From: a virus
Length of the DNA stretch: 51,307 bases
Direction: 5' to 3' (one strand)
Virus record (IMG/VR): IMGVR_UViG_3300027987_000471
Location: 1-51,307 of that record
Positions within the stretch are counted from its first letter, which is position 1. Every line of letters begins with the position of its first letter. The position numbers and the translations under genes were made by a program. Below, piece by piece: positions 1-51,307 of this stretch. The notes beneath the pieces were generated by a model that searched no databases, had not been told where the DNA came from, and worked only from the letters and a program-made list of their open reading frames with translations.

Positions 1-144
1 GTCTGTAAATTGTGCGGAGACGAAAAGGAGCAAAAATGAAAGTCGAGTTTGCTAACGAAGGAAGCGGCGAAAATAAAATTCAAGAAAAACCTAAAACGCT
101 GGTTATCTTGAATAAAACTAAAGCTGCTTACTGCCTGCCTTCTC
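1..144. repeat. Terminal direct repeat, left copy
   Basis: The first 144 bases are identical to 51164-51307. The repeat covers the last codons of the capsid gene, the ribosome binding site and the start of the next gene, so joining the ends gives one continuous gene order. It may be an assembly overlap of a circular or circularly permuted genome rather than a physical terminal repeat. Confidence 0.95.
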
Positions 145-548
145 AGGATGGAGATCTTGAAGGTCTTTTAGAAGGAGAGGAGGCAGGCAAATTTCTTACG
201 CCAGGCGAAAACACAGTATCTGTTGAGCTTTGGCGTAGGCTGACAGAGGAAAATTATCCGCCAGCACCTTCCGGCCAAAAGCCTAAAAAGAAGAACAAAG
301 GGATCATCATTGCAATGCGCAAAGGCAATCTAGAGGTTGCTCGCGCAGGTGAGGCCTATCCTTTGAACTTGTCTTGGGCGTCTAGGCCGATTGCCGAGTT
401 TGAGGCTTTCCTTGCGCAGATCAAAACTATCGACAAGGTCGATAAAGTGAAAGAAGGTCTTGAGGGCCATACTAAGCTGCTGGCTTTGTGTGAGAAGAGA
501 ATCGATGCTATTTTAGATGAGGCCCAAAAGGTCGCTGTAGATGCTTAA
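36..548 (+). CDS. Hypothetical protein downstream of capsid, likely head-tail joining
   Basis: A 170-residue protein with no family that I recognise. The ATG at 36 is chosen over an upstream in-frame GTG at 12 because AAAAGGAG lies just before it. It is acidic at the N terminus, has a lysine-rich stretch (KPKKKNKG) near residue 90 and a helical C terminus. It follows the major capsid gene across the circle junction and overlaps the next gene by TAATG, so it is co-translated with head-completion proteins. A structural or head-tail joining role is inferred from position only. Confidence 0.7.
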   Translation: MKVEFANEGSGENKIQEKPKTLVILNKTKAAYCLPSQDGDLEGLLEGEEAGKFLTPGENTVSVELWRRLTEENYPPAPSGQKPKKKNKGIIIAMRKGNLEVARAGEAYPLNLSWASRPIAEFEAFLAQIKTIDKVDKVKEGLEGHTKLLALCEKRIDAILDEAQKVAVDA

Positions 549-826
549 TGGCTGTGACCGTTACCACATTTTTGAGAGATTATCCGGAATTTTCGGATGC
601 CTCTCCTGATCTGATAAAGCGTAAAATTGCGTTAGCTTCTAAGTTTGTGAATGCGGCCGCTTTCGGTGATAGAGCGGACGACGCTATAAAGCTGAGAGCA
701 GCTCATTTTTTAGCAATGTCTCCGCCCGCCGAAGAAGCAGCATTAGAGGTAGGGAAAACTTGGTATATGGCTGAGTTTTCTCGTTTGGCCAAAATAGCAG
801 CGGCTAGAAAGCGGAGCACAACATGA
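548..826 (+). CDS. DUF4054-like head-tail connector protein
   Basis: A 92-residue helical protein starting with a TFLRDYPEFSD motif, characteristic of the DUF4054 group of small phage head-completion proteins found between capsid and tail genes. The start codon overlaps the previous stop (TAATG). It ends 4 bases inside the next gene. By analogy it would sit on the portal ring and join head to neck. The family assignment is from recognition of the N-terminal motif, length and position. Confidence 0.7.
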   Translation: MAVTVTTFLRDYPEFSDASPDLIKRKIALASKFVNAAAFGDRADDAIKLRAAHFLAMSPPAEEAALEVGKTWYMAEFSRLAKIAAARKRSTT

Positions 827-1266
827 ATTTAGGCCCTGGTTGGCGCTCTGCTTTTTTAGCGCTCCTTCGTAAATCTGAGGTAAAAATAACAATCGGTATT
901 CACGAGGGAGACGCTGACAGGACTTCTGAAGAAATAACTAATGTGGAGGCGGGTTTTTATCAGGAATTTGGCGATCCACAAAGGTCATTTTTACGTGAGC
1001 CTTTTGACCGCAAAAAAGCTAAGTATATAAAAGATGCTTCTCAGTGGTATGGCCAATCTTTTAGAGGCCTTAGAAATATACATTCAGTTCCTGATTTGAT
1101 CGGTACTGAAATAAGAGACGATTTGAAATCTAACATAAAGGACGGTATTTCGCCGGCGCTAGCTCCGTCCACTCAGAGGCAGCGCGATAAAAAAGGACAA
1201 GGATCTACTCCCCTTTTAGCTACTGGGCAACTAGTTCAGGCTATAGACTATCGAGTGGAGAAATGA
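823..1266 (+). CDS. HK97 gp10-like / neck protein
   Basis: A 147-residue protein with the pattern IGIHEGD near residue 24, then GFYQEFG followed by RSFLREPFD, and a C-terminal PLLATGQLVQAI. This arrangement is typical of HK97 gp10-like and Mu gpG-like tail-completion or neck proteins (the R-x-F-L/R-P step and the final T-G-x-L-x-x-S/A-I). It overlaps the previous gene by 4 bases (ATGA). Role: completing the neck between connector and tail terminator. Confidence 0.75.
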   Translation: MNLGPGWRSAFLALLRKSEVKITIGIHEGDADRTSEEITNVEAGFYQEFGDPQRSFLREPFDRKKAKYIKDASQWYGQSFRGLRNIHSVPDLIGTEIRDDLKSNIKDGISPALAPSTQRQRDKKGQGSTPLLATGQLVQAIDYRVEK

Positions 1267-1275
1267 GAGGGCAAT

Positions 1276-1689
1276 ATGGCAACATTGTCTACGGATGCGC
1301 GAAACGCCGCGTGCGACGCGGTAACAGTACTATTGAACGCGGGAGCCGGCGCTAATCCTCAGCTAGTGATTAGAACGGCAGCTCAAGCGGCGCTTTGTAC
1401 TATCAACTTGAATGGCACCGATGCTGTTGGCGATGCAATAGCCGGAGTTGCTACTGTAGCGGCCCCTGCAGGAGAAGGATCTTGGGTTGGGTATCAAATA
1501 AATCCTTCGGCGAATGGGGACGCTGCGGACGCTGTAGTTGTAGATAAAGACGGCACTATAGTCTATACGCTTACTGTGGGCGTTACTGCCGGAGTTGATT
1601 TGCAGCTGGCAACATTGACGTTGCAAACCGCGGTTCCGATTACATTTAGCGCCGCGCCCACTATCACGCAGCTTGCGGCACCTGCATAA
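1276..1689 (+). CDS. Putative virion structural protein, Ala-rich beta protein
   Basis: A 137-residue protein rich in Ala, Thr, Val and Gly. It opens with an NAACDAVTVLLNAGAG segment like small phage structural proteins that precede neck genes, then alternates short beta-prone stretches. It starts after a GAGGG motif and lies between two neck genes. I cannot name a precise family. Position and composition suggest a virion component. Confidence 0.6.
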   Translation: MATLSTDARNAACDAVTVLLNAGAGANPQLVIRTAAQAALCTINLNGTDAVGDAIAGVATVAAPAGEGSWVGYQINPSANGDAADAVVVDKDGTIVYTLTVGVTAGVDLQLATLTLQTAVPITFSAAPTITQLAAPA

Positions 1690-1695
1690 AAATAA

Positions 1696-4236
1696 ATGGC
1701 GGACGTCTTTGGACATTTCGGCCTGGCTACAGGGAGTAATGACGGCACTTCTTGGGAAGATGCGTATCAAACACCTGCGGCTTTTACTGCCGGATTGTCT
1801 GCAGACGATGTGGGGTTAGTAAAAGAGCATGCAGGCTATACGATGGCCGCGGCTTTTACTGTCGCTGTTAATTGTGCGATTCATTTTGGTTTTGATTCCG
1901 CTTTAACCGGAACAAGTTATAGTCTTCCTGCGCGTACAGGCTATACTGTATTAAATGGTAATGCGGGGGCCTATAGAGCGTTAGATCTATCTGCGAACGT
2001 TACTATTAGTAGGCTAGAAGTTTATAATTATTCATTCAGCACGGCACCTTTAGGGAATTTCAGTGCGGGAGATATAACATTTGATACGTGTGTTTTCAGA
2101 AATTCTGCATCAACAGGATCTGATGATATTTCCGGTGTTAGAGTAGCGGATCCGGCAACTCTAACTTGCACTGATTGTGAATTTCATACTTTAACTGGCG
2201 GTTCATTCGGCGCTATTCGCAATGAATACGCAACTATGACGCTTAGCGGCTGCTATATTCATGATAATTCTGGATCATTCGGAGCCGCAGTTGCTATTTA
2301 TGCCGGTGGGACAGAGTTAGTCACGATTGAAGATTGTGTTATAGCGGATAATACCGGTACATTAGGCGGAGCAGTGTATGCTCTCGGCAGTGACGGGCCT
2401 GTAGTGCTTCGGCGTTGCTGGTTGACTGGAAACGCCGCTCCTTACGGCTCTGCTATCTACGTAGACAGCGGAGGGAACGCGTTAACGTTGAACAACTGCG
2501 TGGTAGCAGGGAATACTTGCAACTATTCCGGTGCTATTCGTTTTGATTCAGCATCCGGCTATTTGAATATAGTGCAATGTACAATTGCAGATAATAGCAC
2601 ATCAGATACCGATTGCGCCGGAGTTGAGACCAGTCAAGATCCTTATATAGCTGATTGTATTTTTTGGGGAAACACGGGAGCTGGCGGCGCAGGCTCTCAG
2701 ATACTGTCTTCAGATACGGCGGGAGTTGTTGATTACTGCGATGTAGACGGTTTAGCTGTTAATGGAATATCCGGAATAGCTACTATATCCAATTCGGTTG
2801 ATGCTGATCCTGTTTTTGTCGGTTCGGGTAACGACCCTTACGATTTAACGGGATCATCTCCAACATCGGTCACTGAAGGTGGATCAGTAAGCGTCACAGG
2901 CTATCAAGATTTTGATGTTTTGAATAATGATAGGCCCGCGTCCAACCCGTCTATTGGTGCGTATCAAGCCGCTGCTGCTTCTACTAATCCGTGTTCGATT
3001 GCTGTCACCGTGGCTTCTCAAAGTTGGACTGCGTCCGGCTCGCAAAGTAATACGGCAGCAATAGCTATTACTTCGGCGGCTCAATTATGGTTTGCTCAAG
3101 GCGCACAAGAGAATGAAGCGGCTATTTCTATAGAAGTTGGACCTCAAGCGTGGGACGCTGAAGGCTTTCAGGAAAATGAAGCTTCTATCGCTATAGAGGT
3201 AGCTGCCCAAGAATGGCTGGCGGTTGCCGCTGAAGCCGGCACAAATCCTTGTGTGGTAGCTATTCAGGCGCCTTGGCAAGCTTGGGCTTTATCAGGAGAG
3301 CAAGCGAATGCGGCTTCCTTGGAGGCAGAAGTACCTTGGCAGAGTTGGAGTGTTTCAGGTTCCCAAGAAAATCAAGCAGTTATATCTATAAATGTTGGTC
3401 CGCAGGCCTTCGCCGCAGAAGGAACGCAAAGCAACCAAGCCGCGCTTGATATTGTAGTGGCCGGTCAGAGCTGGGATGCTTATGGAAGTTCTCCCGTAAA
3501 CGCGTGCACTATAGATATCCAGGTTCCGTATCAAGATTGGTCGGCTACTGGCAGCCAAGAAAATGCGGCGATTATTTCTATCCGAACCGGGCATCAAATA
3601 TGGTCTGCGGTTGCAGGTGTGGCGCTCCCTGAAGATGCTTTTAACCCCACATTAGATGTAAAATTAGAAAAATTACGAGAAGGGCTAGAGTGGGCTTTCG
3701 GCTGCAGAGTGGTTTACGGAAGAACAGAAAAAATAAATGATTACAGGCCTTCGGGCGATGTTTGGGGCAGACTAGATCTTATGTTTGCCGGAGATGTAGA
3801 GGGATATGACGTAGAAATTAGAGATGTTGATATTAGTGCCTATGACGGTGTCACGCCGAGGCAAGAAGTAGCTATTCGGCAAACTCAGTTGCGTTTTCAA
3901 GTAACGCTTAGGTCTAGAGATCAACGTCCTAGTCATAGTGCTTGGGCAGCAGGCTTGAAAGGCATGTCTCGTGTGAAATTGCCGTGGTTTGTGGGTGAGT
4001 TTTTAGAGCCCTATAATTTGGCGATAGGCGAATTCAAGCAGCTCACAGACAGGCCCTTTTCGTTAGATAATCGTGTAGAAGATATGGCAGTTTTTGAACT
4101 TTTAGTTTACACTGTTATGGTGGAGTGTGATGAGGCAGCCCGGGGAGGTTGGATTGAGCGAGTTGAAGCTACTTCTGATCTAGGTTTGCCGGCAACACTT
4201 GAGTGGAATGAGGAGATCATTCCAGAGGAGGAATAA
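1696..4236 (+). CDS. Neck/tail-terminator-like protein fused to a right-handed beta-helix and a ten-unit repeat
   Basis: An 846-residue three-part protein. Residues 1 to about 425 look like a secreted-type parallel beta-helix: GTSWEDAY near the start, then rungs such as ITFDTCVFRN, LTCTDCEFHT, MTLSGCYIHDN, VTIEDCVIADNTG and LTLNNCVVAGNTC, ending in RPASNPSIGAY. Residues 431-642 are about ten units of about 20 residues with core Q-x-W-x-A-x-G-x-Q-x-N. Residues about 650-846 (KLREGLEWAFGCRVVYGRT, PRQEVAIRQTQ) resemble phage neck-terminator proteins that normally stand alone at under 200 residues. Position directly before the sheath gene fits the terminator. No strong Shine-Dalgarno precedes the ATG at 1696, which lies 6 bases after the previous stop. 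Confidence 0.7.
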   Translation: MADVFGHFGLATGSNDGTSWEDAYQTPAAFTAGLSADDVGLVKEHAGYTMAAAFTVAVNCAIHFGFDSALTGTSYSLPARTGYTVLNGNAGAYRALDLSANVTISRLEVYNYSFSTAPLGNFSAGDITFDTCVFRNSASTGSDDISGVRVADPATLTCTDCEFHTLTGGSFGAIRNEYATMTLSGCYIHDNSGSFGAAVAIYAGGTELVTIEDCVIADNTGTLGGAVYALGSDGPVVLRRCWLTGNAAPYGSAIYVDSGGNALTLNNCVVAGNTCNYSGAIRFDSASGYLNIVQCTIADNSTSDTDCAGVETSQDPYIADCIFWGNTGAGGAGSQILSSDTAGVVDYCDVDGLAVNGISGIATISNSVDADPVFVGSGNDPYDLTGSSPTSVTEGGSVSVTGYQDFDVLNNDRPASNPSIGAYQAAAASTNPCSIAVTVASQSWTASGSQSNTAAIAITSAAQLWFAQGAQENEAAISIEVGPQAWDAEGFQENEASIAIEVAAQEWLAVAAEAGTNPCVVAIQAPWQAWALSGEQANAASLEAEVPWQSWSVSGSQENQAVISINVGPQAFAAEGTQSNQAALDIVVAGQSWDAYGSSPVNACTIDIQVPYQDWSATGSQENAAIISIRTGHQIWSAVAGVALPEDAFNPTLDVKLEKLREGLEWAFGCRVVYGRTEKINDYRPSGDVWGRLDLMFAGDVEGYDVEIRDVDISAYDGVTPRQEVAIRQTQLRFQVTLRSRDQRPSHSAWAAGLKGMSRVKLPWFVGEFLEPYNLAIGEFKQLTDRPFSLDNRVEDMAVFELLVYTVMVECDEAARGGWIERVEATSDLGLPATLEWNEEIIPEEE
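2985..3620 (+). repeat. Ten tandem ~20-residue coding repeats
   Basis: Within the neck fusion gene, ten successive units carry the signature Q-x-W/F: ASQSWTASG, AAQLWFAQG, GPQAWDAEG, AAQEWLAVA, PWQAWALSG, PWQSWSVSG, GPQAFAAEG, AGQSWDAYG, PYQDWSATG, GHQIWSAVA. Units are separated by alternating hydrophobic residues (AxIxI), a pattern of beta-strands. DNA identity between units is modest, so the repeat is old or diversified. Boundaries are approximate. Confidence 0.85.
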
Positions 4237-5582
4237 TGAGCCTCGAATCGGTTATAAGCGGTGTTATTACGTCGGGAACTTTAACAGGCACTACAAAATC
4301 TTTCAAAGTAGGCATGGTATTCGGGCACCACAACGCCTATTCTGATGCGGCGCGTGTTTATACTACCTCCACTGCGTTGAATCAGTTGATTACTGACGGC
4401 ATTCCGGCAACTAGTCCTATTTACAGAGCAGTGTCGTCTATGCTGTCCGCAACTACAGGGAAACCGGATAAAGTAGTTGTAGGTAAGCAAAACGGCACAT
4501 TCACTCAGGCCGGCTCTATACAGGTTATAGGCACGCCCTATACCGGTCAAGTTTATGCTTTCGTGGTCAGAAATCCTACTGGCACGCCTACCACAATTTC
4601 GCATACAGTAACTGCGGGACAGACTACCACAGATATAGCTACGGCGCTTAATGCTTTGCTTACTGTGGTGTCCGGTATAACTTCTACTTCGGCTACAGAT
4701 ACTATCAGTTGGGAATCTGATGCCGATAATGTAATGTGGACGTTCGAATCTATGAGCAAAACTCAGTTTCAGTTTTTGGATGCTACACCGGCACCCGTCG
4801 ACATTACTTTGGCAACAGATTTGGCGGCGATCAGAGCTGCAAATCGAACGTGGTATGCTTTTACTTGGGCGGGGCCGACAAGCGCCGCTATAAATTTGGC
4901 CAATGGGAATTGGGCTGAAACGCAAGAGCTTATGTATTGGGGAACTTCATACAACAACAATGAAGAAGATCCTGCCTCCACTACATCGGCATCTTATCTG
5001 TGTGAAGCAGCTAACCTATTTCGAACAGTTATCGCTTTTAGTGGTGACCAAACTAAAAACTTGGCCGCTGCTCTTATCGGGAAAATACTGCCGTATGATC
5101 CGGGCAGTGTTTCTGCTGAATTTAAGACTGTTGCAGTAACCGCGGACACAATAAGTGGAAATGCTGAAACGTCTTTTGTGCAGAATAACTGCCTCTATTA
5201 CGCTGCGCTTGAGGGAGGTTTTGACTGGGTTCAAAATTCCAAGACTTCGGGCGGAGAGTGGATAGACGTTATTATCTTCAGAGATTGGTTGTTCGCCAGA
5301 TTGAGAGAAGCTGTTGCTACTTTGTTCAGCAATGCGGCTAAAATCCCGTACACCCGCGCCGGAGAAGAGATGATCGCCAAGGAATTCCGTGCGGTGCTGA
5401 AACTGGGAGTAACTAGAGGAGGCTTGGACGATACCGAAGAAGCTCCCTCTGTTACTTATCCTGAAATATCCGATATTTTGGAGGCCGATAGGATAGATAG
5501 GATTCTGCCTGATTTGGCGTTCAGCGGCAGGCTTGCAGGCGCTATTCATGCGCTTAGATTTACCGGCATTTTGCGGGTGTAA
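4236..5582 (+). CDS. Tail sheath protein (DUF3383-like)
   Basis: A 448-residue protein. It has an N-terminal head starting MSLESVISGVITSG, a central variable domain, an LMYWGTSYNNNEED segment, and a C-terminal polymerisation domain with WIDVIIFRDWLFARLREAV, IPYTRAGEEM and a final RFTGILRV. This matches the DUF3383 group of contractile sheath proteins. It would form the contractile tube around the tail tube. It starts at TAATG overlapping the preceding gene with a GAGGAGG ribosome site, and is followed 9 bases later by the tube gene, the usual sheath-tube order. Confidence 0.88.
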   Translation: MSLESVISGVITSGTLTGTTKSFKVGMVFGHHNAYSDAARVYTTSTALNQLITDGIPATSPIYRAVSSMLSATTGKPDKVVVGKQNGTFTQAGSIQVIGTPYTGQVYAFVVRNPTGTPTTISHTVTAGQTTTDIATALNALLTVVSGITSTSATDTISWESDADNVMWTFESMSKTQFQFLDATPAPVDITLATDLAAIRAANRTWYAFTWAGPTSAAINLANGNWAETQELMYWGTSYNNNEEDPASTTSASYLCEAANLFRTVIAFSGDQTKNLAAALIGKILPYDPGSVSAEFKTVAVTADTISGNAETSFVQNNCLYYAALEGGFDWVQNSKTSGGEWIDVIIFRDWLFARLREAVATLFSNAAKIPYTRAGEEMIAKEFRAVLKLGVTRGGLDDTEEAPSVTYPEISDILEADRIDRILPDLAFSGRLAGAIHALRFTGILRV

Positions 5583-5591
5583 GGAGCAGTC

Positions 5592-6041
5592 ATGAGCTTT
5601 GAACCGAATGTTAAAGTTGTTAACCCTTCTGATGTGGATGTGCTTTGGGGGCATATTCAGATTCGGGGTTTTTCAAAAGGCACTTACATAAAAATAACGC
5701 CTGCCGCCGACGACACTACAGACGAAAACGGTGTAGACGGAGAGGTTGTTATTTCCATGACCAACGATCAGCGAGCCGATTTTGAGTTTACGTTGATGAA
5801 ATCGGCTAAAGCTAATTTGGAGCTGTCTTTGGCTCGAAATGAAGGCATTCAAGCGCGGCGCGTCCTAATTATGCCTCTTGTGGTCAGAGACGGCAACGGG
5901 AATGCTCTCTATGAGGCAGACAACGCTTGGATCAAGGCGCGACCGGAGAACGAAATATCTTCCGAAGTGACTTCCTACAAATGGACGTTACGCGTTGCAC
6001 ATCTCAATAGCATTGAGGGAGATTTGCTGTTCCCTCAATAG
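5592..6041 (+). CDS. Tail tube protein
   Basis: A 149-residue protein that follows the sheath gene and precedes the tail assembly chaperone, the conserved slot for the tube subunit. It has the features of DUF3277-like tubes: WGHIQIRGFSKGTYIKI, then DGEVVISMTNDQRADFEF and a C-terminal beta-rich stretch ending in YKWTLRVAHLNSIEGD. Ribosome site AAGGAG. It would polymerise as stacked hexameric rings inside the sheath. Confidence 0.82.
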   Translation: MSFEPNVKVVNPSDVDVLWGHIQIRGFSKGTYIKITPAADDTTDENGVDGEVVISMTNDQRADFEFTLMKSAKANLELSLARNEGIQARRVLIMPLVVRDGNGNALYEADNAWIKARPENEISSEVTSYKWTLRVAHLNSIEGDLLFPQ

Positions 6042-6065
6042 CAGTGATCTGAAAGGAGCAAAAAG

Positions 6066-6677
6066 ATGATCACACCTGTAACTACGGTAATTGACGGCGA
6101 TACTTATGAGTTTATGCCCATGGCAGCCACCGAAGCTCGAAAGTGGTTGATGATTCTGCAACAGACTTTTGGGCCTTCTGTGGCTGAAGCTTTTTCCGGC
6201 ATAAAAGACGCCGCAATTCCGGATGGAGCGCTCGAGCTGGATACTGGAGACCCCAAAATGATCGTGGCGATGCTTGGGCCTATTGCGGGATCTATTTCTG
6301 GTCTGGTTAGAGGTTTTTCTTCGTCTCTAAACGCTGCCGGCTATGAGGCGCTTGTAGAGGCGTTTCTATCCAGGACTTGGGTAGAGACAGATTCGGGAGG
6401 AAAACTTGAGCTGAAGAAAGGCTATAGAGAGCTGAATTTTTACAACAAATTAGCGTTGGAGGCACGCATTTTATTGTGGTGCCTAAAGGAGCAATACTCT
6501 GATTTTTTCGGATACTTAGAGACGGCAAGAGTTTGGCTGGAAGCAGCAAAAGGAACGGCGGCGTCTCTATTGAAATCCCCATCTCAATCGACTGGTGGTT
6601 CTTCAGAATCGCAGCATCGAGCCGCTTCAACGTTAGCCTCATCGAAATTCAACGTGAATGGTCCCTTGCCGACATAG
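6066..6677 (+). CDS. Tail assembly chaperone, short (G-like) form
   Basis: A 203-residue protein between tube and tape measure, the position of lambda gpG-type chaperones. The first 160 residues are well structured and mostly helical. After residue 162 the zero-frame tail becomes a Ser/Gln/Gly-rich low-complexity stretch, which is what is expected if the conserved continuation lies in the -1 frame. AAAGGAG precedes the ATG. It would coat the tape measure protein during tail assembly and be absent from the virion. Confidence 0.78.
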   Translation: MITPVTTVIDGDTYEFMPMAATEARKWLMILQQTFGPSVAEAFSGIKDAAIPDGALELDTGDPKMIVAMLGPIAGSISGLVRGFSSSLNAAGYEALVEAFLSRTWVETDSGGKLELKKGYRELNFYNKLALEARILLWCLKEQYSDFFGYLETARVWLEAAKGTAASLLKSPSQSTGGSSESQHRAASTLASSKFNVNGPLPT

Positions 6678-6760
6678 CGGCGGCACATCTTACGCTAGAT
6701 GCGTATGAACTAGCAGAGGCTCAATCTAGAGAAGAGGCAGCTAGGGCTAGAAGAAAATGA
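6066..6760 (+). other. Likely -1 ribosomal frameshift product (GT-like chaperone)
   Basis: The -1 frame is open from before 6533 to a TGA at 6758-6760 and encodes a domain with IDWWFF, REWSLADIAAAHLTLDAYE and a basic end, typical of the T extension of tail chaperones. No start codon with a ribosome site serves it. A -1 slip on AAAA at 6548-6551 (zero frame GCA AAA GGA) would give a protein of about 231 residues. A second possible slip is at TCC CCA (6576-6581). The stop overlaps the tape measure start as ATGA. Confidence 0.72.
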
Positions 6761-8562
6761 TTGTTCGGGACCTATTAATAGAATTCGGCGCGCGATTAAA
6801 TAAATCGGACATCGAAAAAGCGGATAAAGCTGCCCAAGGTTTTGCGTCAAAAACCGGGGGCATTATGGCCACGCTCCTTAGCTTGGGTTTCATCAAATTC
6901 TTTAAAGACGCCACTTTCGGCATATTAAATTTAGCCAGCTCGGTTGTTGAGAATATGAACGTCATGAATGCCGCTTTTGGCGACGGTGTTGATGAGGTTA
7001 AAGCTTGGGCTAAAGAGTTTGGAGATGCCGCAGGCCGTAATAGATACGAGCTGGAGCAAATGGCAGGTAGCCTTGGTGCTATGTTGAATCCTATGCTTGG
7101 CGATGCCGGTGCCGCTGCCGAATTGTCCAAGGCTCTGACTGAGCTTGCCGTAGACTTGGGCAGTTTCTATAACGTCGCCGATGAAAGCGCTTTGACTGCG
7201 CTCAGAGCGGGGCTAGTAGGCGAAACTGAGCCTATGCGCAAGTTTGGTGTGATAATGACCGAAGCGTCCATGAAAGCATGGATGCTAGAGAATAGGATAA
7301 AAGGGAACATAAAAACAATGTCGGTAGCGGATAAAACTATGCTCCGCTACCGGTATATGATGGATCAAACTGCTCTGGCGCACGGGGACGCGATAAAAAC
7401 CGCAGATTCTTTGGCGAATGCTTCTAAAGCTTTACGTGCGAAATTTATAGAAATGGCAACAGATGCCGGCGCTAAATTGATACCGTTTGCCGGGAAAGTC
7501 GTCTACGCTCTTTCTCGAGTAGTTACGTGGTTCAAACAAGTCGCCGCCGACTCTAAAATTGTTCAGTCTGCTTTTGCTGTTTTAGGTACCGCTGCAGCAG
7601 TGCTTGCTATAAAAATGCTGGCTCCTTTTCTGCCCTTAATACTGACTATAGGAGCTTTGATTCTTATTATTGATGACCTTTGGACGATGTTTGAAGGAGG
7701 AGAATCAGTAATAGGAAGTGTTATTGATTGGCTTTGGGGCCCGGGGAGCGCACAAGAAGCAGTCGCTTTTGTGAAGCAGGCGTTTTCAGATTTTGTCCGG
7801 TGGATGAAAACTGATGGTTTGATAATATGGGAAGCCATAAAATTAGCCATACAAGATTTTGTAAAAGCTGCAGCACCTTATGTTAAAGCATTTATAAGGG
7901 GCATTGCTGACGGTTTTACATGGTTATACGAAAATGTAATGAAACCGGCAGGTGAATTTTGGTTAGCACTAGGCAGAATTATAGTAGATTTTGTCAATTC
8001 GGCTATACCCTATGTTAAATTTTTCTTAACTGTTATAGGAGACGGCTTAGGTTGGTTGTATGATAATATTTTAAAACCTGTTTTCGGTTTTCTTGTAGAT
8101 ACCGCTATACCTATAATAGTCAGAATAGCTAAGGCCATAGGGGAATTTTTTGCCCCTGCTATCAAAGATTTGATCTCATTTTTTGAAGGGCTTTTTGATG
8201 TTGTAGGCTACGTCATTGATGAAATTGCCAAGTTCATCGATATGGTAGCCGAAGGTGTTAAGTCCGCGGCTGACTTATTTGGATTTGGTTTTGAAACTGG
8301 AGCTAAAGGCAAATCGCAGGTAGGATCTTCTATAAAAGCGCCAGCAGGTAAACAGTTTGGGGGCTCTATACCTGTAAATATTCCTCTGTCTTCTATAGGA
8401 TCTATGAACTACGGTGGAGACGAAATAAATCAAACTGTAGAGTTAAATTTTGATAGACCTCAATCTATAACGCCCGAGCGGATAGGGTCTAATGTAGAAG
8501 ACGCTATGAAGCGCGTAAACAAGAGAGCACTCGCTTCTCTAAAACAGAAAAAAGGCAGCTAG
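6757..8562 (+). CDS. Tail tape measure protein
   Basis: A 601-residue largely helical protein, the usual tape measure size for a short contractile tail (by the rule of about 0.15 nm per residue, about 90 nm). The N-terminal 300 residues contain the tape measure domain (GSFYNVADESALTALRAGL, TEPMRKFGVIM). The middle has long hydrophobic helices including a likely membrane segment around residues 270-305. The C terminus has repeated aromatic units (GFTWLYENVMKPAGEFW and GLGWLYDNILKPVFGFL). It follows the chaperone genes with an ATGA overlap. Confidence 0.92.
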   Translation: MIVRDLLIEFGARLNKSDIEKADKAAQGFASKTGGIMATLLSLGFIKFFKDATFGILNLASSVVENMNVMNAAFGDGVDEVKAWAKEFGDAAGRNRYELEQMAGSLGAMLNPMLGDAGAAAELSKALTELAVDLGSFYNVADESALTALRAGLVGETEPMRKFGVIMTEASMKAWMLENRIKGNIKTMSVADKTMLRYRYMMDQTALAHGDAIKTADSLANASKALRAKFIEMATDAGAKLIPFAGKVVYALSRVVTWFKQVAADSKIVQSAFAVLGTAAAVLAIKMLAPFLPLILTIGALILIIDDLWTMFEGGESVIGSVIDWLWGPGSAQEAVAFVKQAFSDFVRWMKTDGLIIWEAIKLAIQDFVKAAAPYVKAFIRGIADGFTWLYENVMKPAGEFWLALGRIIVDFVNSAIPYVKFFLTVIGDGLGWLYDNILKPVFGFLVDTAIPIIVRIAKAIGEFFAPAIKDLISFFEGLFDVVGYVIDEIAKFIDMVAEGVKSAADLFGFGFETGAKGKSQVGSSIKAPAGKQFGGSIPVNIPLSSIGSMNYGGDEINQTVELNFDRPQSITPERIGSNVEDAMKRVNKRALASLKQKKGS

Positions 8563-8563
8563 A

Positions 8564-9196
8564 ATGCCCTACGAAAATATAAAAGCTCAGCGCGGCGCTT
8601 CTCCTGTCGTCACAATAGGCGATGTTAGAGTATCGGCTTCCTTGAGTGAGAGTCACGAGCTTACTTCTGATGTGACCTCATCTCCCGTAGAAGGCAAGAT
8701 TGATACGAACGATCATATCTACAAAAAGCCTAGAGTAGTATCTATCGACGGTAAAGTGTCTGATGTAGTTATAGAGAATGGTTATCCGGGAAAATCGCTA
8801 GTAGAGTCTTTCAGAGTAGGTAATGAAAATAATCCGGCTATAGAGGCGTGGCATACTGTCAAAAGTTATTGGGATGAATCAAAGATAATAGATATTGAAA
8901 CTTCTTTAGAGACGCTGCCTTCTATGGCTATAGTTAAATTTTCGGTAACAAGAGGGCCGGGAGAATCTACTACTGTACTTCGTTTTTCTGTGACTGCTAA
9001 GCAACTTAATGTTGTTGCTACGCAGACGACAGCGGCGCTTACTCTGCCCGAGCCCAAAAGCAACACAGTAAAAGGCAAAGCTGAAGGCAAAGGGAAAAAG
9101 CCGAATAAGAACGCGAATGAGGCGCAAGATACTAAAGCTAAACAGTCTACTCTGTCCAGATTGGCTGGAGGCGTAACCGGGTTTTTGGGTTTTTGA
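8564..9196 (+). CDS. Dit-like baseplate/distal tail protein
   Basis: A 210-residue protein right after the tape measure. Residues 15-75 (VSASLSESHELTSDVTSSPVEG, then VVSIDGKVSD) match the N-terminal fold of Dit-like phage baseplate proteins that form the ring where tail tube meets baseplate. The last 60 residues are a Lys/Gly-rich linker followed by a hydrophobic end. The start lies one base after the previous stop. Confidence 0.72.
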   Translation: MPYENIKAQRGASPVVTIGDVRVSASLSESHELTSDVTSSPVEGKIDTNDHIYKKPRVVSIDGKVSDVVIENGYPGKSLVESFRVGNENNPAIEAWHTVKSYWDESKIIDIETSLETLPSMAIVKFSVTRGPGESTTVLRFSVTAKQLNVVATQTTAALTLPEPKSNTVKGKAEGKGKKPNKNANEAQDTKAKQSTLSRLAGGVTGFLGF

Positions 9197-9197
9197 T

Positions 9198-9545
9198 ATG
9201 ATAGAGATAGTTCAAACTGAAACTGACGGCTCCAGGCACTACGACGTAGAGAAGAATTTAGATGGAGTTAGTTTCATACTTCGTTTTATTTGGAACGAAT
9301 ATGATCAACATTGGTTTTTATCCGTATTAACAGAAGATGAGGAAGAGATACAGGGAGCGCAGTCTTATCGTCTTGTCAACGGGTGCTATCCGTTGAATCA
9401 ATCTAGGGACCCCAAGCGCCCTGAGGGAGAACTTTATCTTTTGGCGCAGTCTACGGCAGATCCTGTCCTATTGACATTGGGAATATCTTCTATTCTATTG
9501 TATATACCTAGAGAAGATATTTTAGCACTGAGAGCGCAGCTATGA
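9198..9545 (+). CDS. Baseplate plug protein (Pam3 gp18-like, DUF6983-like)
   Basis: A 115-residue beta-rich protein. It has the plug-family layout: GVSFILRFIWNEYDQHWF, an acidic turn, then YRLVNGCYPLN, a PEGELYLL strand and a final ILLYIP. Such proteins sit between distal tail protein and hub in small contractile baseplates, which is its genetic position here. It overlaps the hub gene by 4 bases. Confidence 0.68.
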   Translation: MIEIVQTETDGSRHYDVEKNLDGVSFILRFIWNEYDQHWFLSVLTEDEEEIQGAQSYRLVNGCYPLNQSRDPKRPEGELYLLAQSTADPVLLTLGISSILLYIPREDILALRAQL

Positions 9546-10363
9546 GTTTAATTTTCGGCAGAAAATACGAACTTATAGTAGACGACATGTTGTTTACTGA
9601 TCTAGATTTAGGCTTTACTGTAGTAAGGACTTTAAAAGATACCTCTCCCAATTCGCTGGAGCTTACCATAACAAATGTTTCAGAAGGCCGAAGGCTGTCT
9701 ATGGTTCTAAAAAAATCGCCTGCAGTGCAGCTCAGTGCCGGTTACGAAGAGAATTTTGGAGTGATTTTTCTAGGGGAAGCCAGGGAGATAACGCCTACTA
9801 AGCAAAATACAGAGTGGATAATGTCTATATCTTCAGGAGACGGCGAAGACTCCATGGCAAAATCGAGAGTCAATAAGTCATTTGCTCCCGGTGTTTCGTA
9901 TGAGACAGTAATTCTTGAAGTTGCCAAATCTATGGGAGGTATAGGTTTGGGAAATTTAGAAAAGCTTTTGAAGAAAGGGGCTTTGCCCACAAAAAGAAAA
10001 AAATTTGTGAAAGGTGTCACTGTAAGTGGTCCTTCTAAAAAAGAGCTTCGGCGTTTAATGTTGGCCTCAGGCCTAGAGTGGAGCATCCAAAACAAGCAGT
10101 TTCAAGTTCTAGAGGCCAACAAAACTTTAAGCTCTGTAGCTTATGTTTTGTCAAAAGATACAGGCCTTGTAGGATCGCCTGTGTCTGACAACAGAGGGAA
10201 TCTAGAATTTATTTGCAATATGAATCCTCAAATAGTTCCAGGTAGACAGGTAGAAATTTCATCTAAATACGTGAAAGGCTTTTATAGATGCGTTAGAGTT
10301 GAGTACAGAGGCACTTATCCCGATGGTGAGTGGAGAAACGTAGTAGAGGCGACCAGAATATGA
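9542..10363 (+). CDS. Baseplate hub protein (gp27/gpD-like)
   Basis: A 273-residue protein with the order of features of T4 gp27-like and P2 gpD-like hubs: GRKYELIVDDMLFTDLDLGF at the start, an LELTITNVSEGRR strand pair, GVIFLGEAREI, a central basic region, and RRLMLASGLEWSIQNKQF before a C-terminal barrel (VPGRQVEISSKYVKGFY, RCVRVEYRG). It would form the trimeric platform for the spike. Its end overlaps the spike start as ATGA. Confidence 0.8.
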   Translation: MSLIFGRKYELIVDDMLFTDLDLGFTVVRTLKDTSPNSLELTITNVSEGRRLSMVLKKSPAVQLSAGYEENFGVIFLGEAREITPTKQNTEWIMSISSGDGEDSMAKSRVNKSFAPGVSYETVILEVAKSMGGIGLGNLEKLLKKGALPTKRKKFVKGVTVSGPSKKELRRLMLASGLEWSIQNKQFQVLEANKTLSSVAYVLSKDTGLVGSPVSDNRGNLEFICNMNPQIVPGRQVEISSKYVKGFYRCVRVEYRGTYPDGEWRNVVEATRI

Positions 10364-10929
10364 CGATAACACCGGACGAAATAGAAATTATCGAAGCCGC
10401 TATCGAATCGGATAGATTGGATCTTCACACTATGCGCGCAGGCACAGTTCAAGCAGTAAACGGAAAATATGTTGATGTGCGCTTAGATGTTAAACGTCTT
10501 ATTCCCGACGAGAACGGCGGGTTGGCCGAGGAGCAGATATGTGTTTTGAAGAATGTGCCTGTTTGGTGTTATAGAGATGCCACATTTCATGTAAGTTTCC
10601 CTATAAAAGCAGGCACAGAAGGAGCGGTATTTTTTTCAGAAACTTCGTTAGGCCAATGGCGCGCCGGATCAGGATCAGAAGTGCCCGACGATTCAGGTTT
10701 GCATACCTTAACAGGCGCTATATTCTTTCCCGGCATGGTTCGAGATGCCGCTACAGACGCTTTGGCGACTCCGAATGATGGTTTGGTTGTCGGAACAGTA
10801 GACGGGACAATAGCAGTATCTATACAGGAGAACGGTACTATAACTGCTGAGAATAGTGCCGGAAGTTTTGATTTAGCACCTTCAGGGCGTTTCTCGGCGA
10901 ACGGCAACAATTTTACGGTAGACCCATGA
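10360..10929 (+). CDS. Baseplate spike protein with Gp138 N-terminal domain
   Basis: A 189-residue protein. I chose ATG 10360, which overlaps the hub stop as ATGA, rather than the upstream in-frame start at 10330. Residues about 20-125 form a Gp138-type OB domain (RAGTVQAVNGKYVDVRLDV, then KNVPVWCYRDATFHVSFPIKAG and GTEGAVFFSE). The remainder alternates hydrophobic and polar residues (GTIAVSIQENGTITAENSAGSF), as expected of a short triple-stranded beta spike that pierces the outer membrane. Confidence 0.8.
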   Translation: MTITPDEIEIIEAAIESDRLDLHTMRAGTVQAVNGKYVDVRLDVKRLIPDENGGLAEEQICVLKNVPVWCYRDATFHVSFPIKAGTEGAVFFSETSLGQWRAGSGSEVPDDSGLHTLTGAIFFPGMVRDAATDALATPNDGLVVGTVDGTIAVSIQENGTITAENSAGSFDLAPSGRFSANGNNFTVDP

Positions 10930-11333
10930 CCTATTTTGCAAACGAAAGCGCTCAAGTCGGCTTGGATAATATAGCAGGCCCACCGGATCTGGTCTATTCT
11001 GGAGACGTAGTCATATCCGATGTAAGACTGACTAAAACTTATGATACGAACGTCAGAGCGGACGGCACTCGGGTTGCGACAACTTCTATAGTTTCTGTTT
11101 GGACGCCTGCTTGCCCTTTTAGTTCAGCGTCTTATACGTTTGTCTCCGGCGCGGGCAGCATATTAGCGCAGTCTGTAAGCTGCAGGTGCTCAGGAGCAGC
11201 ACCTATGCGTCTTAACGACAGCGGAACATGTCAGGGAGTATGGAACCAAACCAGTGCTCCTTATACGCCTATAGCATGTTCGTGCAATTTTTCTGTTACG
11301 GATGCCGGTCAAGATAAAGCGAGAGGGCTATGA
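10926..11333 (+). CDS. Putative spike-tip (PAAR-like) protein
   Basis: A 135-residue cysteine-containing protein placed directly after the spike gene. The centre reads like PAAR-type tips: YTFVSGAGSILAQSVSCRCSG, APMRLNDSGTCQGVW and PIACSCNFSVTDAGQ. The cysteines (CRC, TC, CSC) could coordinate an iron or zinc ion at the apex. ATGA overlaps on both sides show tight coupling to spike and fibre genes. The family call rests on position and the Gly/Cys pattern, so it is moderate. Confidence 0.5.
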   Translation: MTYFANESAQVGLDNIAGPPDLVYSGDVVISDVRLTKTYDTNVRADGTRVATTSIVSVWTPACPFSSASYTFVSGAGSILAQSVSCRCSGAAPMRLNDSGTCQGVWNQTSAPYTPIACSCNFSVTDAGQDKARGL

Positions 11334-14233
11334 CAAACACTATTGCGTCTATGAGCGGCCCAAATAATGATTGGGTGTGGAGCAATGGCAGGCGTGTTTT
11401 TGTTACCGGATCAGACCTTATTCGCCAACGGTGGGGAATAAGAGCGCGGTCCATAAAAGGCGAATGGGTAATAGATAAAAACAGCGGGATCCCATACTGG
11501 GAAGAGATATTCATAAAAGGCTACTCGAATAGGCGCATAAAAGAAATTTTCCGTGAGATGTCATTAGCGACGCAGGGCGTCATCCGAGTAATCGACATAA
11601 ACCCGGGCAAGCTGAATCCAGCAACGCGCCGTCTGGATGATTTAGTTGTCAATTGTCTGATTCAAGGCGATACCGGCGAAGAGTTGGCCACTTTTAGATT
11701 TTTGTCTGATGTTTATGACATCGGCACACCGGGAAATATTATTTCGGTTACGCCCCCAGAAACAGGCATATCACCTGTCTATTTTTCTTATGTGCAGCGC
11801 GATGGAGGCCCTTTGTGGGCGGATTATTGCGTGTTTTATGCAGGCTCAGGCATAACACTCAGTGACGGCGCTCACGGCATCGCTATATCAGCTTCTGGTG
11901 TGCAGTCAATCGGCGTTCAAGGACAGACGCCGCTTACTGGAGCGCCTACACTATCCGCAGGAGACGGGATTGTTTTAACCCAGACAACCGGAAATATAGA
12001 AATAGCCAATTCTGGATTGTTTTCTATATCGTCTAACGACAACGATGAGCAGTTGGTAGGGCACCAAAAAATAGTGGAAGGTGCTAATATAGTAATAGAC
12101 GCCTTAGATTCAGACGCTGGTTTCAAAATAGCCGCTATAACCGGAGGGCCTTGGTATACGGCAGCGTCGGTAAATTTAGTTGCGGGCATCTTAAACAGTG
12201 GAACGGTAGCCGGAACTTATAACTATAGAGACGCATCTTTATATGATGTGCAGGAAATAGCCGCAACCCCAGGCTTCGATATACAATTTACATATACAGG
12301 AGTAGGCAATTTTAAAAAATTGATAGCCTATCTTCGTTACAACGGTAGTGTGTCGCATACAGTAGCTCTTAGACTCTACAATATAAATACCGTTACTTGG
12401 GATACAGTTTTAACTTTTACTTTGTCTGATTCTTGGGAAGTCTATGAGGTAGCCGTAGATAGTCCGGAAGATTATATAAATGGTTCTGATGAAGTTATTG
12501 CCGGATTGTATCATTCGAGCGCCGGAAACGCTTCTCACAACATCGAAATAGATTTATTTGTTCTAGAAAAAGACGCTTTGGCAGGCACCCCGGGAGTGAC
12601 TGACCATGGTGCGCTGACTGGATTAGCTGATTCAGCAGATCACGCTTACGCTTTTATGCATAATGGCAGCCGTGCTATGACGGGCGCTTTTAATTTGGCG
12701 TCACAAAATATAACAGATTCGAATAGAGCCAGCAGCAGCTGGGCGTCTTCAGGTATTCCTTGGACAGATAACCCGGCAGAATGGACGGCTGTCCGAGATC
12801 TGATAGGTTACGAAGGGTCTATAGCTCGTGCTATCATTCAAGCCGCTGCTTCGGGTGCTGGTGGAGTTACGTCTTTGAACACGCTGGCAGGCGATTTAGT
12901 TCTCACTGTAGGTTCGAATATCGTGCTTGATGTAGCTACACCCAATATCGAAATAGGAGTTGGAGGCTTAGCGGAAAATCAAGTTTTGATCGGTGCTGCT
13001 GGCGGTTCTATATTCCAAACTAATTACTTAACCTATGATGCTAATAATCAGCTGACAATAGGTGCCGGTTTTCCCGGACAGAGCACATTGGGCGCAGGTT
13101 TTGTTACCGGAGGAGTTGTAGCTATCGGCGGCACAGGAAGGCTGTATTTTAATAACACCGCGTCTATATCTGATGCGAATAGAGCAGGCAGCACGTGGGC
13201 TTCTCCGGGAATACGTGTATCTGCTAGCGCTGCTGAATGGTCTGCCATAGAGACACTGCTAGGCTCAGAAGGCTCATTGTTTGGGGCTATTTTAGCTTCT
13301 GCAGAAGGCAATACTTTAGACGAAGCTTATGATCAGGGAGGGGCAGGCGTAGGGGCGCTTATAACAGCCGATACGGGGCCTGTTGTAATTCAGAATACGG
13401 GGCAAAACAGTGTTTTGAATATTCAGCAAATATCGGCGACTACCTCTGGAATAGATTCTGTAGTAAACATCGCAAATAACAGTATAGCGCCCGAAGCTTT
13501 CGATATTAATTTTTCAGGCATAGCCGGTAACTATGCGGGCGTAAGCGATTATGATGATGAGGAGTATTTACTAGGGCATAGACTTTATTGCAATAATCAA
13601 ATTCTATCTATGATTTGCGAAGAAGATACTGCTGATCACGAATCGCACAGTCTTGTTTCGGTCAGACGCTTTGCCACGAATCCCGATAATTATCTGACTA
13701 AAGCGATGCTGTTGTCTGCTCATTACGATGCTGACGGTGTTCCGCCAACTTACCACGCGGCTAGAGTAGAAACGCAGATACGATGCACAACGGCGAATGA
13801 TTGGCATACGACTATTTACATGAATGCGTCAGGAGATGACGGCTCTATAGACGTAAGCGGGACCGATATAACTTTCGCAAAAACTGTGTCTTACGGTGCA
13901 GCGCCCTATACAGCAACTTATGCTGCAGGCACGCTTGTTGTGGATTGGACAAACGGCGCGGTGCAAAAAGCCGTCATAACAGGCGCGGTTACATCGGTAT
14001 CTTTCACTGCGCCAAGGGGAGTTACACCTAATTTGTTTATAGACATTGAATCTCCCAGCGGAGATTTCTCAATTAGCGGTTTTCCTGCTAATGTGCAGTG
14101 GCAAGGTTCCATAGATCCTGATTCATCTACTTTTACTATCTATTCAGGGACGTCGGCGACTATATCACTTGCCTATCTTGGGACATCGATGGGCTATAGA
14201 GCAACTATTTTGCCGCAGGTGCCGACAGCATGA
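11330..14233 (+). CDS. gp25-like baseplate wedge domain fused to a long tail fibre
   Basis: A 967-residue protein. Residues about 10-125 match a gp25/gpW-like wedge protein (VTGSDLIRQRWGIRARSIKG, EWVIDKNSGIPYWEEI, MSLATQGVIRVIDINPG, DLVVNCLIQGDTGEE). The rest is fibre-like: repeated trimer-type strands (ISVTPPETGI, LNTLAGDLVLTVGSNIV) and duplicated SNRASSSWASSGI / DANRAGSTWASPGI segments near residues 465 and 620. It ends with a beta-domain. Wedge proteins usually stand alone at about 130 residues, so this looks like a fusion anchoring a fibre directly in the baseplate. Confidence 0.72.
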   Translation: MTNTIASMSGPNNDWVWSNGRRVFVTGSDLIRQRWGIRARSIKGEWVIDKNSGIPYWEEIFIKGYSNRRIKEIFREMSLATQGVIRVIDINPGKLNPATRRLDDLVVNCLIQGDTGEELATFRFLSDVYDIGTPGNIISVTPPETGISPVYFSYVQRDGGPLWADYCVFYAGSGITLSDGAHGIAISASGVQSIGVQGQTPLTGAPTLSAGDGIVLTQTTGNIEIANSGLFSISSNDNDEQLVGHQKIVEGANIVIDALDSDAGFKIAAITGGPWYTAASVNLVAGILNSGTVAGTYNYRDASLYDVQEIAATPGFDIQFTYTGVGNFKKLIAYLRYNGSVSHTVALRLYNINTVTWDTVLTFTLSDSWEVYEVAVDSPEDYINGSDEVIAGLYHSSAGNASHNIEIDLFVLEKDALAGTPGVTDHGALTGLADSADHAYAFMHNGSRAMTGAFNLASQNITDSNRASSSWASSGIPWTDNPAEWTAVRDLIGYEGSIARAIIQAAASGAGGVTSLNTLAGDLVLTVGSNIVLDVATPNIEIGVGGLAENQVLIGAAGGSIFQTNYLTYDANNQLTIGAGFPGQSTLGAGFVTGGVVAIGGTGRLYFNNTASISDANRAGSTWASPGIRVSASAAEWSAIETLLGSEGSLFGAILASAEGNTLDEAYDQGGAGVGALITADTGPVVIQNTGQNSVLNIQQISATTSGIDSVVNIANNSIAPEAFDINFSGIAGNYAGVSDYDDEEYLLGHRLYCNNQILSMICEEDTADHESHSLVSVRRFATNPDNYLTKAMLLSAHYDADGVPPTYHAARVETQIRCTTANDWHTTIYMNASGDDGSIDVSGTDITFAKTVSYGAAPYTATYAAGTLVVDWTNGAVQKAVITGAVTSVSFTAPRGVTPNLFIDIESPSGDFSISGFPANVQWQGSIDPDSSTFTIYSGTSATISLAYLGTSMGYRATILPQVPTA

Positions 14234-14952
14234 TCGGAATTCACGCTATTACAGAAAGCCTTGGAGGATCATCTGTACCCTGTTATGTTCCTGCCGGCGC
14301 GCCTCCTGATCTGATGCTGATATGCGTAGTAATAGCGGCCGCTGTTGACTATGATAATCATATCCCTAGCCTAGTTTGGAATCCCACACGGAATGGAGAT
14401 CAACTAGATAGTCAAATCCCTCCATATTATAGAGAGATAACCGGAATACAGCATACCGGAGAACCTTATATAGGCTTTCGCTATCAGGTTAGAATTTTTA
14501 GGCAGCCATCTCCCGACGTAGGCAACTACCCTATAACAATCGGACTGAGCACGAGCGGTGATGCTGTTTTAAGAAGGTCTATTAGAGCTTATTTGTTGAC
14601 GCGCGCCACTTACCACACTGTTGGGGGCACTTCCGGAACAAGTGGGACATCAGACAGCAGAAATTTTGGGCCGCTTGGTTATTGGGGCGCTATGCAGATA
14701 GGCGGAGCCGCTGCAGTTGGCGACATAGCTTACGGACAACCATTTGATACTGTTAATGTTTCGGCGTCTTCTTTGGATAATTCGTCATGGTTTTCTAATG
14801 CAACCTACGGGTCTTATTATAGGATTGCGGCGAACGTTGATAATGCTATACTAGGCACTAGAGTATCGTGGTCTCCGGCGACATGGTACGCAAACGCTGT
14901 TATAAATTTGAACGCGGAAGATTTATTAATTCCGCTTAATTCTGAAGGATAA
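14230..14952 (+). CDS. Hypothetical tail-associated protein
   Basis: A 240-residue protein overlapping the fibre gene by 4 bases. It is rich in Tyr, Gly and Ser with beta-prone segments and a TSGTSGTSDS linker. I do not recognise the family. Its place between the fibre and the baseplate J block suggests a fibre-associated or receptor-facing virion protein. It is followed by a new AAGGAG ribosome site. Confidence 0.6.
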   Translation: MIGIHAITESLGGSSVPCYVPAGAPPDLMLICVVIAAAVDYDNHIPSLVWNPTRNGDQLDSQIPPYYREITGIQHTGEPYIGFRYQVRIFRQPSPDVGNYPITIGLSTSGDAVLRRSIRAYLLTRATYHTVGGTSGTSGTSDSRNFGPLGYWGAMQIGGAAAVGDIAYGQPFDTVNVSASSLDNSSWFSNATYGSYYRIAANVDNAILGTRVSWSPATWYANAVINLNAEDLLIPLNSEG

Positions 14953-14961
14953 GGAGCAAAA

Positions 14962-15471
14962 ATGGAAAAAACTTACACAATCGAAGAGGCCCAAGTAATT
15001 TACACAACCGGATCTACCCTTAGGGGTGTGGGCAACCAAAAAATGGTTTACGCGCTGGAGAGAAATCTAGAAGCTATCCGAAAAGCCATAAAAGAAAGCC
15101 GAGTGGCTTCCGAAATAGACGCCAGTCTACCGGCAAAAAGCCTAAAAGAAGCCGAAGATAAGCTTATAAAAGCGGCTCAAGAGCTTTCCGAAGATATGCC
15201 AGAAGATAAAAAAGATGCTTGGTTCGCTGAAGAGTCGAAAAAACTAAAACCCTTCAGGGATAGATTTAACGATCTTGATTCGAATTGGAGAAAAGGCACA
15301 GTAACTTTTCCTGTCTACACTTTGAAAGAAAAAGACATCAGAGAGGTGGAGCTTTCTGAGATTGACGGCGCACCGAGAGACCCCAAGCACACAGACGCTC
15401 AATTTCTGAATCAATACCGAGCACGTTATAACTGGATTTTAACGATGCTTGATTGCGTTGTTTTCGAATAG
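14962..15471 (+). CDS. Hypothetical helical protein in baseplate block
   Basis: A 169-residue, charged, mostly helical protein with a strong ribosome site (AAGGAGCAAAAATG). It begins MEKTYTIEEAQVIYTTG and has a KEKDIREVELSEIDG segment near residue 120. I cannot place it in a named family. Being inside the baseplate operon it could be a baseplate chaperone or assembly factor, but the sequence does not show it. Confidence 0.6.
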   Translation: MEKTYTIEEAQVIYTTGSTLRGVGNQKMVYALERNLEAIRKAIKESRVASEIDASLPAKSLKEAEDKLIKAAQELSEDMPEDKKDAWFAEESKKLKPFRDRFNDLDSNWRKGTVTFPVYTLKEKDIREVELSEIDGAPRDPKHTDAQFLNQYRARYNWILTMLDCVVFE

Positions 15472-15483
15472 CAGAGGTAAACT

Positions 15484-16656
15484 ATGGCGGGTGTATCAAG
15501 TTCCGGTTTCACTAGCAAGACGTTTGAGGAGATAAGAGAGTCTATAAACAATAGAGTCTATACTAATGTGTCGCCGGAACTTGATCTATCTGATGATTCA
15601 TTAGACGGTGTAGAAATAGCCGCAATATCTTTAGAGATAGCTGACATGTGGGAAGCTTTACAGGCCCTTCAAGCGGCATTCGACCCCAATCAAGCTTCGG
15701 ATTGGACGCTAGAGCAAAGAGCGGCGCTAACGGGCACCTATAAATCGACCTATACCTATACTCGAGTATACGCACGAGTGCAGTTAGAGCCCAACGCAAG
15801 CTTGCCTGCCGGCGCTATCGCCAATTTAACAGGAAAGCCTAATACTAGATTCGCTTCTGAAACGGAAGTGGCGGGGGACGCTTCAGGAGGATATTTCTTC
15901 GTATGGTTCTCCGCTACAGAAGCAGGTCCTATAGCCGTAGATGTGGGCGAACTGGATGAAATAAACGTCTCTGAGCCTGGTTGGTTGGCTGTAACAAATC
16001 TGGTTGCGCAAGACACTTTAGGAACAGTTCCCGAAGAAGACGAAGAATTTAGAGACAAGAGACTTAGAGAACTTGCCGGCGCGGGATCTAGCACTTTAGC
16101 CGCGGTAAAAGCGGCCATATCTAGAGTTGCAAATGTTATTGACGTAGTCGGTTTTGAAAACGAGAACAATATTCCTCAAGGACTACTGCCTAGAAATTCT
16201 GTGCGTTTTATTGTCCGAGGGGGCGCGGACGAAGACATAGCCGATGCTATTTTTGCAGAACGCGCCGGCGGCGGTGCCGGAACAGCGGGAGATACCGCTA
16301 TAGTAGTTACCGACAGTTCAAATGTGCCTCATACAATACGAATTGACCGGCCTGTCGAGCGAGATTTTTATGCGGCTATTCAGATAAGAGTGACTACGGA
16401 ATGGGCAGGATCTGACGGCGTAGCCGCCGTAAAAGCCGCCGTAAAAGCTTATATCGACAGTCTTCATGTGGGAGACGAAATAATTTATGAGAAAGTGATT
16501 GGGTCTTTTATCTTCATAGCCGGTGTTTATGATTTGGATACCTGCGTTATTGGTCTGGCAGACCCACCCGCAACATCGGATGACATTGAAGTAGCTTATA
16601 ACGATGCTATATCGTGTTCCGTTGACGATATAGACGTGACTGCTGTGCAGGTGTAA
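15484..16656 (+). CDS. Baseplate J-like protein (Mu gp47 / P2 gpJ family)
   Basis: A 390-residue protein with the classic J-family order: GFTSKTFEEIRESINNRV at the start, DLSDDSLDGVEIAAISLEIADMW near residue 45, LTGTYKSTYTYTRVYARVQ, then DEEFRDKRLRELAGAGSSTLAAVKAAI about residues 182-208 and a ferredoxin-like C-terminal domain (GVAAVKAAVKAYIDSLHVGDEI). It forms the wedges that surround the hub and trigger sheath contraction. It is followed one base later by the gpI-like gene, the standard order. Confidence 0.9.
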   Translation: MAGVSSSGFTSKTFEEIRESINNRVYTNVSPELDLSDDSLDGVEIAAISLEIADMWEALQALQAAFDPNQASDWTLEQRAALTGTYKSTYTYTRVYARVQLEPNASLPAGAIANLTGKPNTRFASETEVAGDASGGYFFVWFSATEAGPIAVDVGELDEINVSEPGWLAVTNLVAQDTLGTVPEEDEEFRDKRLRELAGAGSSTLAAVKAAISRVANVIDVVGFENENNIPQGLLPRNSVRFIVRGGADEDIADAIFAERAGGGAGTAGDTAIVVTDSSNVPHTIRIDRPVERDFYAAIQIRVTTEWAGSDGVAAVKAAVKAYIDSLHVGDEIIYEKVIGSFIFIAGVYDLDTCVIGLADPPATSDDIEVAYNDAISCSVDDIDVTAVQV

Positions 16657-16657
16657 G

Positions 16658-17254
16658 ATGCCTCCTCCCGAAGTAAACGGTAACAGAATAAATAAAGCGA
16701 TCGGCAATTTAAAAACTCAATACAAGAGCGCTGCCGGCATACAGCAAATTTTAGCAGCCGAAGTCGAAGAGATTGAAGAATTCGAACAGGCGCTTATAGA
16801 TGTTTGGGTGAAGTATACAATCGAATACGGCGAAGGATATACTTTAGACCTACTCGGCAGAATTGTTGATGCTTTGCGCAAAGGGCTGTCAGATACAGAC
16901 TATAAAGCACTTCTACGCGCGCAGATTTTGACTTTGAGATCAAACGGAAGAATAGAAGAATTATACACAATACTGCGTACTATTGAAGATCGAGAATACA
17001 GAATATATGCACAGCACCCTATGACTTTAATCGTAGAATCTAGAGACGCATGGGGGGCGATAGACGTAGATATAGTTATAGATATTCTCAACAGAGCAAG
17101 GGAAATGTGCTGGGATCTGGTGTTCGTATATTTCGAAACTTATACTCCTCTGCGCTTCGCTTCTCAAGACGCTACACCAGAGTACAGCTCAACAGAAGGG
17201 CTAGCTGACGTCACCGGAACTACCGGAGGTCGTTTTGCGAGGGATAGACGATGA
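16658..17254 (+). CDS. Baseplate wedge protein, gpI/DUF2612-like
   Basis: A 198-residue protein. The core, from ALIDVWVKYTIEYGEGYTLD through LLGRIVDALRKGLSDTDY to KALLRAQILTLRSNGRIEEL, is the recognisable signature of DUF2612-type proteins that pair with gpJ in contractile baseplates. A Ser/Thr/Gly-rich C terminus likely docks the next fibre protein. It overlaps that gene by 4 bases. Confidence 0.78.
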   Translation: MPPPEVNGNRINKAIGNLKTQYKSAAGIQQILAAEVEEIEEFEQALIDVWVKYTIEYGEGYTLDLLGRIVDALRKGLSDTDYKALLRAQILTLRSNGRIEELYTILRTIEDREYRIYAQHPMTLIVESRDAWGAIDVDIVIDILNRAREMCWDLVFVYFETYTPLRFASQDATPEYSSTEGLADVTGTTGGRFARDRR

Positions 17255-18486
17255 AAACTTTTTGTGATGCAGATGCATTTATAGAATACGGTCCTGCTTC
17301 AGTTATGACAGAGGCTCCTGACGGGAATATAAACGAAGGGTTTGTTTACGAGCAACTTCTTCCTCCCGGAATCCTGAACTGGTTTTTCAATCGAATAACG
17401 CGAAATCAAGTTAAGTTGGCCCGACACGCAGTAGGCTCTCATGTTTTGGAGACGTCTCAATTGGCTTTTGAAGTTAAAGCCATAAAATGGCTAAACTTGA
17501 TAAATTTGTGGGTAGCTATTCCTAATGCTGTTTCGGGCTATCTGCGTTATTCGCCTGACGGCCAGTATTGGTACCAAGGTGCCTCTTTCGATTTCGGTAC
17601 TGACTATCCCCTCAACCTAGACTATTTCCGAGCCTCGCCTACTCAAATATCGTTGTATGCCGGATCCGATGATTCTGTAGGTATAGAGCTGCAGACAACT
17701 CTAGACGTAACGTCCGGTGCTATGCTGTCCTTCCCTGGGAGCATACCAGCAGTGGCAGGCCCTACTAGAGTATTCACAAGAAATACAGAACTAGTGGCGC
17801 AGAATCAGCTTCTGTTGACAACTGGCTCACTGTCCAGTCCCGTGTTAGTGTCGCCGTCTTTCTACGGGGATTTTGCCGCGGTAACGGGTTTAGGTTCGGT
17901 ACTGTTTCGTCATAGACTGACGCATTATATAGACGGGATCGATAACGACCTGTGGTTTGGGATAGGCCACGGCGGAGCCGGTTTTAGCTTGAAACGCTTT
18001 TCCGACACAACATTGGCGTCAGGCACTGAACTGTATGATTTTGCAACAGAAGAACCTAACTTTGTGCCGACCTGTTTAGACATCAACAGCAATACGGGGC
18101 GGCTTATTGTTGCCGGCACCGAATCAGACACAGATGATTTGTTGAGGATCATGTATACCGACGATTTTGGATCTACTTGGGCCGACGCAACGGTGCCTGC
18201 TCTTGATTTTGGCTCTACGGCAACCCAAAATACTTTAGAGAAAATTCAATATCTCGGTGGTTCTTTTTGGGTTGGGCATTTCAGAACAACTACACCGGCC
18301 TACATAGAACAGAGTATTTTCTATTCGGTTGATGACGGGCTTACTTGGTATAGATCAAAACTTCTATTCTCGGCTTCGGATGAGCAGCAATTAACCGTAA
18401 ATGATTTCGATTTCTCCGGGAACTATTGGCTTACTGCTCGTGGCCCGGATGGCGCTTTTCAGCATAAAGGAAGCCTGCTGCCATGA
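17251..18486 (+). CDS. Tail fibre/receptor-binding protein with Asp-box (BNR-like) propeller
   Basis: A 411-residue protein. Residues 1-70 (INEGFVYEQLLPPGILNWFF) look like a baseplate-anchoring fibre N terminus. The rest contains Asp-box-like turns spaced along beta sheets: YSPDGQYW, YTDDFGSTW and YSVDDGLTW, as in sialidase-type beta propellers. That fold often binds or trims surface glycans, so a receptor-binding role is likely. Catalytic residues of true sialidases cannot be identified by eye. Confidence 0.62.
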   Translation: MKTFCDADAFIEYGPASVMTEAPDGNINEGFVYEQLLPPGILNWFFNRITRNQVKLARHAVGSHVLETSQLAFEVKAIKWLNLINLWVAIPNAVSGYLRYSPDGQYWYQGASFDFGTDYPLNLDYFRASPTQISLYAGSDDSVGIELQTTLDVTSGAMLSFPGSIPAVAGPTRVFTRNTELVAQNQLLLTTGSLSSPVLVSPSFYGDFAAVTGLGSVLFRHRLTHYIDGIDNDLWFGIGHGGAGFSLKRFSDTTLASGTELYDFATEEPNFVPTCLDINSNTGRLIVAGTESDTDDLLRIMYTDDFGSTWADATVPALDFGSTATQNTLEKIQYLGGSFWVGHFRTTTPAYIEQSIFYSVDDGLTWYRSKLLFSASDEQQLTVNDFDFSGNYWLTARGPDGAFQHKGSLLP

Positions 18487-18836
18487 TAAAAGAGATCTAC
18501 GACAAAAATATTTTCGTCTATAAGATAGGCGAAATACCTGAACCGTTGAAAGTGCAGATAGAAAGAGAAGAGACCAGAAAGCCTTTGAACCTATCGGGGG
18601 CCAGCGCTTTTTTTACGCTGTTGACTGTTTCCGATTCAGGCGCGGCGTCAACTGTTATCGCATCCAGAACAGCTTCCATAGACGCCGCAAACGGTATTGT
18701 CACTCATACGTGGGAGGCCGGCGATTTAGCTGTAGAAGACAAGTACTATGGCGTTTTTTTCATAACGCTCTCCGACTCTTCTGTCATAAGCATTCCCAAG
18801 CAAAGATATTTTGAATTTGAGGTGGAGGCGCTTTAG
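18483..18836 (+). CDS. BppU-like N-terminal domain protein
   Basis: A 117-residue beta-sandwich-type protein. It contains LKVQIEREETRKPLNLSGAS, an A-x-F-F-T-L strand, NGIVTHTWEAGDLAVEDKYY and a C-terminal strand ending in RYFEFEVEAL. This is the layout of the N-terminal domain of BppU-type upper baseplate proteins. Here it is a stand-alone protein and the last gene of the tail operon, 12 bases before a strong hairpin. Confidence 0.6.
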   Translation: MIKEIYDKNIFVYKIGEIPEPLKVQIEREETRKPLNLSGASAFFTLLTVSDSGAASTVIASRTASIDAANGIVTHTWEAGDLAVEDKYYGVFFITLSDSSVISIPKQRYFEFEVEAL

Positions 18837-18848
18837 GCGTTGACGCCC

Positions 18849-18891
18849 GCTCCTGTTTCCGGTTTGATGCTCCTTTCACGGAAACAGGAGC
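18849..18891. terminator. Hairpin terminator between convergent operons
   Basis: A perfect 13-bp stem (GCTCCTGTTTCCG at 18849-18861, complement at 18879-18891) with a 17-base loop, followed by GTTTAT. It sits exactly between the end of the plus-strand tail operon (18836) and the end of the minus-strand replication operon (18898), so it probably terminates both. The T tract is weak on both sides. Confidence 0.8.
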
Positions 18892-18897
18892 GTTTAT

Positions 18898-19083
18898 CTA
18901 TCTTTCCCAAAACCTTTCGGCGGCGTCCTTCACGAGCTGCGTTCTTACCGGTATGCGGATCTGAAGGTAAGTCCGTTTCGGCGTCTCGACAAGCTTTCCT
19001 TCGCCGTTAACAAGAGCCTCCTGCAGAGTGCTCGATTGTATTTCTATCTCGTCACGATAGGTCTCCAATATTTTCTTTTTCAT
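18898..19083 (-). CDS. Hypothetical small protein
   Basis: A 61-residue charged protein at the end of the minus-strand operon. It overlaps the upstream transglycosylase gene by 4 bases and has a GAGAGG-type ribosome site. No recognised domain. Its C-terminal half (TYLQIRIPVRTQLVKDAAERFW) looks like a strand followed by a helix. Confidence 0.6.
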   Translation of the reverse strand: MKKKILETYRDEIEIQSSTLQEALVNGEGKLVETPKRTYLQIRIPVRTQLVKDAAERFWER

Positions 19084-19544
19084 TTTTTGATCCTCTCTAG
19101 CGTTCTTTTTGCTTTGTTTCTTCTGTATTTAAGCATCCTTTTCGCGCGCGGCGTTCCTCGGCAGTTCCCCGACATGTATTTATAGAATGCTCGAGTCATC
19201 GATCCTTTACAGTCACTACGTAGTTTTGAGAGAAGATATGCAGTGCAATATATTTGATTTTGCACATTGTTCAACGTATAGCCGGCAGCGCTGCATGCGC
19301 GCTTCGCTTTTCCGTGCACTTGCCCTAGTCCGTATTCTTTCAATTTAGACTTGGATTCAGCAGTATAGTCAAAGCTGCTTTCGAAATAGAAAACACTTGC
19401 TAAGTCAAATTTGTCTAGAGCGAAAGCGGTGCTTGCTTCGTTTATAATTGATACTACTTCGGCTCTATAATCTGCGTCTTTCATAATTTTAGACCTAGGC
19501 GACACAGCCATAAGCGTCATTATGAAAAGTTCTAATGTGCTCAT
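19080..19544 (-). CDS. Lytic transglycosylase-like (SLT) endolysin candidate
   Basis: A 154-residue protein with the SLT-type lysozyme core: a catalytic Glu55 in VFYFESSFDY, then YGLGQVHGKA at 71-80 (the GLxQV motif) and a helical C-terminal lobe (YCTAYLLSKL, RAFYKYMSGNC). It would cleave peptidoglycan. The first 15 residues are hydrophobic (LELFIMTLMAV), short for a signal anchor. It is the only clear muralytic enzyme seen, so it is the endolysin candidate although it lies in the replication operon. Confidence 0.72.
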   Translation of the reverse strand: MSTLELFIMTLMAVSPRSKIMKDADYRAEVVSIINEASTAFALDKFDLASVFYFESSFDYTAESKSKLKEYGLGQVHGKAKRACSAAGYTLNNVQNQIYCTAYLLSKLRSDCKGSMTRAFYKYMSGNCRGTPRAKRMLKYRRNKAKRTLERIKK

Positions 19545-20119
19545 TTTTTCCTCGGCAATCTGAAGCTAGTGTCTTGGTAGATTTTGATTCCCGGTATATT
19601 AAGCTTACTCGGATCTACTGCGTTTTTTATAGCAATCTTAACAGCACTAATATCGACGCATAAGTATTCTCTAGGAACAGCGTCAAAATCAGAAACCTCC
19701 CAAGCCCAGCAGGGTGTTAACGTGACTTCTTGTTTGACATCAGCTTCGGCTAATAGTTCGGTTTTTTCAAAATTTCCTTCCTCTATAGCTTTTCTTTTAG
19801 CCTCCTCTTGCGCCGCTGTCCATGCGTGAACCTTATTTTTAGCTATGTTTTTAGCGTTGAATAAGGTTTTAAGCAGCGGCTTAAACAGCTCATCGATTGC
19901 TTTTTTAGCTTCTGCGTAGGGCCTCCCAAGCTCTAACCGCGCATTGTCATATTCTTTATGTTTTTCATGCACTTCTTGAGCTAACTCCAGCGCTAAGGCT
20001 GAAGTATCCTCGTCTGTTATCTTGAATTCGTCTAGAAGCTTAAGATAATCTTTCGCTTCTATTACCGCTTCGGCGATTATGCTTTGTGTCGAAGCTAAAA
20101 TAATTTCTGAATCAGTCAA
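19541..20119 (-). CDS. Coiled-coil protein, DUF1351-like
   Basis: I place the start at TTG 20119, which overlaps the upstream gene's stop and has AAAGGAG 9 bases before it. An upstream in-frame TTG at 20140 precedes that ribosome site. The product is 192 residues: a long helical N-terminal two thirds (about residues 30-120) and a C-terminal domain with VPREYLCVDISAVKIAIKNA and IPGIKIYQDTSF. That ending is shared by DUF1351-like phage proteins encoded with recombination genes. Role unknown, probably DNA recombination accessory. Confidence 0.68.
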   Translation of the reverse strand: MTDSEIILASTQSIIAEAVIEAKDYLKLLDEFKITDEDTSALALELAQEVHEKHKEYDNARLELGRPYAEAKKAIDELFKPLLKTLFNAKNIAKNKVHAWTAAQEEAKRKAIEEGNFEKTELLAEADVKQEVTLTPCWAWEVSDFDAVPREYLCVDISAVKIAIKNAVDPSKLNIPGIKIYQDTSFRLPRKK

Positions 20120-20387
20120 CTTTCCATTCTCCTTTCTCAACTAAATCTGATGGGTCGAAATACGAAGAAAGCGAATCTATGATGTCTTTTTTGCTCATAG
20201 TAGATAGAAGATCATTCAGTTTTATCTCGTTGATACCTGGAGTTATCTCTATATACTCTTCGATAGCTTCCAGGAAAATGCGCTCTAAATCAGTTGGGTT
20301 TTTTCCTGCCATCCGCTTACCAAGTTGCGTATAATAATCCCATACACGAGGAATGCTCAAATGGCAGTTGAATTTATCGCTTTTCAT
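20112..20387 (-). CDS. Hypothetical protein
   Basis: A 91-residue helical, acidic protein in the replication operon. It overlaps the RuvC-like gene by 4 bases (ATGA) and the coiled-coil gene slightly. It has no motif I recognise. Pattern SIPRVWDYYTQLGKRMAG and a C-terminal DLVEKGEWKVD. Confidence 0.6.
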   Translation of the reverse strand: MKSDKFNCHLSIPRVWDYYTQLGKRMAGKNPTDLERIFLEAIEEYIEITPGINEIKLNDLLSTMSKKDIIDSLSSYFDPSDLVEKGEWKVD

Positions 20388-20839
20388 ATTCTTTTTCCTG
20401 TGGCTCCGTACAGCGCTAAACCGTACGCGTCGATGACATGATCGCTAAGCCCTGAAGGCAGCATCATCATTTTTGCTACTCTGTCATTATGTATTTTTTT
20501 CTTTACGGCTCCTTTCCATTGGAGAGGTGTTACCGTTGCTATTCTGGTTACCTCTCCTATTTTACCGGCAATCAGTCCTGTGAAATAAGATAAAGACATA
20601 ATGTCTTCTATTCTACAAGGGCTATTAGCTCTGAACTGAGGCTTTTCTATAATAACTTTTTCCGAGTAGCTAAACTCCTTACTCTCTAGACACATCAAAA
20701 CTCTGTTAGCGTGGCTTTCCTCACTTTCGCCTTTTTTTCTTATTATTTCTGCCCAATTATTTATCTCAATGAGGCCTTTGTTATTATCGATCCTTGCTAT
20801 GCCGGTGTGTTTTCCCGGATCAATACCTATAATATACAT
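20384..20839 (-). CDS. RuvC-like Holliday junction endonuclease
   Basis: A 151-residue RNase H-fold nuclease with all expected acidic positions: Asp7 in GIDPGKHTG, Glu65 in VIIEKP, and Asp133/Asp137 in LSDHVIDAYG. The length equals that of bacterial RuvC resolvases. It would resolve branched DNA during replication or before packaging. It lies one base from the end of the polymerase gene, in the same operon. Confidence 0.85.
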   Translation of the reverse strand: MYIIGIDPGKHTGIARIDNNKGLIEINNWAEIIRKKGESEESHANRVLMCLESKEFSYSEKVIIEKPQFRANSPCRIEDIMSLSYFTGLIAGKIGEVTRIATVTPLQWKGAVKKKIHNDRVAKMMMLPSGLSDHVIDAYGLALYGATGKRI

Positions 20840-20840
20840 T

Positions 20841-22721
20841 CTATACCTCTGGATTCCATATTTTCAATCTACCGTTAGAGTCCAAAATTCTTTTTGCTTT
20901 TTTTGACCATACCGACGACGCAACAGCTTCCGCGTCTGTTGGGTAATCTGGGCACATTTTATTGAATTGTTCGGAGAATATTCTATTCAAATCTTCTCCA
21001 CATTGGTGAATATCTGATTGAATAGGGACTTCTAACAGCAGCTCATCGTGAATCAAATTTACAGGCCTAGCTCCTAACAGCGCTCCGTCTCCTGCATAGC
21101 ATTCTCTAGTGATTGCGCGTGTTCCTGCTAAACAACCAGCAGCTGCCGACGCTTGGAATCTATGATTCGCCAGCACCGTAAACTCCGCTACGGTGCGAAG
21201 CATTCCAGTCCTGGCCAGCTCAATTTGAACTTTAGATCCTCTAGGGCCTGCTTCTGTTTTGCAGTATTCTAAATATTCTTCCATCTCAGATAGAGCTTTA
21301 AGCCAGGCTTTCCGCGTAGTATCTATTTCTTCATAAGTCCAAACTCTACCGGTATTTCTAATTTGCGTCAACCTGAACGTGTTATGCATCATTCCACCGG
21401 GAAAACCGAAATTAGCCGCTTTAGCATTTTGGCGCGCTTTAATAACATGCGGATCATCTTCTTCGTATAAACCTTTAGCCTCTTCGAAGCCTATCCCTAA
21501 AAGAACAGAACCGACGTATAGGTGTACGTCGACGCCTTCGTTAAGCAGCTCGCCTAGGACAGAATAGCCTAAAATATCTTTACATGTTTGAGCTAGAGTA
21601 TGAAGCTCCGCACCAGATATATCAGAGATTAAGAAGTAATGGCCTTCTCTAGGCTTATAAGTTTCTCGAATGCCTCCCTTCGTAGGAGCATTTTGCAGAT
21701 TAGTCCCTTCAAGCGGTTTACGCGGCGCGGCCGAGGTGGTTCTTCCGGTAGCCGCAATGCTGAAACGCGTTGTTATAGGAGCGTCATAGCCCAGCTCCAG
21801 CACTTTTATGTAAGTGCTAAGCATCTTTTCCGCGGTTATGTATTTAGCTCTTTTAAGCATCAATTCGTCGCCGCAAAGAATACATGCGACTATATCAGTG
21901 GAGGTCGCTTTGGCTTCAGTGGTAGGAATAGGTATCCCTTTTTCGTTACACGCTTTTTCGATTCTATCTCGAGCAGGCTTTACTTTTTTCTCAAAACTCC
22001 CATTTCTTTTTTTGATAACAAGACCGCTAGAGATCAGTTCAGGAAGCAGCTCATTCATCTGAGCTTCAAACCGAGCTTTGCATTCCTCTACTTTTTTTCT
22101 ATCTGTAATCATCCCTCTTGCTGTCATCAAAGTGAGGCAAAAAGATGAATACGCAAAATAAAATTCTCCTACAATTTGATCCTGCCCCGATAGCTGTTCA
22201 ACAAAAATTCTATGCGTTATTGTGGCATCCTGCTTCGCATACTCGATAGCATCTTGAGGCCATTTAGCTATCGGTGTATTGATCAATTCGCCGTAACGAA
22301 ACCTCCAACCGTCCGACTTGCCCCACATGCGTAAATCAAGGACAAGCTCAGCCAAATCTTTAAGAGAATATTCTTTTACCGCATCGCTATACAACGCTCT
22401 GCCAACGGCTATGTCCCAAAGCTTCTGCCTTATACCAACATCAGTGATAAGACCTTTTTCGTATTTTTCAAAAATATAAGGCAGAAGCTCGGGCCAAGTT
22501 GCCGCTACAGTTCCGGCATCATAAGCGAAGTTAAGGCCGATAAGCACGACATCATCATTAGTAAGCTGCTCATGCCACCACGCCGCAAGATAATCACTAT
22601 GGCGAAGTACTTCTGAAGTTTCTCCGTCATCAGAGAATGCGGTGCATACAACTTTAGGCAGTGGGCGTTTTCTTGTTATAAGAAACGTTTCATTATCTGC
22701 GGCACGGTATATTTTAGGCAT
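20841..22721 (-). CDS. Family A DNA polymerase with 3'-5' exonuclease domain
   Basis: A 626-residue replicative polymerase. The N-terminal exonuclease motifs are present: Asp9 and Glu11 in AADNETFLI, NFAYDAGTV, and YAKQDATITHRIF. Polymerase motifs: A with Asp367 (SDISGAEL), B with Lys434 and Phe438 (NAKAANFGFPGG), C with HDE at 558-560 (NLIHDELLLEV). Phe at the O-helix position suggests ordinary discrimination against dideoxynucleotides. No 5'-3' exonuclease domain, so it is like short phage polymerases. It starts after AAAGAGA. Confidence 0.95.
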   Translation of the reverse strand: MPKIYRAADNETFLITRKRPLPKVVCTAFSDDGETSEVLRHSDYLAAWWHEQLTNDDVVLIGLNFAYDAGTVAATWPELLPYIFEKYEKGLITDVGIRQKLWDIAVGRALYSDAVKEYSLKDLAELVLDLRMWGKSDGWRFRYGELINTPIAKWPQDAIEYAKQDATITHRIFVEQLSGQDQIVGEFYFAYSSFCLTLMTARGMITDRKKVEECKARFEAQMNELLPELISSGLVIKKRNGSFEKKVKPARDRIEKACNEKGIPIPTTEAKATSTDIVACILCGDELMLKRAKYITAEKMLSTYIKVLELGYDAPITTRFSIAATGRTTSAAPRKPLEGTNLQNAPTKGGIRETYKPREGHYFLISDISGAELHTLAQTCKDILGYSVLGELLNEGVDVHLYVGSVLLGIGFEEAKGLYEEDDPHVIKARQNAKAANFGFPGGMMHNTFRLTQIRNTGRVWTYEEIDTTRKAWLKALSEMEEYLEYCKTEAGPRGSKVQIELARTGMLRTVAEFTVLANHRFQASAAAGCLAGTRAITRECYAGDGALLGARPVNLIHDELLLEVPIQSDIHQCGEDLNRIFSEQFNKMCPDYPTDAEAVASSVWSKKAKRILDSNGRLKIWNPEV

Positions 22722-22739
22722 TGTTTTTCTCTTTAAAGG

Positions 22740-23093
22740 TTAGACACCAAGAACAGCTTTTACAACCAATGTGAACAATGTGTCTTTTCTGCGTTGATCC
22801 ACAGGCAATTTATAATAGTCTACTATACAAGGGTGCTCTTTTTTATCCGGATCTTTGATAGGACCGTATTTCCAACCGGTTTCTATTTTCTCTTTTAACC
22901 AGTTGTCGTGAGACGCTCTCGGCGGCTGATCAGGATTCGCCAAAATAGCCTTAGCACCGTTAAAAGCGCTTTCTTTTTGCCAAGCTGGAGCATCTTCCCA
23001 TTCAGGCTGAGAGTCATCTCCAAGCGCCATACAATAAATTCTGTTTACTTCATGCGCAGTTCTGGCGGCTCTGATCACTCTTTCTTTGTCCAT
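22740..23093 (-). CDS. RyR-domain protein
   Basis: A 117-residue protein matching the RyR module: ARTAHEVNRIYCMALGD, then PEWEDAPAWQKES, GAKAILANPDQPPRASHDNW and GWKYGPIKDPDKKEHPCIV followed by YYKLPVDQRRKD. RyR domains occur in ryanodine receptors and in many phage proteins, where a nucleotide-binding or signalling role has been suggested. It has a GGAGG ribosome site and sits between polymerase and a putative ssDNA-binding gene. Confidence 0.8.
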   Translation of the reverse strand: MDKERVIRAARTAHEVNRIYCMALGDDSQPEWEDAPAWQKESAFNGAKAILANPDQPPRASHDNWLKEKIETGWKYGPIKDPDKKEHPCIVDYYKLPVDQRRKDTLFTLVVKAVLGV

Positions 23094-23176
23094 AATTTCC
23101 TCCTTAGTACGCTATGCAGCCTAATAACCAACAGTATCTAGTATAATAGAAACGGCATTTTAAGCACGGATCCATA

Positions 23177-23665
23177 TTAGATAAGCCCAACTTTTTTCAA
23201 ATATTCGTCGCTGGGTTGCGGAGCCCAACGGTGCGCTGTAAACGGTTTATTCTCTTTCGTAGTAGTTGTGTAGCACGATAGCTTCAGAATACTGTCCTTC
23301 AATGCATTGTTTTCGATAGCCTCTGTCGCCATTTCGTCCCACTCTTCGTCGGAGAACGCTTTGGTGTCCTCCACACCGGCGATAGCGCATAGAAAACCCA
23401 TCCAGTTCTTTAAAGACATCGTCGTCTTTGTCTTGTCTCCACTCAGATTCAGCACTTGTGAAGCAATTGAATTTACCGGCGGCGCATCTTCTTCGTTACT
23501 CTCTGCATAGAGTACTTCAGCTTCGATAATAATCGAGTCGCCTTTGTATCCTTCGCGTACCATCTTTGTGTTTTCTATCCTGACTACGTATTCTCCCTCT
23601 TTGAAGTATCGTCCGCTGCCGACTAATCCTACTTGACTCAGTTGATAATTTTTAAAGATTCCCAT
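23177..23665 (-). CDS. Putative single-stranded DNA-binding (OB-fold-like) protein
   Basis: A 162-residue protein with a beta-rich N-terminal two thirds (GRYFKEGEYVVRIENTKMV, GDSIIIEAEVLYAES) and a segment LKLSCYTTTTKENKPFTAHRW that resembles the strand pair of phage OB-fold proteins. It lies between a helicase and the polymerase, where ssDNA-binding or DUF669-type proteins are common. It lacks a clearly acidic SSB tail. The call is mainly contextual. Confidence 0.45.
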   Translation of the reverse strand: MGIFKNYQLSQVGLVGSGRYFKEGEYVVRIENTKMVREGYKGDSIIIEAEVLYAESNEEDAPPVNSIASQVLNLSGDKTKTTMSLKNWMGFLCAIAGVEDTKAFSDEEWDEMATEAIENNALKDSILKLSCYTTTTKENKPFTAHRWAPQPSDEYLKKVGLI

Positions 23666-25295
23666 TATAGCCTCCTGCTATGTCTGCCATAAGCAGCTTT
23701 TGTTTTTGAGCGGTTGTGCTCTGTATATATTTTGCATCTCTGTAAGCTTTATTAAAGTCATCAAAAGCTAAGTTCAATGTAGATAAAATGTTTATTTCGA
23801 CAACATCGGCGTCTTGACCTGATCGATGAGTTCTGCCTATGAGCTGTTCCCAAGTTCGGCCGTTTGCCGGTGGAGATAAAATAAAATTTCGGCACCATTG
23901 CTGCAGATTAAAACCTTCTGAAATAGCTCCGATGGACGCCGCGATTGTTTTATCTCGCGGTTGAAGGCTGATAGGCAAGTGCCCGTTGATCAGCCGTCCT
24001 TGTGAGCCAAATGTTGGCATAACGGTGCTCAACACCTCACCTATTGCTTTGTGTTTATACCACACAATCATGGGCTTGCCTTTACTCTCATCTGCTAGAG
24101 CTAATTCCGCTGCGCTTTCTATAACCGACCAATCAAACCAGATCGGGACTGTTTCCGGTATAAAATCTTTTTCTACTGCTTTCCAGTTTTTTATCTCCGC
24201 ATTACCGGCAAAAGCTTCGTCTATTTGAGAAGGAGTGTCGTATTTTCTAGAATATTTAAGCTTTTCTCTAATAAATTTTCCGTAAATAGATCTTGCTTCG
24301 GCCCAATAATCCGGTGGAGGCTCTTTCCACACATAATAAAAGCCAAGCGCTATCTCTCGAGCATGCCTATAAAATTCGGGCCCTGTGCAAACAAAATCAC
24401 CGTTGGGCAGTTGCCAATAATTTTCAAGATGAAACCATGCTCGAGAGATAGCCTCGCTTTCTGCATCAACAAAACTTAAGACTATTGAAGAGCCTATGTC
24501 GACGCTATCTGCCAAAATTACACCGGGAACTTGCCTTATAAAATTGCCGTAGCCTTTTCTGGCCTCTTCTAGTGTCTCACCAAAATATTCTAGTGCACCT
24601 AAATCAGCGCGCACAGGCGGATTAACATCTAGTGCTTGGCACCAAAGCTCTGCCTCTTTGTAGTCGTCAGGAAGTATACCACCTCTGGGGGGTAACGCTA
24701 TGAGCTGCATGTGCCAATAGTCGTAAAACGAACGTGTAGCAACGGTGCCGGACAACGGGACAAATCGGCAAGTTCCCGCTGTGCGCCAATACCTAATAAC
24801 TCTTCGAGTGCAGCCGGCAGATCTATTTTTAAGATTATGCGCTTCATCGGCGACTATCAGATCAGGACCTAGCTCGTTAATAAAATCTGGGTGAGTAGAT
24901 ACATACTCATAGCTAGCAATTGTATAATCTGTATGTTCTATCCAGTGCTTTTTAAGGTTTTCGAAGTCATAGAAAGTTTTATCTCGCAGCGCGCCCGGAA
25001 CCAAAAGCAAAGCTTTTTTAGAATTCATTACGGTAGGCAATAAAAAAGTGACGATGGTTTTTCCTTGACCAACAGGCAACCCGCAAAAGATGCCGTCCAG
25101 CATAGCCGCCTCGTAAAGAGCAAGTGCTTGAAGCGGCCATAGCACCATTTCGCCTTGATCTGTTTTCAGAATGGAGGTAACTTGATTGACCAGATCACAG
25201 CCTAGTTGATCAGGATCTCTTTGAGGCAGCGCTATTATGCGCTTAAAATGATAGCCTGCCAAAGGCCCCGGGCGCGTGGAGAAATTCAATTTCAC
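23652..25295 (-). CDS. SNF2/DEAH-type helicase
   Basis: A 547-residue SF2 ATPase. Motif I is PVGQGKT at 74-80, motif II is ADEAHNL around 149-155, motif III is PLSGTVATRS, and motif VI is QLIGRTHRSGQDADV near residue 495, the arrangement of compact phage SNF2-like helicases. It starts with GTG overlapping the upstream stop (GTGA) and overlaps the next gene by 14 bases. Likely role: DNA unwinding or remodelling during replication and recombination. Confidence 0.88.
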   Translation of the reverse strand: MKLNFSTRPGPLAGYHFKRIIALPQRDPDQLGCDLVNQVTSILKTDQGEMVLWPLQALALYEAAMLDGIFCGLPVGQGKTIVTFLLPTVMNSKKALLLVPGALRDKTFYDFENLKKHWIEHTDYTIASYEYVSTHPDFINELGPDLIVADEAHNLKNRSAGCTRRVIRYWRTAGTCRFVPLSGTVATRSFYDYWHMQLIALPPRGGILPDDYKEAELWCQALDVNPPVRADLGALEYFGETLEEARKGYGNFIRQVPGVILADSVDIGSSIVLSFVDAESEAISRAWFHLENYWQLPNGDFVCTGPEFYRHAREIALGFYYVWKEPPPDYWAEARSIYGKFIREKLKYSRKYDTPSQIDEAFAGNAEIKNWKAVEKDFIPETVPIWFDWSVIESAAELALADESKGKPMIVWYKHKAIGEVLSTVMPTFGSQGRLINGHLPISLQPRDKTIAASIGAISEGFNLQQWCRNFILSPPANGRTWEQLIGRTHRSGQDADVVEINILSTLNLAFDDFNKAYRDAKYIQSTTAQKQKLLMADIAGGYNGNL

Positions 25296-26554
25296 CGAAT
25301 AGCCTCTCTAATGACGTTGGCCGCTTTGTTGATCAAATCTTGATCACACGCGGTAGTTGAGGCCACGCCCGTAAGAAAGCCCAGTGCCGCCGAAACCTCA
25401 CTGTCGCCAGAGTAATCGGCTTCGTCAGTAGCATCTGAGGAGACAGACGACGAAGGTTGCGGTTTAACCGCACGTCCTTTTTTTGTAGATCCTTTTGGGC
25501 GACCTCTTCTGCCGGAAGTTTCTTTTTCAAGAGCATCGGCCTCTTTTTTCGCCGTTTCCGGTGTTTGCGGCTCTTCTGATGCTGACTCGGGAGGATTCAC
25601 CGATTGAGATGCTTTGATCCTGTCCATCAATGAGCCTTTTTTTGTTTCCGCTTCCGGCTGCTCCTCAGGCATTTTCTGATCGTCCACGACCTTTCCTTGT
25701 TTCTGCGATGCAGCGGCTGCCCGCATTCTATCCAATACTGAATTTCCGTTTGACATATAGCCAACTATCCTTTCTGCGTTTGTCAAATTACAAACACTTT
25801 TTAGTCCACACCCTAAAAACAAGTCACAAGAATGTGGGTCCGGTGGTAAATCAAGTGCTTTTAAATTATTCCTTTTTATTTCTGCCATAAGCTTTATAAC
25901 AGGAAGTAACTTTTCTTCAAAATCATTTTTTATTTTATCGTATTCGCAAAGTTGCCCGCCCACTGAATAAGACCCAGATTTTTTATATTTGGTGCTAGCG
26001 TAATTTAGCCAAAATCGCGCGCCGGCTCCTTTTGAATTGAAAGCGATAGGTGCGCAAAATTTATATAATATACTTTGCGTATCGTCTTCTAAATCGTCTG
26101 CCTTCTTCCCCCATTTCGCAGGATCCGAAGAAGTTTTGTGATCCACAATATTGACACCGTCGTAGACCCACGCAACATCGAAGATACCCGTAAGATTTAC
26201 GTCGGCGGGTAAATCTAAATTATAATATTTTTTAACTTGATAAGGTGTGACATTGAATTTAAGCTCAAACTGCGCGTTATACTTCCAGAGGTAATCTATG
26301 TTTATTATCCTATTCAGGCCATAGATCAACTCTATAGCTATTTTTCCGGGGTAATAATCTTTATCCTCATAACTCCAAACACGAGATGCGTCAGGCAGCT
26401 TCCCACTTTTTAAATATCTATCGACGTCTGAGTGGCATTCGCTTCCCAGCGCAGTGGCGCGGCTGTCTGCACCTGGAAGTCTATCAAGATAGCGCCAACC
26501 CCAAATACGTTGGCACATCAGAAACCCATTTATCTGTGAAGCTGAAATATGCAT
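25292..26554 (-). CDS. PD-(D/E)XK (Cas4/RecB-like) nuclease with AT-hook-like tail
   Basis: A 420-residue protein. The first 260 residues are a RecB/Cas4-type exonuclease: SASQINGFLMCQRIWGWRYL, His41 in GSECH, Asp126, Asp138 and Lys140 (VDHKTS), and Gln160 (DDTQSILY). Several cysteines near residues 240-260 could hold an iron-sulfur cluster. A charged linker follows and then RRGRPKGSTKKGR, an AT-hook-like motif that may bind the AT minor groove. Its ATG is about 8 bases beyond a phage promoter -10, so the transcript may be leaderless. Confidence 0.8.
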   Translation of the reverse strand: MHISASQINGFLMCQRIWGWRYLDRLPGADSRATALGSECHSDVDRYLKSGKLPDASRVWSYEDKDYYPGKIAIELIYGLNRIINIDYLWKYNAQFELKFNVTPYQVKKYYNLDLPADVNLTGIFDVAWVYDGVNIVDHKTSSDPAKWGKKADDLEDDTQSILYKFCAPIAFNSKGAGARFWLNYASTKYKKSGSYSVGGQLCEYDKIKNDFEEKLLPVIKLMAEIKRNNLKALDLPPDPHSCDLFLGCGLKSVCNLTNAERIVGYMSNGNSVLDRMRAAAASQKQGKVVDDQKMPEEQPEAETKKGSLMDRIKASQSVNPPESASEEPQTPETAKKEADALEKETSGRRGRPKGSTKKGRAVKPQPSSSVSSDATDEADYSGDSEVSAALGFLTGVASTTACDQDLINKAANVIREAIR

Positions 26555-26562
26555 GCTGTCTC

Positions 26563-26591
26563 TATTTAAATCTGATTTTTATCCGAGTCAA
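26563..26591 (-). promoter_or_regulatory. Dyad-spacer promoter for nuclease-replication operon
   Basis: On the minus strand: TTGACT (26591-26586), a 17-bp spacer with AAATC-A-GATTT, then TAAATA (26568-26563). It lies inside the end of the upstream small gene. The expected transcription start is at about 26556, next to the ATG at 26554. It is a diverged member of the promoter family at 28231, 28296, 28731 and 47685. Confidence 0.65.
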
Positions 26592-26808
26592 CCCCCAAAG
26601 AATCGAAAATCCTCTCTACAAACTCTTTATCTACAGTCCATAATCTATTTTTATAATCTTTGACCATATAAAAATCATAAAAACAATCTTTTACTACTCG
26701 AACAGGTCTAGACAAAACATCTTCGACAAAACCTTTAGCTATGCCAATATCCTCAAGTTGATCTGGTGTCGCTTTTACGTTAGCCCAAAATGGCTTTAAC
26801 TTTGTCAT
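26566..26808 (-). CDS. Hypothetical small protein
   Basis: An 80-residue protein overlapping the upstream zinc-ribbon gene by 4 bases. It contains FYDFYMVKDYKNRLWTVDKEF, a strand-turn-strand stretch, and no known motif. Its 3' end contains the promoter for the nuclease gene. Confidence 0.6.
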   Translation of the reverse strand: MTKLKPFWANVKATPDQLEDIGIAKGFVEDVLSRPVRVVKDCFYDFYMVKDYKNRLWTVDKEFVERIFDSLGVDSDKNQI

Positions 26809-27185
26809 ACAAAAAATCTCCTAAAACTCTCTTCGAAATACGAAATAGTCTGTTTAACTCCATTCGGCGAGCCGATAGCGTTGACAATACCCTCTTGAAG
26901 TTTTCTGCATCCGTCGCATAAAGTGCCTACGTTAGTAGTGCCCTTTCCGCAGGCCGGACATTTAGATACTTCACTGAACGCTTTTTCCACGTCTTCTTTT
27001 TTGACCTCCCAAAGCGCACCTTCTACTGCTTGCCGATACACCGAATTCATCAGAAACAAAGCGCCTCGACCGTATTCGGTTTCCGCTATGGCGACCAAAG
27101 AAGCGGTTTTTGGGATGAAAACTCCTTCTATGCTTGCGTCAGCTTCGCGCCGAAGCTCTCTTGAGTTTATCAGAATTATCCGCAT
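26805..27185 (-). CDS. Hypothetical protein with a zinc-ribbon
   Basis: A 126-residue protein with one C-x2-C / C-x2-C ribbon (CPACGK ... CDGCRK) at about residues 76-94. The N-terminal 70 residues are beta-alpha. The ATG at 27185 has an AAAGGAT-type ribosome site and overlaps the upstream gene by 47 bases. Function unknown. The ribbon could bind DNA, RNA or protein. Confidence 0.65.
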   Translation of the reverse strand: MRIILINSRELRREADASIEGVFIPKTASLVAIAETEYGRGALFLMNSVYRQAVEGALWEVKKEDVEKAFSEVSKCPACGKGTTNVGTLCDGCRKLQEGIVNAIGSPNGVKQTISYFEESFRRFFV

Positions 27186-27372
27186 CTTTCATCCTTTCGA
27201 TAAAAGCCTTTAGTATAGCCAAGTGCCAATCTTTGAGTGGCTTATCGAAGGCCTTCAGTTTCAATACGATCTTTTGCTCTGTTTCGGTAATCTCCAAACA
27301 GCCAAAAAGATACGCGTCTATTATAGCCTGACATATTTTTCTCTGCACACCTATAATTTCCACTTTCGTCAT
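27139..27372 (-). CDS. Hypothetical small protein
   Basis: A 77-residue basic, helical protein with no recognised family. Its end overlaps the zinc-ribbon gene by 47 bases in another frame. It contains a Leu/Ile/Lys-rich middle (EQKIVLKLKAFDKPL) and ends RASARS. Confidence 0.5.
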   Translation of the reverse strand: MTKVEIIGVQRKICQAIIDAYLFGCLEITETEQKIVLKLKAFDKPLKDWHLAILKAFIERMKDADNSDKLKRASARS

Positions 27373-27443
27373 TTTACTCCCCCTCTTTAAAAGACTCCTT
27401 ATGGGCGGCGCCTAAATTAATAGATTCCGCCGAAAGAAGCCTT

Positions 27444-27605
27444 TTATTTTACCTCAAGCCCCTTTCCGAGGGCTTTCGCCGCAAGCACACCAAGCTCGTT
27501 TCTGTCGTCTGCGGTCAGCTCGCGCATCTCGTTCATCGTGACCGGCCTGCCACCGTCTGCTTCGAAAAACTCTTTGATAGCTTTGATTTTGGTGATTTTT
27601 TCCAT
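27444..27605 (-). CDS. Hypothetical 53-residue protein
   Basis: The start at 27605 is chosen because GAAAGGAAAG lies just upstream. The upstream in-frame extension to 27683 has no ribosome site. The peptide is acidic and helical (AIKEFFEADGGRPVTMNEMR). The same leader (GAAAGGAAAG-YAAA-ATG) precedes the next gene upstream, showing a duplicated ribosome site cassette. Confidence 0.55.
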   Translation of the reverse strand: MEKITKIKAIKEFFEADGGRPVTMNEMRELTADDRNELGVLAAKALGKGLEVK

Positions 27606-27683
27606 TTTGCTTTCCTTTCGTTTTGACCGAAATTGGCCGCCAATGAGCGCCGCCACAAAAGTGATGACGCCGATGGTGGTCAA

Positions 27684-27887
27684 TTAAAGCCAAGACAATC
27701 TTGGATTTGGTCCACCATAATGGCACGCGATGAAGTTGCCATCCTTCAAGACGTCAACTTGGATCGCGTTTTTCGCCTCTGACGTGCAAAACCGTGCAAA
27801 CGCACACGCTTCCTTTTTGTTGGAAAAATACGTCCGCGTGCGAAGTCTCGGATTTTGTGGGCTGTAAATTACTTCGTATGTGCTCAT
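27684..27887 (-). CDS. Hypothetical 67-residue protein
   Basis: The start at 27887 follows GAAAGGAAAGTAAA. A longer in-frame start at 27911 lies before that ribosome site. The protein reads MSTYEVIYSPQNPRLRTRTY, then YFSNKKEACAFARF and a C-terminal HYGGPNPRLSW. It is compact and alpha/beta in character, like small phage early proteins. Function unknown. Confidence 0.6.
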   Translation of the reverse strand: MSTYEVIYSPQNPRLRTRTYFSNKKEACAFARFCTSEAKNAIQVDVLKDGNFIACHYGGPNPRLSWL

Positions 27888-27943
27888 TTTACTTTCCTTT
27901 CGCTTCGTCACTGGATGTTTGAGACAGCCTATATTTCGCTATT

Positions 27944-28210
27944 TTAATCATATAGAAAGACGATAATGAATTGGTTGCCTTCTCTATCATAATTATCATC
28001 GTCCCACTCTACGGTATTGCCTTTTTTATCTACTATTGCCGGTGCATCAAGACTGCCACGTAAACCGCCAATTCCACTACAGCAGCAATCAGCACAGCAC
28101 AATGCTTTTTTCCATTCATGCAATCTGCGGCCTGCTATCATATTGACGCCTGTACGCAGTCTAACGCGTTTTGCTGTGCCATGAAAATTATTTCGTATTG
28201 TGCAAATCAT
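27944..28210 (-). CDS. Cys-rich early protein
   Basis: An 88-residue protein beginning MICTIRNNFHGTAKRVRLR, followed by ALCCADCCCSGIGGLRG, a cluster resembling small phage and plasmid proteins of unknown function with an LC-x2-CxCSGIGGLRG motif. I chose ATG 28210 because TAGGAGGTAAC lies just before it. It is the first gene after the divergent promoter at 28231-28259. Confidence 0.65.
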   Translation of the reverse strand: MICTIRNNFHGTAKRVRLRTGVNMIAGRRLHEWKKALCCADCCCSGIGGLRGSLDAPAIVDKKGNTVEWDDDNYDREGNQFIIVFLYD

Positions 28211-28230
28211 CTCGTTACCTCCTACCAAGG

Positions 28231-28259
28231 TATTTAAATCGGATTTAAACCGCTGTCAA
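28231..28259 (-). promoter_or_regulatory. Dyad-spacer early promoter (leftward)
   Basis: On the minus strand: TTGACA (28259-28254), 17-bp spacer, TAAATA (28236-28231). The spacer and -10 contain the 17-bp palindrome TTTAAATCCGATTTAAA, the most symmetric member of the family. It drives the minus-strand operon from 28210. Confidence 0.75.
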
Positions 28260-28295
28260 ATAAAAAACGACATGGAAAAAATTATTTTTTAGCGC

Positions 28296-28324
28296 TTGAC
28301 AGTAATCTAAATCAGATTTAAATA
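28296..28324 (+). promoter_or_regulatory. Dyad-spacer early promoter (rightward)
   Basis: TTGACA at 28296, 17-bp spacer with CTAAATCAGATT, TAAATA at 28319. It is divergent from the 28231-28259 promoter, 36 bp between the two -35 elements, and lies just before the gene at 28345 with its TAGGAGGTAGC ribosome site. Confidence 0.78.
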
Positions 28325-28344
28325 CCTCTATAGGAGGTAGCAAA

Positions 28345-28728
28345 ATGCATATAAATGGAGTAGAAATTAGACTAAATCCGAAATTCAAGGCGAGAGACAT
28401 GTTCTACGCGCTAAATCTCTCAATAGAGGCGCTGCAAGACGCTGTCAGTGAGGCAACAGGAAAAACCGGTATAGACAGCAGCGAAATAAAAATAGAGCGT
28501 TGCGAAGACCGTAGCGATTCATGGATGGAATACCTCGGAGTCAGATTGTCTAGCGACGATGAAAACCTTGTTGCTAGAACTATCAATTTTTTAGAAAAAT
28601 ACGTCAAAAAAGCTTCTGAAAAATTCTATCGAAAATTTCCGTCTGATGGCAGGCTCCGTTATGGCGTCCATAAGGTCGATCCGGAAAACGGAATTTTGCT
28701 CTATCAGAGCTTTTTAATTGACGACTAG
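28345..28728 (+). CDS. Hypothetical early protein
   Basis: A 127-residue alpha/beta protein, first rightward early gene. It has a dedicated promoter (28296) and GGAGGT ribosome site. Features: VEIRLNPKFKARDMFYALNL at the start and a C-terminal RKFPSDGRLRYGVHKVDPEN. It lies immediately upstream of a second copy of the promoter, so it is separately transcribed. No family recognised. Genes in this position in phages are often host-takeover or anti-defence factors. Confidence 0.65.
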   Translation: MHINGVEIRLNPKFKARDMFYALNLSIEALQDAVSEATGKTGIDSSEIKIERCEDRSDSWMEYLGVRLSSDDENLVARTINFLEKYVKKASEKFYRKFPSDGRLRYGVHKVDPENGILLYQSFLIDD

Positions 28729-28730
28729 AC

Positions 28731-28759
28731 TTGACAGCTATCTAAATCTGATTTAAATA
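28731..28759 (+). promoter_or_regulatory. Dyad-spacer early promoter for small-gene cluster
   Basis: TTGACA at 28731, 17-bp spacer ending CTAAATCTGATT, TAAATA at 28754. The 28 bases from TTGACA through TAAAT are identical to the minus-strand promoter at 47685-47713. The dyad TAAATC-T-GATTTA is complete. It precedes a CAGGAGGTAAC ribosome site. Confidence 0.8.
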
Positions 28760-28779
28760 ACCTAACAGGAGGTAACAAA

Positions 28780-28959
28780 ATGAGCTACACTAAAAATGTG
28801 ACATTATGGTGCGATGGAGTCGAGTGTTATGCCTGGATTAACGGTATGTCTACCACTGTAGAAATAGCCCGAATACGCGCACAAAGAGAAGAATCTTGGG
28901 TATATTCTAAAGGTAAAGATTATTGTCATCGTTGTGCAAAGGAAAAAGGCCTAAGATGA
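28780..28959 (+). CDS. Small zinc-ribbon protein, paralogue 1
   Basis: A 59-residue protein. It has a CDGVEC pair near the N terminus and DYCHRCAKEKGLR at the C terminus. Its C-x4-C / C-x2-C layout and ending are shared with the genes at 28956 and 29687. The ribosome site GGAGGTAAC is ideal. The stop overlaps the next ATG. Confidence 0.72.
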   Translation: MSYTKNVTLWCDGVECYAWINGMSTTVEIARIRAQREESWVYSKGKDYCHRCAKEKGLR

Positions 28960-29168
28960 CCTACTCTAAACCAGTTTTTATAATCTGCGAAGGTGAAAAA
29001 TGCGGCGCTAGATTTTACGCTAGAGATACTTTTAGCGTAAACGCTGCGAGAGAAAAAGCCAAAAAAGCCGGTTGGTATTATGGACAGCATGAAAAAAGTG
29101 GCGCTTTTTGCGTTAGATATAAATATGACTATTGTCCAGATTGTGCGAAAGAGTTAGGCCTAAAATGA
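28956..29168 (+). CDS. Small zinc-ribbon protein, paralogue 2
   Basis: A 70-residue protein, start overlapping the previous stop (ATGA). It has CEGEKC near residue 11, a central AAREKAKKAGW helix, and DYCPDCAKELGLK at the end. It is plainly related to its upstream neighbour and to 29687-29899. It likely binds one zinc ion. Function unknown. Confidence 0.72.
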   Translation: MTYSKPVFIICEGEKCGARFYARDTFSVNAAREKAKKAGWYYGQHEKSGAFCVRYKYDYCPDCAKELGLK

Positions 29169-29455
29169 CGAAGCAAGATGCTGTTTTTCATTTATCGCGA
29201 ATTCGACAGGCGCCGCTTGATCATGAGCTTGTTGCCAATATCGACACGGAAACTGTTTATGCCTACGCTGCAAATCCTTGTCGAATTTTGCTCGCACCGG
29301 AGATCTCAATCGGCACAGTCCAAGATTGGCTGGACGCGATGGACGATGCCGAGATAGGCGACACGGATTATGAGCTTTTCAAAACCATGCTAGAAGGCGC
29401 TAAAGACCTGATCGATGACCAAATCTATATGGATAGAATGGAGAGTTGGCTATGA
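29165..29455 (+). CDS. Hypothetical acidic protein
   Basis: A 96-residue acidic helical protein starting at the ATGA overlap at 29165. It has VQDWLDAMDDAEIGDTDYEL and DDQIYMDRMESW. No recognised family. High Asp/Glu content raises the possibility of DNA mimicry, which is speculation. Confidence 0.58.
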   Translation: MTKQDAVFHLSRIRQAPLDHELVANIDTETVYAYAANPCRILLAPEISIGTVQDWLDAMDDAEIGDTDYELFKTMLEGAKDLIDDQIYMDRMESWL

Positions 29456-29685
29456 AACCGATACTCGAATCAAAAAACGGATCGTGGAAGCAAAACAAGC
29501 ACCAAAAAGCCGCTGAGCGCTATTTTAAATCTATGTCTTGGGGCGCTATCAGCGATATGGCCGATCAACTTGTTTTGGGAGAATTCGACAAATTGGATTG
29601 GTTTGACGAAGAAAAAGATCCTATATTCATTCGACACCTAACCGATTTAGTCATGGAGGCCGATGAATTCGGACCGGAGTGGTAA
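29452..29685 (+). CDS. Hypothetical small protein
   Basis: A 77-residue protein, ATGA overlap with the previous gene. N-terminal basic stretch (NGSWKQNKHQKAAERYF) and an acidic, aromatic C terminus (FDKLDWFDEEKD). No recognised domain. Confidence 0.58.
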   Translation: MKPILESKNGSWKQNKHQKAAERYFKSMSWGAISDMADQLVLGEFDKLDWFDEEKDPIFIRHLTDLVMEADEFGPEW

Positions 29686-29686
29686 A

Positions 29687-29899
29687 ATGAGCATAGGTAC
29701 CTATTTCGAAATACGTTGTGACGCGCCTGTCGATATAGGCCTACGTGAGCACATCAGATGTCCAATGGTTCTACATGTTGAAACTTTAAATGCCGCTACT
29801 GCCGTGCTATATGCAGAACATTGTGGCTGGCGTTTTAAGAGCGGACATGACTACTGCCCAGAATGTGCGAGAAAGTTAGATCTAAAATGCCAAAACTAA
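29687..29899 (+). CDS. Small zinc-ribbon protein, paralogue 3
   Basis: A 70-residue protein starting at ATG 29687, one base after the previous stop. It has RCDAP and RCPM near the N terminus, a helix ending HCGWRF and then DYCPECARKLDLK, the same C-terminal signature as the genes at 28780 and 28956. It overlaps the next gene by 13 bases. Confidence 0.7.
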   Translation: MSIGTYFEIRCDAPVDIGLREHIRCPMVLHVETLNAATAVLYAEHCGWRFKSGHDYCPECARKLDLKCQN

Positions 29900-30165
29900 G
29901 ATTTTTCGGCGGAATTGAGGACAAAAAAGAACATTACGTTGATGCGTCAGCAGAGGCCTTTGCTAAACGTGACGGAGAAGACTATTACTGCTATAACAAA
30001 AGGCGTGTCTCTTTTTGGTACGGAAACAAGCGCTATTTATGTGAATACATGGTTAAGGCAGATCTAGATTCCGAAAAGCTTAAAGAAATCAACATGGCTT
30101 TAGCCTCTATAAACAACATCGATATAGTGAAGATAGTTTTTAGCGAAGGGTGCTACCCGCAGTAA
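29887..30165 (+). CDS. Hypothetical small protein
   Basis: A 92-residue beta/alpha protein starting at 29887 inside the preceding zinc-ribbon gene's end. Features: YYCYNKRRVSFWYGNKRYLC, then a helix and IDIVKIVFSEG. Function unknown. Confidence 0.6.
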   Translation: MPKLRFFGGIEDKKEHYVDASAEAFAKRDGEDYYCYNKRRVSFWYGNKRYLCEYMVKADLDSEKLKEINMALASINNIDIVKIVFSEGCYPQ

Positions 30166-30175
30166 GGAGTACAAA

Positions 30176-30409
30176 ATGAAAATTGAAATCGATACTGAGC
30201 AAGTTTGGAAAGTAATCGAGTCTATGTTGGATTTTCCTTTAGCACAAATTTGTAGGCACAATGTGATTTGTACTGTCGCCTCAACTCTTTTTGATGACAA
30301 TGGCATCTATAAGGACAACAAGGACTATGCCGATTTTTGTAAACATGTAGTTTGGGCACATGATTTCCAGGCAATTGAGTTTATGAAAAAAATAAGGAGG
30401 ATGAAATGA
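30176..30409 (+). CDS. Hypothetical small protein
   Basis: A 77-residue protein with an AAGGAG ribosome site. It is helical and has an ICRHNVIC segment that might bind metal. It overlaps the next gene by ATGA. No family recognised. Confidence 0.58.
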   Translation: MKIEIDTEQVWKVIESMLDFPLAQICRHNVICTVASTLFDDNGIYKDNKDYADFCKHVVWAHDFQAIEFMKKIRRMK

Positions 30410-30684
30410 AAAAAGATAAAACAAAATTTAATCATGTCTTCGAAAGCCATAATTTTAAGCTCCTAAATGAGCAGTGGGTTTTTAAATTTGAAAACGGATA
30501 CGGTGCCTCTGTCGTTAGAGGACCCTACACTTATGGTGGATCTGAAGGCCTCTACGAATTGGCAGTTCTTAGCAAAGATGGCTTTATAGACTATACAACA
30601 CCTATAACAGACGACGTAGAAGGCCATCTAAACGAAGCTGACGTAGAGCGGCTGCTAGACTCCATAAAAAAGCTGCCGGAATGA
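30406..30684 (+). CDS. Hypothetical small protein
   Basis: A 92-residue beta-rich protein (WVFKFENGYGASVVRGPYTY then YELAVLSKDGFIDYTTPI) with a helical end (EADVERLLDSIKKL). The aromatic strand pattern is common among small phage early proteins. It overlaps both neighbours by 4 bases. Confidence 0.6.
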   Translation: MKKDKTKFNHVFESHNFKLLNEQWVFKFENGYGASVVRGPYTYGGSEGLYELAVLSKDGFIDYTTPITDDVEGHLNEADVERLLDSIKKLPE

Positions 30685-31181
30685 AAAAGCTACTGATAGC
30701 CTGCTTTGTTTTTCTTTTGGCTTGCGAGGAAGACGGTAGGCTATATATTGACAATAACTGCAATGCCGACGAAGTAAGAGCTATCTACACCGGCGCGGAT
30801 AAAATAAACAGAGCCGCGGGCTACGAAAGAATAGAGATCGGAGGCATCAGAAAAATAAAAAATAGCGACATCCTAAACGATGGCCTAGATTCTATAACGT
30901 GTCTAGACGACAACCCCGGCGACGAAAGGCACACAGGCGAAGCTTTCGCCAGCGACATCCTTTTGTACAGAGACAATATCGCTAATTACAATGTTTTGCT
31001 GGCGGTTGTTATCCATGAGATGGTGCATTATATTGCACAAGGACGACGAATAAACCTAAGTTTTGTTGACGAAGAAGAGCATATAGACAACGAAAATTGT
31101 ATAATGTGGGAGTATGTTGACGAAAACCCACCGGACGATTTTTGTGAAGAAGACATCGAGTTTATAAGGAGTGTAACATGA
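30681..31181 (+). CDS. Predicted lipoprotein with zincin metalloprotease motif
   Basis: A 166-residue protein. It has a signal peptide with lipobox LLAC (Cys15, then Glu-Glu-Asp). A zinc-binding helix IHEMVHYI gives His112, Glu113 and His116. A further His134 and CIM at 140-142 (a possible Met-turn) follow, in the order seen in metzincin-type proteases. The mature domain has an acidic surface and several Cys. It would be anchored in the cell envelope of the infected host. Tightly coupled (ATGA) to neighbours in the early operon. It could act on an envelope protein, for example to block superinfection. That is inference. Confidence 0.7.
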   Translation: MKKLLIACFVFLLACEEDGRLYIDNNCNADEVRAIYTGADKINRAAGYERIEIGGIRKIKNSDILNDGLDSITCLDDNPGDERHTGEAFASDILLYRDNIANYNVLLAVVIHEMVHYIAQGRRINLSFVDEEEHIDNENCIMWEYVDENPPDDFCEEDIEFIRSVT

Positions 31182-31384
31182 ACAAAAGAGAAGAAGCGGC
31201 GGTTTTTGAGCTGTCTCGCTTGACTATAGCGCTGGATAAGCTGAAAAAGTCTAATAAAGTGCCCCCAGAAATTTTGGAGCATTTAGAGGCTAAAGTGCAA
31301 ACAATGCGAAACGCTATCGAACCGGCGCTTTTGGCGCTGTTTGATCAAGCGGCCGCTAAAGACTACGATGAAGAAGAGAATTAA
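31178..31384 (+). CDS. Hypothetical helical protein
   Basis: A 68-residue helical protein overlapping the lipoprotein gene by ATGA. It looks like a short coiled-coil (FELSRLTIALDKLKKSNKV, EHLEAKVQTMRNAIE) with an acidic end. No known family. Confidence 0.58.
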   Translation: MNKREEAAVFELSRLTIALDKLKKSNKVPPEILEHLEAKVQTMRNAIEPALLALFDQAAAKDYDEEEN

Positions 31385-31396
31385 AAGGCGCTAAAA

Positions 31397-31615
31397 ATGT
31401 TTAAAATCAAACGTTGGATGATGATAAGGTGGGCTGAGGGCGAAATCATGGAAAGGAATGAAGATAGCTGTATTGTTGTCGACGAATTGGCGTGTGAAGA
31501 AGCCGAGCGCAGATTAAATATAGGTGAAACAATCGGTTTAATGGATAACAACTATAACGTTGTCTCCACCTTATCATTAACAGATGAGGGGTACGTAGAG
31601 AAGAAACATGATTGA
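31397..31615 (+). CDS. Hypothetical small protein
   Basis: A 72-residue protein after a weak AAAGG site. It has MIRWAEGEIMERNEDSC and DELACEEAERRLNIGETIG. No recognised domain. An inner Met at residue 8 or 18 could also serve as the start. Confidence 0.5.
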   Translation: MFKIKRWMMIRWAEGEIMERNEDSCIVVDELACEEAERRLNIGETIGLMDNNYNVVSTLSLTDEGYVEKKHD

Positions 31616-31667
31616 AGTATTTACTATTTCTATATTGATTGTTTGGCTGTTGTCCAAACTATATTGA
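31608..31667 (+). CDS. Possible 19-residue membrane peptide
   Basis: An ATG overlapping the previous stop opens a 19-codon frame encoding MIEVFTISILIVWLLSKLY, a single hydrophobic helix. Such short frames can be chance. Coupling to the upstream gene and the membrane-like sequence make it worth listing at low confidence. Confidence 0.22.
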   Translation: MIEVFTISILIVWLLSKLY

Positions 31668-31668
31668 C

Positions 31669-31697
31669 TTTTACCTAAACTAAACGTAATTTAAATA
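31669..31697 (+). promoter_or_regulatory. Degenerate early promoter
   Basis: TTTTAC at 31669, 17-bp spacer with CTAAACTAAACGTAATT, TAAATA at 31692. The right half matches the early promoter family (ATTTAAATA) but the dyad is broken and the -35 is poor. A TTGACT lies 5 bp further upstream. It precedes CAAGGAGGCGG and the gene at 31715. Confidence 0.35.
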
Positions 31698-31714
31698 CAG
31701 CAAGGAGGCGGCGC

Positions 31715-31948
31715 ATGAGCAACAAAGAAGCTACGCATAAAAGACGTGCAATACAGTATCTAACTTTGAGAGTAACTCCTACTGAAGCAAGTAGATCTGT
31801 AATGCTTAGGCAAACGCTCAAATACTGGTACGCCTCTGACGGTCTTCGCTATTCGAAAAATGGCGGATGGACAAAAAATAAATACAGTAGCATCTACACG
31901 TGGCGTTTAGATCTAGAAAGTATAGAAGAAATAACATCGGAGGTTTGA
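31715..31948 (+). CDS. Hypothetical small protein
   Basis: A 77-residue basic protein with an excellent ribosome site (AAGGAGG). It is rich in Arg, Lys and Tyr (LKYWYASDGLRYSKNGGWTK), compatible with nucleic acid binding, but has no recognised fold. Confidence 0.58.
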   Translation: MSNKEATHKRRAIQYLTLRVTPTEASRSVMLRQTLKYWYASDGLRYSKNGGWTKNKYSSIYTWRLDLESIEEITSEV

Positions 31949-31951
31949 TTA

Positions 31952-32149
31952 ATGGGAGCGCTTAACACAGAAAAGATGAAAAAAACGGACAATAAAATGT
32001 TCATGTTGCGATTGACTGGTGAGCAGTACAATCTTCTCCTGGCTTGGGTAAAGCGCCAAAAAGACAACGGCCTGGCGGCCGACGGCAGATCCTACTTCGT
32101 AGAAATGCAGAAAGCGTTCCACGATCAGTTTATGGAGTTGTCTAGATAG
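31952..32149 (+). CDS. Hypothetical small protein, possible RHH-like
   Basis: A 65-residue protein with a GGAGG site in the end of the previous gene. One beta-strand (KMFMLRLTGEQY) followed by two helices (NLLLAWVKRQKDNG and SYFVEMQKAFHDQF) is compatible with a ribbon-helix-helix DNA-binding protein. It lies just upstream of the primase-helicase. This is a topological guess only. Confidence 0.5.
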   Translation: MGALNTEKMKKTDNKMFMLRLTGEQYNLLLAWVKRQKDNGLAADGRSYFVEMQKAFHDQFMELSR

Positions 32150-32184
32150 ACATGACGGCATAAGATCAAGCGGAAGGAGGTCTC

Positions 32185-34596
32185 ATGGATGTCTATCTTT
32201 TCGACAATATAAACTCGCCGCCCGCCGAAAAAGTAAGCGGAAATCCATCTGAAATACTTGATATTTTTGGGGACGAAGAGAAGTGCCCATCTGTTCTATG
32301 CAAAACAGAAGCGGACAAGCTCCGCGGTGCCGGTTTTGTTATAGCCAAGTACAAAGAGGGAAGTAGGACTAGAAAAATATCAGATTTAGCGCTGGATTCT
32401 TCTGTTCAAATACTGGTCTTGGATATAGATAATATCAACTTCGATCAGTTAGCAGAAGCTTGGCCGATTCTGTCGTCTTACGATTCTGTAGTCTATTCCA
32501 CATGGAAGCACACTCCAGACAATCCTAGAATTCGTTATATGGTGGCCTTGGATAAACCTGTACCTAACACCAACAAGAAACATTTTGAGGCAGTCTATCA
32601 AGCCGTGTCTCGGGCGCTAAAACTGCCCTACGATAAGCAAGCCAGCGATAGAGTGCGCTTCTTCCTCGGGCCTCAGCATCGAATAGAAGGAACACAAGAA
32701 CGGTATAGATTCAAAGGTCCACCTTTTCCGATATCGAAGATAGACGTAGCCGCAAGCGCCGCGGCTACTGAGAGAGACGAAACAGAGGCAGATGATGAAT
32801 TCCAAGTTACTGGAGACCGCCCAAAAAAGCAAGAACTAAAAAATCTGGCAAAAAAACTTCGGGATTCTCCTGTGCCGGCCTACAAAAAAATAGCAACTGC
32901 CGTCGAAGCTATATTGAGGGGCGAAAGCTACGCTCCGAAGGGTAGCCGGCACGCTACTACCCTAAAAGTAACTATGGAGTTGGTCAAAAAGTGGCCGCAA
33001 TTGGACGCTGAATGGTTTGCCGCGGAATACCTAGAGGCGGAATGTTGGCCCGAAATGTGGGCCGGCGAAGAAGCCGCTGCGATGCCTGATTGGTTGGGCT
33101 GCGTAAACGGCGCTCGAGAGAGAATAGCCGAATCTGAGGCCATGGCGGCTACTTTATCCAAGATGTTGGATCGATCCACTAAGGATGTCCCATTTTCCGC
33201 TTTAGGGGACAGAATAGGTAAGCTTATTCTAGCTCACGGCAACAGCTTCTATGTCTGGGATTTAGAGAAAAAAACATACACTGGGCCTTGGCCTGGAATA
33301 ACGCTACCAGTAGTTGTCCGAAATCAGCTAGGAAAAATAGAAGGTCTCAAGGAATTCAAAGAGACTAAAAGAGGTCGAACGATGAAGTCGCCTACCGAGC
33401 TGTGTCACGAATACGGAACCACGATCAAAGAAGTAATATTCTACCCAAATGATCCGCCTACAGTTCAAGACGAAGATACTCTATATCTGAAAGCTTATGA
33501 TTGGATTGCTTGGGAGCCTAAATTCCATCAGATAGCTGAGGAGCTTCTGATAGCCGTGGCGGGCCTTAGAGCCGAAGATCTTTTCGCCTATCTGTCTCAA
33601 TTTAGAAATCTGAATCAGCCGCTGCCGGCGCTAACTCTAGTCGGTGGGCCTGGTGTTTGGAAATCCCGAATCATGGAAATACTAGGCCGTTTCTGGACAG
33701 ACAAGGAGGTCAGTCACACAAATCGCGCCGAACATGCTCTTGCGAAACACAACACATGCCTCCTGAAAAACCCTACAATATGGTCTGATGAGCAACTAGT
33801 AAAGACTCCGATGGGTAAAGACCAACCAGAACTTTACAGGCATAGCATAACATCTCGAGTGCAGTTTATAGAACCGAAGGGGCTACCGATTGTCGCTTTG
33901 AAAACCGCGGCTCGGCATCTTGTTTCGGTAAACAGAGATAGTCACGTCTTCAGCTCTGAAGTCGATGCCGACTCTATTGTGGCGACAATGGAGCGCTTTT
34001 TATTGATTCACGTGAACGAGCCCGCAGTGGCAGCTTTTGAGGCGAAATGGGCAGGAACGGACGAACTTAATGTATTACGTGAGGGATCGTCTCTTTTAGA
34101 ATACATCAGATTTATTGAGGAAAACACCAACTTCAAGAGCGAAGGGCGTCTATTTGTTGCTCCTAGAGTAGATATGTCGGTATTGATGCGCAGCCGTTTC
34201 CGAAACGATATGTTGAATTATTTATGGCAGATCGCCCTAGACGCTATCGATTTCGAAACGCGCACATCGGTTCCTGGCCACATAGATAGGCTGCCTCTTG
34301 TAGTGGACCACTTAGGAAAGCTGCGCATATCTCCCGGGCGCTTACACAAGCTTTGGGCTACCTCTAAGGTTGTCGCCGGCTCGGGTCTGAAAAGGCCTAC
34401 CACGCAGCACATAGGACACCTGCTGACGCAAGCAGGATTCAAAAAGCACCGAAACGAACGCGCGACCAAGGCACCTACCGGTGGCTGGGAAGTAAATCTA
34501 AACACTTTCAAAGACTTTATGGAAGTTTCTGAAGTGATGAGCTGGGATGATTTTGTCTCTGCATGTTTAAAGGTATTCGGAAAGGAGCCAAAATGA
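32185..34596 (+). CDS. Primase-helicase (PrimPol-like plus SF3-type ATPase)
   Basis: An 803-residue replication protein. The N terminus (about 65-190) is a PrimPol-type primase region: VLDIDNINFDQL, YSTWKHTPDNPRIRYMVALD and DKQASDRVRFFLGP. The C-terminal ATPase has Walker A GGPGVWKSR at 487-495 and Walker B IWSDEQL with Asp535/Glu536, then a sensor region (ARHLVSVN). The Walker A has Trp492 where Gly is normal. It has a GGAGGT ribosome site and is the last large gene before the AATAGGCC repeat region, the candidate origin. Confidence 0.82.
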   Translation: MDVYLFDNINSPPAEKVSGNPSEILDIFGDEEKCPSVLCKTEADKLRGAGFVIAKYKEGSRTRKISDLALDSSVQILVLDIDNINFDQLAEAWPILSSYDSVVYSTWKHTPDNPRIRYMVALDKPVPNTNKKHFEAVYQAVSRALKLPYDKQASDRVRFFLGPQHRIEGTQERYRFKGPPFPISKIDVAASAAATERDETEADDEFQVTGDRPKKQELKNLAKKLRDSPVPAYKKIATAVEAILRGESYAPKGSRHATTLKVTMELVKKWPQLDAEWFAAEYLEAECWPEMWAGEEAAAMPDWLGCVNGARERIAESEAMAATLSKMLDRSTKDVPFSALGDRIGKLILAHGNSFYVWDLEKKTYTGPWPGITLPVVVRNQLGKIEGLKEFKETKRGRTMKSPTELCHEYGTTIKEVIFYPNDPPTVQDEDTLYLKAYDWIAWEPKFHQIAEELLIAVAGLRAEDLFAYLSQFRNLNQPLPALTLVGGPGVWKSRIMEILGRFWTDKEVSHTNRAEHALAKHNTCLLKNPTIWSDEQLVKTPMGKDQPELYRHSITSRVQFIEPKGLPIVALKTAARHLVSVNRDSHVFSSEVDADSIVATMERFLLIHVNEPAVAAFEAKWAGTDELNVLREGSSLLEYIRFIEENTNFKSEGRLFVAPRVDMSVLMRSRFRNDMLNYLWQIALDAIDFETRTSVPGHIDRLPLVVDHLGKLRISPGRLHKLWATSKVVAGSGLKRPTTQHIGHLLTQAGFKKHRNERATKAPTGGWEVNLNTFKDFMEVSEVMSWDDFVSACLKVFGKEPK

Positions 34597-34919
34597 GCAA
34601 TTTAGATTTTTATCACGCCTACCTAGAAGGCCAAAAAGCTGCCTCTTTCTTGGCAGAACGCGCATCACAAGCAGGGCTGTTGTTGAGAGAGCTAGAGAGT
34701 TGTCTGCCAAACAACATAAATTTAAACAGAATTAATTCGACTACTTGGAGCATAAGGTTACGCTCTAAAGAAGGAAAACTTTTAGGCTTCGCGACCGCCA
34801 GAATATACGATAAAACTTATACGCTTCAGTATCTAGAAGACATAAAGACAGGATCAAGCGTTGGTGATTTCAGAGATCTTTTACTAGAAATGCTAGAAAA
34901 CCCAAAAATGCACTACTAG
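34593..34919 (+). CDS. Hypothetical protein after primase
   Basis: A 108-residue protein starting at ATG 34593, overlapping the primase stop, with AAAGGAG upstream. N-terminal helix (QKAASFLAERASQAGLLLREL) and C-terminal beta-alpha region. No recognised family. It probably belongs with the primase functionally because of coupling. Confidence 0.62.
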   Translation: MSNLDFYHAYLEGQKAASFLAERASQAGLLLRELESCLPNNINLNRINSTTWSIRLRSKEGKLLGFATARIYDKTYTLQYLEDIKTGSSVGDFRDLLLEMLENPKMHY

Positions 34920-34932
34920 GAGCCGAAGTAAC

Positions 34933-35103
34933 ATGGACGAATATAAATGCGAAAACTGCAAAGAGCAGATGCTTTTGCTGGATGAAGAAGACTGGATATT
35001 ATGGTGCCCAAACTGCGGCGCTTTAGCAGGCATTATAGGCCAAGTTTTCGTGACAAAAATACCTGAAAAATCTAAACCAGATTTAGACAAAAATAAAAAA
35101 TAA
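34933..35103 (+). CDS. 56-residue zinc-ribbon protein
   Basis: An ATG with GGAG upstream opens a 56-codon frame. It has CENC near residue 6 and CPNCGALAG near residue 25, a classic C-x2-C / C-x2-C ribbon, followed by a Lys-rich tail. It is the last gene before the 919-bp repeat region. A role in DNA or RNA binding is possible. Confidence 0.7.
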   Translation: MDEYKCENCKEQMLLLDEEDWILWCPNCGALAGIIGQVFVTKIPEKSKPDLDKNKK

Positions 35104-35135
35104 AATTTTACAACGACACTGCACTGCCTCTCTAG

Positions 35136-35177
35136 AAATCTGAAATCATTAACAAATAAATTGAGGGCCTATTCAAG
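35136..35177 (+). repeat. 42-bp inverted repeat, left arm
   Basis: Starts AAATCTGAAATCATTA and ends GGGCCTATTCAAG. It matches the reverse complement of 35457-35498 at 39 of 42 positions. Just inside, GTAATTATTAC occurs on both sides. Confidence 0.85.
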
Positions 35178-35456
35178 CTATTGTAATTATTACGTTAAAC
35201 ATATAATGTAATTGTTACAGTATTTATGCGCACACAAACGTTGCATATATGCTATTTTTTGTTATGATATACCACATATGCAATGTGTAAATTTTACGAA
35301 TTATTTTAATTTTATGCTCTATATTATTCGCCAAAAAATACAAAAAACACCTGCCTCATATGAATTTTGTAAATTTATTATTTTTTATGACTTATTTGTT
35401 TTTCTATATGTACTGTAATAATTACAATAATATACCAAATACAATAAAATCAAGCA

Positions 35457-35498
35457 CTTGAATAGGCCCGCAATTTATTTTCTAATGATTTCAGATTT
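35457..35498 (-). repeat. 42-bp inverted repeat, right arm
   Basis: Reverse complement of 35136-35177 with three mismatches. A third, partial same-strand copy (AATAGGCCCAATTTATTTTC) lies at 35563-35582. The arms enclose a 279-bp AT-rich segment with no supported gene. Confidence 0.85.
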
Positions 35499-35689
35499 TT
35501 ACAATTTTTATTTCGCCTATAAAAAATGTATCGGGCCTATTAATTAATATCTGGTTTAGATCAATAGGCCCAATTTATTTTCTATAGATATCAGCAAGTT
35601 AGCCTGCTATTTTGCAACATGCACTAAATGCCAAATATACAATTAGGCCTAGATAAAAACTAACGATTACAATGTGTTACATTCGATAC

Positions 35690-35710
35690 GGGCCTATTGG
35701 CCTATTGCTA
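35690..35710 (+). repeat. 21-bp perfect inverted repeat, left arm (two AATAGGCC motifs)
   Basis: GGGCCTATTGGCCTATTGCTA, an exact reverse complement of 35803-35823. It carries two tandem GGCCTATT boxes. Confidence 0.9.
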
Positions 35711-35802
35711 ATAATTCGTATGAGGAAAATTATAAAAATTTTATATAATAAAAAAAGATCACGCAAAATCGCATGTGTGTTTTTTTCCTGAAGGGGAGTA
35801 TA

Positions 35803-35823
35803 TAGCAATAGGCCAATAGGCCC
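35803..35823 (-). repeat. 21-bp perfect inverted repeat, right arm
   Basis: Exact reverse complement of 35690-35710. The 92-bp loop between the arms contains a long A/T tract (35727-35757) suited to strand opening, and a T8 run near 35780. Confidence 0.9.
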
Positions 35824-35882
35824 TAATCATATCTATGTAGCCGTTATTGTTAATTTAATTCAGGGCCGATAGGGTTTGGCTC

Positions 35883-35942
35883 AATAGGCCTCAATAGGCC
35901 AACACTACGGAATTATTATGTTTTCATTTACTTCAATAGGCC
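35883..35942. repeat. Three further AATAGGCC boxes
   Basis: AATAGGCC at 35883, 35893 and 35935, each preceded by TC. The first two are spaced 10 bp, one helical turn, which suits cooperative binding of a protein on one DNA face. Confidence 0.8.
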
Positions 35943-35987
35943 AACTACTTGAAATTATTATATTTGAGCTTTTTGGAGTGAAAGTTT

Positions 35988-36015
35988 TTGCATTTAAATC
36001 GAGTTGTGTTAAACT
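35988..36015 (+). promoter_or_regulatory. Candidate promoter for ASCH gene
   Basis: TTGCAT at 35988, 16-bp spacer, TAAACT at 36010. The predicted transcription start is about 36022, adjacent to the ATG at 36023. No Shine-Dalgarno is visible, so the message may be leaderless. Confidence 0.45.
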
Positions 36016-36022
36016 GGTCGGT

Positions 36023-36526
36023 ATGAAGGTCTTGTCAATCAGAAATCCTGAGGCCTATTTGGTCGCGTTCGGCCTGAAAGACGTCGAAAATCGGACATGG
36101 TCTACAGATTATCGAGGAACCGTCCAAATCCACTGTAGCGGTCAACAGTCGTTTGTGTGGCCAGATTCGGACTGGTTGCCGGACGAGGTAAAGAGGATCG
36201 TTCAGGCGGCGATAGATGACGGTACACCGTACGGAGAGCTGCATCGGTACGCTAGAGGCTACGAGGATATGTGTCGGCACGCAGAAGCGGTTCTAGGCGT
36301 CTCAGAAGAGCCAGGAGCTGGTTTTGTAGATGTGCTGAAAAGAGCGTCCATTTTGCCTTTTGTAAATAAAGCAGTCGTAGGACAGTTCGATCTGGTTGAT
36401 ATTGTTAGAGATTCTATGTCTCCGTGGGCACAGGAAGGCTGCTATCATTGGCTAGTAGAAAATCCAGTAGCTTATGATGAGCCTGAGATAGGAGTAAAAG
36501 GCAAACTGCGGTTGTGGAACCGTTAA
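36023..36526 (+). CDS. ASCH-domain protein
   Basis: A 167-residue protein. I chose ATG 36023 because the ASCH signature begins right there (MKVLSIRNPEAYLVAFGLKD, then ENRTWSTDYRGTVQIHCSG). A longer in-frame start at 35918 would run through the repeat region. ASCH domains bind RNA or modified bases and some are nucleases or deaminases on modified cytidine. The last 21 residues (NPVAYDEPEIGVKGKLRLWN plus R) are shared with the next gene. An extra AATAGGCC box lies inside the gene at 36052. Confidence 0.8.
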   Translation: MKVLSIRNPEAYLVAFGLKDVENRTWSTDYRGTVQIHCSGQQSFVWPDSDWLPDEVKRIVQAAIDDGTPYGELHRYARGYEDMCRHAEAVLGVSEEPGAGFVDVLKRASILPFVNKAVVGQFDLVDIVRDSMSPWAQEGCYHWLVENPVAYDEPEIGVKGKLRLWNR

Positions 36527-36544
36527 GGAGCAGACACGAAAATG
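36461..36544 (+). repeat. 84-bp direct repeat, copy 1
   Basis: Covers the last 21 codons of the ASCH gene, the stop, the AAGGAG ribosome site and the next start. It matches 37082-37165 at 79 of 84 positions. All four coding differences are third-base synonymous. The fifth turns an upstream ATG into ACG. Confidence 0.95.
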
Positions 36545-37147
36545 ACCGGATTGGTTAATAGAATGATAACAGCTCCGTATCCAATAAAGCACGCAGTTCG
36601 TTTTGTTGAGCAGACTCATCGCAGGCTTAAACATGCCCACCACCGTATGTGGGCAATCAGTCTATGGGTAGATGGGCAACTTCGGGGAGTGGCGTTGGTA
36701 GGCGCACCAAAAGCTAGGAAATTGGGTGTAGAACAGAAGGACAGACCATATCCGCCCGCTTATGACCGGCTGGAAGTAGTGAGAGTTGCTGTAGAGGAAG
36801 GAGTTCCTAATGGGTGTTCGATGCTGTACGGGGCATGTGCCCGCGCATCTCGCGCCATGGGCGTGTTAGACTTGCTCACTTACACAGATGAGGATGAGCC
36901 AGGAACAAGTCTTCGAGCTGCTGGTTGGATAGAAGATGATGGGCTTTTTGGAGGAGGTCAGGCCGCGCGACCGGCACGTCCACGCAGGATACGTACAGAG
37001 CAAGAAGCACAAATGCGTAAGAGATGGTGGGCTCCGTGGTCTCAGTCTGTCAAACAAAAAGATTTAACTTCCAAAGGAGGCAATCCAGTAGCTTATGATG
37101 AGCCTGAGATAGGCGTGAAAGGTAAACTGCGGTTATGGAACCGTTAA
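36542..37147 (+). CDS. GNAT-like XF1762-family protein with ASCH-type tail
   Basis: A 201-residue protein. Residues 15-135 match the XF1762 group of small GNAT-related phage proteins: HHRMWAISLWVDGQLRGVAL, YDRLEVVRVAVEEGVPNGCS, MLYGACARASRAMGVLDLLT and EPGTSLRAAGW. A basic linker follows (PARPRRIRTEQEAQMRKRWW). The final 21 residues are the same as those of the ASCH protein. The in-frame ATG that would be six bases earlier by analogy with copy 2 of the repeat is ACG here. Confidence 0.75.
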   Translation: MTGLVNRMITAPYPIKHAVRFVEQTHRRLKHAHHRMWAISLWVDGQLRGVALVGAPKARKLGVEQKDRPYPPAYDRLEVVRVAVEEGVPNGCSMLYGACARASRAMGVLDLLTYTDEDEPGTSLRAAGWIEDDGLFGGGQAARPARPRRIRTEQEAQMRKRWWAPWSQSVKQKDLTSKGGNPVAYDEPEIGVKGKLRLWNR

Positions 37148-37165
37148 GGAGCAGACATGAAAATG
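37082..37165 (+). repeat. 84-bp direct repeat, copy 2
   Basis: Covers the 3' end of the GNAT-like gene, the ribosome site and the start of the lipoprotein gene. See copy 1 at 36461-36544. The two copies flank the GNAT-like gene exactly, as expected if the gene was inserted or duplicated by recombination. Confidence 0.95.
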
Positions 37166-37486
37166 GTTAGTGTACTTGTTTTGTTGATTTCGATTTTGGG
37201 TTGTGGCGGCGAGCCGTTGCAGTTGCCTAAAGTATCAATTCATACGTGCGATGAGGTAAAAGTGCATCTGCAGGAGATTGGCTGTATGGATTTTGAGCTG
37301 TGTGCTTCGTTGGTTGATGATGCAGTCGAGAAGTACATAACCTCTAGGCTGCCCGAGAATGTTCCGTTTGAGGCGTTTTGTGATATTGCGCTATCGTCCG
37401 GGTTGCTGCCGGTTGACTGTGTTATGCAGGCGGCGAAACCGGAAGAGGTTGTGGATTGTGGCAAATTGATGGCGCCCAAAAAATAA
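37157..37486 (+). CDS. Small predicted lipoprotein
   Basis: A 109-residue protein with signal peptide and lipobox ILGC (Cys16 then Gly-Gly-Glu). The mature part has six or more Cys (TCDEVK, IGCMDFELCAS, FCDIAL, DCVMQA, DCGKL), probably disulfide-bonded in the periplasm. AAGGAG is 5 bases before ATG 37157. A second ATG at 37163 also fits. Function unknown. Phage lipoproteins of this size often act in superinfection exclusion. Confidence 0.7.
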   Translation: MKMVSVLVLLISILGCGGEPLQLPKVSIHTCDEVKVHLQEIGCMDFELCASLVDDAVEKYITSRLPENVPFEAFCDIALSSGLLPVDCVMQAAKPEEVVDCGKLMAPKK

Positions 37487-37544
37487 TTTTGTGTTATTAT
37501 TAGTATGCTGAAGCGCTAAAACATCAGCAGAAAGGAGGCCCGTT

Positions 37545-37622
37545 ATGGATAGAAATCGCTCTCTTAGAGCCGGTCTTGCTGCTATTGGGCAAGGCAGTTC
37601 CGGCAGAGCAAGCAGGAAGTAG
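37545..37622 (+). CDS. 25-residue basic peptide
   Basis: The ATG at 37545 has a near-perfect ribosome site (AAAGGAGG) and opens a 25-codon frame, MDRNRSLRAGLAAIGQGSSG ending RASRK. It is basic and Gly/Ser-rich. It is followed 2 bases later by another micro-ORF of similar character. Confidence 0.5.
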   Translation: MDRNRSLRAGLAAIGQGSSGRASRK

Positions 37623-37624
37623 CA

Positions 37625-37711
37625 ATGAATTTATTCAGAAGACTTCGACAAGGCATTGCTCGGCTGTTTGGCCGCGGCAGAGGGCAAACAGCAAGATCTA
37701 CGCGAAAGTAG
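37625..37711 (+). CDS. 28-residue Arg-rich peptide
   Basis: Starts MNLFRRLRQGIARLFGRGRG and ends RSTRK, an amphipathic Arg-rich helix resembling membrane-active or nucleic-acid-binding peptides. Its stop abuts the ATG of the PAPS-reductase-like gene, so it may couple translation of that gene, which lacks its own strong site. Confidence 0.45.
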   Translation: MNLFRRLRQGIARLFGRGRGQTARSTRK

Positions 37712-38371
37712 ATGCAGATTCTCCCACCCAAACAAGCCGCAGTGCTTAAAGAAGAGCCTGCGGCTGTCCTTTTTTCCGCTGGAAAAGATAGTATCGCGGC
37801 AGCCGATATTCTTCATAGAGAGAATCTGCTGCCAAAAGATTTTATATTTTTATATTTTGTTCCGGGTTTGTCTTTTGTGGAGTCTATTCTAAGACATTAC
37901 GAGAAAAAATGGAAAGTAAATATAATACGCAGGCCTTCGGATGAAGCTCTGAGTTTATTTTCTGCTATGCGCAACGTTCGTAAAAAGCAATATACAGAGT
38001 CGGATGCTATGGCGCTTATTAGAGCTGAGTTTGATAATGTTTGGCTAATATCGGGAGCAAAAAAGAAAGACAGCTTAGCTCGGCGCGGCATGCTGTCAAA
38101 GCTGGTTGATGGAGTAGATTCTAAGCGTAAGACTATTTACCCGATAATTGAGTGGTCGGATAGACAAGTTAATGCTTATTGCAAAAAGAACAGACTTAAG
38201 CTTCCTATAACATACGATATGGGCCTTAAAAATTCTATGTGGGTCCCGAATACCGAAGGCTTGGTTTGGATAAAATCAAATTTTCCGAAAGATTATGATA
38301 GAATAGTTAGATTTTTTCCTAATCTGGAAAGTCTAGTTTTCAAGTATAAGAGACAGTATGCCCGCGAATAA
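37712..38371 (+). CDS. PAPS-reductase-like PP-loop ATPase
   Basis: A 219-residue N-type ATP pyrophosphatase. The PP-loop is VLFSAGKDSIAA at 19-30. Helix and strand order follow phosphoadenosine phosphosulfate reductases and DndC-type proteins, with NVWLISGAKKKDSLARRG and PIIEWSDRQVNAYCKKNRL. It lacks the cysteine cluster of true DndC. It overlaps the ParB-like gene by 14 bases. Such pairs are common in phages and are suspected to act in nucleic acid modification or its recognition. The substrate is unknown. Confidence 0.78.
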   Translation: MQILPPKQAAVLKEEPAAVLFSAGKDSIAAADILHRENLLPKDFIFLYFVPGLSFVESILRHYEKKWKVNIIRRPSDEALSLFSAMRNVRKKQYTESDAMALIRAEFDNVWLISGAKKKDSLARRGMLSKLVDGVDSKRKTIYPIIEWSDRQVNAYCKKNRLKLPITYDMGLKNSMWVPNTEGLVWIKSNFPKDYDRIVRFFPNLESLVFKYKRQYARE

Positions 38372-39134
38372 ATACGAATCGTTCGAGCTTATTGTTATTT
38401 CTAGGCGCAAAATAAATTTAGCCGAATATAACCCTAGGCTGATTTCTGAAGATGCTAAGAAGAGACTAAGGCACTTCATCAAATCGAAACAGTTTGGTCT
38501 TCTGTCGCCTCTTGTGTGGAACGAGGTTACAGGAAACCTTGTTGCCGGGCATCAACGGATACAGATTTTGGATTCTTTGCATGGGCATCTTGATTATGAG
38601 CTTACTGTATCTAAAGTTCATCTTTCGGAAGAGGACGAAATCAAAGCGAATGTTTTTCTGAATAATTCATCGGCGCAAGGGCAGTGGGATTATGATGTTT
38701 TGACTCAGCTCGCAGATTTAGGCGATTTTGATTTTGAAAAAGACTTTGGTTTTTCTTCAGATGATGTTGAGGCTATATTTGGGCCTCCTGAAGAGGAATT
38801 AGAGGCGCTTGCGGCGGAAGGGATGCGGCAGCTGGAGGAGGCGATACCGTTGCCGGCTATGGCTGATAGCGCTGAATCTGAAGAGAATCTGAGTGCTTTA
38901 TCGGAAGAAGATGCTGAGAAGTTCAGGCAGCTTAAAAAAGAAGCTCGGGAGAAAGCGAAACTTGACAATTTAAATGGAGATGGGTATAGATTGAGTAAGG
39001 CCGATGTGACAGTGACAATAGTATTTAAAGATTCGGAAACGAAAAGAGGTTTTATGCGTCTGTTGTCGCGTCCCGAAAATGATCGAAACATAACTGCCGA
39101 GCATCTAATTGAGTGCATTGAGAATGGATTTTAA
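38358..39134 (+). CDS. ParB-like nuclease-domain protein
   Basis: A 258-residue protein. Residues 14-110 are the ParB/Srx fold: INLAEYNPRLISEDAKKRLR, PLVWNEVTGNLVAGHQRIQI (GHQR at 64-67) and a KANVFLNNSSAQGQWDYDVL segment. This group has ATPase or nuclease activity rather than chromosome partitioning. The C-terminal half is acidic and helical with a second basic/acidic domain. Overlap with the PP-loop gene argues that the two proteins work together. Confidence 0.78.
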   Translation: MPANKYESFELIVISRRKINLAEYNPRLISEDAKKRLRHFIKSKQFGLLSPLVWNEVTGNLVAGHQRIQILDSLHGHLDYELTVSKVHLSEEDEIKANVFLNNSSAQGQWDYDVLTQLADLGDFDFEKDFGFSSDDVEAIFGPPEEELEALAAEGMRQLEEAIPLPAMADSAESEENLSALSEEDAEKFRQLKKEAREKAKLDNLNGDGYRLSKADVTVTIVFKDSETKRGFMRLLSRPENDRNITAEHLIECIENGF

Positions 39135-39135
39135 A

Positions 39136-39411
39136 ATGGCATGCAAATTTAAACACACTAAAGTGCAAGTTCCTGATAAAGATTATATTTGCCCTAAATG
39201 CAAGTCTACCGAATTTTTTATTATAGAATGCGAAAATTATGATTGTGAAAAACTGCATAATAACGATTTTATTCAGTGTGAGGATTGTGGTTATGAGATT
39301 TCGGGCTCTAGATTTGCTTCTATTTATATCAAGAAACAGCATTTAGTTAAATGTTCTCATTGCAAAGGTACAGGTTTTGTTGCAGAGATCAAAAATGAGA
39401 ATGGAAGATAA
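39136..39411 (+). CDS. Zinc-finger (DnaJ-like ribbon) protein
   Basis: A 91-residue protein starting at ATG 39136. Three CxxC pairs are seen: CPKCKS, CEDCG and CSHCKGTG, plus ECENYDC. The last matches a DnaJ-type CxxCxGxG unit. It probably binds two zinc ions. No specific role can be assigned. It overlaps the next gene. Confidence 0.65.
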   Translation: MACKFKHTKVQVPDKDYICPKCKSTEFFIIECENYDCEKLHNNDFIQCEDCGYEISGSRFASIYIKKQHLVKCSHCKGTGFVAEIKNENGR

Positions 39412-39595
39412 GAAAAGAGAGATGCTTGATCTTATGCGTTCTGTATCAGGAAGGCCGTGGCTTAGCCCTAAAGAGTTAGGTATGGCGATGGGGCGACCTT
39501 ATTATTCAGCATCGGCTTTTGCTTGTCCTATCTTGAAAGCGCTTGTTGCAGAAGGTAAAGTAGAGAGCAATAGAGGAGTGTATCGATTATGCTAG
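39395..39595 (+). CDS. Small winged-helix-like protein
   Basis: A 66-residue protein. MLDLMRSVSGRPWLSPKELG, AMGRPYYSASAFACPILKAL, then VAEGKVESNRGVYRLC has the helix-helix-wing layout of small winged HTH proteins. It could be a phage regulator. Starts at 39395 or 39401 are both possible. It overlaps the next gene by ATGCTAG. Confidence 0.58.
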   Translation: MRMEDKKREMLDLMRSVSGRPWLSPKELGMAMGRPYYSASAFACPILKALVAEGKVESNRGVYRLC

Positions 39596-39762
39596 AGCTA
39601 AAAGGTTTTAATTGTTATACTGTTGTTCAGCCGGTTGAAGATGTAGAGGATGTTTGCCCCGCGCTTGTGGTTATGTTAAATACTTGGATTAGAGATGTTA
39701 TCAGCAAGAAAATGGAAGATAGCCTTTGGAAAGTTAAAATTACGGGAAATATGAAGGTGTAA
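39589..39762 (+). CDS. Hypothetical 57-residue protein
   Basis: The ATG at 39589 has GAGGAG upstream and overlaps the previous stop. The 57-residue product begins MLELKGFNCYTVVQPVEDVE and ends ITGNMKV. It is alpha/beta in character. No family recognised. Confidence 0.58.
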   Translation: MLELKGFNCYTVVQPVEDVEDVCPALVVMLNTWIRDVISKKMEDSLWKVKITGNMKV

Positions 39763-39763
39763 T

Positions 39764-40069
39764 ATGGATAAAGATAAAAGAGAAGAAGTTGAAGATCTTT
39801 TAGTGGGCAGTTTCTCTAAAACTTCGGATAAAGAGCTGGTTGAGAAGTTAGCAGATACTATATTAAAAGAGCTAAAGCAGAATTCAATTTCTGTTGAAAA
39901 TACTAAAAGTTGGTGGAAGTCTAAAACCATACAGGTAGGAATAGCGGCTACGCTGAGCGGGTTAGCGCTTTTTATCAATTCTGGAGATGCTACCGAATTG
40001 ATAATTTCCGCGGTAGGGCTGACGATGACCGTTCTTCGTTTTGTTTCTACTTCTAAATTGGTGAAGTGA
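39764..40069 (+). CDS. Putative holin
   Basis: A 101-residue protein with an acidic helical N terminus, a WWKSKT interface motif, and two hydrophobic segments, about residues 54-71 (TIQVGIAATLSGLALFIN) and 78-93 (LIISAVGLTMTVLRFV), with a charged end. Two membrane passes, small size and a K/W-rich border are typical of phage holins. The endolysin candidate is elsewhere (19080-19544). Confidence 0.6.
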   Translation: MDKDKREEVEDLLVGSFSKTSDKELVEKLADTILKELKQNSISVENTKSWWKSKTIQVGIAATLSGLALFINSGDATELIISAVGLTMTVLRFVSTSKLVK

Positions 40070-40083
40070 TTGTAAGGCAATAC

Positions 40084-40323
40084 CGCCAGCTTTGCATTCT
40101 ATAGGCCCAAACCCTATAGTGTAGGCGCACGCTGGCGTTTGTGCTCACTCGCGACAACAACTAAGTGTAAGTTGAAACGAATGCGTTCAGCTATTAGGTT
40201 CTGACGAGATATAAATCAATTGATCGAAAAAGCAAAACAGTGATTGACTGTTTGTAAGTGTATGTTCATTAAAGAGTAGAACTTTTCACAGTCTCAGTTT
40301 TAACTGCCGCGAGTGAGTTTTTT
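40084..40323 (+). ncRNA. Structured non-coding segment, possible RNA with terminator
   Basis: The 293-bp gap between the holin and lipoprotein genes holds nested complementarities: CGCCAGC (40084) with GCTGGCG (40131), enclosing CTATAGG (40099) / CCTATAG (40113); CTCACTCGCG (40144) with CGCGAGTGAG (40308), a perfect 10-bp pair over a 154-base loop; and AAACAGT-GATTG-ACTGTTT (40235-40253). A T6 run directly follows the last arm at 40318-40323. No open frame covers it. It may be a structured RNA, a long leader, or a terminator. It matches no RNA family that I recognise. Confidence 0.45.
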
Positions 40324-40362
40324 AAAAATTATCGGTTATTCCGATTTAACTATGAGGTGTAC

Positions 40363-42054
40363 ATGCGTAAATTTTTGGCATTGATTCTCTTTTTGGTCGG
40401 GTGCGATACAGATTCTTGTTTAGTGCCTAGAGATGCTGGGGATGTAGTTTGTATTCAAGTGTGTGCTGATTTGTCGAGCAGGAGGTGTATAGAAATATGC
40501 TATCCTGACGGCACCGATACCGATACGGACACAACTACTGTTTCCGAGGATGCTGGTGCAGCTAACAGCACGGAATTACAGCAAGAAACCGATACGGACA
40601 CGGACGCTAGTACGGAATTAGAGCAAGAAACCGAGCCGGACACCGATACGGATACGTCCGTTGTTTTAGACGATGCCGGTGTCGATGCATCGGTAGTGCC
40701 GCTGCAGAGCTATTTTGTTGATTCGGTTCTAGGTGATGATTCTAACCCTGGAACTTTTGAGCTTCCTTGGAGGTCTACCACACCTTTTTCGTCAGCAGAG
40801 CAAGCGCCGGATATTAGTCTGCAGCCGGGAGATACTGTATATCTTAGAGCCGGTATGTATACGACTGTCGCTCAAGGGACGGATAATATGTATGTTCCTG
40901 CGTGGCTAAATCTTCATTATGTTCACGGTGAAAGTTCGGCTCCTATCACGATTAGAAACTACCCGGGAGAACATGTAATTATCGATCCTGCTGGTCAAGG
41001 CATGGGAGTATTTTTTCTAAATTCGTCGTTTGTTAATGTTGTGGGTTTGGATATTAGAGAAGCTTACTACAGAGGGATTTCTGTAGATCTGAATTCTAAT
41101 GAGGTCAATATTGATCATTGTTCCATATCTAGTACGGATGGGTGGGTTGGAGACAACATAGCCGGTGTCGAATTCAGATTAGCTAAAGACTGTTCATTAA
41201 CAAACTCTATAATTTTTGATAATTATGATAGAGTATCGGCGGCGCAAAATAACCAAACTGAAAATAGCTGTAATGTGTTTCTTCACAGAGGCGAAGGGAC
41301 AATAACTGTAGCTGATAATGTTATTTACCAGACAGGAGAGCCCGGATCTGAATATTCCGGATGCGGGCTGAAGCATAAGCATTCTTCGGTGGACCATGAT
41401 TTTGAGCTTAGAGTAGAGCGTAATTATTTTGAGAATCATCGTTTTGCGGCTATTGGGATTTCTACTAACAATGCTGTAGTGCAGGATAATGTTGTTAACG
41501 GAGTGTATAACTATTCCGGTTGGGGGCCTGGTCACGCTATCGATTTTAGGGATTGGGGTGGTCTTACCCATCTAACCGGCGCTAGAGTCGATCACAATAC
41601 AGTAATTTCAGATAAGCCTTTTTTCTTTTATCCTACAGATATTAATTCTGAAGGTGAAGGTGCGCCATGGGAGGATTTGAGCGATAATGTTGTCTCGGAT
41701 AATGTTTTTGTGGCTACTGATTCGAATGTGCAAGATCCGCCCATAGAAATCTACACTGCTATCGATGATAGAATCTATGAGTTGGCCGCGGCAGGAACTA
41801 GTTTTGAAGGAAATTGTTATTTTCTACAGACTGGCGGCGATATGCAGTTTGGCTTTGCCGAAGATACTTCGTTTGGCGAGTTGGGAGGCCGGTATGATTT
41901 TTTAGGATGGCAGCTGGAGTACGGTTGGGATTTTGACGGTTCTGAAGGAGATCCGCAGCTAAATTCGTCTTTTATGCCGACCTCGGAAAGTTGTAGCGGA
42001 AAAGGAGTCAGATCGGTTATAAATAGATCTAAGGTGTTTGTGCCACCAATGTAA
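40363..42054 (+). CDS. Lipoprotein with DTDT-rich linker and parallel beta-helix
   Basis: A 563-residue protein. ATG 40363 has GAGGTG 3 bases upstream. Signal peptide with lipobox LVGC (Cys14, then Asp, a retention signal in enteric bacteria). Residues about 50-105 are an Asp/Thr/Glu linker (TDTDTD repeats, DDAGVDASV). Then a right-handed beta-helix with YFVDSVLGDDSNPGTFELPW, GDTVYLRAGMYT and rungs such as VNVVGLDIREAYYRGISV and NVVSDNVFVATD. Composition resembles secreted myxobacterial-type proteins and may have been acquired from a host. Surface or envelope function is likely. Confidence 0.75.
   Translation: MRKFLALILFLVGCDTDSCLVPRDAGDVVCIQVCADLSSRRCIEICYPDGTDTDTDTTTVSEDAGAANSTELQQETDTDTDASTELEQETEPDTDTDTSVVLDDAGVDASVVPLQSYFVDSVLGDDSNPGTFELPWRSTTPFSSAEQAPDISLQPGDTVYLRAGMYTTVAQGTDNMYVPAWLNLHYVHGESSAPITIRNYPGEHVIIDPAGQGMGVFFLNSSFVNVVGLDIREAYYRGISVDLNSNEVNIDHCSISSTDGWVGDNIAGVEFRLAKDCSLTNSIIFDNYDRVSAAQNNQTENSCNVFLHRGEGTITVADNVIYQTGEPGSEYSGCGLKHKHSSVDHDFELRVERNYFENHRFAAIGISTNNAVVQDNVVNGVYNYSGWGPGHAIDFRDWGGLTHLTGARVDHNTVISDKPFFFYPTDINSEGEGAPWEDLSDNVVSDNVFVATDSNVQDPPIEIYTAIDDRIYELAAAGTSFEGNCYFLQTGGDMQFGFAEDTSFGELGGRYDFLGWQLEYGWDFDGSEGDPQLNSSFMPTSESCSGKGVRSVINRSKVFVPPM
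40510..40670 (+). repeat. Asp-Thr coding repeat
   Basis: Two imperfect units, GGAATTACAGCAAGAAACCG and GGAATTAGAGCAAGAAACCG, each followed by GAY-ACN repeats, encode TELxQET then D/T runs. This is the low-complexity linker of the lipoprotein. Such repeats can change length by slippage. Confidence 0.75.
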
Positions 42055-42064
42055 AGGAGGCGTT

Positions 42065-42115
42065 ATGGGATGCGGAAAAACAAAGAAAAAAGGCGGAGGC
42101 GGAAGGAAAAAATGA
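42065..42115 (+). CDS. 16-residue Lys/Gly-rich peptide
   Basis: AAAGGAGG 4 bases before the ATG opens the frame MGCGKTKKKGGGGRKK. The stop overlaps the next ATG (ATGA). It is the third such basic micro-ORF with a strong ribosome site. Similar Met-Gly-Cys/Gly-Lys peptides occur near terminase genes in other phages, and it may act simply as a translation coupler. Confidence 0.45.
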   Translation: MGCGKTKKKGGGGRKK

Positions 42116-42324
42116 GCTGTGCGGATACCGGTCATATTCTAGTTGAGGAGCTAGATCATATAAATGGTCCAGGTGTATTGCTTATAAAATGCCTGCTTTG
42201 TGGTAGCGTTTTAGCTAGTATGCCCACACAATGGTCGGCTCTTGTGTCTCCTGTAGTTATTGAAGATAGAATTTGTGCGAAGTTTAACGGAGTTGGTGGG
42301 CAGTTTGGGGAAGCACGACGATAA
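42112..42324 (+). CDS. Hypothetical small protein
   Basis: A 70-residue protein, start at ATG 42112 overlapping the peptide stop. It has one CLLCG knuckle (LIKCLLCGSVLASMP) and an SC near the start, perhaps a degenerate zinc ribbon. It lies immediately upstream of, and overlaps, the terminase small subunit candidate. Confidence 0.58.
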   Translation: MSCADTGHILVEELDHINGPGVLLIKCLLCGSVLASMPTQWSALVSPVVIEDRICAKFNGVGGQFGEARR

Positions 42325-42919
42325 GATTCTGCCGGATGGTAGCATAGACTATCGAGCCAGAAGCGGAAAGAAGCGGAAGGACCTTCGCTATAAACTGGCT
42401 ATTTGGAACAGATCTCCTGAAGAGACTGATGAGGAATTTCATATCTATCGAGTCTTTAGAGATATGGAGCCGGATGATCGTGATTTTCAAGAGTATGTGA
42501 CGAAGAACGGCTATGATCTTGATTATGTTAATAGTCTATATGAAAAGCATAATTGGGAAACTAGAATAGACGCTTGGGATTCATCGGCGCGTGCCCGATT
42601 GGCTACTAGGCAGGCGATGGAGGCGCGCCGGATGAAGGCCAATCATGCAGCGGTAGGGGCTGCTATGCTTGCTGTAGCCGCTAAGCAGCTGGGCAGATGG
42701 AATAGCTTGCCGCCTGATGCAGACCCCATGCCGGTGTATCACCTTGTTAGTTTAGCTCAGACAGGCGTAGCGATAGAGCGTTTATCGAGAGATTTACCTT
42801 CGGACGAGACTACAGTTAACGTCAAATCAGATCTTGACCCAACAAAATTATCTGTTGAGGATTTAGTAAAACTCAGAGAGCTGAGAAGAAAAGCGCGAGT
42901 CGTTAAGGAAGATGAATGA
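42296..42919 (+). CDS. Putative terminase small subunit
   Basis: About 207 residues, start uncertain: GTG 42296 is used here, with TTG 42305 and TTG 42260 as alternatives. It lies directly before the large terminase. The middle (WETRIDAWDSSARARLATRQ, then MKANHAAVGAAMLAVAAKQL) is a long basic helix. The C terminus (LDPTKLSVEDLVKLRELRRK) resembles the end of small terminase-like proteins of contractile phages. It would recognise DNA for packaging. Confidence 0.65.
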   Translation: MGSLGKHDDKILPDGSIDYRARSGKKRKDLRYKLAIWNRSPEETDEEFHIYRVFRDMEPDDRDFQEYVTKNGYDLDYVNSLYEKHNWETRIDAWDSSARARLATRQAMEARRMKANHAAVGAAMLAVAAKQLGRWNSLPPDADPMPVYHLVSLAQTGVAIERLSRDLPSDETTVNVKSDLDPTKLSVEDLVKLRELRRKARVVKEDE

Positions 42920-44393
42920 GTCAGATCTTCTTTATGATGTATTCGATGATGAAGCTCTTGAAGCAGAGCTAGGGTCCAGATCTCTTCATGAATATATAAA
43001 GTTGGCTTGGCCGACGGTGGAGCCGTCGAATGAATTTGTCGATAATTGGCACATAGGCGCTATTTGTGAGCATCTAGAGGCAGTCGTTGACGGCGAAATA
43101 ACGCGCTTGATCATAAATGTGCCTCCCGGCACGATGAAGTCTCTGACTTGCTGTGTGTTTTTCCCTTCTTGGATTTGGGGGCCCAGAAATCTTCCTGGCA
43201 AAAAGCTGATGTTCGGATCGTATACGGATCGGCTATCCTTTCGAGACGCTTTCCGCACCAGAACTTTAATTCAGTCTCGTTTTTATCAGCGCCGATGGGG
43301 AGAGCGCTTCAAATTAATTACAAGCACATTAAATAAATTCGATACCGATGCTGCCGGTTGGCGTATGGCTACAACCGTCAGAGGAGGCGCTACGGGGGAG
43401 CATGCCGACATCCAGCTGGTAGATGATCCGCTGAAGCCTTTTGAGGTTACTCGAGCGCTCACTGTATCTGGAACTGCGCTTGAGGATTGCCGTATTTGGT
43501 GGACTGAAACCATGGCCTCCCGCTTGGTAAGTATCGTAAAATCGGCGCGCATAATCATCATGCAGAGGCTCCATGACGCTGATTTAGCTGGCGCTATGCT
43601 TAAAGAGGGCGGTTATGAGCATTTAATGCTGCCTATGTCTTTTGAGTTTAAGCGTAAGTGCTTTACATCCATAGGTTTTGAGGATCCTAGAACAGATGAG
43701 GGGGATCTGTTATTTCCTGAGCGTTTTCCGGAAGAAGCAGTCAAAAAACAAGCAAAAGAGATGGGGTCGCGGGCAGCGCGCGCACAGCATCAACAAGATC
43801 CGATCCTGCTCGAAGGTAACATCATCCATGGAGATTGGGTAAGGCACTGGGAGCCGGATAATCTGCCGCTTCGGTGGATAACCATGATTCAGAGCTGGGA
43901 TTGCACTTTTAAAGATTCGGACGGCACCGATTTTGTGTGCGGTCAAGTGTGGGCTCTAGGAAGTGACAGCAATTTCTATCTGCTAGACCAGATTTGTGAG
44001 CGGATGGGGCTTGTAGATACGTGCCTGGCGATCAAGCGCTTATCTAAAAAGTGGCCAAAAACCTTTAAAAAGCTCATAGAGAATAAGGCAAATGGGCCTG
44101 CTGTTTATGATGTGATGCGGAAAAGAATAAAAGGCCTTCGTTTGGTTGAGCCAGAAGGAGGCAAGATTGCTCGTGTCCATGCGATGGAGCCTGTATGGGA
44201 GGCCGGAGAGGTTTTTATTCCGCCCGCTTCGGTGGAGTGGGTAGGGCATTACATAAGCGAGTTGACAGGTTTCCCAGCAAAAGAGCATGATGATCAAGTA
44301 GATGCGTCGTCTCAAGCGTTGCTCTATTTGCAGACGAAGAGCATAAAGATGTTGAAAGACGCTATGTCAAAACAAGAAAGGCTTTTCTCATGA
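42912..44393 (+). CDS. terL: Terminase large subunit
   Basis: A 493-residue packaging motor. The N-terminal ATPase has Walker A LIINVPPGTMKSLTC (71-77 core) and a Walker B-like IQLVDDP segment. The C-terminal RNase H-type nuclease has IQSWDCTFKDSDGTDF, ENKANGPAVYD and EHDDQVDASSQALLY with the expected acidic residues. Length and motifs match terminases of Mu-like and related phages. It overlaps the small subunit gene by 8 bases and the portal gene by 4. Confidence 0.93.
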   Translation: MNESDLLYDVFDDEALEAELGSRSLHEYIKLAWPTVEPSNEFVDNWHIGAICEHLEAVVDGEITRLIINVPPGTMKSLTCCVFFPSWIWGPRNLPGKKLMFGSYTDRLSFRDAFRTRTLIQSRFYQRRWGERFKLITSTLNKFDTDAAGWRMATTVRGGATGEHADIQLVDDPLKPFEVTRALTVSGTALEDCRIWWTETMASRLVSIVKSARIIIMQRLHDADLAGAMLKEGGYEHLMLPMSFEFKRKCFTSIGFEDPRTDEGDLLFPERFPEEAVKKQAKEMGSRAARAQHQQDPILLEGNIIHGDWVRHWEPDNLPLRWITMIQSWDCTFKDSDGTDFVCGQVWALGSDSNFYLLDQICERMGLVDTCLAIKRLSKKWPKTFKKLIENKANGPAVYDVMRKRIKGLRLVEPEGGKIARVHAMEPVWEAGEVFIPPASVEWVGHYISELTGFPAKEHDDQVDASSQALLYLQTKSIKMLKDAMSKQERLFS

Positions 44394-45904
44394 TAGACTT
44401 CAGAAAACGAGCTGTAGCTTTCTCTAGAGCAACCTCGTCTATAGTAAGACGCGCAGACGCTTGGGTAAATAGTATAACGGGTGTCGGTACGTCCAGAGAT
44501 GCGGACACATGGACAAGGTTTTTTCCTGGTTGCCATTTGTCTGATCAAGAGGCGGCATTAATCTACGCTGAAAATGATATTGCGGCTAGAGTTTGTGATA
44601 CTTATCCCGAGTATGCGATAAAGAAAGGCTTCAATATCAATATTCGAGTAGGTTCTCAGTATGATACAGACGCGCTGGGGGCGAAGGAAGAATCTGAGAA
44701 GTTGATGAAGGACGAGCTTAAGCGTTTGTCTGCTATTAATAGATTAACCAAAGCTGCAGTGTGGGGGAATGTCTTCGGGATAGGTGTTGTTTTAATAGGT
44801 CTGGATGATGGAGCCGAGGATTTATCAGAGCCGGTAGATGAAAATAGGATAAGATCTATTTTGCATCTTACTGTGTATGATAAACGAAGAGTTACGATAA
44901 AAGAGTACTATGAGAATGCAGAGGAGCCTAAATATGGAGAGCCCAAGGTCTACACTCTAGGAGCTAAGCATAAAGGTGAGTCTATAGACGTGCACGAGTC
45001 TAGAGTGCTTGTTTTTGGCGGCGTCAGAACGCCCGACGACGAAAAATCGAATAGAGGCGGTTTTGATTATTCGCTGTTAAACCGAGCGAACAAAGTAATC
45101 CGGCAGACGTCAATGAGCTGGGATACTTTGTCGGCTATGATCGGTGAGGCGAGTCAGGGAGTTTTCTATATTGATGGTTATATAGAAGCGCTTGCGGGCG
45201 ATGAGGAAGACGTCATTGAAAAGCGCATGACGCTTATGGATATGATGAGAAATCGGCTTAGAGCGCTTGTTCTAGATGCCGCCTCTGAACGTTTTGAGCG
45301 TGTGCCGGTATCGTTTGCGGGTCTTACTGAAGCTTTTGACCAGTTGATGTATCGGCTTTCTTTAGCGACTACAATACCCGTAACGATTATTATGGGCAGA
45401 TCTCCTGCCGGTATGAATGCCACCGGAGAATCAGATCTTGAGATGTTTTATTCTAGAGTAGAGAACTTCAGAGAGCTGTCAGTGACTCCCGAAGTTGAGA
45501 AACTGATACGTTATATTTTTGCCGCTTCTGATGGCCCCTTTTCTGGAGAGCCTGACAATTGGGCTTTGAAATATTCTGATGTTAGGTCTGTGTCTCCGTC
45601 CAAAAAAATACAAGACGATAAAGCGAAGGCTGAAACCGATGCTATTTATTTGGATCGTGGAGTACTAACTGAAGAGGAGATAGGGATTTCTCGCTTTGGA
45701 CCTGATTCAGATTCGGATATTGTTATAGACATAGAAGCGCGTGCGATGAAAGCTGAGGAGGAGCCTTATGGCACAGAGCAAGAGCCGGACAATTCGAGCG
45801 GCGCGGATGCATTACAGAACAATGACACTGAGGATAATCAGAGAGGTCAACAGCGAGTTACAGCGCGTGGTTCAGACCAGAATGGACGCGGAAACAGTAG
45901 ATGA
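44390..45904 (+). CDS. Portal protein (DUF1073-like)
   Basis: A 504-residue protein. Characteristic segments: YAENDIAARVCDTYPEYAIK, FGIGVVLIGLDDGAEDL, VLVFGGVRTPDD, MSWDTLSAMIGEASQGVFYI and IPVTIIMGRSPAGMNATGES. This is the DUF1073 portal family. It would form the dodecameric packaging portal. Its last 137 bases overlap the minor head gene in another frame and encode a Gln/Asn/Asp-rich tail. Confidence 0.9.
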   Translation: MIDFRKRAVAFSRATSSIVRRADAWVNSITGVGTSRDADTWTRFFPGCHLSDQEAALIYAENDIAARVCDTYPEYAIKKGFNINIRVGSQYDTDALGAKEESEKLMKDELKRLSAINRLTKAAVWGNVFGIGVVLIGLDDGAEDLSEPVDENRIRSILHLTVYDKRRVTIKEYYENAEEPKYGEPKVYTLGAKHKGESIDVHESRVLVFGGVRTPDDEKSNRGGFDYSLLNRANKVIRQTSMSWDTLSAMIGEASQGVFYIDGYIEALAGDEEDVIEKRMTLMDMMRNRLRALVLDAASERFERVPVSFAGLTEAFDQLMYRLSLATTIPVTIIMGRSPAGMNATGESDLEMFYSRVENFRELSVTPEVEKLIRYIFAASDGPFSGEPDNWALKYSDVRSVSPSKKIQDDKAKAETDAIYLDRGVLTEEEIGISRFGPDSDSDIVIDIEARAMKAEEEPYGTEQEPDNSSGADALQNNDTEDNQRGQQRVTARGSDQNGRGNSR

Positions 45905-46487
45905 CAGGCTGATAGATAGGCTTAAAGCTGCTGTAGTGTCGGTATTGGCTCGTCTTGGCTTGAGGGGCTTGATAAGCAGAGAAGCTCTAAATTTTGATTT
46001 TGCGAACAAGAACTATTATGCAAACATAGCAGGCACTAAGGCGTTGGGCTTGCACAAAACCGGTGTGCCCGAGGATATGATCGAGAATTGGATAAAAAGA
46101 AATGTGGCGTTAATAACAAACACATCTATGACCGAAGCGCAGCGTTTAGAAGGCCTCTTTAGAGATGTGGCTTATTCTAATATGCGAGCCGATGAGCTTC
46201 AAAAACAAATAGCTAAAGTCTATAGATACGGCAGAAATAATTCTAAATTAATTGCGATCGATCAATCAGGCAAGCTTTGGGGGCAGATGAACGAGTATCG
46301 TCAAGTAAAAGCCGGCATTAAAGGCTATTATTGGCGCACAACTAGGATAGTCGGAAGAGTGAGGCCTTTACACGCAGCAAGAGAAGGTAAATTTTTCTTG
46401 TGGTCTAGGCCCCCGGAAGACGGGCATCCAGGACAAGCTATACATTGTATGTGCCATGCAGAAGCGGCTTTAGATCGTATGGATTAG
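45768..46487 (+). CDS. Minor head protein, Mu gpF-like
   Basis: A 239-residue protein. The C-terminal domain (LIAIDQSGKLWGQMNEYRQV, YYWRTTRIVGRVRPLHAARE, HPGQAIHCMCHAEA) is the gpF/SPP1 gp7 head morphogenesis motif with its conserved R-x-x-H and Cys-rich C-x-C-x-A. The start at 45768 has a GAGGAG site inside the portal gene, so the 137-base overlap is genuine. Role: head assembly and perhaps injected with DNA. Confidence 0.87.
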   Translation: MAQSKSRTIRAARMHYRTMTLRIIREVNSELQRVVQTRMDAETVDDRLIDRLKAAVVSVLARLGLRGLISREALNFDFANKNYYANIAGTKALGLHKTGVPEDMIENWIKRNVALITNTSMTEAQRLEGLFRDVAYSNMRADELQKQIAKVYRYGRNNSKLIAIDQSGKLWGQMNEYRQVKAGIKGYYWRTTRIVGRVRPLHAAREGKFFLWSRPPEDGHPGQAIHCMCHAEAALDRMD

Positions 46488-46723
46488 AGTTTTGGAAGGT
46501 CCTTCATCGAGTGCGTATAAAACAAGTCAGTCACATTTTGATCATTATCTATAATCAATAAATTATCTACATGATCGCTATAGAAATTCAAAAGGCATTT
46601 CTCATCTCCGCAAAGAGATCTAGTTATTTGTTTAAAGCGAAACAGTGGAATTTTACCGTTCGTTACTAGCACGGTGTCGGAAGTTTTGTGTTTTCTACAC
46701 ACTATTGTTACTGCTTGTTTCAT
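46484..46723 (-). CDS. Hypothetical small protein
   Basis: A 79-residue protein, last gene of a minus-strand operon, ending in an overlap with the plus-strand minor head gene with no visible terminator. It has VTIVCRKHKTSDTVLVTNGK and HVDNLLIIDNDQNVTDLFY, alternating strands and helices. GAGGTC ribosome site. Confidence 0.6.
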   Translation of the reverse strand: MKQAVTIVCRKHKTSDTVLVTNGKIPLFRFKQITRSLCGDEKCLLNFYSDHVDNLLIIDNDQNVTDLFYTHSMKDLPKL

Positions 46724-46926
46724 TTTTTGACCTCACTCATTTCCGCTATGCTTTTCCAGAAGTCATCTGAATCTTTGTTTATTTGTTCTAATTTTGAAAG
46801 TCTTTCTTCGATAGAATTTATTTTTGATTCTATCTCTGATGCCATATAGTTTATTAAATTAGATATGCGGTATCTGGTATCCCACATTATTGATTCATGC
46901 ACTATTTTAGTCAGCCGATTATACAT
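46720..46926 (-). CDS. Hypothetical coiled-coil protein
   Basis: A 68-residue helical protein with a heptad-like region (SEIESKINSIEERLSKLEQI). It overlaps its downstream neighbour by 4 bases. GGAG ribosome site. It could oligomerise. Function unknown. Confidence 0.58.
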   Translation of the reverse strand: MYNRLTKIVHESIMWDTRYRISNLINYMASEIESKINSIEERLSKLEQINKDSDDFWKSIAEMSEVKK

Positions 46927-46929
46927 TTT

Positions 46930-47232
46930 TTACTCCAAATTTAGTTTTGCTGCGTAGCTGATCGAAGGCTCTGTGGAAGGTCGAGGCTTAAGCCAGCTGC
47001 GCAGCATGGCTACATGGCCATTTATAGCAGCTTCTACCGCTTCTTCGGTTGCATACAGATAGCTGTCTATAACGATTGTGTCTTTACCGGACACTACGTG
47101 TTTTTTGCTTGTAATGTAGATAGCAAAATTCTCGTGATCTTCGAATATGCCATTTATTTTTATTTTTTCTGGCCAGCATGTTCCATCAAAAAAGAAAACT
47201 TCGTCGCCGAGTTTGAAATGTTTTTTTGTCAT
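46930..47232 (-). CDS. Hypothetical early protein
   Basis: A 100-residue protein beginning MTKKHFKLGDEVFFFDGTCW, a beta-barrel-like opening seen in many small phage proteins, then DHENFAIYITSKKHVVSGKD and a helix. It has a GAGGTAAC ribosome site like the other early genes. Confidence 0.6.
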   Translation of the reverse strand: MTKKHFKLGDEVFFFDGTCWPEKIKINGIFEDHENFAIYITSKKHVVSGKDTIVIDSYLYATEEAVEAAINGHVAMLRSWLKPRPSTEPSISYAAKLNLE

Positions 47233-47245
47233 GTCGTTACCTCTT

Positions 47246-47458
47246 TTATCCTTTTATGTAAAAGGGCGATCCGGGGTTATTCATAGCGCGAAAATCGTAA
47301 CCAAGCCTTATCACCTTATTCATTTCAGGGATAAGGCTTATAGTTACATAGTCTCCTGCTTTTTCGGCCGCGATTCGTTCGGCTTTTTTGCGGCGGTAGG
47401 CTACTTGAGCTTTGATGTATTCTGTAGCGAGCGCTAATTTTTTCTTGCTTTTTGTCAT
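47246..47458 (-). CDS. Hypothetical basic protein
   Basis: A 70-residue Lys/Arg-rich helical protein. ATG 47458 is chosen since TGGAGGTAACG lies right upstream. An in-frame ATG at 47473 lies before that site. Features: KKKLALATEYIKAQVAYRRK then GDYVTISLIPEMNKVIRLGY. Possibly nucleic-acid binding. No family recognised. Confidence 0.58.
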   Translation of the reverse strand: MTKSKKKLALATEYIKAQVAYRRKKAERIAAEKAGDYVTISLIPEMNKVIRLGYDFRAMNNPGSPFYIKG

Positions 47459-47463
47459 TATCG

Positions 47464-47664
47464 TTACCTCCAACCGTTTGCCAAAGCCACCGAGTAGGCC
47501 AAATCTTGCTGGTAGTGAGCTTCATCCTCTTTTTCAGTCCGCCAACCGCCACCTCGATTTACGCGACCACAGGTCAAGCATAGTCGGCTGCCTTCATCAG
47601 TGCTCGGACTGCCGTTAAAAATTGTTGTGTCCGTGCTGCCGCATTTGCATCTAGTTTTCGTCAT
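47464..47664 (-). CDS. Zinc-ribbon early protein
   Basis: A 66-residue protein with CKCGS near the start and CLTCGRVNRGGGW in the middle, a C-x-C / C-x2-C ribbon. The ATG at 47664 has better spacing to AGGAGGTAA than the one at 47670. It is first in the operon driven by the dyad-spacer promoter at 47685-47713. Confidence 0.62.
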   Translation of the reverse strand: MTKTRCKCGSTDTTIFNGSPSTDEGSRLCLTCGRVNRGGGWRTEKEDEAHYQQDLAYSVALANGWR

Positions 47665-47684
47665 TGTCATTACCTCCTGAAAGC

Positions 47685-47713
47685 AATTTAAATCAGATTT
47701 AGATAGCTGTCAA
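47685..47713 (-). promoter_or_regulatory. Dyad-spacer early promoter (leftward)
   Basis: On the minus strand: TTGACA (47713-47708), 17-bp spacer, TAAATT (47690-47685). Its 28 bases from the -35 through TAAAT are identical to 28731-28758 although the sites are about 19 kb apart and on opposite strands. It drives the operon 47664-46484. Confidence 0.78.
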
Positions 47714-47720
47714 CTTTTTG

Positions 47721-47752
47721 TTTGCGGAAAGAGCACATTACAGTATATATTA
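47721..47752 (+). promoter_or_regulatory. Candidate rightward promoter
   Basis: TTGCGG near 47722 and TATATA/TATATT at about 47744-47751, spacing 16-18 bp, upstream of a CTGGAGGT ribosome site and the gene at 47778. It is divergent from the promoter at 47685-47713. It lacks the dyad. Hexamer match is moderate. Confidence 0.4.
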
Positions 47753-47777
47753 AAATTGACGAAACTGGAGGTCTGAA

Positions 47778-48113
47778 ATGGCAAATGAAGTATTAGATAT
47801 ATGTAAAAATATACAAGATATGCTCAAAAAGCAGCCGACGGCAGATGACATTCGAAAAATAGTAAAAGAACAGCTGGATGTACATGAAAATTCATGTCCG
47901 GCACGGCAATCGCATTCAGAGCTGAAAGATAGAATAGGAAATTCTGAGATAAAAATATCTAATGTTGTTTCAGATTTAGCAGGCTTAAAAGGACGCTTGC
48001 TCGGTCCCGCAGTTTTTTCTAGGCGCCTGAGCCCCAAGGTTTTAGTAGCTATCGGGACGATACTCGGCGCGGCTGTCCCGATAGCTATGTTGATTTTTAG
48101 TGCGCTGAAATAA
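47778..48113 (+). CDS. Tail-anchored coiled-coil membrane protein (XhlA-like topology)
   Basis: A 111-residue protein. A charged helical N terminus (CKNIQDMLKKQPTADDIRKI, ELKDRIGNSEIKISNVVSDL) is followed by one membrane segment at about residues 88-109 (VLVAIGTILGAAVPIAMLIF). This topology resembles XhlA-type lysis accessory proteins. GGAGGT ribosome site. A 13-bp perfect stem lies in the codons for the membrane segment. Confidence 0.58.
   Translation: MANEVLDICKNIQDMLKKQPTADDIRKIVKEQLDVHENSCPARQSHSELKDRIGNSEIKISNVVSDLAGLKGRLLGPAVFSRRLSPKVLVAIGTILGAAVPIAMLIFSALK
48046..48087 (+). terminator. Hairpin in the end of the membrane protein gene
   Basis: TAGCTATCGGGAC (48046-48058) and GTCCCGATAGCTA (48075-48087) form a perfect 13-bp stem with a 16-base loop, followed by GATTTTTAG. 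It lies inside coding sequence 26 bp before the stop. It may terminate or insulate transcription ahead of the capsid promoter. It could also be a chance codon palindrome. Confidence 0.45.
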
Positions 48114-48120
48114 TTTTGGT

Positions 48121-48150
48121 TTGACAGTTTCGGTTTTTTCTGTTCATAGT
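48121..48150 (+). promoter_or_regulatory. Promoter for capsid operon
   Basis: TTGACA at 48121, 18-bp spacer, CATAGT at 48145. Expected start is near 48157, which is the ATG. No Shine-Dalgarno is present, so the message may be leaderless. Confidence 0.5.
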
Positions 48151-48156
48151 TAAACT

Positions 48157-49365
48157 ATGAGCGAATTTCATAAGGAAATCGTAGTTTCTCGCAAAGATTC
48201 TAAAGAAGAACATGAAGTTTCTGTAGAAAAACGCTTTGATTTCATAAAGTTAGGCTCTAAAGCGCGCAAAACCAAGCATGGGTTTTTGCGTGTACCCGCG
48301 GCTTTTACGAGAGCTGGTATTTTAAAATACAAAAGAGCCGACGGAACCGTTATTCGTGAGCTTCGGCACCCCGATGATGTTTTTGAGCCTGAAGCTATGT
48401 CTACATTAGAGGCTTTGCCTATAATTGTAGACCATGTTGTGGAAGAGGTAAGCACGGCTAATTATAAGCAGGTGCAAGTAGGGTTGACAGCTACCAGCGT
48501 TAGAAGAGATGCAACTGATCACGCGTTAGGAGAAGCGATTATTCAGGATCCTGAGGCGATAAGAGCTGTAGGCGAGGGCGAACTTGTTGAGTTTTCTCCT
48601 TGCTATGAGTGCGTGATCGATCCAACTCCCGGTGTTTATAAAGGTGAAAAATACGATCAAAGGCAGCGTCGAATTCGGTATGATAATTTGGCACTAGGGC
48701 CTTCTGGTTGGGGGAGAAGCGGGCCTACTGTAAGTTTTCGCATGGACGGCGGAGCTTTTTGTGGTCTGGAAGAAGAGCAACTAAAAAAAGAGGAGATTAT
48801 AGCGATGGAAGAATTTGAGATTAGGCTTGACGGCGTTGTCTATAAATTGAGCACAGCGCCCGGGGCACAAGGGCCTTTTTTGGCTGCTGTGCAGAAAATC
48901 AAGCAGCGCGCAGATTCGGCTGAGGGCGAAATTGCGCGGCTGAAGGGCGAAGTTGACGCGGCTAAATTGGCAGGAGAAGAGCTGAAGAAAAGGCTCGATT
49001 CGGCGCTTTCGCCCGAGAATATCGAAGCCGCGGTAAAAGAGCGAGCTGAGGTTGTGGCGAAAGCAAAAGCGCTTCTTCCGGACATCCGAACCGATGGCTT
49101 GAGTAATGAGGAGATCATGCTTCAAGTCGTTAAGTCCAAACAGCTTCGCCTGGACGGTATCTCCAAAGAGCATCTTTCGGGGTATGTCGCTGGCGCATTT
49201 GCCGGGTTTGCTGTTGAAGAATCTTCGACTGCGGCGAAGCCTAAATATCCTGAAATCGGAACAAAGCCCGATACAAGGCAGGACAGCGGATCAGATCTCC
49301 CTCCTGATGTGCTGGCACGGCAGCGTATGGTACAAGCGGGGCGTGGCGTAGAGGAGGCCAAATAA
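48157..49365 (+). CDS. Prohead protease-scaffold fusion (DUF2213-like)
   Basis: A 402-residue protein. The N-terminal 205 residues (FDFIKLGSKARKTKHGFLRV, ALPIIVDHVVEEVSTANYKQ, GEGELVEFSPCYECVIDPTP) match DUF2213 prohead proteases. Candidate catalytic His and Ser are in PIIVDH and EFSP. The rest is a scaffold: a helical coiled-coil region around residues 245-310 and a Pro/Ser linker. An in-frame internal start at 48805 could give scaffold alone. Confidence 0.78.
   Translation: MSEFHKEIVVSRKDSKEEHEVSVEKRFDFIKLGSKARKTKHGFLRVPAAFTRAGILKYKRADGTVIRELRHPDDVFEPEAMSTLEALPIIVDHVVEEVSTANYKQVQVGLTATSVRRDATDHALGEAIIQDPEAIRAVGEGELVEFSPCYECVIDPTPGVYKGEKYDQRQRRIRYDNLALGPSGWGRSGPTVSFRMDGGAFCGLEEEQLKKEEIIAMEEFEIRLDGVVYKLSTAPGAQGPFLAAVQKIKQRADSAEGEIARLKGEVDAAKLAGEELKKRLDSALSPENIEAAVKERAEVVAKAKALLPDIRTDGLSNEEIMLQVVKSKQLRLDGISKEHLSGYVAGAFAGFAVEESSTAAKPKYPEIGTKPDTRQDSGSDLPPDVLARQRMVQAGRGVEEAK
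48805..49365 (+). CDS. Possible nested scaffold protein
   Basis: ATG 48805 is in frame with the protease gene and has AGAGGAG 9 bases upstream. It would give a 186-residue protein that starts MEEFEIRLDGVVYKLSTAPG, then a coiled coil and acidic linker. Independent scaffold from an internal start is known for lambda Nu3 and related systems. Confidence 0.5.
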   Translation: MEEFEIRLDGVVYKLSTAPGAQGPFLAAVQKIKQRADSAEGEIARLKGEVDAAKLAGEELKKRLDSALSPENIEAAVKERAEVVAKAKALLPDIRTDGLSNEEIMLQVVKSKQLRLDGISKEHLSGYVAGAFAGFAVEESSTAAKPKYPEIGTKPDTRQDSGSDLPPDVLARQRMVQAGRGVEEAK

Positions 49366-49366
49366 A

Positions 49367-50197
49367 ATGATTACTTCCATTCTTGACGAAAGAGCGCCGG
49401 TATATTCCGGCATGGTTGTAGGACGGCCTCTTGAGAGGCGCACGGGCGTGGCCAGTGAGCGGATCTATTTCGGTAAAGCGGTATCGATTGCTGCTGCTTC
49501 TGATTTGACGCTTGATCCTGTTTTGAATCTGTTTACTGACACTCAGCAGTTTATGGGCGTGTCGGTTGCGGACACAACGCTAGAAGCGCTAGCAGATCCG
49601 GTTACGGGCATCCCGAATACCGCGCCGTTTGGCGCTCACAGCGAAAATCGTCCCTTTGCTTACGTAAGAAAGGGAAGGATTTGGGTTCATTCGGATACGC
49701 AAATCACATCTAGAGCGCTGGGTGTGTTTGTGAAAGACGAAGATGACCTTGGCACTCCGGCGACAGTGCTTTCAACCGCTTTCGCTGCAGATTCCAGTGG
49801 GCTATCTTTCACTGTTACGGTTGCCGGCTTTGCTGTTCAGACTGTGACAATGCCGGCAGGCACAACGTCTCTTGCTGCGGCGGCTTCTCAGATCAATAAC
49901 CAGATCGTAGGAGCTTATGCCCAAGTGGTCGGTTCTCAAATTCAGTTGGTCACTTATCAAATCGGCAGCACGATGACCATCGCGGCTACTGATTCGACTA
50001 CGGATATCGTTTGGGATACTCCCGTGGCCGGTGCTGGTGATACTGCAATTTACGACTGGAACGCTAGAGGCACTTTCCATGCTTCGACGGCAGCTACTCC
50101 AGTTGCGGGGTATACAGAAATTACTGCTTACAGTAGTTGGGAAGCGGCTCAAACAGTTAACGGGAGATATTATGGTCTCCTGGAAGTCAAACTGTAA
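49367..50197 (+). CDS. Putative capsid decoration/head fibre protein
   Basis: A 276-residue protein between scaffold and capsid genes, where decoration or head fibre proteins lie. The N-terminal 110 residues (SGMVVGRPLERRTGVASERI, FGKAVSIAAASDLTLDPVLN) resemble DUF2190-like capsid stabilisers with a barrel. An inserted Ala/Thr/Val-rich domain of about 90 residues (FTVTVAGFAVQTVTMPAGTT) may be a surface Ig-like domain. Role: binding the outer capsid. Confidence 0.6.
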   Translation: MITSILDERAPVYSGMVVGRPLERRTGVASERIYFGKAVSIAAASDLTLDPVLNLFTDTQQFMGVSVADTTLEALADPVTGIPNTAPFGAHSENRPFAYVRKGRIWVHSDTQITSRALGVFVKDEDDLGTPATVLSTAFAADSSGLSFTVTVAGFAVQTVTMPAGTTSLAAAASQINNQIVGAYAQVVGSQIQLVTYQIGSTMTIAATDSTTDIVWDTPVAGAGDTAIYDWNARGTFHASTAATPVAGYTEITAYSSWEAAQTVNGRYYGLLEVKL

Positions 50198-50208
50198 GGA
50201 GGATTCTG

Positions 50209-51171
50209 ATGGACGAACTTCTTTATAAAATCATGCTCGAAATCGGCGCTATTCCTGCACACGTGACGAGGGCTGACGCTGGCGGGTATACCAAAAATCT
50301 GTATGACGAGCTTACCGCGGTAAAGGTTACTACCTATGATCAGAGGTATGTTGCCTTCAAAGCGAGGCGGTTGATTCCGATTACGAACGATACTTCTCCG
50401 GCAGCGGAAAAAGTGAAATACTACGCTTGGTCCGAATTCGGCATGAGCCAGATCATTGCGAAGTATAGTGACGATCTGCCCTTGGTGACCGCGCTAAGGC
50501 AGTCCTTCGAAGTTCCTATTGTGCCGTTCGGGCAAGCCTATGAGTATACGGTCCAGGACATTATTCGAGCCGCCACGGCAGGCGAGAGTTTGTCTGCGCG
50601 TGATGCGATTGCTTGCCGGACTGTGTTTGAGCAGACAGTCGAAACCGTTGCTGCTGTAGGCAATACCAAAACCGGTTTGACCGGCCTAGCGAATCATCCC
50701 AATGTCACGATCTATGTTCCGGCTACTGGTACGTGGTCTGGCGCTACTGGCCTTGAAATGGCTTTGGACATGATCGGCTTTTTGAACGCGATTATCATTG
50801 CGTGCAAAGAGGTCTTTATGCCCAATACGCTTGTGCTCGATATTACGAACTATCGGCGTTTCATGACGACACCGGTTTCTACTACCGGCGACACAATGAA
50901 CACTGCAGCGCGCTATTTCACGACCAACGCGGGGCAAGAAGTCAGAATCGAGAGCTGGAACAAGCTCGCAACAGCGGACGCCGCAGGAACTGGGCCACGA
51001 GCTGTTATGTATCCCTTCGATCGCATGGTGCTTGAGATGGAAATTCCTCTTGAGTACACTGAACTTCCGCCACAGGCTAAAAATTTGGCGTTTATCGTCA
51101 ATACTCATGGCCGAATCGGCGGCGTGAATATGTACTACCCGCCGGCTGTCGGCTATATGGACGGTCTGTAA
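50209..51171 (+). CDS. Major capsid protein (DUF2184-like, HK97 fold)
   Basis: A 320-residue protein, starting after AAGGAGG. Features: KVTTYDQRYVAFKARRLIPI, FEVPIVPFGQAYEYTVQDII, TKTGLTGLANHPNVTIYVPA and RIGGVNMYYPPAVGYMDG at the end, matching the DUF2184 capsid family (HK97 fold). It forms the capsid shell after cleavage or maturation by the protease encoded upstream. The repeat at 51164-51307 begins in its last codons. Confidence 0.88.
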   Translation: MDELLYKIMLEIGAIPAHVTRADAGGYTKNLYDELTAVKVTTYDQRYVAFKARRLIPITNDTSPAAEKVKYYAWSEFGMSQIIAKYSDDLPLVTALRQSFEVPIVPFGQAYEYTVQDIIRAATAGESLSARDAIACRTVFEQTVETVAAVGNTKTGLTGLANHPNVTIYVPATGTWSGATGLEMALDMIGFLNAIIIACKEVFMPNTLVLDITNYRRFMTTPVSTTGDTMNTAARYFTTNAGQEVRIESWNKLATADAAGTGPRAVMYPFDRMVLEMEIPLEYTELPPQAKNLAFIVNTHGRIGGVNMYYPPAVGYMDGL

Positions 51172-51307
51172 ATTGTGCGGAGACGAAAAGGAGCAAAAAT
51201 GAAAGTCGAGTTTGCTAACGAAGGAAGCGGCGAAAATAAAATTCAAGAAAAACCTAAAACGCTGGTTATCTTGAATAAAACTAAAGCTGCTTACTGCCTG
51301 CCTTCTC
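51164..51307. repeat. Terminal direct repeat, right copy
   Basis: Identical to positions 1-144. Its presence shows that the sequence is circular or terminally redundant in this assembly. The unique length is 51,163 bp. Confidence 0.95.
51199..51307 (+). CDS. Partial second copy of the gene at 36-548
   Basis: The first 36 codons of the head-tail joining gene, cut by the window end. It is the same gene as at 36, seen twice because of the terminal repeat. AAAAGGAG precedes the ATG. Confidence 0.9.
   Translation, partial: MKVEFANEGSGENKIQEKPKTLVILNKTKAAYCLPS

Follow-up and report, generated by a model that had tools for sequence, protein, structure and literature searches.

The gene at 30681-31181 of a contractile-tailed phage encodes a predicted lipoprotein that is best read as a metzincin-like zincin, one that would work like a metzincin; this reading is supported but unproven. 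The window is the whole of virus record IMGVR_UViG_3300027987_000471 (51,307 bp), and the lipoprotein family is known so far from two phages only. Our leading, still tentative, interpretation is that the phage produces a zinc metallopeptidase of zincin fold early in infection, which would be exported and lipid-anchored and would cleave a protein of the envelope.

A phage lipoprotein gene and its single orthologue

The features on which the argument draws are as follows.

30681..31181, plus strand: zincin-like lipoprotein ORF, 166 aa, ATG start, backed by overlaps, an orthologue and selection
30681..30725, plus strand: predicted type II signal peptide with lipobox L12-L-A-C15 (LSAC in the orthologue)
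30759..30761, plus strand: Cys27, invariant in both phages
30900..30902, plus strand: Cys74, invariant in both phages
31014..31028, plus strand: HEMVH (residues 112-116), predicted zinc ligands His112 and His116 and base Glu113
31080..31082, plus strand: His134, candidate third zinc ligand, which bridging families align to the archaemetzincin third zinc His
31098..31106, plus strand: Cys140-Ile-Met142, candidate Met-turn by motif and archaemetzincin spacing
31143..31145, plus strand: Cys155 in DFC, aligning with the first Cys of an archaemetzincin-like C-terminal CxxC
30406..30684, plus strand: upstream ORF, 92 aa, whose stop (30684) overlaps the lipoprotein gene start
31178..31384, plus strand: downstream ORF, 68 aa, whose start (31178) overlaps the lipoprotein gene stop
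32185..34596, plus strand: primase/helicase-like ORF (predicted role), 803 aa, downstream in the same direction

An earlier note, made from the DNA letters alone, had described this ORF as a lipoprotein with an LLAC lipobox, the string IHEMVHYI, a histidine at position 134 and the triplet CIM. The ORF is as described and is a real gene, overlapping both neighbours and having a 61%-identical orthologue at the same place (L004:1492-1992) in the uncultured phage IMGVR_UViG_3300031274_000003. We call the latter the sister phage; the two terminases share 89% identity, compared with about 47% at best for every other phage found. Between the two lipoprotein genes, dN is 0.29 and synonymous change is saturated, indicating purifying selection. 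The remaining elements also hold: the signal peptide spans residues 1-15 and ends at C15, and HEMVH (112-116), His134 and C140-I-M142 are all invariant in the orthologue, which keeps the lipobox, eight consecutive residues (HEMVHYIA) and cysteines 27, 74, 140 and 155. The only His besides those of HEMVH and His134 is His84. Direct homologue searches of viral contigs, phage and plasmid records and genome contigs returned only the sister orthologue, as did searches of 43 TerL-related virus records and about 1,190 bacterial genomes from four phyla; weak matches in bacterial genomes were noise.

Both proteins have the attributes of bacterial lipoproteins, namely a type II signal peptide, a lipobox and Lys or Arg among the first residues, and a lipid-anchored, exported protein is the supported prediction. 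In Gram-negative bacteria, the residue after the lipobox Cys governs retention in the inner membrane. That residue is Glu in the studied phage and Cys in the orthologue, which, if the Gram-negative rule holds, gives no argument for inner-membrane retention. The even number of conserved cysteines would fit an exported protein with disulfides, a Cys155-Cys140 bond being probable. Judged by eye and from a poor first model (pLDDT 40), the order of elements runs from a strand through a helix (29-46), a second strand, the Cys74 loop, HTGEA and the strand DILLY to the HExxH helix, a loop, His134, CIM and a C-terminal helix following DFC, which would be the order of a minimal metzincin.

Three ORFs of the studied phage have a lipobox. 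Apart from the zincin-like one, these are a small Cys-rich lipoprotein without a family match (37157-37486), 52% identical in the sister phage (L002:5301-5618), and a 565-aa lipoprotein directly upstream of the terminase genes (40357-42054), with a TD-rich linker (TDTDTD...) and a right-handed beta-helix. The TD-rich linkers of the latter resemble those of Myxococcota lipoproteins, no more than a hint as to the host.

Comparison with known zincin families

The lipoprotein matches no family in Pfam, NCBIfam, PHROG or PDB sequences. Neither PF07998 nor PF00413 was matched, and the Pfam matches listed at E up to 10 include no SprT (PF10263) or WLM; a weak match to Pfam M76 covers residues 84-120 (E 0.12). 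The published metzincin zinc consensus, HExxHxxGxx(H/D) (PMC3427221), is broken by Ala119 in place of Gly and by a third His that lies 18 residues past His116 rather than 6, that is, 12 residues late. From the archaemetzincin pattern HC-x4-C-x-M-x17-CxxC only C140 and C155 of the four cysteines are present. For these reasons we assign the protein to neither the metzincins nor the archaemetzincins. Met142 is nevertheless invariant and as far from His134 as its archaemetzincin counterpart, and a Met-turn role is predicted for it.

Family profiles were compared with 1000 shuffles in which HExxH was fixed and the rest permuted, for both the studied protein and the orthologue. The clearest excess was found with the matrixin (M10) profile, which was equalled in 9/1000 shuffles of the studied protein and 0/1000 of the orthologue (p 0.009 and <0.001). 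The corresponding counts were 129 and 9 for M54, 44 and 8 for M78, 48 and 17 for SprT, and 220 and 72 for M43, so that the SprT and M78 controls likewise score slightly above shuffles. Probabilities from hhalign with a two-sequence phage profile were low in all cases (19% for M10 and 23% for the non-metzincin M78, with M43 and M54 also low), and the alignments cover at most the surroundings of the HExxH helix.

Structure prediction gave a first AlphaFold model too poor for use (mean pLDDT 40.5). On an alignment bridged with cellular sequences the mean rose to 67.7, with about 80 over the catalytic half and a still poor N-terminal half; there is some circularity in this model, the added sequences having been selected for the motif. 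A Foldseek search of it against PDB returned no match at E<1, the better-scoring insignificant matches being mostly MMP, ADAM and fragilysin catalytic domains (TM about 0.23-0.39), and a fold search of the viral library BFVD gave nothing significant. The HMM and fold comparison with metzincins proposed in the earlier note thus turned out divided, with M10 beating shuffles on one side, and on the other no Pfam match and no Foldseek match at E<1. Its broader suggestion of a metalloprotease-like protein draws support from the motif geometry, the bridging families described below and the matrixin test, and none from family models, the metzincin consensus or significant fold matches.

Among named families, archaemetzincins (MEROPS M54, PF07998; AfAmzA, MkAmzA) share with the phage protein the HExxH helix, the H-x5-C-x-M spacing from third His to Met-turn, an F/Y-C near the C-terminal helix and a compact size. 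The phage protein differs from them by 12 extra residues ahead of the third His, lack of the Gly, Ile135 in place of the Cys after that His, absence of the second CxxC Cys and predicted export with a lipid anchor. Matrixins and other short metzincins (M10) provide the best named profile against shuffles, together with the weak, non-significant structural matches to MMP catalytic domains, but have the HExxHxxGxxH that the phage protein lacks. In several metzincins other than archaemetzincins, four similarly placed cysteines form disulfides instead of a zinc finger (PMC3427221), which fits an exported phage protein.

Membership in another zincin group (Glu-zincin, SprT-like or M76-like), in which HEMVH would be joined by a third ligand 12-20 residues on and no true Met-turn would exist, is unlikely. 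It would account for HEMVH without Gly, for the weak M76 match and for the slight excess of the SprT and M78 profiles; moreover, SprT-like proteins, which also occur in phages, have the third His 11-18 residues past HExxH, as the phage protein does, the range being that of the SprT proteins we fetched. Those proteins, however, have His-Gly/Asp/Ser-x-x-Trp following the third His, and the HExxH...HGxxW arrangement is absent here. SprT proteins are cytosolic and have neither export signal nor Met-turn, whereas an export signal is present in the phage protein, together with four further invariant cysteines and an invariant C-I-M at archaemetzincin spacing. The lack of SprT or WLM among the listed Pfam matches also counts against such an assignment, and the matrixin profile equals or beats those of SprT and M78.

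Cellular proteins with the same spacing

HExxH is expected 0.30 times in a shuffled proteome of the studied phage and was observed once among 78 ORFs, so the motif alone means little; that sole occurrence falls in one of the three lipobox ORFs. HExxH followed by His and Met at loose spacing arose in 55/200,000 shuffles of the lipoprotein. In 84,980 genomes, the exactly spaced pattern HE[hydrophobic]xH-x17-H-x5-C-[hydrophobic]-M had 29 matches, against about 15 expected by chance by our own arithmetic with equal base frequencies. Open frames of at least 125 aa contain 22 of the 29, from Planctomycetota, Acidobacteria, Bacteroidota, Lentisphaeria, archaea and others. These are probably mostly real zincins, because Gly, which the pattern did not demand, stands at the fourth HExxH position in 17 of the 22, with Ala or Ser in the rest. 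Against Pfam, the pattern-matched cellular proteins score below cut-off, mostly with the metzincin families M54, M43, M12B and M10, and at least one (L018) is a predicted lipoprotein by its N-terminus. Further viral matches were interrupted by stops or fell in ORFs of 42 aa, apart from one in a longer frame that is unconvincing. The bacterial and archaeal proteins with HExxH-x17-H-x5-C-x-M (L014-L042) are without annotation and look like archaemetzincin relatives with an insert ahead of the third zinc ligand.

A bridging profile was built from 16 pattern-matched cellular domains, without phage sequences. When searched against PDB, it places the archaemetzincins 2x7m and 3lmc on top (E about 5e-4), followed almost only by metzincins (reprolysins, ADAM8, myroilysin, serralysins). 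In the alignment the HExxHxxGL turn and the third zinc His are separated by a 12-residue gap, after which His, Cys-x-Met and FCxxC align. Adding both phage proteins raises most top scores slightly (2x7m from 22.8 to 23.3, 4dd8 from 19.1 to 21.1) and lowers one (4q1l from 21.0 to 19.7). If the phage protein is homologous to the bridging set, His134 would be the equivalent of the third zinc ligand. That homology is the weak link of the argument: the bridging proteins were chosen by motif, so agreement at motif positions is built in. Beyond the motif the similarity is modest: the two phage proteins are equalled against the cellular profile by 34/1000 and 28/1000 motif-preserving shuffles (p ~0.03 each, the two values not being independent), and taken by itself the resemblance around DFC, past the Met-turn, does not reach significance in a shuffle test.

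Genomic context

The studied phage has a recognisable tail sheath, tape measure, baseplate, terminase, portal, head protease and major head protein. Its lipoprotein gene lies between divergent DNA-replication genes and the 803-aa primase/helicase-like ORF. The lipoprotein gene and the gene starting at 31178 stay paired in the sister phage, where the small genes filling 29446-30684, upstream of the lipoprotein, are missing or replaced. From this position we infer an early operon; the studied phage has 17 promoter-like sites where chance predicts 17.0.

Elsewhere in the window, a Mom-like gene (36542-37147; PF25680, E 7e-5, under the cut-off) is flanked by two 91-bp direct repeats that are 91% identical (36454-36544 and 37075-37165). 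It is not in the sister phage, and the region 36454-37165 is probably a recent insertion with duplicated ends. A PAPS-reductase-like gene followed by a ParB-like gene (38358-39134) occupies 37712-39134, and both phages have the pair. By eye, the sister phage has an amidase-like gene (L002:7619-8206) with no counterpart in the studied phage, in which a lysozyme-like match occurs at 19083-19544 on the minus strand; the two phages may therefore have different lysins.

Proposed mechanism

In the proposed mechanism, zinc would be held by His112, His116 and probably His134, the last standing 12 residues further on than in canonical metzincins, while Glu113 would be the water-activating base and Met142 the Met-turn residue beneath the site. 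Disulfides C140-C155 and probably C27-C74 may replace the archaemetzincin zinc finger. Presumably made early in infection, the envelope-anchored enzyme would cleave an envelope protein, most likely the host's, and so might alter adsorption or injection by later phages, or the wall itself. Action on the envelope of the infected cell is most plausible, because the protein is predicted to be exported and lipid-anchored and its gene is placed with early genes. No result links a target to the phage zincin.

Superinfection exclusion by proteolysis is plausible. Known exclusion lipoproteins (Ltp, Cor, mEpimmI Lpp) are likewise small, phage-encoded and located in the host envelope, and the excerpts describing Ltp of TP-J34 (PMC3952083) and the mEpimmI phages (PMC11893012) present them as blockers of ejection or receptors; unlike for the phage zincin, no protease motif is reported in those excerpts. 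The full chain, in which a metzincin-type protease with its zinc site stretched is produced early, is anchored in the membrane and cuts an envelope protein, thereby shutting out later phages, is rather improbable when taken as a whole. A catalytically dead or non-enzymatic lipoprotein that acts by binding, as those blockers do, is improbable: zincin folds do lose activity in nature, as in CarG (PMC3427221), but here neither Glu113 nor any candidate ligand differs between two proteins that are 61% identical overall.

Exclusion is not the only reading of an active enzyme, because a phage-derived metzincin/lipoprotein pair has already been described. In that pair, Listeria Mtz is a phage-derived enzyme with a Met-turn and an extended zinc motif; its substrate is the lipoprotein Tim, and it renders cells more sensitive to phage lysins and lysis (PMC8235301). 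The earlier note's remark that no example was described needs qualifying by this nearest precedent, which acts on wall and lysis instead; our searches of an open-access library returned no publication linking a phage-encoded metalloprotease with lipoprotein exclusion. The predicted likeness consists of a phage-derived zinc protease at the cell surface with a lipoprotein involved, whereas Mtz itself has a type I signal, is secreted and carries the canonical extended motif, its partner Tim being the lipoprotein; here the zincin is the lipoprotein. That the phage enzyme similarly loosens the envelope and aids lysis, instead of excluding phages, is rather improbable. In its favour, the studied phage encodes two other lipoproteins, but the gene sits among early replication genes, the sole lysozyme-like match is near 19 kb and an adjacent TIMP-like partner is absent. 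Insignificant phmmer matches to TIMP-1 (E 0.07) disappeared with the two-sequence profile and are put down to chance. A spanin role was rejected on place and size.

Least probable is an orphan lipoprotein of a different fold carrying HEMVH as a chance string, for which the expected frequency of HExxH and the absent family and fold matches speak, and against which stand the retention of HEMVHYIA, His134, Cys140 and Met142 in both phages and the occurrence of the loose geometry in just 55 of the 200,000 shuffles.

Implications

Read as a metzincin-like zincin, the protein is a variant of a known enzyme kind in an unusual setting, found in two phages. Should it have activity, it would count as a rare case of a phage protease placed outside the cytoplasm as a lipoprotein, and it offers a testable route by which phages may edit the host envelope through proteolysis. 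If exclusion by proteolysis is true, superinfection exclusion would be carried out by a protease from a two-phage family. The zinc-site spacing of the phage protein is missed by family models; because unannotated proteins from several phyla of bacteria and archaea have it too, the pattern could reveal unrecognised metzincin-like enzymes.
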